The position numbers and the translations under genes were made by a program. The notes beneath the pieces were generated by a model, which was not told where the DNA came from, did no database searches, and was given only the letters and a program-made list of their open reading frames with translations. DNA of 38,730 nucleotides from the NCBI GenBank assembly GCA_017354415.1, contig JAFMQY010000013.1, positions 1-38,730 of the forward strand. Direction: 5' to 3'. Positions 1-38,730 of this stretch are shown piece by piece; the stretch's first letter is position 1; each line of letters starts with the position of its first letter. This DNA is from Nocardioides sp. GTDB lineage: Bacteria > Actinomycetota > Actinomycetes > Propionibacteriales > Nocardioidaceae.

Positions 1-930
1 GCCCCCGGCGCCGCGGCCGGCACCGCCCTCGTGCCGGCGCTGGTCGAACGCGCCGGGGTCCCGTACGAGCGCGCCACCGGGCTGTCCTCCGCGATCGAGC
101 GCGGCGCCACGATGGTGGGCGCGGCGATCGCCGGCGGCCTGGTCGCCACGATCGGGGCGGCGAACGCCGTGGCGGTCGACGCCGTCTCCTTCGCCGTGTG
201 CGCGCTGGTGCTCATGGTGACCACGCGCAGCCTCGAGGGCGCGTCGGGCCACACCGGGACGGACGCCGAGGCCGACCGCACGTCGTACCTCGGGGAGCTG
301 CGTGCGGGCTGGGACTTCCTCCGGCACGACGCCGTCCTCATGAGCCTGTGCGTGATGGTCGCGGTCACCAACCTGCTCGACCTGGCGTGGTCGGCCGTGC
401 TGCTGCCGGTCTGGGCTCTCGAGTCCGGCGCCGGGATTGCGGCGGTCGGTCTGGTGTTCTCGGTGTGGGGAGGCGCCTCGATGATCGGGTCGGTGTTCGC
501 CGCGGCGTACGGAACGCGGTTGCCACGGTTCGCGACGTACGTCGTGGCGTTCCTGATCACGGGGCTCCCGAGGTTCGCGCTGTTCGCGATGGGCGTGCCG
601 CTGTGGGCGATCCTCGCGATGTGCGTCGTCGGCGGGTGTGCATCGGGCTTCCTCAACCCCGTGCTCGGGGCGGTGATGTTCGAGCGCATCCCGCGAGACA
701 TGGTCGGGCGTGTCACGGCACTCAGCAGCTCGCTCGCATGGTCGCTGATGCCCCTCGGCGGCGTCCTCGGCGGCGTTCTGGTCAGCGGCATCGGTCTCGA
801 ACCGGCGATCCTGGTGATCGGCGTCGCCTACTTCGTGACCACGATGGCACCTACCCTCTTGCCCAGCTTCCGCGGGATGAACCGGCAGGCGCCGGCCGTG
901 GAGGCAGAGGCGGCCTGCTCCGCCGCATGA
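1..930 (+). CDS. MFS transporter, 3' part (5' end outside window)
   Basis: The frame is open from base 1 to the TGA at 928-930, so the gene starts upstream of the window; a GTG at 31 is only an internal codon. The visible 309 residues are mostly hydrophobic helices with short charged loops, and the residues around the central loop (long hydrophilic stretch near 75-100) divide it as in the C-terminal half of a 12-helix major facilitator. The composition and the run of glycine-rich helices resemble the MFS_3/EntS group of exporters. The substrate cannot be told. It converges on the aminotransferase gene, with a perfect inverted repeat between them. Confidence 0.8.
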   Translation, partial: APGAAAGTALVPALVERAGVPYERATGLSSAIERGATMVGAAIAGGLVATIGAANAVAVDAVSFAVCALVLMVTTRSLEGASGHTGTDAEADRTSYLGELRAGWDFLRHDAVLMSLCVMVAVTNLLDLAWSAVLLPVWALESGAGIAAVGLVFSVWGGASMIGSVFAAAYGTRLPRFATYVVAFLITGLPRFALFAMGVPLWAILAMCVVGGCASGFLNPVLGAVMFERIPRDMVGRVTALSSSLAWSLMPLGGVLGGVLVSGIGLEPAILVIGVAYFVTTMAPTLLPSFRGMNRQAPAVEAEAACSAA

Positions 931-942
931 CGCCGGGACCTC

Positions 943-992
943 GGGTCGTCCGCCCCACGCGGTGCTAGAGCCCTGCGTCAGGCGGACGACCC
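943..992. repeat. Palindromic repeat, family R1, copy 1
   Basis: GGGTCGTCCGCC at 943-954 is exactly inverted at 981-992, with a second inner pair (ACGC 957-960, GCGT 975-978). It lies between two convergent genes, so it may fold as a bidirectional terminator. The same arm sequence recurs at 5482, 5544 and 26212. Confidence 0.8.
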
Positions 993-1007
993 GCGCTCCG
1001 GGGACCG

Positions 1008-2084
1008 TCAGAGGCCGGCGAGGAAGGTCCGGCCGAGCTCCACGACCCGGTCGTTCGCCTCGGGCTCGCCGATGGAGACGCGGGCGCCGTCGCCGGCGAA
1101 GGGGCGTACGACGATCCCGAGCGCATCGGCAGCGGCCGCCAGGTCGAGCGTGCGCTCGCCGGCGGCGAACCACACGAAGTTCCCCTGCGCCTCGGGCACC
1201 GAGACACCGACATCGGCGAGCCCCTTGACCACCCGATCGCGCTCGGCGACCAAGGCCTCGACCCGCTCGAGCAGCGCGGGCTCCGCGTCCAGCGAGGCGA
1301 CCGCCGCAGCCTGAGCGACGCTGGAGACCCCGAACGGAAGCGAGACCGCCCGAAGCGCGGTGGCCACGGGCGGTGGGGCGATCGCGTAGCCGACCCGGAA
1401 GCCGGCCAGCCCGTAGGCCTTGGAGAACGTGCGCGTCGACACGACGTTCTCGTGCCGGCGGACCGTGGCCAGGCCGTCGACCGGGTCCCCCATCCGCACG
1501 AACTCGACGTACGCCTCGTCGACCACCACGAGCACGCGTGCGGGGACCTGGGCCAGGAAGGTGTCGAGCTCGGCCTGGGTGACCGCCGGTCCGGTCGGGT
1601 TGTTCGGCGTGCAGACCAGCACGATCCGGGTCCGCTCGGTGATCGCGGCCGCCATCGCGTCGAGGTCGTGGCGGCCGTCGGCGGTCACCGGTACCTGGAC
1701 GCTGGTGGCTCCGGCAGCGGTGACCGCGATCGGGTACGCCTCGAAGCTGCGCCAGGCGTAGAGCACTTCGTCGCCGGGCTCGCAGAAGGCCTGCACCAGC
1801 TGGTAGATCAGTGCGACGCTGCCGGTGGCGAGCGCGAGATGGTCGGTGGGCAGGCCGAGCCTGTCCGCAAGCGCCTCGTAGAGGGCGGTGTTGCCCATGT
1901 CGGGGTAGCGGTTCATCTGTTCCGCAGCCCGGGCGGCTGCGTCGAGGACCCCGGGCAGCGGAGGGTAGGGGTTCTCGTTGCTGCTGAGCTTGTACGTCGT
2001 CAACCCGGCACGCGGCTGCGGCGGCTTGCCCGCGACGTACGCCGGGATCCGGGACACGCACTCGCGCGGCTGCGGAGAGGTCAT
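1008..2084 (-). CDS. Histidinol-phosphate / aromatic aminotransferase, HisC-like
   Basis: A 358-residue class I/II PLP-dependent aminotransferase. It shows the family landmarks: SSNENPY near residue 35, NNPTG at 161-165, DEAYVEF at 189-195 and the PLP-binding lysine 222 in TFSKAYGLAGFRVGY. The length matches HisC and the actinobacterial aromatic aminotransferase Pat. These transfer an amino group between glutamate and histidinol phosphate or aromatic 2-oxo acids in the cytoplasm. No his genes are nearby, so a second HisC copy or a phenylalanine/tyrosine aminotransferase (Pat) is more likely than the histidine-pathway enzyme. ATG start at 2084. Confidence 0.88.
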   Translation of the reverse strand: MTSPQPRECVSRIPAYVAGKPPQPRAGLTTYKLSSNENPYPPLPGVLDAAARAAEQMNRYPDMGNTALYEALADRLGLPTDHLALATGSVALIYQLVQAFCEPGDEVLYAWRSFEAYPIAVTAAGATSVQVPVTADGRHDLDAMAAAITERTRIVLVCTPNNPTGPAVTQAELDTFLAQVPARVLVVVDEAYVEFVRMGDPVDGLATVRRHENVVSTRTFSKAYGLAGFRVGYAIAPPPVATALRAVSLPFGVSSVAQAAAVASLDAEPALLERVEALVAERDRVVKGLADVGVSVPEAQGNFVWFAAGERTLDLAAAADALGIVVRPFAGDGARVSIGEPEANDRVVELGRTFLAGL

Positions 2085-2135
2085 GGCGTCAACCTATCCC
2101 CGGCTGCTCGACGGGCTCGTGTGCCCCAGGGCGAG

Positions 2136-2720
2136 CTACAGCGCGTCCTCCGGAACACGACCTCCGCCACGGCTCCGTGCCCGCCAGGGACGCAGGGCGG
2201 GGAGCAGGAGCAGGCCGAGCAGGACCCCGAGCGTGGCCCCCGTGACGTTGTCGATGATGTCGGTGACGTCGCAGGCCCGGTCGATGCGGGCGACGTGGAG
2301 CTGGGTCTCCTCGATGCCGAGGGAGTACGCCGCCAGCGCGAGCAGGCCGAGCGGGATCAACACCCAGCCGGCTCGCCACCGGGCGAACGCGATCACCAGG
2401 AAGAACCCGGCCGGGACGAACAGCAGCACGTTCAGGAGCTGCTGTCCCCCGCCGAAGATCCAGAACCCTCCGGGCGCCGGACCGCCGATGTCCCAGCTGC
2501 AGGTGGTCGCATGCTCGTCGGCCGGCACGATGCCGAGCCCGTTCTGCGCGGGGATCAGGGTGACCACGCCGATCACCGCGATGCTCCAGGTCAGCCCGAA
2601 CCACGCCGTCCCGGCCATGGGCCCCATCCAGCGACCGACGACCAGTCCGACGACGAGGCAGAGCACTCCTGCCACGGCGGCGAAGAGCAGCATCCATCCC
2701 GTGCCGCCGATCGAGAACAT
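2136..2720 (-). CDS. VanZ-family membrane protein
   Basis: A 194-residue protein with about five hydrophobic helices. The second half carries the pattern of VanZ-like proteins: NVLLFVPAGFF, then a helix, SLGIEETQL, and a short loop with DVTDIIDNVTGATLG. Start chosen at ATG 2720 (MFSIGGTG) because an earlier ATG at 2798 would overlap the upstream gene and add a non-hydrophobic tail. VanZ proteins are implicated in low-level glycopeptide or lipoglycopeptide tolerance in some bacteria, but most homologues have no assigned role. It lies 49 bp after the DDAH-type gene and may be its operon partner. Confidence 0.75.
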   Translation of the reverse strand: MFSIGGTGWMLLFAAVAGVLCLVVGLVVGRWMGPMAGTAWFGLTWSIAVIGVVTLIPAQNGLGIVPADEHATTCSWDIGGPAPGGFWIFGGGQQLLNVLLFVPAGFFLVIAFARWRAGWVLIPLGLLALAAYSLGIEETQLHVARIDRACDVTDIIDNVTGATLGVLLGLLLLPALRPWRARSRGGGRVPEDAL

Positions 2721-2769
2721 GCGCCAGAGGCTAGAGGTGCCGTGGTGATGTGTCCGATTCGGCAGGGGC

Positions 2770-3696
2770 TCAGCCAAGCGGCGGGACGAGCACCTCACCG
2801 CCTGCCACCAGCGGTACGTCGCGGCCGAGCGTCACGTCGACCGGGTTGGTCAGGCACCGGATGGAGCCGCCGCCCTTGTGGAACTCCGACAGGTCGACCT
2901 CGACCACCTCGAATCCCCACGCCCCGAGCTCCTCGATGACCCGGGACGGGCCGCCGGCCGGCATCACCACGGTCCGGTCGATCACGATCGAGTTCGCGCA
3001 GAAGGTCGTCAGAGCCTCTTGGTCGGTGAGCACCAGCGGCTCCGGCACGAGGTCGAGCAGCGCCCGGGCAGAGGGCGCGTCGAAGGCGCCCGGCGCGACC
3101 ATCGCGTGCCGGTCGTCGAGCGGGCAGAAGGCCAGGTCCAGGTGGTACATCGCGGGGTGCGTGATCCGTACGCCGCGCACCCGGACGCCGAGGTCGGTGG
3201 CCAGGTGCTTGAGGGCCAGCTCCTCGGTGCGAGGCCCGTACCCGGCGACCAGGGCGTCGCCCCAGGCGAACACGTCCCCGGCCTCGAGGTGGGCGCCGAC
3301 GCCGTCACGACCGACGTACGACGTGGTGCGGCCGCTGCGCTCGAACCACGGCCCGGCCGTCTGCGACTCCATCCGACGCTCGGCGAAGCGCATGTGGGAC
3401 ATCACGACGTGGCCGCTCACCAGTCCGGTGCCGTCGGGCCGCAGGACGCCGAGGCCGAGGTTCATCGCGTACACCATGTCGGGCGCGTCCTCGCGCTGGG
3501 GGACGACCTCGACCTCGCCCCCGAGCCGCTCGATGGTTCGCACGAGGTCGACCCACTGCGCCATCGCCCGGTGGGCGTCGGGCTGGACCGCGAGATCCAT
3601 GTAGGGGTTGATCGCGTAGTCGATCCGGAAGTGGTCCGGGCGCACCATCACGTAGCGGTGACCCCACGACAGCACAGACGGCTGCGCGTTCGGCAT
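2770..3696 (-). CDS. Dimethylargininase (DDAH) / amidinotransferase-superfamily hydrolase
   Basis: A 308-residue member of the guanidino-group-modifying superfamily. The catalytic cysteine is Cys281 in GGGSIRCLTNP, and the partner histidine lies in MYHLDLAFCPL; the VYAMNLGL segment is the usual substrate-site strand. DDAH hydrolyses dimethylarginine to citrulline and an alkylamine; close relatives act on arginine or ornithine-type substrates, so the exact substrate is inferred. Start at ATG 3696 is set by a GAGAGGAGT ribosome site; an upstream in-frame start at 3762 would run through the operators. Divergent from a GntR regulator that probably controls it. Confidence 0.85.
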   Translation of the reverse strand: MPNAQPSVLSWGHRYVMVRPDHFRIDYAINPYMDLAVQPDAHRAMAQWVDLVRTIERLGGEVEVVPQREDAPDMVYAMNLGLGVLRPDGTGLVSGHVVMSHMRFAERRMESQTAGPWFERSGRTTSYVGRDGVGAHLEAGDVFAWGDALVAGYGPRTEELALKHLATDLGVRVRGVRITHPAMYHLDLAFCPLDDRHAMVAPGAFDAPSARALLDLVPEPLVLTDQEALTTFCANSIVIDRTVVMPAGGPSRVIEELGAWGFEVVEVDLSEFHKGGGSIRCLTNPVDVTLGRDVPLVAGGEVLVPPLG

Positions 3697-3741
3697 GGCG
3701 ACTCCTCTCGCAGACACTTGTCCCGCCCGACAGTCGAACAC

Positions 3742-3756
3742 GATTGTCCGACAATC
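3742..3756. promoter_or_regulatory. Palindromic operator 1 in the DDAH/GntR divergent promoter
   Basis: GATTGTC-C-GACAATC is a perfect 7+1+7 palindrome, sitting 46 bp upstream of the DDAH start and 63 bp upstream of the GntR start. Its core TTGTC-N-GACAA is of the size and symmetry bound by FCD-type GntR dimers. Confidence 0.65.
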
Positions 3757-3800
3757 TGACAACTCGGAGTATGAGGGAGCAGGAGGCGCCGGGCAAGTCT

Positions 3801-3811
3801 TTGTCAGACAA
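3801..3811. promoter_or_regulatory. Palindromic operator 2, next to the GntR start
   Basis: TTGTC-A-GACAA repeats the core of the palindrome at 3742-3756 with only the central base changed. It ends 8 bp before the chosen GntR start codon, so binding there would block the regulator's own expression. Confidence 0.65.
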
Positions 3812-3818
3812 TGGACGC

Positions 3819-4508
3819 ATGCATCCCGCCGAGCGGTCGACGAACGCCTTCGGAGGCCTGAGCCTCGAGCACTCCTCCACCGTCGACCGCGTCGCCGACG
3901 AGCTCCGCCGCGCGGTGTTCGAGGGCGAGCTCGAGTCCGGGACGCCGCTGCGGGAAGTGGCGCTCGCGGAGTCCCTCGGGGTGTCCCGGCAGACCCTGCG
4001 AGAGGGGTTGGCTCTGCTGGTCGCCGAGGGCCTGGCCACCCGGGAGCCCAACCGTGGGGTCAGCGTCGCGCGGCCCGACCCGGACTCGGTACGGGACGTC
4101 TCGCGGGCCCGCACCGTGCTCGAGACCGCCGGGGTCCGGCACTGGCCGAACGCCTCCGAGGAGGCCCGGCAGGCGGTACGACGTGCGCTCGCCGAGTACG
4201 AGCGTGCGGTCGCGGCCGGGGCGACGTACCAGGAGCTCAACCAGCGCCACCTCGCGATCCACCTCAGCCTCGTCGGACTCACGGAGTCACCGCGACTGGT
4301 CGCGATGGCGGAGTCGGTCGTCGCCGAGCTGCGGTTGGCGCTGGCGCAGATCGACCGGGTACGCCGCAACGCTCAGGACCAGGCGGGCTCGCACCGCCAC
4401 CTGTTGGACCTGCTCGAGTCCAGTGATGTGGACGGGGCGGCCACCGAGCTGGCCGCTCACCTCGGAGGCGCCGAGGCGGCGATCCTCGAACGGCTCGACC
4501 TCGACTGA
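3819..4508 (+). CDS. GntR-family regulator, FadR/FCD subfamily
   Basis: A 229-residue regulator: an N-terminal winged helix-turn-helix (about residues 22-85, with TPLREVALAESLGVSRQTLREGL as its core, shown here in overlapping pieces LREVALAESLGVSRQ and RQTLREGLALLVAEGLA) followed by an all-helical FCD effector domain with histidines that could bind metal (HLAIH, HRHLL). FCD regulators sense small organic acids or amino acids. Two matching palindromes lie in the shared promoter with the DDAH-type gene, so it probably represses that gene and itself. The start is uncertain: ATG 3819 lacks a clear ribosome site, and an in-frame ATG at 3771 would put operator 2 inside the coding region. Confidence 0.88.
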   Translation: MHPAERSTNAFGGLSLEHSSTVDRVADELRRAVFEGELESGTPLREVALAESLGVSRQTLREGLALLVAEGLATREPNRGVSVARPDPDSVRDVSRARTVLETAGVRHWPNASEEARQAVRRALAEYERAVAAGATYQELNQRHLAIHLSLVGLTESPRLVAMAESVVAELRLALAQIDRVRRNAQDQAGSHRHLLDLLESSDVDGAATELAAHLGGAEAAILERLDLD

Positions 4509-4610
4509 GGACGGGTCGACCCGGCGGAGTCGGGGCGGCACGGCCTCCAGGAGAGCCGCCGACCGGTTGCGGGCACGGCGACCGTCTCACTCCTCCCCTA
4601 TGCTCGCTAC

Positions 4611-5006
4611 GTGCGCTTCGTCACCTGGCTGCTGTCCACGGCCGCCGCTGTCGCGGTCGCGACCTGGCTGCTCGACGGCATCTACTTCACGGGACCGTCC
4701 GCCGGGTGGGAGGAGGTCAGGCACAAGATCGTGCCGCTCCTCGTGGTGTCGCTGATCCTCGGAGTGGTCAGCGCCTTCGTGAAGCCGATCGTCACCTTCT
4801 TCTCGATCCCGTTCATCCTGGTGACGCTCGGGCTGTTCCTCCTGGTGATCAACGCGCTGATGCTGTTGCTGACCGCCTGGATCGCGGGCGGGCTCGGCCT
4901 CGACTTCCACGTCGACGGGTTCTGGAACGCGCTCTGGGGCTCGCTGATCATCACGTTCGTCAACTGGTTCATCGACCTCTCCCTGCTCAGGGACGACAGG
5001 CGCTAG
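4611..5006 (+). CDS. Phage-holin-family small membrane protein (PF04020 type)
   Basis: 131 residues with four hydrophobic helices and the conserved segment SAFVKPIVTFFSIPFILVT near residue 50, then GLFLLVINALMLLLTAW. This fits the widespread PF04020 family, which is named after a mycobacteriophage holin but is found in ordinary chromosomes, where its role is unknown. GTG start at 4611. It is followed after 4 bp by the phosphatase gene, and the two are probably co-transcribed. No phage genes surround it. Confidence 0.8.
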   Translation: MRFVTWLLSTAAAVAVATWLLDGIYFTGPSAGWEEVRHKIVPLLVVSLILGVVSAFVKPIVTFFSIPFILVTLGLFLLVINALMLLLTAWIAGGLGLDFHVDGFWNALWGSLIITFVNWFIDLSLLRDDRR

Positions 5007-5010
5007 GCCG

Positions 5011-5496
5011 GTGCCGGTGCCGCCGCCACGCGAGCCCGGGCGCTACTCGGTGGCCCTGGTCTGCCTCGGCAACATCTGCCGGTCGCCCACGGCTCAGGTC
5101 GTCCTCGCGGACCGGGTCGCCGTTCACAGCGCCGGCACCGGCGACTGGCACGTGGGCGATCCGATGGACGCGCGGGCCGCGGCCACGCTGTCCGCTGCCG
5201 GGTACGACCCGAGCCGACACCGGGCCCGGGTGTACGACGCGTCCTGGGCCGACGCGCACGACCTGGTCATGGCGATGGACCACCAGAACCTGGCCGACCT
5301 CGGCGGCCGGTCGGAGCGGGTCGGCCTGTTCCGCGACCTCGACCCGGTCGGGACCGGGGAGGACGTGCCGGACCCGTACTACGGAGGAGCCGACGGGTTC
5401 GCCGACGTGCTGACCATGGTGGAGCGCACGTCCGATGCGCTGGTCGCCGCGCTGGCGGGAGCCCTCGACGACCGGCCGGCCGGGTCGTCCGCCTGA
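5011..5496 (+). CDS. Low-molecular-weight protein-tyrosine phosphatase
   Basis: 161 residues. The phosphate-binding loop CLGNICRSP (Cys18 to Pro26) matches the C-X4-C-R-S signature, and the general acid lies in VPDPYYGG near residue 120, as expected for the family. It would dephosphorylate tyrosine phosphate on proteins; PtpA in mycobacteria is a relative. GTG start at 5011, 4 bp after the membrane-protein gene. The last four codons and stop (Gly-Ser-Ser-Ala-stop) are formed by the left arm of an R1 repeat, so the native C-terminus seems to have been replaced by repeat DNA. Confidence 0.9.
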   Translation: MPVPPPREPGRYSVALVCLGNICRSPTAQVVLADRVAVHSAGTGDWHVGDPMDARAAATLSAAGYDPSRHRARVYDASWADAHDLVMAMDHQNLADLGGRSERVGLFRDLDPVGTGEDVPDPYYGGADGFADVLTMVERTSDALVAALAGALDDRPAGSSA

Positions 5497-5529
5497 CCCC
5501 GTCCTCTTACCCGGTCTGGGGCGGACGAC
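5482..5529. repeat. Palindromic repeat, family R1, copy 2
   Basis: Left arm GGGTCGTCCGCC at 5482-5493, right arm GGGCGGACGAC at 5519-5529, around a CTCTTACCCGG core. It overlaps the last codons of the phosphatase gene and is followed by a second copy 14 bp away. Confidence 0.8.
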
Positions 5530-5543
5530 TCCGGGCACTGATC

Positions 5544-5592
5544 GGGTCGTCCGCCTGAGGCCGGGCTCTTACCCGGCCTGGAGCGGACGACC
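5544..5592. repeat. Palindromic repeat, family R1, copy 3
   Basis: Arms GGTCGTCCGC (from 5545) and GCGGACGACC (to 5592) extend inward through AGGCCGGG / CCCGGCCT, leaving a CTCTTA loop, so nearly 21 bases can pair. Together with copy 2 it forms a tandem hairpin between the phosphatase and the fructosamine kinase; it could act as a terminator or protect a processed 3' end. Confidence 0.8.
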
Positions 5593-5646
5593 GGGGAGGT
5601 GGAACGGCGTACTACCGTGTGGACAGCCGGACCCGAGGAGGTGCTA

Positions 5647-6504
5647 GTGACGCGCCAGCCTCACGTGGCGCGCCGCGCGGAGGAGCTGCTCGGTGCCGCC
5701 GTGGCCGCCACCGCCCCCGTCGCGGGTGGTGACAACGCCACCGCCACCAAGCTCCGTCTGAGCAGCGGACGCTCCGCCTTCATGAAGACCCTGACCCATG
5801 CACCCGACGGCTTCTTCGCCGCCGAGGCCGTCGGGCTGCGCTGGCTCGGAGACGCCGGTGGCGTGCAGGTGCCCGAGGTGCTGGCGGTCGAGGCCGACTG
5901 CCTGATCCTGGCCTGGGTCGAGCCGGGCAAGCTGACCACGGAAGCCGCCGGCGACTTCGGTCGCGCCCTGGCCAAGACCCATGACGCCGGCGCACCGTCG
6001 TACGGGCTCCACCACGACGGCTACATCGGCCGTCTGCCCCTGCCCAACAAGAGCGCACCGACCTGGGCGGAGTTCTACGCGACGAGGCGGGTGCTGCCCT
6101 ACCTCAAGCTCGCCCGCGACCGCCGCTCGATCACCCCGGAGGGGGCCGAGGCCATCGAGAAGCTCATGGGCCGGCTCGGCGAGCTGGTCCCCGAGGAGGG
6201 GCCGCGCCGCTTGCACGGCGACCTCTGGAACGGCAACGTCATCTGGACCCACGACGGCGGTTGCTGCGTGATCGACCCCGCCGCCCACGGCGGTCACCGC
6301 GAGACCGATCTCGCCATGCTGGCGCTCTTCGGACTGCCCCACCTGCCGCGCGTGCTGCAGGCCTACGAGGAGGTCTCGCCCCTCGCCGACGGCTGGTCCG
6401 ATCGCGTGGGTCTCCACCAGCTCCACCCGCTGCTCGTCCACGCGTGCCTGTTCGGAGGCGGGTACGGCGCACGGGCCGCCGACGTGGCCCAACGGTTCGA
6501 CTGA
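5647..6504 (+). CDS. Fructosamine kinase family protein
   Basis: 285 residues with the FN3K/aminoglycoside-kinase fold: an N-terminal lobe with FMKTLTHAPDGFFAAEA (nucleotide-site lysine), then the catalytic loop HGDLWNGNV near residue 195 and the metal-binding DPAAHGGHRETDLAM that is diagnostic of fructosamine kinases. The family phosphorylates sugar amines on glycated proteins or small molecules so that they decompose. Start GTG 5647 is set by GAGGAG six bases upstream; a GTG at 5641 is out of frame and one at 5599 is in frame but lies close to the R1 hairpin. It is followed after 51 bp by the response regulator gene. Confidence 0.88.
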   Translation: MTRQPHVARRAEELLGAAVAATAPVAGGDNATATKLRLSSGRSAFMKTLTHAPDGFFAAEAVGLRWLGDAGGVQVPEVLAVEADCLILAWVEPGKLTTEAAGDFGRALAKTHDAGAPSYGLHHDGYIGRLPLPNKSAPTWAEFYATRRVLPYLKLARDRRSITPEGAEAIEKLMGRLGELVPEEGPRRLHGDLWNGNVIWTHDGGCCVIDPAAHGGHRETDLAMLALFGLPHLPRVLQAYEEVSPLADGWSDRVGLHQLHPLLVHACLFGGGYGARAADVAQRFD

Positions 6505-6555
6505 CCTCGTGCTGCTTCTCAGGCGTGGTTCAGGACGATTTGGCACAGTAGGGCC

Positions 6556-7275
6556 GTGACTCCGCCCGCTGCCTCGCCCCCCGCGAGCGCCAAGCCCCAC
6601 GTCCTCGTCGTCGATGACGACAAGGCCGTGCGCGAGTCGCTGCGTCGCAGCCTGGAGTTCAACGGGTACGCCGTGTCGCTGGCCGCCGACGGCATCGAGG
6701 CCCTCGCCGGCATCGGAGGCACGGTCCCGGACGTCGTCGTGATGGACGTGATGATGCCGCGGCTCGACGGCATCGAGACCACGAAGTCACTGCGCAAGGC
6801 CGGCAACGACGTCCCGATCCTGGTGCTCACCGCACGGGACGCCGTAGGCGACCGGGTCGAGGGTCTGGACGCCGGGGCCGACGACTACCTGACCAAGCCG
6901 TTCGCCCTGCAGGAGCTGCTGGCCCGGCTCCGCGCGCTTCTCCGCCGCGTGGTCCCGGCCGAGGGCGACGACCACGAGGTGCTCTCCTTCGGCGACCTGT
7001 CGATGGACCTCGCCACCCGCGAGGTACGCCGCGGCGACCGCCGCATGGAGCTGACCCGCACGGAGTTCACCCTTCTCGAGATGTTCCTGCGCCGGCCGCG
7101 GCGCGTGCTCGAGCGGTCGTTCATCCTCGAGGAGGTCTGGGGCTACGACTTCCCGACCACCGCCAACTCCCTCGAGGTCTACGTCGGCTATCTCCGACGT
7201 AAGACCGAGGCCGACGGCGAGTCACGGCTGATCCACACCGTGCGGGGCGTCGGTTACGTCCTCAAAGAGTCATGA
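6556..7275 (+). CDS. mprA: OmpR-family response regulator, MprA-like
   Basis: 239 residues: receiver domain with acidic cluster DDD at 20-22, phospho-acceptor Asp64 in [12 protein letters not shown] and Lys114 in YLTKPF, then an OmpR/PhoB winged helix ([29 protein letters not shown]). The overall sequence closely follows mycobacterial MprA, the regulator of envelope stress genes and sigma factors sigB/sigE. GTG start at 6556. The kinase gene follows after 46 bp, giving the standard mprA-mprB order. The mycobacterial role is known; its role here is inferred. Confidence 0.88.
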
Positions 7276-7321
7276 GCACCACACGACGTACTCCCGCTGA
7301 GCCACGCCGGGAGGACCGCGC

Positions 7322-8743
7322 ATGAGCACCCCGGCGACCGGGATGGGATCCGGCTCGTCGGGAGTGGACGAGCCGCGCTGGCACTACCGTCGGTCCCTCG
7401 CCAGCCGCGTGATCCTGCTGACCACGATGGCGGTGTGCTGCGCCGTCGCCCTGGTGGCGCTGGGTGCCTACGTCACCGTGAAGATGTCGCTCGAGACGTC
7501 CCTGGACAACTCCCTGCTCGAGCGCGCCCATCGGGCCTCGGACAGCCTCCAGCTGGTGCAGCTGACGAACCGTCGGGTGCCCTCCTGGGCGACCGGCGCC
7601 GCCGATGTCAAGATCTTCGTCGTACAGGACGACGGCCACGCGTTCACCACCGATCCCACCACAGGCGGACCCCCGCTCGGCGCGCCGGAGGTGGCGGTCG
7701 CCCAGGGCAGGAGCAGCCAGAGTGTCCGGACCGTCACCGTGGCCGACCAGCAGTACCGCGTCGTCGCCGTTCCGTACGGCGACACCGGGTACGCCGTCGT
7801 CCTCGCCCAGAACATGGCTCCCCAGCAGCGCGTGCTGCAGAAGCTCGGCGCGGTCATGCTGCTGTTCGGTCTCGCCGGAGTCGTCGGTGCGGCCGCGGCC
7901 GGCTGGACCGTCGCGCGCAACGGCCTGCGTCCGGTACGCCGGCTCACCCGCAACGTCGAGCGCATCGCCCGGACCGAGGACCTGCACCCGCTGCCGGTCG
8001 AAGGCGACGACGAGATCGCCCGTCTCGCCACGGCGTTCAACGAGATGCTCGCCGCGCTCTCGGCTTCCCGCGACCGTCAACGACGCCTGGTCGTCGACGC
8101 CGGGCACGAGCTGCGCACGCCGCTGACGTCCCTGCGCACCAACCTCGACCTGCTTCTGCAGGCCGACGCCGGGGACGGCCTCGACGCGACCGCACGCGCC
8201 GAGCTCCTGGACGACGTCCGCGCGCAGATCGAGGAGATGTCGAACTTGGTCGGCGACCTCGTCGAGCTGACCCGCGACGAGCCGCTTCCGCCGGTCGTGG
8301 AGCAGGTCGATCTGGCCGAGGTTGTCGAGGCCGCCGTCGTTCGCGCGCGGCGACGGGGCAGCTCCCTCACGTTCGAGGTCGAGACCGAGCCGTGGTGGGT
8401 CGTCGGGGAGTCCGCGTCGCTCGAGCGCGCCGTCACGAACCTGCTCGACAACGCCGTGAAGTGGAGCCCGCCGAACGGCACGGTGCGGATCCGGCTCAAC
8501 CACGGCACTCTCACCGTCGAGGACGAGGGTCCCGGGATCGCCCCCGGAGACCGCGAACACGTCTTCGAGCGGTTCTATCGCTCGCAGGAGTCGCGCTCGA
8601 TGCCGGGCTCGGGGCTCGGCCTGTCGATCGTCCGACAGGTCGTCGAGCGGCACTCGGGGAACGTCCGGGTGGACGAGAGCGACCATGGCGGGACGCGGAT
8701 GGTCGTCCAGGTCCCGGGTGCCCCGCTGCTCGCGGGGACCTGA
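7322..8743 (+). CDS. mprB: Sensor histidine kinase, MprB-like
   Basis: 473 residues: a membrane helix at about 28-52, an extracytoplasmic sensor region, a second helix at about 174-196, HAMP domain, HisKA box with phospho-acceptor His262 in DAGHELRTPLTSL, and an HATPase with NLLDNAVKW, DEGPGIAP and SGLGLSIVRQVV. ATG 7322 follows a GGAGG ribosome site. It should phosphorylate the upstream MprA-like regulator. In mycobacteria MprB is held inactive by DnaK and responds to misfolded envelope proteins; whether that holds here is not visible. Confidence 0.88.
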   Translation: MSTPATGMGSGSSGVDEPRWHYRRSLASRVILLTTMAVCCAVALVALGAYVTVKMSLETSLDNSLLERAHRASDSLQLVQLTNRRVPSWATGAADVKIFVVQDDGHAFTTDPTTGGPPLGAPEVAVAQGRSSQSVRTVTVADQQYRVVAVPYGDTGYAVVLAQNMAPQQRVLQKLGAVMLLFGLAGVVGAAAAGWTVARNGLRPVRRLTRNVERIARTEDLHPLPVEGDDEIARLATAFNEMLAALSASRDRQRRLVVDAGHELRTPLTSLRTNLDLLLQADAGDGLDATARAELLDDVRAQIEEMSNLVGDLVELTRDEPLPPVVEQVDLAEVVEAAVVRARRRGSSLTFEVETEPWWVVGESASLERAVTNLLDNAVKWSPPNGTVRIRLNHGTLTVEDEGPGIAPGDREHVFERFYRSQESRSMPGSGLGLSIVRQVVERHSGNVRVDESDHGGTRMVVQVPGAPLLAGT

Positions 8744-8761
8744 GGGCTGTGACGGTCCACC

Positions 8762-8788
8762 AGGGTCCCGTGATGGCCAGGTGACCCT
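8762..8788. terminator. Possible bidirectional terminator
   Basis: AGGGTC at 8762-8767 is inverted as GACCCT at 8783-8788, in the 71-bp gap between the convergent kinase and KdpE-like genes. The stem is short and no U-tract follows, so this is a weak call. Confidence 0.25.
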
Positions 8789-8814
8789 CACCGCACCAGA
8801 TCGGCCACCGCGGC

Positions 8815-9480
8815 TCACATCTCGAAGCGGTAGCCCATCCCCGGCTCGGTGATGAGGTGGCGCGGTGAGGACGGGTCGTCCTCGAGCTTCTTGCGAAGCC
8901 CGCCCACGTAGACCCGCAGGTAGTGGGTCTCCTTGCTGTACGCCGGTCCCCACACCTCGTGGAGGAGGTCCTGCTGGCTGACCAGCCGACCGGGCGTCCG
9001 GACCAGCAGCTCGAGGATCCCCCACTCGGTGGGGGTGAGCCGGACGACCTCGCCGCCCTTGGTCACCCGGCGGGCCGGGAGGTCCACCACCAGGTCACCG
9101 GCCTCGAGTACCGGCAGGTCCGACCCCGCACGGCGGGCGGCCGCCCGGATCCGGGCCAGCAGCTCCTCCATCCCGAATGGCTTGGTCACGTAGTCGTCCG
9201 CGCCGAGGTCGAGCGCCTGGACCTTCTCGGTGGACTCGGCCCGGGCCGACAGCACCACCACGGGAGTGGTGCTCCACGACCGCATCTGGCGCAGCACGTC
9301 GACGCCGGACAGGTCCGGGAGACCGAGATCGAGCACCACGATGTCGGGCCGGTCCTCGCGCAGCGCCTGGAGCGCGGTGCGGCCGTCGGCCGAGATGAGC
9401 ACGTCGTGGCCGGCGGCACGCAGCCCGATCCCGAGTGCCCGGCGCAGGGTCGCGTCGTCGTCGACCAGCAGCACCCTCAC
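8815..9480 (-). CDS. kdpE: KdpE-type response regulator
   Basis: 221 residues of the OmpR/PhoB type: Asp51 in VVLDLGLPDLSG as phospho-acceptor, Lys100 in YVTKPFG, and a C-terminal winged helix ending in LITEPGMGYRFEM, a KdpE-like tail. GTG start at 9480 overlaps the kinase stop by 4 bases (GTGA), so the two are translationally coupled. In the classical system KdpE activates kdpFABC when potassium is scarce; here no kdpFABC is present and the permease gene in the same operon is the obvious potential target. Confidence 0.85.
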   Translation of the reverse strand: MRVLLVDDDATLRRALGIGLRAAGHDVLISADGRTALQALREDRPDIVVLDLGLPDLSGVDVLRQMRSWSTTPVVVLSARAESTEKVQALDLGADDYVTKPFGMEELLARIRAAARRAGSDLPVLEAGDLVVDLPARRVTKGGEVVRLTPTEWGILELLVRTPGRLVSQQDLLHEVWGPAYSKETHYLRVYVGGLRKKLEDDPSSPRHLITEPGMGYRFEM

Positions 9481-10880
9481 GGCGTCGCCCCCGGGAGGTC
9501 GAGGACCATGGTCAGCCCGCCACCCGGGGTTGCCGCAGCCTCGAGCGTGCCACCCTGCGCCTCGGTCAGGCCGCGGGCGACCGCCAGACCGAGGCCGACT
9601 CCGCTCTCGCCCAGGGTGTCGCCCTGCCGCTGGAACGGCTCGAAGATCCGGGCTCGGTCGGCCGGCGCGACACCGGGCCCGTGGTCGACCACCCGGAGGC
9701 GTACCCGGCCACCGCGGACCTCGCCCTCGACCGCGACCCGCTCGGCGTACCGCAGGGCGTTGGCGACCAGGTTGGCGACGACCCGTTCGAGCAGCCCGGG
9801 GTCGACGTACGCCGTCGGGAGCTCGCCCACCGAGACCTCGTCGGCGCGATCGAGACCGGCGAGTGCATGCCGGACGACCTCTCCGAGCGGTACGTCGTCC
9901 GCGATCGGCCGCACCGCCCCGGTCTGCAGGCGGCTCATGTCGAGCAGGTCGCTCACCATGCTGGTGAGCCGGCCGATCGAGCTCTCCATGGCGTCGAGCA
10001 GCTCGAGCCGTTCCTCCGGGTCGAGCCGCTGGTCGTGGACCCGGAGCGTCTCCGCCGCCGAGCGCAGCCCGGCGAGCGGGGTCCGGAGGTCGTGGGAGAC
10101 GGCCGCGAGCAGAGCCGTCCGTGTCCGGTTGCCGGCCTCGAGCTGTTGTGCCGCCATGCTCTGCCGGACCAGCTCCTCGCGCTCCCGGAGCACCCCGACG
10201 TGTGAGGCGAACGCGGCGGCGACCGAGCGTTCCCGCGGACCGAGCTCCGCGCCCGGCAGCACCAGCCATCCGCCCGCGCCGGCCGGTACGACGACCGCAC
10301 CGGCGGACGCTGCCGGCTCGGTGCTCACCAGCTCGGCGTCCCGGGCTCCGAACGTGTCGCGCGCCAGAGCCAGCAGCCTGGGTACGTCGTACTCCCCGCC
10401 GAGGACCTGCCGGTTGAGCATGGCCAGGGTGCCGGCCTCGCGTTCAGCGGCGCGTGCCTCGTCCCTGCGGCGCGCGGCCGCGTCCACGACCGACGACACC
10501 GCCACCGCAGTGACGGTGAAGACCACGAGCGCGGCGAGGTCGGTGCCGGACGCGACGTCGAGGGTGTGGGTCGGCGGAATGAAGAAGTAGTTGAGGAGCA
10601 GCGCCCCCGCGACCGCCGACACCAGCGCCGGCCAGCGCCCCGCCACCAGCGCCACCACGACCGCGAAGCTGAGGAAGGTCATCGTCGCCAGCGAGATCCC
10701 GGAGCTGCCGCTGGTGACCTGGACCAACACGGTCGTGACCACCGGCAGTCCCACCACGGTGAGCACCCAGCCGACGACCTGGCGCCGGGGGCTCAGACGG
10801 CCGGCCTCGGGCGTGTCCACGGGCTCAGTGTCCACCACCCGCGGCGCGCGACCGGGAAGAACGAGCAGTGCGTGAGGCAC
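9477..10880 (-). CDS. Short KdpD-type sensor kinase without the N-terminal KdpD/USP domains
   Basis: 467 residues. About four membrane helices lie between residues 35 and 135 (DUF4118-like, including NYFFIPPTHTLDV, typical of KdpD), followed by a GAF-like region, a HisKA box with His263 in AAVSHDLRTPLAGLRSA and an HATPase (NLVANALRYA, VDHGPGVAP, GVGLGLAVARGL). Full-length KdpD proteins are nearly twice as long and begin with a cytoplasmic KdpD domain plus a universal-stress domain that binds nucleotides; both are absent. GTG start at 10880, 12 bp after the permease gene. It probably senses potassium or turgor and signals to the coupled KdpE-like regulator. Confidence 0.85.
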   Translation of the reverse strand: MPHALLVLPGRAPRVVDTEPVDTPEAGRLSPRRQVVGWVLTVVGLPVVTTVLVQVTSGSSGISLATMTFLSFAVVVALVAGRWPALVSAVAGALLLNYFFIPPTHTLDVASGTDLAALVVFTVTAVAVSSVVDAAARRRDEARAAEREAGTLAMLNRQVLGGEYDVPRLLALARDTFGARDAELVSTEPAASAGAVVVPAGAGGWLVLPGAELGPRERSVAAAFASHVGVLREREELVRQSMAAQQLEAGNRTRTALLAAVSHDLRTPLAGLRSAAETLRVHDQRLDPEERLELLDAMESSIGRLTSMVSDLLDMSRLQTGAVRPIADDVPLGEVVRHALAGLDRADEVSVGELPTAYVDPGLLERVVANLVANALRYAERVAVEGEVRGGRVRLRVVDHGPGVAPADRARIFEPFQRQGDTLGESGVGLGLAVARGLTEAQGGTLEAAATPGGGLTMVLDLPGATP

Positions 10881-10892
10881 CGGCGGGACCGG

Positions 10893-12809
10893 TCAGCCGA
10901 CATGGACGTGCGGACGGCGCGCCGGGTCGTGCTCGGCCCGGCGCAGCACTTCCCGAGTCACCGGCGCGACCTCGCCGAGGCCGAACAGCAGGAACCGCAG
11001 CAGCTGCTGCACCGGGTTGCCCTCGGTCCACTCGAAGTAGACGTGCGGGATGGTGCCGGTGTCGTCGCGGATCCGCAGGGCGAGGGCGGCGAGGGCGTTC
11101 GGGACCGAGGAGGCGCGCACGGTCATCACCCGGTACCGGCCGTGCTGCACCTCGCCGTGCACATGCAGCCGGTCCTGGAAGTCACTGGGATCGACGATGG
11201 TGACCTCGACGAAGATCACGTCGGGGTCGGAGGGGAGGTCGTGGTCGCGACGGAGCCGGCGGATCTTGTCGACGTACTCCTCGACGTCGCGGTCACCCGC
11301 CACGTGCGCGACCAGCCGGATGGTACGGCGCGAACAGTCTCGGACGAACACCTGGCTCGCCGCGTCGAAGTCGATCTCGATCGCGCGCAGCTCGAAGACT
11401 CGGGTCAGCCGTGACGCCAGCGACACCGCGACGATGGCGATCACGAAGCAGGTACCGATCTTGAGTCCGTCGGGTCGCTCCACCATGTTGTCGGCGGTCG
11501 TGTACACGAAGACGGCGGCCACGATCCCGAAGCCGATCGTCCGCCACTTCTGTCCGGCTCGGCGCGCCGCGAGAGTCACGGCGACCGCGGCGCTGGTGAT
11601 CAGCACCAGTACGCCGGTCGCATACGCGCCGCCCTGGGCGTCGACGCTGGCGCCGAAGATCCAGGTGATCAGGAACGCGACGGCGGTCAGGATCAGCACC
11701 AGCGGTCGCACCGCCCCCGCCCAGTCGGGAGACATGCCGTAGCGGGGCAGGTAGCGCGGGATCAGGTTCAGCATCCCGGCCATGGCCGACGCACCGGCGA
11801 ACCACAGGATCGCGATCGTCGACGCGTCGTACGCGGTGCCGAACGCGTTCCCGAGGTACTCGTGCGCGAGGTAGGCGAGGGCGCGGCCGTTGGCGTGCCC
11901 ACCCGCCTCAAACTCCCTCGGGGGGATCAGCAGCGTCGTGGCGAAGGCGCTGGTCACGAGGAACACGCTCATCAGGACCGCGGCGGTCGTCAGCAGCCGG
12001 CGGGCGCCCCGGATCCGGCCGCTGGGAAGCGCCTCGATGTCGCCCGGATCGCCCGAGATGTGCGGCATCACCGCAACCCCGGTCTCGAACCCGGAGAGGC
12101 CGAGCGCGAGCTTGGGGAAGACGATCAGGGACACCGCGATCATGGCGGCCGGGTTGCCGTGCTGCGCGGTCAGGGCGGCGGTCCAGTGGGGGACCAGGGT
12201 CGGGTGCACCGCCACATGCACGAGGGACACCGCGATGACGATGGTGTTGAGGGTGAGGTACGTCGCGACCAGCGCCACCGCGACGCCGATCGCCTCGGTG
12301 AAGCCGCGCAGGAAGACCGCCCCGAGCAGGGCCAGCAGGAACAGGGTGATCGGGACCTGGTGGCCGGTGAGGTAGGTCCGGAGGTTGGGGTTCTCGATCA
12401 GGTGTGCGCTGGCATCGGCAGCGGACAGCGTCATCGTGATGATGAAGTCGGTGAGCGCGAACCCGAGGAGCACGAGGACGAACAGCTTGCCCTTCCAGAA
12501 GCTGAGCAGCCGCTCCAGCATGGCGATCGAGCCCTCGCCGTGCGGGCTCTCCTCGGCGACCCGGCGGTAGACCGGCAGCGCCCCGAGCAGGGTCAGTGCG
12601 ACCAGGACCAGGGTCGCGATCGGCGAGAGCAGTCCGGCGGCCAGGGCCGCGATGCCGGGCTGGTAGCCGAGGGTCGAGAAGTAGTCGACCCCGGTCAGGC
12701 ACATCACCTTCCACCAGGGCTTGCCGGTCTGGGCGTGCCCGACTTCGCCCTCGGTGGTCAGCCACTCACGCGCCCGCCGGCTGAGCGGAGCGCTTGTCGT
12801 CGTGGTCAT
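10893..12809 (-). CDS. APC-superfamily permease, probable potassium (KimA/KUP-like) transporter
   Basis: 638 residues: about twelve hydrophobic helices in the first 470 residues, starting with a cytoplasmic segment and [20 protein letters not shown], then a soluble C-terminal domain of about 160 residues. This membrane-plus-cytoplasmic-tail layout is that of KimA-type potassium importers of the APC superfamily; amino-acid permeases of the same superfamily usually lack the tail. The operon with KdpD and KdpE relatives supports potassium uptake. ATG at 12809 overlaps the stop of the small upstream ORF (ATGA). Substrate is an inference from family architecture and context. Confidence 0.75.
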
Positions 12810-13053
12810 CGGCGTGCTCGGGTCGCGGTCATCGCCAGCCCCACCAGCAGGGCGAGGCGAGCGACGTCGTGGGTTCCGTCGAACCCGAGCACGCCCAGCT
12901 CGGCGTACGCCGGTGGGTGGGTGACCTGACCGACGTCGACGAGCAGCAGCCCACCCACAGGGCGACCCCGACCCGCACGCCGGCCATCTCGGCCCCGGGG
13001 ACGCGCGCGGCCTCGGCGTCGGTGCTACGACGCGACGGGGCGTGGATGCTCAC
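12806..13053 (-). pseudogene. Small membrane ORF, apparently frameshifted, first gene of the permease operon
   Basis: Two frames read as one protein. From GTG 13053 the first frame gives an N-terminus ending in [11 protein letters not shown]; a shift near 12956 continues in another frame as [20 protein letters not shown] and ends in a hydrophobic [12 protein letters not shown]-like helix ([11 protein letters not shown]). The stop of that second frame overlaps the permease ATG as ATGA, which argues that this frame is or was translated. Without a frameshift, a 50-residue product from GTG 12958 is possible. It could be a sequencing error, a recent lesion or a programmed shift. No family recognised. 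Confidence 0.45.
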
Positions 13054-13125
13054 GCTTCCAGCCTGCTGGCCCCGGTCGGCGGACTCACGCGTCTTGACGG
13101 GATCCTGACGCCCGGGTGGGCGCGA

Positions 13126-15048
13126 TCACAGTGGGTGTCGGCGGAGCAGGTCGGCGGCCAGCCGGTGGATCAGGTCGGAGCCGTGCTGGGTGAGGATCGA
13201 CTCCGCGTGGAACTGGATACCACGGAAGTGCGGCCCGCTCACGTGGTGGACGTCGCCGGTGGCAGGGTCAGCGTCGACGGCCACACCGTCCGGAAGCCCA
13301 CGCTCGCCGGCAACCCGGCCCACGAACGTGTTGTAGAACCCGACGCGCTCGGTCCGGCCATCGACGGAGACCTCGTCCTGGGTGCCCTGGAAGACGATGT
13401 CCTTGTAGGCCAGCGGGATGCCGAGGCGGTCGCACAGCACCTGGTGCCCGAGGCACACCGCGAGGAACGGCTGCTCCCTCTCGAGAAGCCGGTCGACCGC
13501 GCGCCGGAAGGTCGCGATCTTGGGCACGTCGCCGTCGCGCGGGTCTCCCGGCCCGGGTCCGACGATCACCAGATCGGCCGGGTCGAGGAGGCCTTCGTCG
13601 TACGCCGTGTGGGACACCACGGTGCTGGTCATCCCGGCGACGCCGAGCACGTGGCGGAGCATGTTCACGAAGTCGTCCTCGCCGTCCAGGATCACGACGT
13701 GCGTGCCGGCCAGGGCCGGGTCGGGGGCGGTGCCGGACTGGTCGGTGAGCCAGAACGACGCGAGCCGCCGGTTGCGTGCGTTGAGCGCGAGCAGCACGTC
13801 CTCGTCGTTCACCAGCTCGGTCACGTCCACGCCGGTCACGGGTGCGGGGGCGGCCAGGCCGAAGGCCGACAGGATGCCTCCCGCCTTCGCGTGCGTCTCG
13901 GCCACCTCGTAGGCCGGGTCGGAGTCGCGTACCAGCGTGGCGCCCGCGGTGACCGTGAGCCGGCCCTCGAGATCGACGTCAGCGGTGCGGATCACGATCG
14001 GGCTGTCGAGCACGGGTGCGCCGTCGGAATCCCGGCCGAGCACCGCCAGGGCGGCGCCGTAGTAACCGCGACCCTCGGTCTCGTACTGCGTGATCAGCCG
14101 GCAGGCGTTCTGGACCGGGCTGCCGGTGACGGTCGCGGCGTACATCGTGTCGCGCAGCACCTCGCGTGGGTCGCGGCTGGTGCGGCCGGCCAGGAAGTAC
14201 TCGGTGTGGATGAGGTGGCTCATCGGCTTCAGGAACGGCCCGAGCACCTGGCCCCCCTTGTCGCAGACGTCGCACATCATCTTGAGCTCCTCGTCGACCA
14301 CCATGAAGAGCTCGTAGATCTCCTTCTCGTCGTGGAGGAACTCGAGGAGATCCCGGCGTACGTCGACTCGCTCACCGTCCGGGCCGCTCAGCCGGAAGGT
14401 CCCGCTGATCGGGTTCATCCGCACGTCCTCGCCGTGCACCGAGACGTGCCGCTCCGGGCTGGCGCCGATCAGGTAGCGGTCGCCGGTGAAGAAGAGAAAG
14501 GTCCAGTAGGCGCCGTGCTCGCGCTCCAGGAGCCGGCGGAAGACCGCGAGCGCCTTGCCGGCGTCCCAGTCCGCGACCTGCGCGCGATAGTGCCGGCCGA
14601 TGACCAGGTTGGCGCCCTCGCCCTGTCCGATCTCGTCGCGGATGATCGCACCGACGAGCTCGGCGTACGCGTCGTCGTCGATGTCGAAGCCGCCTCGGTC
14701 GGCCAGCTCGATGCCGGTGTCGTCGATCGCCTCGATCACCTCGGCGACCGAGAACTCCTGCTCGCTCTCGACGTCGACCACGACCAGGGGCGTGCCGTCG
14801 TCGATCGCCTCGAAGCCGCGTTCGCGCACCTGTCTGAAGGGCACCGCCAGCAGCCGGTCGGCGATGTGCCCGTCCTGGGGCACACCCTCCTCGAGCGGTA
14901 CGTCGAGCACCGACTCGACCACGCGACGCCGCCCGCCGACCAGACCGACGGTCTGTCGGTCCCCGACCCGCGTCGAGCGCCGGATGACCGCCCACGCCTC
15001 GTGCTCCTGGAGCGCGGCGATGGCGTCCCGGACACTGGCGGCGGTCAT
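13126..15048 (-). CDS. PhzE-type aminodeoxyisochorismate / anthranilate synthase (fused TrpE-TrpG)
   Basis: 640 residues. The N-terminal two thirds form a chorismate-binding domain (RMNPISGTFRL, ELFMVVDEELKMMCDVC, TVTGSPVQNACRLI), and the C-terminal third is a glutamine amidotransferase with catalytic Cys in FLAVCLGHQVL and the His-Glu pair in IQFHAESIL. The fusion order and these motifs match PhzE, which makes 2-amino-2-desoxyisochorismate from chorismate and glutamine, better than standard separate TrpE and TrpG. No phzD, phzF or other phenazine genes lie in the window. It follows the MarR gene after 21 bp, probably in one operon. An anthranilate synthase role remains possible. Confidence 0.85.
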   Translation of the reverse strand: MTAASVRDAIAALQEHEAWAVIRRSTRVGDRQTVGLVGGRRRVVESVLDVPLEEGVPQDGHIADRLLAVPFRQVRERGFEAIDDGTPLVVVDVESEQEFSVAEVIEAIDDTGIELADRGGFDIDDDAYAELVGAIIRDEIGQGEGANLVIGRHYRAQVADWDAGKALAVFRRLLEREHGAYWTFLFFTGDRYLIGASPERHVSVHGEDVRMNPISGTFRLSGPDGERVDVRRDLLEFLHDEKEIYELFMVVDEELKMMCDVCDKGGQVLGPFLKPMSHLIHTEYFLAGRTSRDPREVLRDTMYAATVTGSPVQNACRLITQYETEGRGYYGAALAVLGRDSDGAPVLDSPIVIRTADVDLEGRLTVTAGATLVRDSDPAYEVAETHAKAGGILSAFGLAAPAPVTGVDVTELVNDEDVLLALNARNRRLASFWLTDQSGTAPDPALAGTHVVILDGEDDFVNMLRHVLGVAGMTSTVVSHTAYDEGLLDPADLVIVGPGPGDPRDGDVPKIATFRRAVDRLLEREQPFLAVCLGHQVLCDRLGIPLAYKDIVFQGTQDEVSVDGRTERVGFYNTFVGRVAGERGLPDGVAVDADPATGDVHHVSGPHFRGIQFHAESILTQHGSDLIHRLAADLLRRHPL

Positions 15049-15069
15049 GGCGCCCGAATCTACCGACGG

Positions 15070-15501
15070 TCAGCGGACGTTCTTGATCGCGTCCAGGTAG
15101 CGCAGCACGGTCTGGAGCTCCGCCACCGTGAACCCGGCATGGACCGCATCCATCTGGCGCAGAATCTCGCCGTACGCCTCCATGACGCGCTGGTCGTCGA
15201 ACGGGATCGCGTGGACCCAGGTCTTGCGCCGGTCGGCGGGATCGGGCCGGCGCTCGACCAGTCCCTTGGCCTCGAGCCGGTCCAGGACGCGCGTGGTCGT
15301 GCTCGACGGCAGCTCGGTCGACCGGGCGACCTGACCGGGCGTCATCGGCTCGCCCTGCCGGACCAGCACGCCGTACGTCTGGAAGTCGACGACGTTCAGC
15401 CCGATCGACCGCGCGATGCGCTCGTTGGTGAGCACAGCGGAGGCGATCACCTCCTGCATCACGCCGGCGATCTGCTCACCGAGCTGTTTCCGGGTGGACA
15501 A
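15070..15501 (-). CDS. MarR-family regulator
   Basis: 143 residues with the MarR winged helix: TPGQVARSTELPSSTTTRVL as recognition region (about 55-75) and the basic wing DPADRRKTWVHAI. MarR dimers usually repress divergent efflux genes until a phenolic or aromatic ligand binds. The start is TTG 15501, since the neighbouring ATG upstream is in another frame. It reads divergently from an MFS exporter across a perfect 25-bp palindrome, and its own operon continues into the PhzE-type gene. Confidence 0.85.
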   Translation of the reverse strand: MSTRKQLGEQIAGVMQEVIASAVLTNERIARSIGLNVVDFQTYGVLVRQGEPMTPGQVARSTELPSSTTTRVLDRLEAKGLVERRPDPADRRKTWVHAIPFDDQRVMEAYGEILRQMDAVHAGFTVAELQTVLRYLDAIKNVR

Positions 15502-15525
15502 GCCGGATGCCCTTCGTTACTCTCT

Positions 15526-15550
15526 CCATATCGGAACTATTCCGATATGG
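15526..15550. promoter_or_regulatory. Perfect 25-bp palindrome, MarR operator
   Basis: CCATATCGGAA - CTA - TTCCGATATGG, 11+3+11 with no mismatch, lies 25 bp upstream of the MarR start and 61 bp before the exporter start. An AT-rich stretch (GGGATAATCTCAGTATAG) follows toward the exporter and is a possible promoter. The position suits coordinate repression of both directions. Confidence 0.8.
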
Positions 15551-15610
15551 GATAATCTCAGTATAGAACCTCTCACATCCAAGACTACCAATCCTGACGG
15601 GAGCAACGAG

Positions 15611-17065
15611 ATGAGTCAGAAACGAGGACTCGCGATGGGCGTGCTGATCTTCGCGTCGTTCATGGACCTGTTGGACGCGACGATCGTGAACGTCGCCCTC
15701 CCCTCGATCCGCACCGACCTCGACGCCAGCGGCGCCCAGCTCGAGTGGGTGGTCGGGGGCTATCTGCTGTCCTTCGCCGTGCTGATGATCACCGGCGGCA
15801 GGCTCGGTGACATCTTCGGGCGTCGCCGGCTGTTCGTGACCGGGGTCGTGGGCTTCACCCTCGGATCCCTGCTCGCCTGCGTCGCGCCGACGATCGCGGT
15901 GTTGCTGGTGGCACGCGTGGTCCAGGGTGCGTTCGCGGCGATGATGGTGCCGCAGGTCCTGTCCTCGGTGCAGGCGCTCTACGCGCCGCGCGAACGAGCC
16001 GCGATGCTCGGCGTCATCGGCGCGGTGTCCGGCATGTCGGCGGTGATCGGGCCGGTGCTCGGAGGCTGGCTGGTCAGCAGCGACGCGTTCGGCGTCGGTT
16101 GGCGCAGCATCTTCCTGATCAACCTGCCGGTCGGTGTGGCGCTCGTCGTACTCGCCCTGCGATGGGTGCCCGACACGCGCTCGGAGCACCCGCTGCGGCT
16201 CGACCCGGTCGGGCTGGTCCTGGCCACGGTGGGTCTGCTCGGCGTCGTGTACGCGCTGATCGAGGGACGCGACCAGAACTGGGCGGCATGGATCTGGGCG
16301 GTCGGCGCCGGCGGCGTACTGGTGCTCGCGGCGTTCGTCGTCCAGCAGGTGCGCCGGGAGCGCACCGTCGGCTCGGCGCTGCTGCCGATGCGCCTGTTCC
16401 GCGACCGTGGGTTCTCGGCGGGACTGGTCACACAGGGGACGTTCCAGGGTTCGCTGGCGGGCTTCGCGCTGGTGCTCACCGTGTACGTGCAGACCGGCCT
16501 CGGCTGGTCGGCCATCCATGCGGGCCTCACCATGCTGCCGTTCAGCCTCGGGGCGTTCGTCGGCACCGCGATCTCGGTGCCGCTGGGGATGAAGCTGGGC
16601 AAGGTCGTGATGGTGACCGGCGCGGGACTCCAGTCGGCGGCGACCGTCTGGGTGCTCGCCGGCGTCCACGGCCAGGGATCCTCCCTGTCCACCTGGGACC
16701 TGTTGCCCGCGCTGGTCGTCGACGGGATCGGCCTCGGCCTGCTCGTCGTCCCCCTGGTCGACGTCGCCCTGGCCACGATCCCCACCGGCGAGGCGGGTGC
16801 AGCCTCGGGCGCGTACGGCACCGTCCAGCAGGTGGGCGCTGCCCTCGGGGTCGCCGTGGTCGGGACCGTGTTCTTCTCCGTGGTCGGCACGTCGTACGAC
16901 GCGGCGTCGCTGCGGTCCGGACTTCTCACGGCCTGCTGGGTCGCGGCGGGCGGCTACGCCCTCGCCGCGCTGGCCAGCCTGCTGCTCCCGAGCCGCGCGC
17001 AGGTGCACGCCCACCAGATGGCCGTCGAGCATGAGCTGGCTGCGGAGGACCCGGTCGCCGCCTGA
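15611..17065 (+). CDS. MFS drug exporter, DHA2 (14-helix, EmrB/QacA) family
   Basis: 484 residues, the usual size for 14-helix exporters. The start of the protein has FMDLLDATIVNVALPSI (motif D1 of the DHA2 group, near residue 20) and the loop GGRLGDIFGRRRLF between helices 2 and 3 (motif A), then VVQGAFAAMMVPQ and GPVLGGWLVSS (motif C). ATG 15611 follows GGGAG at a suitable distance; the longer upstream frame runs through the operator. Likely exports a hydrophobic or aromatic compound under control of the divergent MarR regulator, perhaps the product of the PhzE-type pathway. Confidence 0.88.
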   Translation: MSQKRGLAMGVLIFASFMDLLDATIVNVALPSIRTDLDASGAQLEWVVGGYLLSFAVLMITGGRLGDIFGRRRLFVTGVVGFTLGSLLACVAPTIAVLLVARVVQGAFAAMMVPQVLSSVQALYAPRERAAMLGVIGAVSGMSAVIGPVLGGWLVSSDAFGVGWRSIFLINLPVGVALVVLALRWVPDTRSEHPLRLDPVGLVLATVGLLGVVYALIEGRDQNWAAWIWAVGAGGVLVLAAFVVQQVRRERTVGSALLPMRLFRDRGFSAGLVTQGTFQGSLAGFALVLTVYVQTGLGWSAIHAGLTMLPFSLGAFVGTAISVPLGMKLGKVVMVTGAGLQSAATVWVLAGVHGQGSSLSTWDLLPALVVDGIGLGLLVVPLVDVALATIPTGEAGAASGAYGTVQQVGAALGVAVVGTVFFSVVGTSYDAASLRSGLLTACWVAAGGYALAALASLLLPSRAQVHAHQMAVEHELAAEDPVAA

Positions 17066-17070
17066 TCACG

Positions 17071-17228
17071 TTGAGTTGGCCCTCCGGGCGCGTTCACTTG
17101 GCCCTCGCGGTTTGCGCTCAAGCCCGGGGGGCCAACTCAACAAGCCAGGAGGGCCAACTCAACAAGCCCGGAGGGCCAACTCAACAAGCCCGGAGGGCCA
17201 ACTCAACAAGCCCGGAGGGCCAACTCAA
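17071..17228. repeat. 22-bp unit array: two inverted plus five direct units
   Basis: Five direct units start at 17119, 17141, 17163, 17185 and 17207 (22 bp each, core GGAGGGCCAACTCAA); units 3-5 are identical and units 1 and 2 differ at single bases. Two inverted units at 17071-17092 and 17093-17114 face them across a 4-bp gap, the first nearly exact and the second degenerate. The array fills the space between the convergent exporter and HelD genes, and the HelD stop codon lies in unit 5. Inverted and direct units can fold into a large hairpin, so it may also terminate both transcripts. There are no spacers, so it is not CRISPR. Confidence 0.9.
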
Positions 17229-19375
17229 CGGACGAGGGTGAGCAGCTGGGTGGCGCGGGTGAGGACGACGTACAGGGTGGCCCGGCCGGTCGGTGACTCG
17301 GCCTCGATCGCGTCGGGGTCGACGACGACGATGCCGTCGAACTCCAGGCCCTTGGTGTCGATGCCGGTGAGTACGACGATCCGGTCGTCGCCGGCTCTCT
17401 CCGGCGTGGTCGCGTTCGGGGCGTCGGCCGCGTGCTCCGGCCACGAGCCGAGCCAGCCGGCCACCTCGGCACGGCGGTCGATCGGCACCACGAGGGCGAC
17501 AGTCCCGGCCACCTGCTCCGCGAGAGCACCGAGCTCGGCACGGACCGTCTCCGCCAGGTCCGGACCCGCCGTCACCTCTCGCGGCGAGACGCCGGTCGAC
17601 CGGACCGCGGTCGGCAGGTCGGCGTGCAGGCCGACCCGCTCCGCGTACGCCGCGGCGTGGTCATAGATCTCCGCGGAGTTGCGGTAGTTGGTCGAGAGGT
17701 GGAACTCGTGCAGGTCCTTGTCCGCGATCGCCACTGCTCGCGCAGCCGCCGACTCGGTCGCGTCGGGCCACGACGACTGGGCCGCGTCACCCACGATCGT
17801 CCAGGTCGCGGCACGGCCGCGGCGGCCGACCATCCGCCACTGCATCGGCGTGAGGTCCTGCGCCTCGTCGACGAGGATGTGGGCGTAGCCGTCGTCCTCG
17901 ACCCGGTTGGTCGGCGGTGCCCAGGGGCCACCGCCGCGCCCGAACTCCCGCTCGGCCGCGGTGGTCAGCTCCTGCAGGTCGCCCCCCAGGAAGTCGTCGA
18001 GCTCGTGGTCCTCCTCGCTCCGGTCGGGCCGATCCCCGAGCGCGTAGCGAAGCTCGTCGACGAGCGGGATGTCCTCCACGGACAGCGAGTCCGCCTGCCA
18101 CGACTCGACCAGCAGCCGCTGCTCCTCGGCGGAGACCACGCCCTCGCCGACGCGGGCCAGGAACTCCGGGTCACGCAGCCAGGCGAGCACCTCGGTCGCC
18201 TCGAGCGGCGGCCACCAGGACAGTGCGAAGTCGACGAAGGCTTCCGTCGTGAGCATGTCGTCGTCGAAGGCCTCCCGCCCGCGCTCGCGGCCGCGCGCAC
18301 CGCGGACCTGACGCCACATCACGTCGAGCAGTGCGGTGGCGATCCGAGGAAGCTGGCGGTTTCGCTGACCCTGACCCATGAGCTGGCGGCGCAGCTTGCC
18401 CAGGGCGGCACGGTCGAGGTGGATCACGTCGTCGCGCCAGAAGATGCGGAACTCCTTGGGCGAGCCCGGGGCCTGCTGGCGCGCCGTACGACGCATCAGC
18501 TCGGCCATCCGCGCGGCGCCCTTCACCGCGGCCACCGCGGGTACGTCGTGCCGGGTCGCCCGCAGGCCGCCGACGACCTCACCGAGCGACCGCAGGGCCA
18601 CGGCCGTCTCACCGAGGGACGGCAGGACCCGCTCGATGTACCGCATGAACACGCCGGACGGGCCGACGACCAGGACGCCGCCGGTCTCGTACCGGCGCCG
18701 GTCGGTGTAGAGGAGGTACGCCGCGCGGTGCAGCGCCACGACGGTCTTGCCGGTGCCGGGACCGCCGCTGATCGCCACCACCCCGCGAGCCGGCGCCCGG
18801 ATCGCCTCGTCCTGCTCGGCCTGGATGGTGGCGACGATCGAGTGCATCGTCCGGTCTCGGGCCCTCGACAGCTGCGCCATCAGGGCCCCATCGCCGACGA
18901 TCGGCAGGTCGGTCTCCGCGTCCGAGTCGAGCAGCTCGTCCTCGACCCCCACCACCTTCGGGCCGGCGCACCGGAGCACCCGCCGACGGATCACGTCGCG
19001 CGGCTCGGCGGCGGTCGCCTGGTAGAAGACCGCGGCGGCCGGGGCGCGCCAGTCGATCAGCAGGGAGTCACGGTTGTCGTCCCGCAGGCCGATCCGGCCG
19101 ATGTAGCGCGGCTCGGGGTCGACCCGCTCCTGCAGGTCGAGCCGCCCGAACACCAGCCCCTCATGGGCAGCGTCGAGCTGTGCGATCCGGCGCGCGGCCT
19201 GGTAGACCATCGCGTCGCGCTCCACCAGCCCGCCTTCGTGTCCCAGCGCGCCGCGCCCGTGGCCTTCCCGGGCGAGCGCCTCGGCGTTGCGCGCAGACTT
19301 CTCCAGCTGCACGTACACGCGATCCACGAAGACCTGCTCAGCGGCGAGCTCAGCGGCCAGCACCTCGTCAGCCAA
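17225..19375 (-). CDS. helD: HelD-type RNA polymerase-associated helicase-like ATPase
   Basis: 716 residues of the UvrD/Rep superfamily 1: an N-terminal coiled coil (about 1-65, LAAEQVFVDRVYVQLEKSA), Walker A GGPGTGKT at 204-211, Walker B ILVDEAQDLTPMQW near 500, NYRNSAEI, and motifs V-VI LTGIDTKGLEFDG and LYVVLTRATQLL. HelD removes stalled RNA polymerase from DNA or RNA using ATP and protects it from rifamycins in some actinobacteria. The start is TTG 19375, preceded by GAGGGG nine bases upstream. The C-terminus ends abruptly within the 22-bp repeat array right after motif VI, so a few original residues may have been replaced. Confidence 0.88.
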   Translation of the reverse strand: MADEVLAAELAAEQVFVDRVYVQLEKSARNAEALAREGHGRGALGHEGGLVERDAMVYQAARRIAQLDAAHEGLVFGRLDLQERVDPEPRYIGRIGLRDDNRDSLLIDWRAPAAAVFYQATAAEPRDVIRRRVLRCAGPKVVGVEDELLDSDAETDLPIVGDGALMAQLSRARDRTMHSIVATIQAEQDEAIRAPARGVVAISGGPGTGKTVVALHRAAYLLYTDRRRYETGGVLVVGPSGVFMRYIERVLPSLGETAVALRSLGEVVGGLRATRHDVPAVAAVKGAARMAELMRRTARQQAPGSPKEFRIFWRDDVIHLDRAALGKLRRQLMGQGQRNRQLPRIATALLDVMWRQVRGARGRERGREAFDDDMLTTEAFVDFALSWWPPLEATEVLAWLRDPEFLARVGEGVVSAEEQRLLVESWQADSLSVEDIPLVDELRYALGDRPDRSEEDHELDDFLGGDLQELTTAAEREFGRGGGPWAPPTNRVEDDGYAHILVDEAQDLTPMQWRMVGRRGRAATWTIVGDAAQSSWPDATESAAARAVAIADKDLHEFHLSTNYRNSAEIYDHAAAYAERVGLHADLPTAVRSTGVSPREVTAGPDLAETVRAELGALAEQVAGTVALVVPIDRRAEVAGWLGSWPEHAADAPNATTPERAGDDRIVVLTGIDTKGLEFDGIVVVDPDAIEAESPTGRATLYVVLTRATQLLTLVR

Positions 19376-19559
19376 GTAACGATTTCCCCTCGGATCCCCG
19401 TGGCGCTGCCCGCGGTGGCAGCGGTGAACGGCAAGTCCTCTATCGTATCGGCTGCGCTCCGGCGCCGACGCCCGGAGGGGACGGATCCGTGGTTCGGTCG
19501 TCGGACGCCTTGTCGGACAGCCGACCGGCGGCCCGCTGACACAGCCCGGGGAGAACGCG

Positions 19560-20138
19560 ATGAATGTTCGTCACGCTCTACGCGCCGTCACCACGGCCGG
19601 CCTCGTCGCTGCCCTCGCGGTGCCCGCGGCCGCCAACGCCTCGACCTTCCGGCACACCGATCCGGCCAAGGACGTGCAGAGGATCACCTCCACCAACACG
19701 GTGACGAACGTGCCGGACAACAAGACCGCGGACGTCGTCCACCTCCAGGTCGCGCACACCGCGAGGCACGTGCGTACGACGGTCCGGCTGCGCGAGCTCG
19801 GCCGGAGATGGCTCTTCGTGTCGAGGCTCCAGACCGCTCGCCGGGGCTTCCAGGTGATCGGCCGTCGTACCCCGGGTCACCGGCCCACCTGGACGCTCGC
19901 GAGGGCCAACGGCCACCCCCTCACGTGCGACGGCCTTGTCGGACACCAGAGCCCCCGGGCCAGCACCATCACGCTGACCGTGCCGAGCAGCTGCATCGGC
20001 GTCCCGCGCTGGGTCCGGGTCGGTGCCGGGTTCGTGGTGAGGACAAACAACGGTGCCGTCTTCGCCGACGACTCCCAGCGCACGCGTCACGCGACCGCGC
20101 GACACCTCACGATGAGCCCGAGGATCCACCGGGGCTGA
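19560..20138 (+). CDS. Secreted protein of unknown function
   Basis: 192 residues with a clear signal peptide: MNVRHALR, a hydrophobic core TAGLVAALAVP and an AANAS cleavage site near residue 27. The mature part is basic and rich in beta-type residues, with two cysteines (near 123 and 144) that could form a disulphide. ATG 19560 follows GGGGAG. Divergent from helD. No family recognised; the sequence DVVHLQVAHTARHVRTTVRL resembles small extracellular beta-sandwich proteins only in pattern. Confidence 0.7.
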   Translation: MNVRHALRAVTTAGLVAALAVPAAANASTFRHTDPAKDVQRITSTNTVTNVPDNKTADVVHLQVAHTARHVRTTVRLRELGRRWLFVSRLQTARRGFQVIGRRTPGHRPTWTLARANGHPLTCDGLVGHQSPRASTITLTVPSSCIGVPRWVRVGAGFVVRTNNGAVFADDSQRTRHATARHLTMSPRIHRG

Positions 20139-20165
20139 GCGCCCAGCCTGTGACAGGCTCGGCCC

Positions 20166-20990
20166 GTGAAGGTCTACATCTCGGTCGACCTCGAGGGCGT
20201 GGCGGGCATCTCCGACTGGGAGCAGTGCATCCCGGGCGGTGACGACTACGCACTCGGTCGCGACCTCGCTCTCGGTGAGGTCAACGCCGCCATCGACGGA
20301 GCAGTCGAGGCGGGGGTCACCGAGATCCTCGTCAACGACGCCCACTCCTTCATGCGCAACCTGCCCCCCGGGGGGCTCGGTGCCCACGCGTCGTACCTCT
20401 CGGGGAAGTACAAGCCGCTCTACATGATGGAGGGCCTCGACGCGTCGTACGACGCCGCGGTGTTCCTCGGCTACCACGCCGCGATGCCGAGCCCCGGCAT
20501 CCTCTCCCACACCTACAACCCCCGCGCCATCGCGAACGTCCTGCTCAACGACACCCTCACCGGCGAGGCCGGCATCAACGCCCTCGTCGCTCAGCACCAC
20601 GGAGTGCCGATCGCCGTGATCACCGGCGACCAGTACGTCGGGCCGGAGGCCGGGCCGTTCTGCCCCGGCATCGAGGTGGTCGAGGTGAAGCGCTCGGTCA
20701 GCCGCTACGCCGCCGAGCACCTGCACCCGGACATCGCCCGCCAGCGGATCCGCGAGGGGGTGTACCGCGCCCTCTCCGAGCCGTCTGCGGCACCACCGGT
20801 GATCCACCTCCCGGCCACGCTGGAGGTCACCCTGCTCTCCCCCGACATGGCCGAGCTCGCTACCGGCATCCCTGGCGTGACCCGGGTCGACGGCTTCCGC
20901 GTCGCCCTCTCCGACGACGACCCGCTCGCACTCTTCCGGCTCTTCATGACGCTGGTCTTCCTCACCCGGAGTCTGGTCGAGACCCGTTGA
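20166..20990 (+). CDS. M55 family D-aminopeptidase, DppA-like
   Basis: 274 residues. The metal-binding motif of family M55, SVDLEGVAGI (Ser-x-Asp-x-Glu-Gly) at residues 6-15, is present, with further ligands in NDAHSFMRNL and FLGYHAAM. The family forms decameric zinc peptidases that cleave D-alanyl peptides, linked to recycling of cell-wall peptides. GTG start at 20166, 27 bp after the secreted-protein stop. Length agrees with DppA (about 274). The exact peptide substrate is not visible. Confidence 0.85.
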   Translation: MKVYISVDLEGVAGISDWEQCIPGGDDYALGRDLALGEVNAAIDGAVEAGVTEILVNDAHSFMRNLPPGGLGAHASYLSGKYKPLYMMEGLDASYDAAVFLGYHAAMPSPGILSHTYNPRAIANVLLNDTLTGEAGINALVAQHHGVPIAVITGDQYVGPEAGPFCPGIEVVEVKRSVSRYAAEHLHPDIARQRIREGVYRALSEPSAAPPVIHLPATLEVTLLSPDMAELATGIPGVTRVDGFRVALSDDDPLALFRLFMTLVFLTRSLVETR

Positions 20991-21143
20991 ACCTCAGTCG
21001 GTCCGCTCGTAGAGCCCCGCCATTCATGCGCTTGTGAACCGTCGCGGAAGGCCCCTCCGGGTGCGGGTCCACGCGGCCTCCCGAGTCGGCGACGGGCGTG
21101 GTGGTCATGTCCGTCCCCACCCCTGGAGCACCGCACAGGTTGC

Positions 21144-21893
21144 CTACTTCTTCCGGTTCAGGAACGCCGTCATCGCCTCGCGCGCCTCGTCGGAGGCGAA
21201 CAGCCGGGCACTGAGCGCGGCCATCTCGGCTCCGAGCGCGTCGATCCGGAGCACGAGGTCGGCGTTGAGGACCCGTTTGGACTCTCGCAGTCCCTGCGCC
21301 GCACCGGTCGCGAGCTGGGCGCAGACCTCGGCCACCGCCCGGTCGAGGTCTGCGGCGGGGACGGCGCGCGTGACCAGGCCGTACTCGGCGGCCTGCGACC
21401 CCGTGAACACCTCGCCGCCGAGGGTGGTGAGGGCGGCGGCACGCGGGTTCATCCGGGCGTGGACGGTGAGCGAGATGATCGCCGCGGCGAGGCCCAGCTT
21501 CACCTCGGTCAGCGCGTACGTCGCGTCGTCGGCGCTGATCGCGACGTCGCTCGCGGCGACGATCCCGATGCCCCCCGCCCGGACCGCCCCCGCTACTCGG
21601 GTCACCACGGGCTTGTCCAGGGTCGCGATCAGCCGCTGCAGGGCCACGATGCGCTGGGCACCCTCCTCCATCCCGACCGACGTCGCCTCGGAGAGGTCCG
21701 CGCCGGAGCAGAAGACCTTGCCCGCATGGCGGACCAGCACGACCTTCACCTCGTCGTCCGCCCCGGCCCGCTCGAGGCGGTCGAACAGCTCACCCACCAG
21801 CTGCTGCGAGAGCGCGTTGCGGTTGTGGGGGGAGTCCAGGGTGATCGTGGCGACGTAGTCGGACACGGCGTAGTGGACGAGCTCATCCGGCAT
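21144..21893 (-). CDS. Enoyl-CoA hydratase/isomerase family protein
   Basis: 249 residues with the crotonase fold: the oxyanion-hole segment VFCSGADLSEA near residue 65 and VAGAVRAGGIGIVAASDVA near 105; C-terminus ALSARLFASDEAREAMTAFL is typical. Catalytic-type Glu positions of mitochondrial hydratase appear changed, so an isomerase or other crotonase activity is possible. Start ATG 21893 (MPDELVHY) lies behind a GGCAGGA site. It stands apart from the acyl-CoA carboxylase operon, 2.7 kb away, but in related actinobacteria a crotonase of this kind belongs to the same pathway and could supply the hydration step. Confidence 0.85.
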   Translation of the reverse strand: MPDELVHYAVSDYVATITLDSPHNRNALSQQLVGELFDRLERAGADDEVKVVLVRHAGKVFCSGADLSEATSVGMEEGAQRIVALQRLIATLDKPVVTRVAGAVRAGGIGIVAASDVAISADDATYALTEVKLGLAAAIISLTVHARMNPRAAALTTLGGEVFTGSQAAEYGLVTRAVPAADLDRAVAEVCAQLATGAAQGLRESKRVLNADLVLRIDALGAEMAALSARLFASDEAREAMTAFLNRKK

Positions 21894-22011
21894 GCCCGGC
21901 ATCCTGCCAAACACGCGAGATCCCATCCCGGACGGTCCGGGCGCCGAACCACCCGGTGTGACGACCAGGCTCCGCTTCGCCCTGTTAGGCCTGTTCGCAA
22001 GACGACCACAC

Positions 22012-22038
22012 CCATCCGAAGGCGCGAAGGCTACGAAT
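22012..22038 (+). promoter_or_regulatory. Candidate SigK-type promoter
   Basis: CCATCC at 22012-22017 and ACGAAT at 22033-22038, 15 bases apart, resemble the elements reported for mycobacterial SigK promoters (CCATCC and CCGAAT). It sits 38 bp before the 36-residue ORF and upstream of the sigK-like gene, as expected for an autoregulated sigma factor. The spacing is slightly short. Confidence 0.45.
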
Positions 22039-22076
22039 CACCGACGACGGCACCCACAGGGTCGAAAGGAACAGCG

Positions 22077-22187
22077 ATGACCATGAGCACACTCCGGCGT
22101 ACCCGGACCGCCTCGATCAGGCTGGGGACCCCGCTCGGCCCCGCCGCGTACGGCAGCAACGACTCGGTCCTGATGCCGAAGATGTGA
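22077..22187 (+). CDS. 36-residue peptide of unknown function, start of the sigK operon
   Basis: A short ORF beginning at ATG 22077 behind AAAGGA with a 6-base gap, and ending in TGA at 22185-22187. The peptide begins MTMSTLRRTRTASIRLG, is basic at the N-terminus and then turns to PLGPAAYGSNDSVLMPKM. It lies between the candidate SigK promoter and sigK-like start (54 bp later), so it would be on the sigK transcript. It could be a leader peptide, a small functional protein or a precursor; no family recognised. The ribosome site is stronger than that of most genes here. Confidence 0.5.
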   Translation: MTMSTLRRTRTASIRLGTPLGPAAYGSNDSVLMPKM

Positions 22188-22241
22188 ACCCGTGTCGCCG
22201 CAGGTCTGTCCGATGAACCGCGAAAGCACCAGGATCGAGTC

Positions 22242-22856
22242 GTGAGCCATCTCCGGCCCGTGCCGTCCGACCCCCCCTCGGAGGAGGGCGGGACGACGGC
22301 CGCGCGCCTGGCGGACCTGCTCAAGCGGTCCGCGCGGGGCGACGAGGCAGCCTTCGCGGAGCTGTACGACGCCACGTCGGCGCGCGCTTTCGGCCTCGCC
22401 GTCCGGGTCCTGCGCGACCGAGCTCAGGCCGAGGAGGTCACCCAGGAGTCCTACCTGGACTGCTGGCGCCATGCCGCGCGGTTCGACGCCGCCCGGGGGA
22501 GTGCGCTGTCGTGGCTGCTCACGATCGTGCACCGCAAGGCGGTCGACCGGATCCGGTCGGCCGAGGCGGCCACCCGACGTGACACGGCGTACGGTCAACA
22601 CCACCAGGAGGTGGCGCACGACGAGACCGCCGAGGCGGCGACCAGTTCCATCGAGGCGACCCGGGTCCGAACGGCACTGCGCGATCTCACGACCAAGCAA
22701 CGAGAAGCAGTGGAGCTGGCCTTCTTCGGCGGGTACACCCATACCGAGGTGGCCACGATGCTCGACCTCCCGGTCGGCACCGCCAAGACGCGGATCAGGG
22801 ACGGCCTGATCCGCCTGAGGGACGCACTCGGCGTCGGAGAGGTGGCTCAGACATGA
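22242..22856 (+). CDS. sigK: ECF RNA polymerase sigma factor, SigK-like
   Basis: 204 residues: region 2 (ARGDEAAFAELYDATSARAF, and the -10 recognising helix EEVTQESYLDCWRHAARFD) and region 4 (LTTKQREAVELAFFGGYTH and TAKTRIRDGLIRLRDAL). The match to mycobacterial SigK is strong and the adjacent gene encodes a SigK-type anti-sigma. GTG start at 22242, behind AGGA. It would direct RNA polymerase to promoters like the candidate at 22012, allowing autoregulation. Stop overlaps the anti-sigma ATG by 4 bases. Confidence 0.88.
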   Translation: MSHLRPVPSDPPSEEGGTTAARLADLLKRSARGDEAAFAELYDATSARAFGLAVRVLRDRAQAEEVTQESYLDCWRHAARFDAARGSALSWLLTIVHRKAVDRIRSAEAATRRDTAYGQHHQEVAHDETAEAATSSIEATRVRTALRDLTTKQREAVELAFFGGYTHTEVATMLDLPVGTAKTRIRDGLIRLRDALGVGEVAQT

Positions 22857-23596
22857 GCGACATCCACGCGCTGTCGGGCGCCTACACCGTCGACGCTCTC
22901 GACGAGGGCCAGCGTGCCGAGTTCGAGAGGCACCTCGCGGGTTGCGCCGAGTGCCGCGCCGAGGTGGCGTCGTTCCGTGAGACAACCGCGCTGCTCGCGG
23001 AGACCTCGGCGGAGACGCCGCCCGCATCCCTGCGTGACAGCGTGCTGGCCGGCATCAGCCAGGTGCGCCCGCTGCCGCCCGTGACGCCCGAGCCGTCGAC
23101 CGAGGAGAAGGTCGCCCCGGTGGCGCCCCTCCGGCGACGCCGGCTTCCCCAGATCCTCGTGGCCGCGGCCGCCGTCGTACTGCTCGCGGTCGGCGTGCTG
23201 GCCTGGCACCCCTGGCGGAACGACACCACTACCGTGGCCGACCAGATCCTGAACGCGCCCGACGCCGTACGAACCGTCGAGCAGCTGCCAGGGAACGCCG
23301 GCGAGCTCACCCTGGTGCGTTCGCCGTCCCTGGGCAAGGCCGTGATGATAGGGAACGACGTACGGTCACCTGGGTCCGACAAGACCTACCAGCTCTGGTA
23401 CGTCCAACCGGGTGCGGGCCCGGTGTCGGCCGGACTGATGCCGGACGCGTCCGAACCCACGGTGCTCAGCGGTGACCTGGCCACCGCGCAGGCGGCGGCC
23501 GTCTCGGTCGAACCCGAGACCGGTTCCGAGACCCCGACCCACGTGGTCGCCGAGTTCCCGCTGAAACCCGGCTCGGGAGGAAACGGCGGCACCTGA
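22853..23596 (+). CDS. rskA: Anti-sigma-K factor, RskA-like
   Basis: 247 residues. The N-terminal cytoplasmic zinc-binding anti-sigma motif HLAGCAECRAEV (His-x3-Cys-x2-Cys, near residue 27) is followed by a membrane helix at about 105-122 (LVAAAAVVLLAVGVLAW) and an extracytoplasmic domain of the RskA type (TYQLWYVQPGAGPVSAG). It should hold SigK at the membrane until regulated proteolysis. ATG 22853 overlaps the sigK stop (ATGA), so coupled translation keeps both proteins in balance. Confidence 0.88.
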   Translation: MSDIHALSGAYTVDALDEGQRAEFERHLAGCAECRAEVASFRETTALLAETSAETPPASLRDSVLAGISQVRPLPPVTPEPSTEEKVAPVAPLRRRRLPQILVAAAAVVLLAVGVLAWHPWRNDTTTVADQILNAPDAVRTVEQLPGNAGELTLVRSPSLGKAVMIGNDVRSPGSDKTYQLWYVQPGAGPVSAGLMPDASEPTVLSGDLATAQAAAVSVEPETGSETPTHVVAEFPLKPGSGGNGGT

Positions 23597-23640
23597 CCGC
23601 CCAGGTGGCCGATCTGGCCTGTGGATAACTGTCGCCCTTC

Positions 23641-23707
23641 CGGGTAGTCCCTGACGAAACTGTCGAGATCTGGGCGATTTCTGAGCCGTTTCGTCAGGGA
23701 CTACCCG
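23641..23707. repeat. Palindromic repeat, family R2, copy 1
   Basis: CGGGTAGTCCCTGACGAAAC (23641-23660) is exactly inverted at 23688-23707, with a 27-base interior containing TGTCGAGATC. A second copy, inverted, lies at 33994-34060. It stands between the anti-sigma and isoaspartyl methyltransferase genes and could fold as a very stable hairpin or terminator. Confidence 0.85.
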
Positions 23708-23751
23708 TTCACCCCGCACCTGTGGAGGCCGTGAGGTCGTAACGTGGGGTG

Positions 23752-24309
23752 ATGGACCGCGTCGCGGAGGCGTTCGCGGCACTCCCCCGGGAAGGATTCC
23801 TGCCGCGGCAGCAGCAGCGGAGCGCGGCCTTCGACGGCCCGCTGCCGATTGGATGCGGCCAGACGAACTCCCAGCCGCGGACCGTCGAGGCGATGCTCCG
23901 GTTGCTGGACGTGAAGCCTGGCCACCGAGTGCTCGACGTCGGCTCGGGGTCGGGCTGGACGACAGCACTCCTCGCTCACCTGGTCGGTACGAGGGGACGC
24001 GTGTTCGGAGTCGAGCTCGAGCCCGAGCTGGTGGCCTTCGGCAGCGCCAACCTCGACCACTGCGGCCTCTCGTGGGCGAGCGTCCACGAGGCCATCCCGG
24101 GCGTGCTGGGCCTGCCCGGAGCCGCGCCGTACCACCGGATCCTGGTCTCAGCGATGGCCAGCGAGCTCCCGGACGAGCTGGTGACCCAGCTGCACACCGG
24201 AGGCGTGATGGTGATCCCCGTCAACGGCACGATGCTGCGGGTGTCCCGATCCATGCGGGACACGATGGTCACCCGGCACGGCTCTTACCGGTTCGTGCCT
24301 CTGCGCTGA
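23752..24309 (+). CDS. Protein-L-isoaspartate O-methyltransferase-like protein
   Basis: 185 residues. The Rossmann fold of SAM methyltransferases is clear: LDVGSGSGWTTALLAHLVG near residue 63 (motif I), preceded by the PIMT hallmark GCGQTNSQPRTVEAM near residue 35, and later LVSAMASELPDELVTQL. The family methylates isoaspartyl residues for protein repair using SAM. It is somewhat shorter than the usual 210 residues, lacking part of the C-terminal domain, so activity on damaged proteins is likely but not certain. Start at ATG 23752 (a GTG at 23749 precedes it). Confidence 0.8.
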   Translation: MDRVAEAFAALPREGFLPRQQQRSAAFDGPLPIGCGQTNSQPRTVEAMLRLLDVKPGHRVLDVGSGSGWTTALLAHLVGTRGRVFGVELEPELVAFGSANLDHCGLSWASVHEAIPGVLGLPGAAPYHRILVSAMASELPDELVTQLHTGGVMVIPVNGTMLRVSRSMRDTMVTRHGSYRFVPLR

Positions 24310-24383
24310 GCCGGCCGCCAGATTTCACGTCGTGTTCATGCTGCGTCACAGCGCTGCAAGATGACGTGGCCATGCTGTGGGAC

Positions 24384-24572
24384 ATGCCACGTCCGACTCA
24401 GCCCGAACCCCAGCCGCACACCGGATCCGAGCAGGATCGCGCCGCTGCTGCGCGTGACCGTGCCGACCGCACGGCCGGCGGTCTTTCGGAGCTGCTGGCG
24501 CGCCGTCCCGATCTCCGCGGAGTGCACGCCCCGGCGGACTGGCTCGACGACGCGATCCGCTGGTCCGTCTAG
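24384..24572 (+). CDS. Small hypothetical protein
   Basis: 62 residues from ATG 24384 (ATG 24372 is also possible) to TAG 24570-24572, ending 7 bp before the convergent acyl-CoA dehydrogenase gene. Codon third positions are GC-rich like the neighbours. The N-terminus is proline and glutamine rich and charged; the C-terminus, SELLARRPDLRGVHAPADW, is helical. No family recognised; the tight fit between genes and codon use are the only support. Confidence 0.45.
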   Translation: MPRPTQPEPQPHTGSEQDRAAAARDRADRTAGGLSELLARRPDLRGVHAPADWLDDAIRWSV

Positions 24573-24579
24573 GCGCCCC

Positions 24580-25740
24580 CTAGTAGCTCCTCGGCAGGCC
24601 GAGGGAGTGCATGGCGACGTAGTTCAGGATCATCTCCCGCGAGACCGGGGCGATCCGTCCCGCGCGGGTGGCCACGAGGAGGCCGGCCATCCCGTACTCC
24701 TGGGTGATCCCGTTCCCGCCGTGCGCCTGCACGGCGCGGTCGGCAGCGTCGCAGGCCGCCTCCGCGGCCGCGTACTTGGCCATGTTCGCCGCCTCGCCCG
24801 CCCCCGTGTCGTCGCCGGCGTCGTAGAGCGCGGCCGCCTTCTGGGTCATCAGGCGGGCCAGCTCGACCTCGATCTTGGACTGCGCGAGCGGGTGGGCGAC
24901 AGCTTGATGGGCACCGATCGGCCCTTGGAAGACAACCCGCTCCTTCGCGTACGTCGTGGCACGGTCCAGCGCGTACCGCGCCAGTCCGGTCGAGAACGAC
25001 GCGGCCATGATCCGCTCCGGGTTGAGCCCCGCGAAGAGCTGGACCAGACCGCCGTCCTCGTCGCCGACCAGCGTGTCCGCGGGCAGGCGTACGTCGTCGA
25101 TGAAGACCTGGAACTGCAACTCCGGGCTGACGATCTCCATCGGGATCCGTCGGTACTCGAACCCGTCAGCGTCCGTGGGAACCACGAACAGGACGGGCTT
25201 CACCTTGCCCGTGCGAGTGTCCTCGGTGCGGGCGACCACCAGCACGTTCTCGGCCTCGTCGACGCCGGAGATGAAGATCTTGCGCCCGTTCAACACCCAG
25301 CCGTCTCCGTCCCGCCGGGCTGTGGTCGAGATGTTGTGGGTGTTGGTGCCGGCGTCGGGCTCGGTGATCGCGAACGCCATCGTCGCGGTGCCGTCGCAGA
25401 TGCCAGGAAGCCAGCGCTGCTTCTGCTCGGCGGTGCCGTACCGGCTGATGATGGTCCCGCAGATCGCCGGGCTGACCACCATCAGCAGCAGCGGACAGCC
25501 TTGGGCAGCCAGCTCCTCGCACACCGCCGCGATGTCGCCGATGCCGCCCCCACCGCCGCCGTACTCCTCGGGGATGTTGATCCCCAGGTAGCCGTGACGC
25601 CCGATCTCGAGCCAGAGCTCGGTGGTCTTCTCGCCGGAACGGGCCTTCTCGGTGAACCACTCGCGCCCGTACTTGGACGCCAGCCTCGCGACCTCACGGC
25701 GCAGCGCCAAGCGCTCCTCGGACTCGGTGAACTCGGTCAT
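24580..25740 (-). CDS. Acyl-CoA dehydrogenase (last gene of the carboxylase operon)
   Basis: 386 residues of the flavin-dependent acyl-CoA dehydrogenase family: GYLGINIPEEYGGGG near residue 50, the FAD-binding segment AFAITEPDAGTNTHN near residue 122, and a C-terminal half with VQAHGGNGITQEYGM and ATRAGRIAPVSREMILNYVA. It would oxidise an acyl-CoA to the 2-enoyl-CoA with electrons to ETF. ATG 25740 overlaps the stop of the carboxylase alpha gene (ATGA). A second dehydrogenase in the operon suggests two oxidation steps or two chain types. Confidence 0.9.
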   Translation of the reverse strand: MTEFTESEERLALRREVARLASKYGREWFTEKARSGEKTTELWLEIGRHGYLGINIPEEYGGGGGGIGDIAAVCEELAAQGCPLLLMVVSPAICGTIISRYGTAEQKQRWLPGICDGTATMAFAITEPDAGTNTHNISTTARRDGDGWVLNGRKIFISGVDEAENVLVVARTEDTRTGKVKPVLFVVPTDADGFEYRRIPMEIVSPELQFQVFIDDVRLPADTLVGDEDGGLVQLFAGLNPERIMAASFSTGLARYALDRATTYAKERVVFQGPIGAHQAVAHPLAQSKIEVELARLMTQKAAALYDAGDDTGAGEAANMAKYAAAEAACDAADRAVQAHGGNGITQEYGMAGLLVATRAGRIAPVSREMILNYVAMHSLGLPRSY

Positions 25741-27707
25741 GACTCCTCAGTTCCTTCGTGGGTCGGGCTGTCGGGCTCGTCCGCGGCGACCACGGCGAGC
25801 ACCTCCCCGGCGGCCACCTGGTCGCCGGGCTGCGCGGACAGGACGGTGACCGTGCCGGCGTGGGGCGCCGACACAGTGTGCTGCATCTTCATGGCCTCGA
25901 GGACGAGCACCGTGGCGCCCGCTGCGACCTCGTCGCCCTTCGCGACCGCGACCGACACGACCGTGCCGGGCATCGGCGCGAGCAGCGAACCGCTCGCCAC
26001 GACGTCGGCGGGGTCGGTGAAACGGGGGAAGACGCTCAGCGTGACGTGGCCGGTCGGGGAGTCGACGTCGACCCTCTCGCCGTGCATCGCGACGTCGTAC
26101 GTCGTCGCGACGCCGTCGCACTCGAGAGTGACCTGTTCGGGGCCGGCGGAGACGACGGTGAGCCCGTCCACCGCATATCCGTCACGCCCGCCGTACCACT
26201 CGACGGTGATCGGGTCGTCCGCCTGAGAGGAGCCCCTCGTGGCCTGTGACGCCGACGACCAGGACCGGAAATGGGTGACCTGAGGCCTGGAGACGACGTT
26301 TCGCCACGCGACCGGGACGCCCTGCTGGACGGTACGGGCGACGCGGGCGCGCTCGGCCAGGGCGAGCGCGGCGGCCACCGGGTGCTGGCCGGTGGGCTGA
26401 GAGGTGACCGGTGGGTGTTCGTCCAAGAACGCCGTGCTGATCTCCCCGGACAGGAACTCCTCGGTGTCCAGAAGGTCGGCCAGCTGGACGCGGTTGGTCA
26501 CCAGACCGTGGATCCGCGTGCGCCTGAGGACTCCAGCCAGCGTGCGCGCGGCCTGCTCGCGCGTAGCCGCGTGTACGACGAGCTTGGCCAGCATCGCGTC
26601 GTAGAACGTCGACACCTCGTTGCCCGCTACGAAGCCGGCGTCGACACGAAGACCCGGCGCGTCGGGGATGTCGAACGCCGTCAGCGTCCCGCTCTGCGGG
26701 TGGTAGCCCCCCGCCGGGTCCTCGGCGTACAACCGGGCCTCGATCGCGTGCCCGGACGGGGCGCGCGCAGGGAACACCGGCCGCCCTTCCGCCACGGCGA
26801 TCTGGAGGGCGACGAGGTCGACGCCGTGCGCCTCCTCGGTGATGGGGTGCTCCACCTGCAGCCGGGTGTTCATCTCGAGGAAGAAGAATCGGTCTGCGCC
26901 GGCGTCGTAGAGGAACTCCACCGTGCCGGCACCGACGTATCCAACGGCAGCGGCAGCGTGACGGGCCGCGATGTGGAGTGCCTCGCGCGTGGCGGTGGGC
27001 AGACGGGGTGCCGGGGTCTCCTCGACCACCTTCTGGTGCCGACGCTGGAGCGAGCAGTCACGCTCGCCGAACACCTCGATGGTGCCGAGCTGGTCACCCA
27101 CGACCTGTACCTCGACGTGGCGGCCGCGCTCGACATACGGCTCGAGGAAGACCGTGCCGTCGCCGAACGCAGCCTCGGCCTCGGCGCGCGCCGCCGCGAT
27201 CTCGTCCTCGAGCCTGGCGATGTCGCGCACGACCCGCATGCCGCGGCCACCACCGCCGGCCGACGCCTTCACGAGCACCGGCAGGTCGTCGGCCGTCACC
27301 GGGTCGGGTGTCTCCAGCACGGGTACGCCGGCCTGCCGCACGAGCTCCTTGGCGCGCAGCTTCGAGCCCATCGCCTCGATGGACTCCGGGGTCGGTCCGA
27401 CCCAGGTCAGGCCCGCGTCGACGACCGCGCGGGCGAAGGTGGCGTTCTCGGACAGGAAGCCGTAGCCGGGATGGACGGCGTCCGCGCCCGAGCGTCGTGC
27501 CGCGTCGATGAGCCGGTCGATCCGGAGGTAGGTGTCCGCCGGTGCGTACCCGGGAAGCCGCACGGAGGCGTCGGCCTCTCGGACGTACGGCAGCTCTCGG
27601 TCGGCGTCGGAGTGGACGGCGACGGTGCCGATGCCGAGGTCGCGACACGTGCGGAAGACCCGGGAGGCGATCTCGGCCCGGTTGGCAACGAGGAGTCGGC
27701 GGATCAC
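25737..27707 (-). CDS. Acyl-CoA carboxylase alpha subunit (biotin carboxylase + biotin carrier)
   Basis: 656 residues. Domains in order: biotin carboxylase with N-terminal LLVANRAEIASRVFRTC, ATP-grasp loop KASAGGGGRGMRVV near 155, and EMNTRLQVEHPITEE near 285; then a linker; then a biotinyl carrier with the biotin-accepting lysine in VLEAMKMQHTV near 610. It carboxylates biotin with ATP and bicarbonate; the partner beta subunit follows the same operon. GTG 27707 overlaps that gene's stop (GTGA). The linker contains the residues GSSQADDP encoded by the R1 repeat at 26207. Confidence 0.92.
   Translation of the reverse strand: MIRRLLVANRAEIASRVFRTCRDLGIGTVAVHSDADRELPYVREADASVRLPGYAPADTYLRIDRLIDAARRSGADAVHPGYGFLSENATFARAVVDAGLTWVGPTPESIEAMGSKLRAKELVRQAGVPVLETPDPVTADDLPVLVKASAGGGGRGMRVVRDIARLEDEIAAARAEAEAAFGDGTVFLEPYVERGRHVEVQVVGDQLGTIEVFGERDCSLQRRHQKVVEETPAPRLPTATREALHIAARHAAAAVGYVGAGTVEFLYDAGADRFFFLEMNTRLQVEHPITEEAHGVDLVALQIAVAEGRPVFPARAPSGHAIEARLYAEDPAGGYHPQSGTLTAFDIPDAPGLRVDAGFVAGNEVSTFYDAMLAKLVVHAATREQAARTLAGVLRRTRIHGLVTNRVQLADLLDTEEFLSGEISTAFLDEHPPVTSQPTGQHPVAAALALAERARVARTVQQGVPVAWRNVVSRPQVTHFRSWSSASQATRGSSQADDPITVEWYGGRDGYAVDGLTVVSAGPEQVTLECDGVATTYDVAMHGERVDVDSPTGHVTLSVFPRFTDPADVVASGSLLAPMPGTVVSVAVAKGDEVAAGATVLVLEAMKMQHTVSAPHAGTVTVLSAQPGDQVAAGEVLAVVAADEPDSPTHEGTEES
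26207..26227. repeat. Partial R1 repeat inside the carboxylase alpha gene
   Basis: A 21-base stretch (starting TGATCGGGTCG, ending CGCCTGAG) is identical to 5539-5559 in R1 copy 3. Only one arm is intact; the other, at about 26241-26250, is degenerate (GCCGACGACC). It is translated on the minus strand in frame. Confidence 0.75.
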
Positions 27708-29314
27708 GTTCGGAACACCCCGTAGCCACGGGCGCCTTCGAACGGCGCGTTCTCGATGACCGAGAGGCAGATGGCCAGGACGGTGCGGGTGTCCCGCGGG
27801 TCGATCACACCGTCGTCGTAGAGCATCCCGGAGAGGAAGAACGGCAGGCTCTGCTCCTCCACGCTCGCCTCGACGAACGCGCGCATCTCCGCGTCGCCCT
27901 TCTCGTCGTACGCCTGACCGCGTGCCTCGGCCGCCGCCCGCGCGACGATCGAGAGGACGCCCGCGAGCTGCGCGGGCCCCATCACCGCGGCCTTGGCGCT
28001 CGGCCAGGTGAACAGGAAACGGGGGTCGTAGGCACGTCCGTTCATGCCGTAGTTCCCCGCGCCGTACGACGCGCCCATGATCACGCTCAGGTGCGGAACC
28101 GTGCTGTTGCTGACGGCGTTGATCATCTGGGCGCCGTACTTGATGATGCCGCCCTGCTCGTACTCGGCGCCGACCATGTAGCCCGTCGTGTTGTGCAGGA
28201 ACAGCAGGGGCGTGTCGGCCTGATTGGCGAGCTGGATGAACTGCGTCGCCTTCTGCGCTTCCTCGCTGAACAGCACCCCCTGGGCGTTGGCCAGGATGCC
28301 GATGGGGCGGCCATGGATCCTGGCCCAGCCGGTCACCAGCGACGAGCCGTAGAGAGGCTTGAACTCGTCGAACGGCCGGGCGTTGCCCGGACCCGTGCCG
28401 TCACAGATCCGGACGATCACCTCGCGGGGGTCGAACGGCTCCCTGAGGTCGTTCGGGATCAGGTCGAGCAGACCCTCGACGTCCTCGTCCGGGTCTGCCC
28501 AGGGCTTCGAAGCGCTCGAGACCACGAGTGGAACCGACTCCGGCCGCGTCTTGCGTCGGTTGAGCCGCGCGACGATCCGGCGCCCGATCCGGATCGCGTC
28601 GAGCTCGTCCTCCGCCAGGTAGTCGGCCAGGCCGGAGATGCGCGCGTGCATGTCCGCGCCTCCGAGTGACTCGTCGTCAGCCTCCTCACCGGTGGCCATC
28701 TTGACGAGAGGCGGGCCACCCAGGAACACCTTTGCCTGCCCCTTCACCATCACGGTGTAGTCCGACATCCCGGGGACGTAGGCGCCTCCGGCTGTGGAAT
28801 TGCCGAACACGAGCGCGACTGTGGGCTGTTTGCGGGCCGAAGCGCGGGTCAGGTCGCGGAAGAGCTTGCCGCCCGGGATGAAGATCTCCTTCTGGGTCGG
28901 TAGGTCCGCGCCCCCGGACTCGACCATCGAGATCGTGGGCAGATGGTTCTCCTCGGCGATCTGCGCCGCACGGAAGATCTTCTTCACCGTCCACGGATTG
29001 CTCGCGCCGCCCTTGACGCTGGGGTCGTTCGCGGTGATCAGGCACTCCACGCCCTCGACGACCCCGATCCCGGTGACCACACTCGCCCCGACCGTGAAGT
29101 CGGAGCCCCAGCCGGCGAGCGGGGAGAGCTCGAGGAACGCCGAGCCGGGGTCGACGAGCAGCTCGATCCGCTCCCGCGGCAGGAGCTTCCCGCGGGCGTG
29201 GTGCCGCTCGACGTACGTGGGTCCTCCGCCAGCGACCGCCTTGGCGATCTCGGCCTCCAGGTCCGCGATCTTGGCCAGCATCGCTTCCCGGTTCGGGCTG
29301 ACGTCGGTCGTCAC
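27704..29314 (-). CDS. Acyl-CoA carboxyltransferase beta subunit
   Basis: 536 residues of the carboxyltransferase family: ARGKLLPRERIELLVDPGS near residue 35, and the acyl-CoA and biotin segments TVALVFGNSTAGGAYVPGMS, LFLHNTTGYMVGAEYE and PHLSVIMGASYGAGNYGM, which are the known substrate-site elements. The order of motifs is that of methylcrotonyl-CoA or geranyl-CoA carboxylase beta. Together with the alpha subunit it would carboxylate a branched enoyl-CoA. GTG 29314 overlaps the SRPBCC stop by 4 bases. The choice between methylcrotonyl, geranyl or another substrate cannot be made from sequence alone. Confidence 0.9.
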   Translation of the reverse strand: MTTDVSPNREAMLAKIADLEAEIAKAVAGGGPTYVERHHARGKLLPRERIELLVDPGSAFLELSPLAGWGSDFTVGASVVTGIGVVEGVECLITANDPSVKGGASNPWTVKKIFRAAQIAEENHLPTISMVESGGADLPTQKEIFIPGGKLFRDLTRASARKQPTVALVFGNSTAGGAYVPGMSDYTVMVKGQAKVFLGGPPLVKMATGEEADDESLGGADMHARISGLADYLAEDELDAIRIGRRIVARLNRRKTRPESVPLVVSSASKPWADPDEDVEGLLDLIPNDLREPFDPREVIVRICDGTGPGNARPFDEFKPLYGSSLVTGWARIHGRPIGILANAQGVLFSEEAQKATQFIQLANQADTPLLFLHNTTGYMVGAEYEQGGIIKYGAQMINAVSNSTVPHLSVIMGASYGAGNYGMNGRAYDPRFLFTWPSAKAAVMGPAQLAGVLSIVARAAAEARGQAYDEKGDAEMRAFVEASVEEQSLPFFLSGMLYDDGVIDPRDTRTVLAICLSVIENAPFEGARGYGVFRT

Positions 29315-29787
29315 GACTCGAGCACCGCCTTCATCCGCTCGAGGGTGGTGCGCATACCCCGCTCGTTGGTACGACCTCGCAGAGGTCCGAGCACGGTCCA
29401 GTAGACCCGCATCGGCAACGACGGCTCGAGCCGGAAGTACTCGGTGACCTCGGTGCCGTCCCCGTCGGCCTCGAGCCGGTAACCCCAGTTGTTGAGCGTC
29501 ATGTCGTCGGAGCCGACGGCGAACTCGAAGACCTCGTTCGGCACGCATGCAGTGACCTGGCAGGGCGACCAGTACGTCGGGCCCACGCCGTTGCGCTTGA
29601 CATGCCCCTTGAACGACGCCCCCACCTCAGGCCCGGTCGAGCCGCGGGTCCACCGCGCGTCGAAGGTCTCCGGCGAGAACTCTCCGATCCGGGTCACGTC
29701 GCTGACCAGCGCCCAGACCTGGTCCGGCGGGGCGTCGATGTGCACCGACACCTCCCCGCGAGGGGGCCTCACGAACGGGACCGTCAT
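29311..29787 (-). CDS. SRPBCC (START-like) family protein
   Basis: 158 residues with the START/polyketide-cyclase fold pattern: N-terminal VSVHIDAPPDQVWALVSDVT, then ETFDARWTRG, and a C-terminal long helix ending in ERMKAVLES. The fold has a hydrophobic pocket that binds lipids or aromatic compounds. Start ATG 29787 overlaps the stop of the dehydrogenase gene (ATGA). In this operon it might bind or chaperone a hydrophobic acyl intermediate; that is an inference. Confidence 0.75.
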   Translation of the reverse strand: MTVPFVRPPRGEVSVHIDAPPDQVWALVSDVTRIGEFSPETFDARWTRGSTGPEVGASFKGHVKRNGVGPTYWSPCQVTACVPNEVFEFAVGSDDMTLNNWGYRLEADGDGTEVTEYFRLEPSLPMRVYWTVLGPLRGRTNERGMRTTLERMKAVLES

Positions 29788-30944
29788 GGCACGTACCCCA
29801 GCAACCGGGCGGCGAGGTCGGTCAGCACCTCGGTCGCGCCCCCTCCGATCGGCAGGATCCGGGCGTCGCGGTAGTGCCGCTCCACCTCGGTCCCGTGCAG
29901 ATAGCCCGCGCCACCGTGCAGCTGCACGGCTTGGTCGCAGACGTACGCCGCGCACTCGACCGCCGTCTGCTTGGCCAGGCACGCCTCCGCGACGACGGCT
30001 TCACCGGCGACGTGCCTGCGGGCGACCTCGTGCGTGTACGCGCGCGCCACCTCGACCTGGCGTCGCATCTCGACCAGCCGCTGGCGCACCACCTGGTTGG
30101 CGAGCAACGTCCGGCCGAACGTCTCGCGCTCGTGGCAGTACGCCGTCGTCAGGGCCAGGCTGCGGGCCGCGATCCCGTATCCGTGCACGGCCAGCGCGAT
30201 CCTCTCCACCACGAACTGCTCGGCGATCTGGGCGAACCCCGTGTTCTCCTGGCCGACGAGGTTCCGCGCGGGCACCCGGACGCCCGCGAAGCCGAGCTCG
30301 GCGGTGTCGGAGCAGTGCCACCCCATCTTCGACAGCGACCGGTCGACCGTGAACCCGGGCGCCCCCTTCTCCACCACGAGCAGCGAGATGCCGGCATGAC
30401 CGGGACCCCCGGTCCGCACGGCAGTGGTCACGAAGTCGGCACGCACCCCGCTGGTGATGAAGGTCTTGGCCCCGTTCACGACGTACTCGCCCTCGTCGCG
30501 TCGCGCGGTCGTCCGGATCCCGGCGACGTCGGATCCGCCGCCGGGCTCGGTCACGGCAAGGCTGCCGATGATCTCCCCGGCTAGCGTCGGCCGCACGAAC
30601 CGGTCGACCAGGTCCGCGTTCCCACTCGCCGCGAGGTGAGGAAGCGCGATGCCGGACGTGAACAGGGCCGCCATCAGGCCGCTGGACGCACCCTCCTCGA
30701 ACATCCCCTCCATCACCGTGATGCTGTCGAGCAGGTCACCGCCCTCGCCGCCGACCTCGACCGGGAACGCGACCCCGAGCAGTCCCTGCTTCGCCGCCTT
30801 CGCGTGGAGCTCCCATGGCACCTCACCGGCGTCCTCCCACTCCTGGAGGTACGGCGCCACCTCGCGCCGGGTGAACTCCCGCGCCACGTCGCGCAGCGCC
30901 TCGCGCTCGGGGTTCACGGGCCGGCCTCCGGCAGGGACGGTCAC
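29784..30944 (-). CDS. Acyl-CoA dehydrogenase (first in the operon)
   Basis: 386 residues: LLGVAFPVEVGGEGGD near residue 50, FAD segment SLAVTEPGGGSDVAGI near residue 118, and VQLHGGAGYLHGTEVERHY then DARILPIGGGATEVLTDL at the C-terminus. It belongs to the citronellyl-CoA/isovaleryl-type acyl-CoA dehydrogenases by overall pattern and position next to carboxylase subunits. GTG 30944 overlaps the stop of the AtuA C-terminal gene (GTGA). It differs clearly from the second dehydrogenase at 24580. Confidence 0.88.
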   Translation of the reverse strand: MTVPAGGRPVNPEREALRDVAREFTRREVAPYLQEWEDAGEVPWELHAKAAKQGLLGVAFPVEVGGEGGDLLDSITVMEGMFEEGASSGLMAALFTSGIALPHLAASGNADLVDRFVRPTLAGEIIGSLAVTEPGGGSDVAGIRTTARRDEGEYVVNGAKTFITSGVRADFVTTAVRTGGPGHAGISLLVVEKGAPGFTVDRSLSKMGWHCSDTAELGFAGVRVPARNLVGQENTGFAQIAEQFVVERIALAVHGYGIAARSLALTTAYCHERETFGRTLLANQVVRQRLVEMRRQVEVARAYTHEVARRHVAGEAVVAEACLAKQTAVECAAYVCDQAVQLHGGAGYLHGTEVERHYRDARILPIGGGATEVLTDLAARLLGYVP

Positions 30945-31285
30945 AGCAACTCCTCCGGGATCTCGACGAAGCGCGACCGAGCCCACTCCCCGAGCCCCTT
31001 CGCCTGGGGGTCGAAGCGCGTGGATGCGGCGACCCCGCGACCGAGCAGCCCTCGAAGCACGACGTTCACACCACCGAGGTTGGGCAGGGCGAACACCCCG
31101 ACGTCGAGGTCCTTCGCCTCGGGCAGGAGCGTCCGCACGAAGTCCGACGTCACGAGGTCGAGCAGCCACCGCACGCGCGCGTCGTACGACGGGTGCCCGT
31201 CGTGGGCGACCCAGAGCCCGAGGTTGGCGTCGCCGCCCTTGTCGCCCGATCGGGCGTGGACGAACGTGCCGAGCGGCGCCCTCAT
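30941..31285 (-). CDS. AtuA C-terminal domain as separate small protein
   Basis: 114 residues. LGTFVHARSGDKGGDANLGL near the N-terminus and NLGGVNVVLRGLLGRGVA near residue 80 match the C-terminal domain of AtuA-family proteins, which in many organisms is fused to the larger domain. Here it is a separate ORF (ATG 31285) overlapping the AtuA stop by 4 bases, so the two products are probably made in equal amounts and associate. The AtuA function is unknown although needed for acyclic terpene use in Pseudomonas. Confidence 0.8.
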   Translation of the reverse strand: MRAPLGTFVHARSGDKGGDANLGLWVAHDGHPSYDARVRWLLDLVTSDFVRTLLPEAKDLDVGVFALPNLGGVNVVLRGLLGRGVAASTRFDPQAKGLGEWARSRFVEIPEELL

Positions 31286-32559
31286 GACACGACCTCGGTC
31301 CGGCCGTCCGCGTGGTGCACGGTGTGGCTCACAGCGGACCGGTCGACGTACTCGGCCCGGTAGACGCCGTAGGGCGTCCCGTTGCCGGGCGCCGTCATCG
31401 TGAAGCCCGGGTACGACGCGAGGGCGAGCTCGACCGCGGCGTTGCTGAACGCGCGGCCGACCGGGTCCGGCGACGGGTCCTGGACCGTGCACCGGAGCAG
31501 CGTCGACGCCCCCTCCTCGCTGTCGGCGTCGACCGGCGGCAGGGCGCCGAGGGTCCAGGTGACCGAGGACGCGGTCAGCCGCGGCTCGAGCTGCGCGCGC
31601 GCCCACGCGGCCTTCTCCTCGACGTCGAGGCCGGTCAGCACCAGCTCGACGGAGTTCCGGTAGCCCCCCAGCTCGTTCACGCCGACCTTGAGCTGCACGG
31701 GCGGCTTTGACCCGCGCACTCCGGAGATCCGCACCCGGTCCGGGCCGTCGTCGGAGAGCTGGATGCTGTCCAGGTGTGTCGTGACGTCGGGGCCGAGGTA
31801 GCAGGTCGACTGCACCTCGTACATCAGCTGCGCCGTCACGGTGTCGACGCTCACCACGCCACCGGTGCCGTCGTGCTTGGTGATCACCGACGAACCGTCC
31901 GCGTGCACCTCGGCAAGCGGGAACCCCAGTGGTTGAGCTGTTCTCGCCATCGAGAGGAAGCCGGAGAAGTTCCCGCCGGTCGCCTGCGACCCGCACTCCA
32001 GCACGTGCCCGGCGACCACCGCGCCCGCCAGTGCGTCGTACGCCGTGGGCTCCCAGCCGAAGTGGGCGACCGCCGGGCCGACCACCAGGGAGGCGTCCGT
32101 GACCCTCCCGGTGACGACGACGTCCGCCCCGGACCGCAGTGCGGCGGCGATGCCGAAGCCGCCGAGGTAGGCGTTGGCGGTGAGCGCGCCGTCCCACCCG
32201 AGGGCGCGCACGTCGTCGCCGTCGACGTAGGCGACGCTCGGTGAGAGGCCCAACCCGGCCGCGACCTCGACCACTCGCGCGGCCAGGCCCGCGGGGCTGA
32301 GGCCACCGGCGTTGCTGACGATCCGCACACCTGCTTCGAGCGCGAGACCGAGGCAGTCCTCGAGCTGGCGGACGAAGGTGCGCGCGTACCCGAGTGAGGC
32401 GTCCTTGAGCTGGTCGCGGCCGAGGATCAGCATGGTCAGCTCGGCGAGGTAGTCGCCGGACAGCACGTCGAGCGGGCCGCCCTCGAGCATCTCCCGCATC
32501 GCCGAGATGCGGTCGCCGTAGAAGCCGGAGCAGTTCCCGATCCGCAGCGCGTCAGGCAT
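31282..32559 (-). CDS. AtuA-like protein, large domain (DUF1446)
   Basis: 425 residues, matching the N-terminal part of AtuA (acyclic terpene utilisation) proteins: N-terminal RIGNCSGFYGDRISAM, then GDYLAELTMLILGRDQL, VVVTGRVTDASLVVGPAV and VLECGSQATGGNFSGF. The reaction is not established; gene neighbours in many bacteria are acyl-CoA carboxylases for isoprenoid or related acids. ATG 32559 overlaps the previous gene by 8 bases. Its C-terminal domain is encoded by the next gene. Confidence 0.85.
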   Translation of the reverse strand: MPDALRIGNCSGFYGDRISAMREMLEGGPLDVLSGDYLAELTMLILGRDQLKDASLGYARTFVRQLEDCLGLALEAGVRIVSNAGGLSPAGLAARVVEVAAGLGLSPSVAYVDGDDVRALGWDGALTANAYLGGFGIAAALRSGADVVVTGRVTDASLVVGPAVAHFGWEPTAYDALAGAVVAGHVLECGSQATGGNFSGFLSMARTAQPLGFPLAEVHADGSSVITKHDGTGGVVSVDTVTAQLMYEVQSTCYLGPDVTTHLDSIQLSDDGPDRVRISGVRGSKPPVQLKVGVNELGGYRNSVELVLTGLDVEEKAAWARAQLEPRLTASSVTWTLGALPPVDADSEEGASTLLRCTVQDPSPDPVGRAFSNAAVELALASYPGFTMTAPGNGTPYGVYRAEYVDRSAVSHTVHHADGRTEVVS

Positions 32560-33343
32560 GGCGCGGCTCCCGTCCCCTGCCCGGCGGGCCGGCGAACGCC
32601 TGCGCGATGTGGAGCCAGCGGTCGGCGTCGCGGCCCGTGGCGACGAGTGAGGTGTCGGCCCGGTTCACCCGCTGCGTGACCAGCAGACAGAAGTCGTACG
32701 CCGGGCCGGTCACCGTCTGCGGGGCATCCTCGGGACCCCAGGTCCACACGTCACCGGACGGTGCCGTCAGGTCGATCCGGAACTCGTCGGACGGCGTCGG
32801 CATGCCCTGGACCGAGAACGCGAAGTCGCGGGTGCGGACGCCGAGGTGCGCCACGTGCCGGATCCGGTCGGTGACCTCCGGCTCGGCTCCGAGCGCGTCG
32901 TGCACGTCGAGGGAGTGCGCCCAGGTCTCCATGAACCGTGCGGTCGCCATCGAGGTCGCCGACATCGGCGGGCCGTACCATGCCATCTTCTGCCCGGCCG
33001 GGTAGTCGCGGAGCGTGTCGGCGAGCCGTGCCCGCGCCGTACGCCAGCGATGGAGCAGCGTCTCGGGTGCTGCCCGGCCTCCGGTCAGCGCGGCGGTGTC
33101 GACCGCATGCTCGGGGTCCACGAGTGCCTCGAGCACGAGGGCGTCCCAGCGCTCCTGGTCGGTCGCGGCCGCCTGTGCCGCCTCGTCGGTCCAGGCCAGG
33201 TGGGCGATCTGGGTGGCGACGTCCCAGCCGGCAGCCGGGGTCGGCGTACGCCAGCCGGACTCGGGCAGGACGGCGACCAGCGCGTCGAGGCGCGAGCCCT
33301 CGGTGTCGAGGTCGGCCAGGACGGTGTCGAGGAGAGCGTTCAT
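32552..33343 (-). CDS. TIGR03084 family protein (DinB/mycothiol-dependent isomerase fold)
   Basis: 263 residues with the N-terminal DinB-like metal-binding helix bundle: AAGWDVATQIAHLAWTDEAA near residue 45, and HSLDVHDALGAE near 135, with histidines that can bind a divalent metal as in mycothiol-dependent enzymes; the C-terminal part carries DFCLLVTQRVNRADT. This is the TIGR03084 actinobacterial family of unknown function. ATG 33343 overlaps the TetR stop by 4 bases. Its constant position in such operons suggests a step in the acid degradation route. Confidence 0.8.
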   Translation of the reverse strand: MNALLDTVLADLDTEGSRLDALVAVLPESGWRTPTPAAGWDVATQIAHLAWTDEAAQAAATDQERWDALVLEALVDPEHAVDTAALTGGRAAPETLLHRWRTARARLADTLRDYPAGQKMAWYGPPMSATSMATARFMETWAHSLDVHDALGAEPEVTDRIRHVAHLGVRTRDFAFSVQGMPTPSDEFRIDLTAPSGDVWTWGPEDAPQTVTGPAYDFCLLVTQRVNRADTSLVATGRDADRWLHIAQAFAGPPGRGREPRHA

Positions 33344-33945
33344 GACAGGGCCTCGTCGAGGGTGTCGGCCCACTGCTCGAGGATCCCGTTACGGCGGCGG
33401 GTGTCGTCGCTGATGGTGGCGGCCAGTCCGAGCCCGCGCACCAGGTCGAGGGTGGCCTGCACGAGCTGCCGGACCCCGGGCTGCGTCTCGTCGGCGCCGA
33501 GAAGCTCGACGGTCATCCGGTGCGTCTCGCGGCCGATCCGCTGCTCCAGCGGAGCCACGGCGGCGAGCAGGGCGGAGTCGGTGCGCGCAGCGACCCAGAG
33601 CTCGAGGGCCGCGGTGAACACCGGTGATGCGAAGTGTTCCCCGAGCATCCGGAGCACGTCGCGGGTGCGGTGCGGTCCGTCGGGGACCGCGGCTGCAGCG
33701 GCGGCGAGCTCGGCGCCGCGTACCTCCGTCAGGTGCTCGACCGCGGCGACCACGAGGGCGTTCTTGGTCGGGAAGTGGTGGAGCTGCGCGCCGCGCGAGA
33801 CACCGGCCCGTTCGCTGATCAGGGTGGTCGACGTACCGCCGAAGCCGCGCTCCACGAGGCACTCGATGGTGGCATCCATCAACCGGGCCCGCATGGCCCG
33901 TGACCGCTCCTCCTGCGGCACCCGGACGGTCGTCACGCCGCCCAT
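33340..33945 (-). CDS. TetR-family regulator, first gene of the operon
   Basis: 201 residues. The N-terminal helix-turn-helix is typical (RLMDATIECLVERGFGGTST, then LISERAGVSRGAQLHHFPTK), and the C-terminal domain is variable as expected of ligand-binding TetR dimers. As the first gene of nine overlapping genes, it controls its own operon. Start ATG 33945 is preferred; GTG 33936 has a better-spaced GGGAG, and ATG 33972 would start inside the operator. The likely ligand is an acyl-CoA or the free acid of the pathway. Confidence 0.85.
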   Translation of the reverse strand: MGGVTTVRVPQEERSRAMRARLMDATIECLVERGFGGTSTTLISERAGVSRGAQLHHFPTKNALVVAAVEHLTEVRGAELAAAAAAVPDGPHRTRDVLRMLGEHFASPVFTAALELWVAARTDSALLAAVAPLEQRIGRETHRMTVELLGADETQPGVRQLVQATLDLVRGLGLAATISDDTRRRNGILEQWADTLDEALS

Positions 33946-33960
33946 GCTCCCGTCGTACAA

Positions 33961-33986
33961 ACAAACAGTCAAGCCTGTCTGTTTGT
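33961..33986. promoter_or_regulatory. Inverted repeat, TetR operator
   Basis: ACAAACAG (33961-33968) and CTGTTTGT (33979-33986) are exactly inverted, 10 bases apart, giving the size and symmetry of a TetR operator. It lies just upstream of the regulator start and would govern the nine-gene operon. Confidence 0.7.
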
Positions 33987-33993
33987 GATCGAG

Positions 33994-34060
33994 GGGATAG
34001 TCCCTGACGTTCCTGTCCGGAAATCGTCGAAATCTCGACAGTTTCGTCAGGGACTATCCC
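33994..34060. repeat. Palindromic repeat, family R2, copy 2
   Basis: GGGATAGTCCCTGACG (33994-34009) is exactly inverted at 34045-34060. Reverse-complemented, the copy matches the one at 23641 over a 25-base stretch from TAGTCCCTGACGAAAC onward, then diverges gradually. It lies just upstream of the TetR operon promoter. Confidence 0.85.
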
Positions 34061-34458
34061 GCAAGGCGCCCGCCGGACCTGGACGACGGGCGGGATGGGT
34101 GGATCGGCGAACTGCTCGGGGCGTTCGGGCCGGGGCTCGCGGTGGGCAACCCGGCACGGGTGGTCAGGTCGATCGAGGACCAACTGGTCGACAGACTGCA
34201 TCGTGCGGTCATTGGAACTGCGGTCTGACGGCCAGTTTGTGCAGCAGCTACTCCAGCCAGCAGCAAGCGGAAGCCGCGACCGCGCGACCAGGCCGACGAC
34301 CAGCGCGGTCACGATCGGCAGGGCCACCGCCAGCCCGATGATCTCCCGGCCGGCCATCGAGCTGCGAACCGGCGTGGTGGGCATGCGCACCGACCCGCCC
34401 TATACCCGGTATGCAACCCCTGTCCGGCGTTCAGTCAGGGGAGAGGGAGGCCAAGGCC
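34061..34458. other. Intergenic stretch with gene remnants
   Basis: No complete gene is convincing. On the plus strand a frame from the R2 element to TGA 34226-34228 reads as protein-like DLDDGRDGWIGELLGAFGPG without a start codon, as if the 5' part of a gene was lost where the R2 copy now sits. On the minus strand, from about 34384, a hydrophobic helix (IIGLAVALPIVTALVVGLVA) is encoded, then the reading loses protein character. Both look like decayed fragments. Confidence 0.35.
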
Positions 34459-35793
34459 CTACGGGGCTGCGTCGACCCGTCGGTCCTTGCGCTCGCGCTC
34501 GACCTCGGCGCGGTAGGCGTGGAAGTCGACCTCGATCGTGTGCCGCTTGCTCGCCACGAAGCGCTTGCGCAAGGCCGCGTCGTACGCCGTGATCTGACGC
34601 CGCATCTCGGCGCGTGGCGGAAGCGTCACCCGCCCGGTGATCAGGTCGGCCACCCAGTGCGCCTGCGCCTCGGCCAAGGGCATCACGGCCCCGAAGGGCT
34701 GGACCAGCCCGATGAAGTAGAGGCCTGGCAGGTCGGGTGGCACGACCCGGCGGTAGAGGTCGACGTGGTTGTCATCGGCGCTCACGAGGGTCGGCTCCAG
34801 GAACGGGAACGTGACCTTGTAGCCGGTGCAGTAGACCACCACGTCGGCCTCGGTCGACGACCCGTCGGCGAAGTGGACGGTCGGGCCGTCGAACCGGCTG
34901 ATGGTCGGCTTGACGGTGATGTCGCCGTGGCCGAGCCGGCTGAGCAGTTCGTCGCTGACGGTCGGGTGCGCTTCGAGGATGTCGTGGTCCGGCGGGGGCA
35001 GCCCGTAGTCGGTCATTCTCCCGACCGCCACCCGCAGTATCGCGCGCATGCCGAGCTTCTGGACCCGCAGCGGACCCCGGGCGAGCGGCGAGTCGGTGAG
35101 GTGGTCGGTCGGCATCCCGAACAGGTACTTCGGGATCACCCAAGCGCCGCGGCGCATCGCGAGGTACGTCGTCCGTGCATGCCGGCTGGCCTCGACCGCG
35201 ATGTCGCAGGCGGAGTTCCCGATGCCGAGCACGACGACTCGCTTGTCCACGAACAGGTGGGGAGTGCGGTAGTAGTGCGCGTGGATCTGCTCGCCGGGGA
35301 AGTCCTCGCTGCCCGGGAACGCCGGCTCCGGCCAGCGGGAGTCCCAGTGGTGGCCGTTGGCGACGAGCACGTGGTCGTAGTGGTGGGACCGGGCGGCGTG
35401 CCCGTCGTCCCAGGAGCGGGTCGTCACGTCGTACCCGCCACGCCCCGCCGGCTCGACCTTGGTCACCTCGGTCCGGAACGTGATCCGTTCACGCAGCCCG
35501 AAGTGGTCGACGAACGCGTCGAAGTACTCGGCGATCTGCCAGTGGCTCGGGTAGTCGGGGTAGGTCGCCGGCATCGGGTAGGCGGCGTACTCCATGGCGT
35601 GCCGCGAGGTGTTGATGTGCAGCGACCGGTACGCCGAGCTGACGCCGTTGTCGTTCTCGTACCGCCAGTTCCCGCCGACACCCGACCCCATCTCGAAGCA
35701 GTCGAAGTCGATCCGTGCGGCCTGGAGCACCTGGGCCGCGGTGATCCCCGACGAGCCCGCCCCGATGATGCACGTCCGCCCCCGCTCGCTCAT
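34459..35793 (-). CDS. Flavin-containing monooxygenase (class B)
   Basis: 444 residues. FAD-binding Rossmann motif IIGAGSSGI at about residues 9-17, NADPH-binding motif VVVLGIGNSACDIA near residue 190, and the CTGY motif (VVYCTGYKVTFPF) near residue 330 as in FMO enzymes; the sequence FEMGSGVGGNWRYENDNG after the first motif is typical. It resembles FMO/N-hydroxylating monooxygenases that add oxygen to a soft nucleophile or carbonyl, using NADPH. ATG 35793. The closest operon partner is unclear; it stands alone. Substrate unknown. Confidence 0.88.
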   Translation of the reverse strand: MSERGRTCIIGAGSSGITAAQVLQAARIDFDCFEMGSGVGGNWRYENDNGVSSAYRSLHINTSRHAMEYAAYPMPATYPDYPSHWQIAEYFDAFVDHFGLRERITFRTEVTKVEPAGRGGYDVTTRSWDDGHAARSHHYDHVLVANGHHWDSRWPEPAFPGSEDFPGEQIHAHYYRTPHLFVDKRVVVLGIGNSACDIAVEASRHARTTYLAMRRGAWVIPKYLFGMPTDHLTDSPLARGPLRVQKLGMRAILRVAVGRMTDYGLPPPDHDILEAHPTVSDELLSRLGHGDITVKPTISRFDGPTVHFADGSSTEADVVVYCTGYKVTFPFLEPTLVSADDNHVDLYRRVVPPDLPGLYFIGLVQPFGAVMPLAEAQAHWVADLITGRVTLPPRAEMRRQITAYDAALRKRFVASKRHTIEVDFHAYRAEVERERKDRRVDAAP

Positions 35794-35874
35794 GCCGGAA
35801 GGTTAATGGGCAGAGCGGGTGCGGTGATCCGGTCCCGGGCGTGGTGGCTGGCTCGCTCGCGCTGAGGCTCGGCG

Positions 35875-36516
35875 TCAGGCCTTGCCGTTGGCGTAGCGGC
35901 GTGCCTTCGCCCGGACCGCCGTGGTGAGGGAGGCACCCGAGTCGAGGAGGCCGCGGGCTTGGGCGGGATTCATGCCCGTGACCAGCACGCTGACCGAGAC
36001 GTCGTGGTCGGGACGGTGCTCGATGGTGACCGGGTCACCGGCCGCGACCACGCCGGTCTGAAGCACGCGGCACATCGCGCCGACCCGGCCCGTGGCGTTG
36101 AAGCGGATGTGGAAGTCGTCCTCGCCCACGCGCATGGCCAGGTTGCGGCAGGGGGTGCGTGGCCGGCGGACCTCGAGCAGCACGCCGGTGCCCGGCTCGC
36201 CGATCCACCAGCGCTCACCGAGCAGGGCGCCGGTGACGTCGAGCCCGTGCGTGCGGAGGTTCTCACCGAGGAAGCCGGGCGGGACGTCGCGGTCGAGCAT
36301 GCCGGCGACGTACGCCGCGTCCTCGTCGGCGTAGACGTAGACCGCCGCGTCGACCCCGCCATGGTGTGAGTCGAAGTGCCGGTCGCCCTCCGGACCGAGC
36401 TCGCCGACGCGGACCGGTCCGGCGACGGGCCTCTTGTCGATCGCGGTGGGGTGGTAGTAGCCGTCCATCACCTCGTGCACCACGCACACGGCCGAAACGG
36501 CCTTCGCTGTGCCCAT
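35875..36516 (-). CDS. MOSC-domain protein
   Basis: 213 residues. The MOSC core is seen as GDRHFDSHHGGVDAAVYVYA near residue 45, PPGFLGENLRTHGLDVTGAL near residue 80, and the conserved cysteine 122 or so in RRPRTPCRNLAMRV, which in this fold can bind a metal-sulfur or molybdenum cofactor. The YiiM-type arrangement (GENLRTHG then PCRNL) suggests 6-hydroxylaminopurine or similar N-hydroxylated substrate reduction, but no partner gene supports this. Divergent from the PopR-like gene, with an operator between. Confidence 0.82.
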   Translation of the reverse strand: MGTAKAVSAVCVVHEVMDGYYHPTAIDKRPVAGPVRVGELGPEGDRHFDSHHGGVDAAVYVYADEDAAYVAGMLDRDVPPGFLGENLRTHGLDVTGALLGERWWIGEPGTGVLLEVRRPRTPCRNLAMRVGEDDFHIRFNATGRVGAMCRVLQTGVVAAGDPVTIEHRPDHDVSVSVLVTGMNPAQARGLLDSGASLTTAVRAKARRYANGKA

Positions 36517-36579
36517 GGACCCACGGTGGCACCGGCCACCGACAACGTCCTGACCCGGATTGCGGTCCGGGCGTCGCCG

Positions 36580-36596
36580 TTCCGCTCACAGCGGAA
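36580..36596. promoter_or_regulatory. PopR/ClgR-type operator 1, upstream of the regulator gene
   Basis: TTCCGCT-CAC-AGCGGAA is a perfect 7+3+7 palindrome, 41 bp before the regulator start. Its core TCCGCT-N3-AGCGGA is repeated exactly at the clpP promoter (38335-38353), which argues for a shared regulator. The CGCT-N3-AGCG centre fits the ClgR consensus of actinobacteria. Confidence 0.75.
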
Positions 36597-36636
36597 TCGG
36601 GGGTAGATCGGCCGGGCGCGCGCCTAGCATCGGGTC

Positions 36637-37041
36637 ATGGGTGACGTCGTCCAGCTGCCGGTGCGCCGGGAGCAACCGCAGGAGCACACCGACCGACCGC
36701 AGCGCCAGGCGCCCGCGCCGCTGGAGACCGAGCCGAGCGAGAGCAGACACGGCGAGTCGCCCCGTGAGACCCGGCCCGGCGTCGAGCCGCTGTGGCGCGA
36801 GTCGGTCGGCCGAGAGCTGCGGCGTGAGCGACTGGCTGCCGGCAAGCGACTCGTCGACGTGTCGGAGGAGGCAGGGGTCTCGCCGCAGTACCTCTCCGAG
36901 GTCGAGCGCGGACTCAAGGACCCGTCCTCGGAGCTGCTCGCCGCGATGGCCGGGGCGCTCGGGCTGAGCGTGGCCGAGATCGCGACCCGGGTCGGGACCA
37001 GCAGCCCTTCGACTCAGTCGCCGGTCTACCTCGCCGCGTGA
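36637..37041 (+). CDS. XRE-family regulator, PopR/ClgR-like
   Basis: 134 residues: a disordered, charged N-terminal 50 residues, then a helix-turn-helix (SVGRELRRERLAAGKRLVDV and SEEAGVSPQYLSEVERGLKD) near residues 55-95, the ClgR/PopR pattern. The protein ends in VYLAA; a C-terminal pair of alanines is the degradation signal described for Streptomyces PopR, which ClpP removes. It is convergent with and overlaps the 3' end of the second clpP gene by 16 bp. Operator-like palindromes lie before it and before the clpP pair, so it probably activates or represses that operon and is itself a Clp substrate. Confidence 0.8.
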   Translation: MGDVVQLPVRREQPQEHTDRPQRQAPAPLETEPSESRHGESPRETRPGVEPLWRESVGRELRRERLAAGKRLVDVSEEAGVSPQYLSEVERGLKDPSSELLAAMAGALGLSVAEIATRVGTSSPSTQSPVYLAA

Positions 37042-37649
37042 GCCACCACTCCACCAGCCGGGTCACGCTGGGTGATCACGGCATCGACGATGCCGTAGTC
37101 CCGCGCCTGCTCCGCGGTGAGCACGAGGTCGCGCTCGGTGTCCTCGCGCACCTCGTCCGGCGTATGCCCGGTGTCGTGTGCCAGCAGCTCCTCGAGCAGC
37201 GACCTCACCCGCTCGACCTCCTCCGCCTCGAGGATCAGGTCGGGGACCGCGCCTCGGCCCTCGGCCGCCGGTGCGTGGAGGACGACGCGGCCGTGCCGCA
37301 GGATCTGCCGTCGCCCGGGAGCACCACCGGCCAGCAGCACCGCGGCCGTGGCCACCGCCTGGCCCACACAGGTCGTCTCGACCGCCGGCCGCACGAACTG
37401 CATCGCGTCGTAGATCGCGAGCATGGCCGGGATCGAGCCGCCCGGTGAGTTGATGTAGAGGTTGATCGGCGCGTCCGGGTTCTCGGACTCGAGGTGGATC
37501 AGCTGCGCGATGACGGTGTTCGCCACGCCGTCGTCGATCGGCGTACCGAGGTAGATGACCCGGTCGGCGAGGAGCCGGCTGTAGACGTCGACGGTGCGCT
37601 CGCCGCGGTTGGTCAGCGTGGTCACGTAGGGGATCGGGTACGACGACAT
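37026..37649 (-). CDS. ClpP-like subunit lacking the catalytic serine
   Basis: 207 residues of the ClpP fold with the oxyanion/N-terminal elements intact (YINSPGGSIPAMLAIYDAMQ near 65-82). The triad can be aligned by the fixed spacing of 25 and 49 residues: His125 (RVVLHAP) and Asp174 (TERDLVL) are present, but the nucleophile position 100 is Ala in GQAVATAAVLL, where active subunits have Ser (GxAAS). It should be a non-catalytic partner of the upstream subunit, comparable to cyanobacterial ClpR. One base separates its ATG (37649) from the previous stop. Confidence 0.85.
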   Translation of the reverse strand: MSSYPIPYVTTLTNRGERTVDVYSRLLADRVIYLGTPIDDGVANTVIAQLIHLESENPDAPINLYINSPGGSIPAMLAIYDAMQFVRPAVETTCVGQAVATAAVLLAGGAPGRRQILRHGRVVLHAPAAEGRGAVPDLILEAEEVERVRSLLEELLAHDTGHTPDEVREDTERDLVLTAEQARDYGIVDAVITQRDPAGGVVAHAAR

Positions 37650-37650
37650 G

Positions 37651-38265
37651 TCAACGCACCCCCAACCCGAGGGGCCGGCCCGCAGACGGCCGGATCTCCT
37701 CGATCGAGCTCACCACGTGGTCCACGAAGCCGTAGCCGAGGGCCTCGTCGGCGCTGAACCAGCGGTCGCGCCGCGAGTCCCGCTCGACGGTCTCGACGTC
37801 CTGGCCGGTGTCATGGGCGATCAGCCCGAGCACGGTGTCGCGGGTGTGCCGCAGGTCGTCGGCCTGGATCGCGATGTCCATCGCGGAGCCGCCGATCCCG
37901 GAGGATCCCTGGTGGAGCAGCACCCGCGCGTGCGGGAGGGCGAACCGCTTGCCCTTCGCCCCTGCGCTGAGCAGGAACTGGCCGGCGCTCGCGGCCATCC
38001 CCATCGCCAGGGTGCTCACGTCGTTGGGGATCAGCGTCATCACGTCGCGGATGGCGAGCATGGCCGGGACCGAACCGCCCGGCGAGCTGATCCACAGATG
38101 GATGTCGGCGTGCGGGTCGCGTGCGGAGAGCACCAGGAGACCGGTGCACAGCCGGTTGCCCAGTGCCTCGTCCAGCACCCCGCCCATGACCAGCGTCCGC
38201 TGGTCGAGCAGGCTGCCGGCCAGCTCGTCGTCGACCCGGCGCCAGGCCGTGGTTTCGTCAGTCAT
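37651..38265 (-). CDS. clpP: ClpP protease subunit, catalytically complete
   Basis: 204 residues. Ser93 in GMAASAGQFLL, His118 in RVLLHQG and Asp167 in SRRDRWFSA keep the exact 25- and 49-residue spacing of Escherichia coli ClpP, and the substrate-binding strand HLWISSPGGSVPAML is present. It should form rings, probably mixed with the inactive subunit, docking to a ClpX or ClpC ATPase encoded elsewhere. ATG 38265 was chosen because the longer frame runs through the operator region. First gene of the pair; the operator at 38335 is 70 bp upstream. Confidence 0.88.
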   Translation of the reverse strand: MTDETTAWRRVDDELAGSLLDQRTLVMGGVLDEALGNRLCTGLLVLSARDPHADIHLWISSPGGSVPAMLAIRDVMTLIPNDVSTLAMGMAASAGQFLLSAGAKGKRFALPHARVLLHQGSSGIGGSAMDIAIQADDLRHTRDTVLGLIAHDTGQDVETVERDSRRDRWFSADEALGYGFVDHVVSSIEEIRPSAGRPLGLGVR

Positions 38266-38334
38266 GGAGCCACGGTGACACCCGCCGTACGCCGTCCGAA
38301 GAGCATGCTGCCGGGAGCGGAACGGCCGTCGGCT

Positions 38335-38353
38335 GATCCGCTGCCAGCGGATC
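38335..38353. promoter_or_regulatory. PopR/ClgR-type operator 2, upstream of the clpP operon
   Basis: GATCCGCT-GCC-AGCGGATC is a perfect 8+3+8 palindrome sharing the TCCGCT-N3-AGCGGA core of the operator before the regulator gene. The about 300-bp space around it (38266-38566) holds no gene that can be supported. Confidence 0.75.
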
Positions 38354-38566
38354 GGCGGGATGCCGGGTCGGCTTTCGAGCATGGGCTGGGCTGTCGGAAT
38401 ACCCGGCTCGCCGGGGATCCCTTCGCTTCTCGGCCGTTGCAACACCGGGGAAGCGCCAAGAGTGCCTGGGCGGTGGGGCGGGTGAGCCTCGTGGTACGAC
38501 GCAGCCGGGAGCGGGACGTCGCGAGTCGCCGACCCGACGGCGACGGGACGCCGTTCGCGCGCTTCG

Positions 38567-38730
38567 TCATCGGTACGTGACGAGCTCTCGCGGCAGGTGC
38601 CCGTGCTCGTTGAAGGTGAGCAGCCGGCGCCCGGTGGAGCCCTGGACCACCCGGGTGACGGAGGCGTTCGCGGTGACCGTGTTGAAGGCTCCCCACAGCC
38701 GTGGCAGCTCGTCGGCGGGGGCGGAAGGGT
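38567..38730 (-). CDS. 3' end of a gene, possibly a histidine phosphatase
   Basis: A frame open to the window edge reads 53 residues ending in TVTANASVTRVV, then RRLLTFNEHGHLPRELVTYR and TGA at 38567-38569. The asparagine followed by a strand and the FNEHGHL ending resemble the C-terminal part of histidine phosphatase (phosphoglycerate mutase) proteins, where a similar strand and His-Leu close the fold. Only the tail is visible, so the assignment is tentative. Confidence 0.5.
   Translation of the reverse strand, partial: PSAPADELPRLWGAFNTVTANASVTRVVQGSTGRRLLTFNEHGHLPRELVTYR

Follow-up and report, generated by a model that had tools for sequence, protein, structure and literature searches.

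What controls the second clpP pair of a Nocardioides-type genome, and what kind of protease does this pair encode? The window analyzed here, a 38,730-nt stretch of Nocardioides sp. DNA, carries a popR-type regulator gene next to two clpP genes; we call these clpA and clpB after their products, the ClpP subunits A (clpP3-type) and B (clpP4-type). A preliminary description had proposed a self-limiting circuit in which the regulator controls the clpP operon and is itself destroyed by Clp protease. We searched the genome (4,050,549 bases in 346 contigs, completeness 90.6) and compared the locus with a set of 110 distinct regulators, 98 clpA upstream regions, 102 B and 101 A subunits, and 26 P1 and 26 P2 housekeeping subunits.

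The locus and its regulator

Judged by its sequence, the locus matches the popR–clpP3clpP4 circuit known from Streptomyces, in a Nocardioides-type genome with its own clpP1clpP2 and ClgR. The 3′ end of clpB overlaps popR by 16 bp in the window (Table 1). Among the 102 loci possessing all three genes, popR is convergent with the clpP pair and clpA precedes clpB in 101; the 3′ ends of popR and clpB lie >200 bp apart in 19. Six popR–clpB inserts were inspected by eye: the two from Brevibacterium carry genes resembling a histidine kinase and a response regulator, and no gene in the six looks like a Clp ATPase. The Streptomyces-type loci compared, among which S. lividans itself is not named, have the same layout as the window. 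The S. lividans system, as described in the available passages of PMC9775585 and PMC9765437, likewise combines an HTH regulator paralogous to ClgR (an activator there) with a second clpP pair, adjoining 15-bp boxes of the TCTGCC-N3-GGCAGA type before clpP3, a terminal Ala-Ala and a separate housekeeping clpP1P2.

Table 1. Features of the popR–clpP locus (positions in the window)
Feature	Position	Strand	Remarks
Predicted operator box before popR	36581..36595	+	Single; TCCGCT-CAC-AGCGGA, TCCGCTCACAGCGGA
−10-like hexamer of popR	36625..36630	+	TAGCAT; 29 nt after the popR box, 6 nt before the start codon
popR-type regulator	36637..37041	+	134 aa; Xre-type HTH at residues 58–116
Terminal Leu-Ala-Ala codons	37030..37038	+	Proposed degradation tag
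clpP4-type subunit (B)	37026..37649	−	ClpP2 lineage; catalytic Ser replaced by Ala
Codon GCC (Ala100 of B)	37350..37352	−	Catalytic serine position, motif GQAVATAA
clpP3-type subunit (A)	37651..38265	−	ClpP1 lineage; Ser-His-Asp triad intact
−10-like hexamer of clpA	38272..38277	−	CACCGT, weak; 29 nt after the gene-proximal box
Gene-proximal predicted operator box before clpA	38307..38321	−	TCCGCTCCCGGCAGC; 1 mismatch to consensus
Middle 15-bp unit	38322..38336	−	TCAGCCGACGGCCGT; degenerate, 3 mismatches by eye
Distal predicted operator box before clpA	38337..38351	−	TCCGCTGGCAGCGGA, + strand TCCGCTGCCAGCGGA; palindrome of the preliminary description

The regulator had been described as PopR/ClgR-like, and comparison places it as a PopR-type paralogue of ClgR. 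It matches HTH_31 with 47.9 bits and HTH_3 with 46.9 bits; its match to the ClgR model is weak (64.5–65.8 bits, under the cut-off of 170). The Leu-Ala-Ala end (tail ...SPVYLAA), to which attention had also been drawn, is shared by 92 of the 110 distinct regulators, and 95 of the 110 end in Ala-Ala (internal AA frequency 0.016 per position). Where the tail is free of overlap with clpB, 87 of 102 regulators end in AA. The tmRNA tag of the genome ends in LAA as well. We propose that the terminal Leu-Ala-Ala acts as a degradation tag.

Putative operator boxes and promoter geometry

The two perfect palindromes TCCGCT-N3-AGCGGA, described as preceding the regulator gene and the clpP pair, were both located in the window, and a search of the genome for this core palindrome yielded exactly two exact matches, both at the locus. 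The genome-wide chance expectation estimated from composition is 0.45, and the pattern read backwards, our control, has one exact match. The clpP promoter contains a contiguous array of 15-bp units, three in number; two of these differ by at most one mismatch from the consensus TCYGCY-N3-RGCRGA, and the two units adjoining the palindrome had been overlooked in the preliminary description.

In the window alone, two matches with ≤2 mismatches (3.53 expected) are not above chance, and the relaxed consensus TCYGCY-N3-RGCRGA has 11 sites genome-wide vs 15 for the backward control, that is, no enrichment. The case for the operator thus rests on position, on conservation in relatives and on the number of exact matches in the genome. 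Eight of the nine relaxed sites outside the locus were inspected, and none has a TANNNT hexamer 26–31 nt downstream; we do not claim further regulon members. At one of these eight sites (L069, minus strand) TAGGCT lies only 18 nt after the box and is followed by ATG (by eye).

Conservation in relatives is pronounced: a box with ≤1 mismatch precedes 86 of 110 regulators (window included) and 92 of 98 clpA genes, as compared with ∼7% of random windows of the same loci and, for the backward pattern, 3/110 popR and 1/98 clpA regions. Upstream of clpA, boxes with ≤2 mismatches are spaced 15 bp apart in 92 pairs; the S. lividans PopR site before clpP3 is given as two adjoining 15-bp boxes in the passages available from PMC9775585. 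A [TC]ANNNT hexamer follows the box at 28–29 nt in 72/86 popR and 55/92 clpA promoters, and an in-frame start follows at 40–41 nt in 64/86 and 59/92. The gene-proximal clpA box and the popR box of the window are equidistant from their start codons. The 28–29 nt spacing is absent from 37 of the 92 clpA promoters, and the −10 hexamer of the window clpA is weak. From the geometry we infer that the popR mRNA is leaderless.

The same geometry suggests that popR perhaps activates itself. If PopR activates both promoters from identical positions, the circuit would be a self-activating latch, restrained by proteolysis. The regulator might instead repress one or both promoters (popR autorepression), its loss derepressing clpP3P4. 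A single box at its own gene would be expected of an autorepressor too; however, the popR box has the spacing to the −10 hexamer and start of the proximal clpA box, where the Streptomyces homologue activates, and it overlaps neither −10 nor start, and we consider repression quite unlikely. No remark on popR autoregulation was found in the open-access literature passages, including those of PMC9775585 and PMC9765437.

Activation of popR by its own product may not be general, since an exact box is found in none of the 21 Streptomyces-type popR regions (8 have one mismatch, 11 have two and 2 have three), unlike the window with its perfectly palindromic popR box. The operator also differs in its letters (TCCGCT here, TCTGCC in S. 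lividans). In eight scanned Streptomyces-type loci with an orphan popR, no contiguous box array was found near clpP genes; two of the eight have scattered 1-mismatch matches there.

Housekeeping Clp and ClgR

The genome contains a second, intact clpP pair, clpP1clpP2, and a separate ClgR-like gene (at C31; ClgR-model score 110.5 bits, again short of the 170 cut-off) whose product ends in ASAA. This gene adjoins what we take by eye to be a cinA-like gene, and the genome presumably also has a clpX-like gene (by eye). The window system resembles ClgR–clpP1P2 of Streptomyces, a system also present in other actinobacteria, in its HTH domain, operator core and terminal AA. It differs from it in that the ClgR-type box ends in GCGAA and in that the window regulator scores below the other gene of the genome on the ClgR model.

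Could ClgR, rather than the neighboring regulator, act at the boxes? A ClgR-like gene is at hand, both operators have the inner core in common, and the genome's own clpP1 has a hybrid box, TCTGCTGTCGGCGAA. Moreover, in the 600 bp preceding the conserved part of housekeeping clpP1, 13 of 26 genomes, the present one included, show a PopR-type match with one mismatch (6 of the 13 matches fall inside the coding region), so that the specificity of the operator vs ClgR is not sharp. However, with the ClgR-type consensus TTCGCY-N3-RGCGAA, our own extension of the published GTTCGC-5N-GCG, the best matches before all 26 housekeeping clpP1 genes end in GCGAA (18 with one mismatch, 8 with two, none exact), while matches with ≤1 mismatch precede only 7/110 popR and 3/98 clpA genes. 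In addition, the four genus members that have no PopR-level match have only two ClpP matches each (E-value 1e-30). Control of the boxes by ClgR is therefore very unlikely in our judgment.

One subunit with an intact triad and one without

The tree (FastTree) separates A and P1 from B and P2 with support 100. A (96), B (81) and P2 (98) form supported groups, P1 is not a single group, and A and B each group apart from the housekeeping P1 and P2. The window A, with a complete Ser-His-Asp triad, qualifies as a catalytic ClpP; the window B, with Ala-His-Asp, is classed as a ClpP homologue and not as a complete ClpP peptidase. The missing serine of B had escaped the preliminary description. The triad is intact in 101/101 A, 26/26 P1 and 26/26 P2 (housekeeping, 52/52); it is kept by only 11 of 102 B and broken in 91. 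These losses require at least six changes on the tree, with Ala, Trp, Gly or Phe replacing Ser and Gly, Arg, Gln, Thr or Asp replacing His. Streptomyces-type B has Gly for His in 17/17 cases, unlike the window B, which lost Ser.

Variation of the triad residues between lineages could indicate that B is a decaying gene. This is highly improbable: core dN/dS of B against three near relatives is low, 0.15–0.17, similar to 0.15–0.16 for A (whole-frame values are inflated by overlapping frames, and core-only values were used instead), as expected under purifying selection; the frame is intact; and B matches the Pfam CLP_protease model with 213 bits over positions 2–181 of 182, so its fold is unproblematic. 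Leu114 is kept in 102/102 B and Tyr62 in 101/102. We give still less credence to the idea that B cuts by means of another residue, e.g. the threonine next to the former serine position in GQAVATAA: this Thr follows the Ser position in the forms with Ala or Trp and in that of Streptomyces, where His rather than Ser was lost, but GQAVAVGA and GQAIGPAA, also serine-less, do not have it.

At the docking-pocket positions 62 and 82 (E. coli numbering), B has Tyr62 in 101/102 and Phe or Tyr82 in 76/102; A has Trp62 in 71/101 and Leu82 in 75/101. B is nevertheless unlike ClpP2 at docking-pocket positions (His49 in 92/102, Val92 in 94/102), which leaves docking through this subunit uncertain. We predict a backup core of one catalytic ring (A) and one inert docking ring (B). 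For S. hawaiiensis ClpP1P2, the passages seen of PMC9765437 report that the ClpP2 serine is dispensable and that the ATPases act through ClpP2. When any one of ClpP1, ClpP3, ClpP4 and ClpP5 of S. cattleya was combined with ClpX in E. coli, RelB2 became shorter-lived (passages of PMC4989188). The RelB2 result counts against an inert B; E. coli ClpP may have acted in it, and the genes are unmatched to A and B.

Catalytic and triad-less subunits, as predicted for A and B, are combined in cyanobacterial ClpP3/ClpR and plastid ClpPR cores; cyanobacterial ClpR lacks the triad, and the ClpP3/R core is active with ClpC (available part of PMC4673316). B groups with actinobacterial ClpP2, in a tree without cyanobacterial ClpR, and thus at most works like a ClpR. 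In open-access literature passages (e.g. of PMC8182300, PMC4416901 and PMC12607617) we came across no mention of a lost triad in ClpP4 of actinobacteria.

A probable backup protease switch

The best explanation, to which we assign a probability of roughly 0.7, is that the locus is a backup protease switch of the PopR–clpP3clpP4 type: a self-activating latch with a cutting ring A and an inert ring B. PopR would be made at a low level and destroyed via its Leu-Ala-Ala end by housekeeping ClpX–ClpP1P2. With that protease failing or saturated, PopR would accumulate, bind the single TCYGCY-N3-RGCRGA box at its own leaderless promoter and the adjoining-box array at the clpP3P4 promoter, and activate both. 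The ClpP1-lineage ring would then cut, and the ClpP2-lineage ring, non-cutting, would aid assembly and dock the Clp ATPase. By analogy with Streptomyces, activation by PopR, its degradation by ClpP1P2 and the division of labor between the rings are probable.

The loop of the preliminary description, in which the clpP pair of the locus itself degrades the regulator and the operon shuts itself off, fares differently. Its anatomical part stands: the operators and the Leu-Ala-Ala end are present and conserved. Its direction does not agree with S. lividans, where, in the passages available (PMC9765437), PopR is an activator that a separate protease, housekeeping ClpP1P2, destroys; clpP3/clpP4, silenced by ClpP1P2, are expressed upon deletion of clpP1clpP2. 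There the clpP3P4 products do not switch the circuit off, and a backup switch reporting the loss of the housekeeping protease reads better. ClpP3P4 is also termed non-isofunctional (PMC12607617, in part), and the window B is without a catalytic serine. We regard the self-limiting loop as unlikely.

Significance

As the loop is already known from Streptomyces, the Nocardioides-type case mainly widens its range and sharpens its operator. More tentatively, and with somewhat less than even confidence, we suggest a joint reading in which, throughout Actinomycetia, PopR circuits act as self-activating latches and would switch the cell from the housekeeping Clp with two intact rings to a ClpPR-like core. 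Through substitution of Ser (by Ala, Trp, Gly or Phe) or of His (by Gly or Asp), the inert ring would have evolved repeatedly, since a ClpP2-type ring needs docking and not catalysis. On the same reading, most A rings would no longer have an aromatic residue at position 60, which Streptomyces ClpP1 needs for acyldepsipeptide binding, and the backup core would then be antibiotic-insensitive by design.

More surprising is that only one of the two backup subunits has repeatedly lost its triad, in a lineage-specific way, while purifying selection on it has continued. This pattern amounts to a natural experiment on the reasons for retaining two kinds of subunit in two-ring Clp cores and on whether P2-type rings need catalysis, and it may help to explain the insensitivity of the backup core to ring-targeting antibiotics.

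Operators and regulator in the window

Both palindromes with the TCCGCT-N3-AGCGGA core, placed by the preliminary description before the regulator gene and before the clpP pair, are present where it located them (see table). A genome-wide search for the exact core returned these two sites only, 0.45 being expected from composition, and the reversed pattern has one exact occurrence in the whole genome; a motif scan of the window alone with up to two mismatches found 2 sites versus 3.53 expected, which is not above chance. On the clpP side the described palindrome stands, while the two further 15-bp units of a three-unit array had been missed.

Features of the window and two further sites of the same genome
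Feature	Positions	Strand	Remark
Palindrome before the regulator gene	36581-36595		exact core
−10-like hexamer and start, regulator	36625-36639
Regulator (popR-type) gene	36637-37041	+	134 aa
clpB (clpP4-type)	37026-37649	-
clpA (clpP3-type)	37651-38265	-
−10-like hexamer and start, clpA	38263-38277
clpP-side array, unit	38307-38321
clpP-side array, unit	38322-38336		degenerate
clpP-side array, unit	38337-38351		exact core
Relaxed operator match (L069)	C132:13437-13451	-	ATG nearby
ClpP-like protein (L058)	C340:9988-10494		76.5 bits

The gene-proximal box lies 29 nt from a −10-like hexamer and 41 nt from the start at both the regulator gene and clpA, and 6 nt separate the hexamer from the start codon at both promoters; from these distances, both mRNAs are probably leaderless. 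One relaxed operator match elsewhere in the genome (L069) lies 18 nt before a TAGGCT hexamer, a spacing unlike the 29 nt at popR and clpA.

The regulator carries an Xre-type helix-turn-helix (HTH_31, 47.9 bits) and matches the ClgR model weakly (64.5 bits, cut-off 170). A better match (110.5 bits, also below the cut-off), whose protein ends in ASAA, is encoded elsewhere in the genome; the window regulator is therefore a ClgR paralogue, like PopR.

Compared loci

The genome itself (4.05 Mb) is in 346 contigs, with completeness of 90.6. One collection scan gave 51 loci, of which L051-L053 (HTH genes without clpP) were left out. A class-wide scan of 394 genomes gave some match, ClgR included, in 387; the 60 rows taken from it came from its best-scoring part, 20 of them from one large Streptomyces-type genus (probably Streptomyces), so close relatives are over-represented in the sample. 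Another eight loci came from plasmids, and L165-L168, having no regulator, were left out. The final set, including the window, has 113 loci with 110 distinct regulators; for seven of these regulators the stretch contains no clpA or clpB, and for one only clpA is missing.

PopR-level matches (E <= 1e-20) were found in 11 of the 20 sampled genomes of the genus to which the window belongs, and in the ten of these 11 other than the window's genome the clpP pair is close to popR. Four of the nine genomes without such a match were checked and had two ClpP matches each at E 1e-30, consistent with the housekeeping pair only.

Operators across relatives

The pattern TCYGCY-N3-RGCRGA, with at most one mismatch, occurs upstream of 86/110 regulators and 92/98 clpA genes; in the same loci random windows gave ~7% and the backward pattern 3/110 and 1/98. 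Before clpA, boxes with up to two mismatches form 92 pairs at 15 bp, i.e. contiguous, and 14 pairs 20 bp apart, the Brevibacterium form. The S. lividans clpP3 site is reported as two contiguous boxes in an excerpt of PMC9775585. From the gene-proximal box to [TC]ANNNT there are 28-29 nt in 72/86 regulators and 55/92 clpA genes, and an in-frame start follows 40-41 nt past the box in 64/86 and 59/92. In genome G377 the clpP pair is on a different contig from popR, yet the box array is retained (L205). Evidence against a general rule for the popR box comes from the 21 Streptomyces-type popR regions, none of which has an exact box (one mismatch in 8, two in 11, three in 2).

Five loci (L112, L122, L123, L139 and L140, four in the Streptomyces-type genus) have popR-type genes with no clpP pair within ~4 kb; in L122 and L123 popR itself is preceded by two degenerate boxes that adjoin each other. 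In Brevibacterium L037 and L046, ~2.6 kb separates popR from the clpP pair, and the insert, up to clpB, holds a histidine-kinase-like and a response-regulator-like gene, as judged by eye.

PopR and ClgR operators differ in the right half. A ClgR-type consensus (our own extension of GTTCGC-5N-GCG as published) was compared with the regions before 26 housekeeping clpP1 genes; every best match ends in GCGAA, 18 with one mismatch, 8 with two and none exact. Since half of these regions, 13 of 26, also have a PopR-type match with one mismatch (6 within the coding part), cross-talk is possible. The clpP1 box of this genome (L054), TCTGCTGTCGGCGAA, has a single mismatch to the PopR consensus, and several clpP1 promoters of the Nocardioides genus (among L054 and L175-L199) have a ClgR-type box with a PopR-like left half, where cross-talk may occur.

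Terminal alanines and the proposed loop

The regulator does end in Leu-Ala-Ala (...SPVYLAA), as first noticed. Among 110 tails, 95 end in AA, 92 of them in LAA, and 10 in VA (SLVA in eight, the Brevibacterium form), while AA elsewhere inside the compared tails has a frequency of 0.016 per position. The overlap of popR with clpB, seen in eight loci including the window, does not explain these tails, because AA ends 87 of the 102 regulators without it. The tmRNA tag of this genome is ANAKRTDFALAA, so the regulator has a tag-like end. By analogy with Streptomyces, where PopR is degraded in vitro by ClpX with ClpP1P2 (excerpts of PMC9765437), we infer that the regulator is degraded too.

The preliminary description had predicted a self-limiting loop. 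Shut-off by the operon's own product is disfavoured by analogy with S. lividans, in which, according to the same excerpts, clpP3P4 is expressed once clpP1P2 is deleted, and cells lacking both clpP1P2 and clpP3P4 would not be viable (PMC9765437). Expression of clpP3P4 without clpP1P2 points instead to PopR as a sensor: it would sense failure of the housekeeping protease. The popR box spacing, equal to that of clpA, suggests that popR would also activate itself, as a latch released once proteolysis fails. The observation is confirmed, and the circuit itself is of an already known kind.

A second ClpP pair with a broken partner

The genome has a separate clpP1-clpP2 pair whose triads are intact and which, judged by eye, is followed by a clpX-like gene; the window pair is thus a second pair. 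A tree of 255 sequences was built with FastTree after blanking of the triad positions; in it, A, the first subunit of the window pair, joins ClpP1 and B, the second, joins ClpP2, with split support of 100. PopR-linked A sequences form one group (96), as do B (81) and housekeeping ClpP2 (98); ClpP1 is not a single group, two label changes being needed. By sequence, the window pair is a ClpP3/ClpP4 pair. A fifth, distant ClpP-like protein (L058) showed no catalytic motifs by eye.

In B the nucleophile motif reads GQAVATAA, with Ala replacing Ser, ungapped in each of five displayed alignments with ClpPs of solved structure; the triad His and Asp are retained. The Ser-His-Asp triad is intact (SHD) in 101/101 A and in 26/26 each of housekeeping ClpP1 and ClpP2. 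Triads of 102 B sequences are AHD (19), WHT (17), SGD (16), ARD (13), SHD (11), GHD (9), WHD (6), GHE (3) and eight singletons. All 17 Streptomyces-type B rows keep Ser and have Gly for His, among them the copy on a plasmid of S. fungicidicus (L161). On a maximum-likelihood tree that joins B and ClpP2, parsimony requires at least 6 intact/broken changes (12 in the Ser column, 6 in the His column), and a losses-only count on this topology gives 9, the number being approximate as support is weak for 51 of the 125 inner branches. B is not a decaying gene, because dN/dS of its core, taken for the window against three relatives, is low (0.15-0.17), like that of A (0.15-0.16).

Excerpts of PMC9765437 report that in S. 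hawaiiensis ClpP1P2 activity stays intact when the ClpP2 serine is replaced, ClpP1 doing the cutting, and that ATPases work through ClpP2 via three pocket positions (by our own conversion, residues 60, 62 and 82 of mature E. coli ClpP). B has Tyr62 in 101/102 and Phe or Tyr82 in 76/102 (His82 in 26); all 26 ClpP2 sequences carry Tyr62 along with Phe or Tyr82, and A mostly Trp62 and Leu82. Taken together, by analogy, the natural reading is that the A ring would cut and the B ring would dock the ATPase, with little selection on B catalysis. Caution about docking is warranted by His49 in 92/102 and Val92 in 94/102 B sequences, where Cys and Leu are commonest in ClpP2. Position 60 is Ser, Ala or His in 84/101 A and aromatic in 21/26 ClpP1; a Tyr to Ser change there in Streptomyces ClpP1 impaired acyldepsipeptide binding (excerpt of PMC9765437), and ClpP3P4 insensitivity is reported in an excerpt of PMC12607617. 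What may surprise a specialist is the triad-less partner, whose breakage recurs throughout the class.
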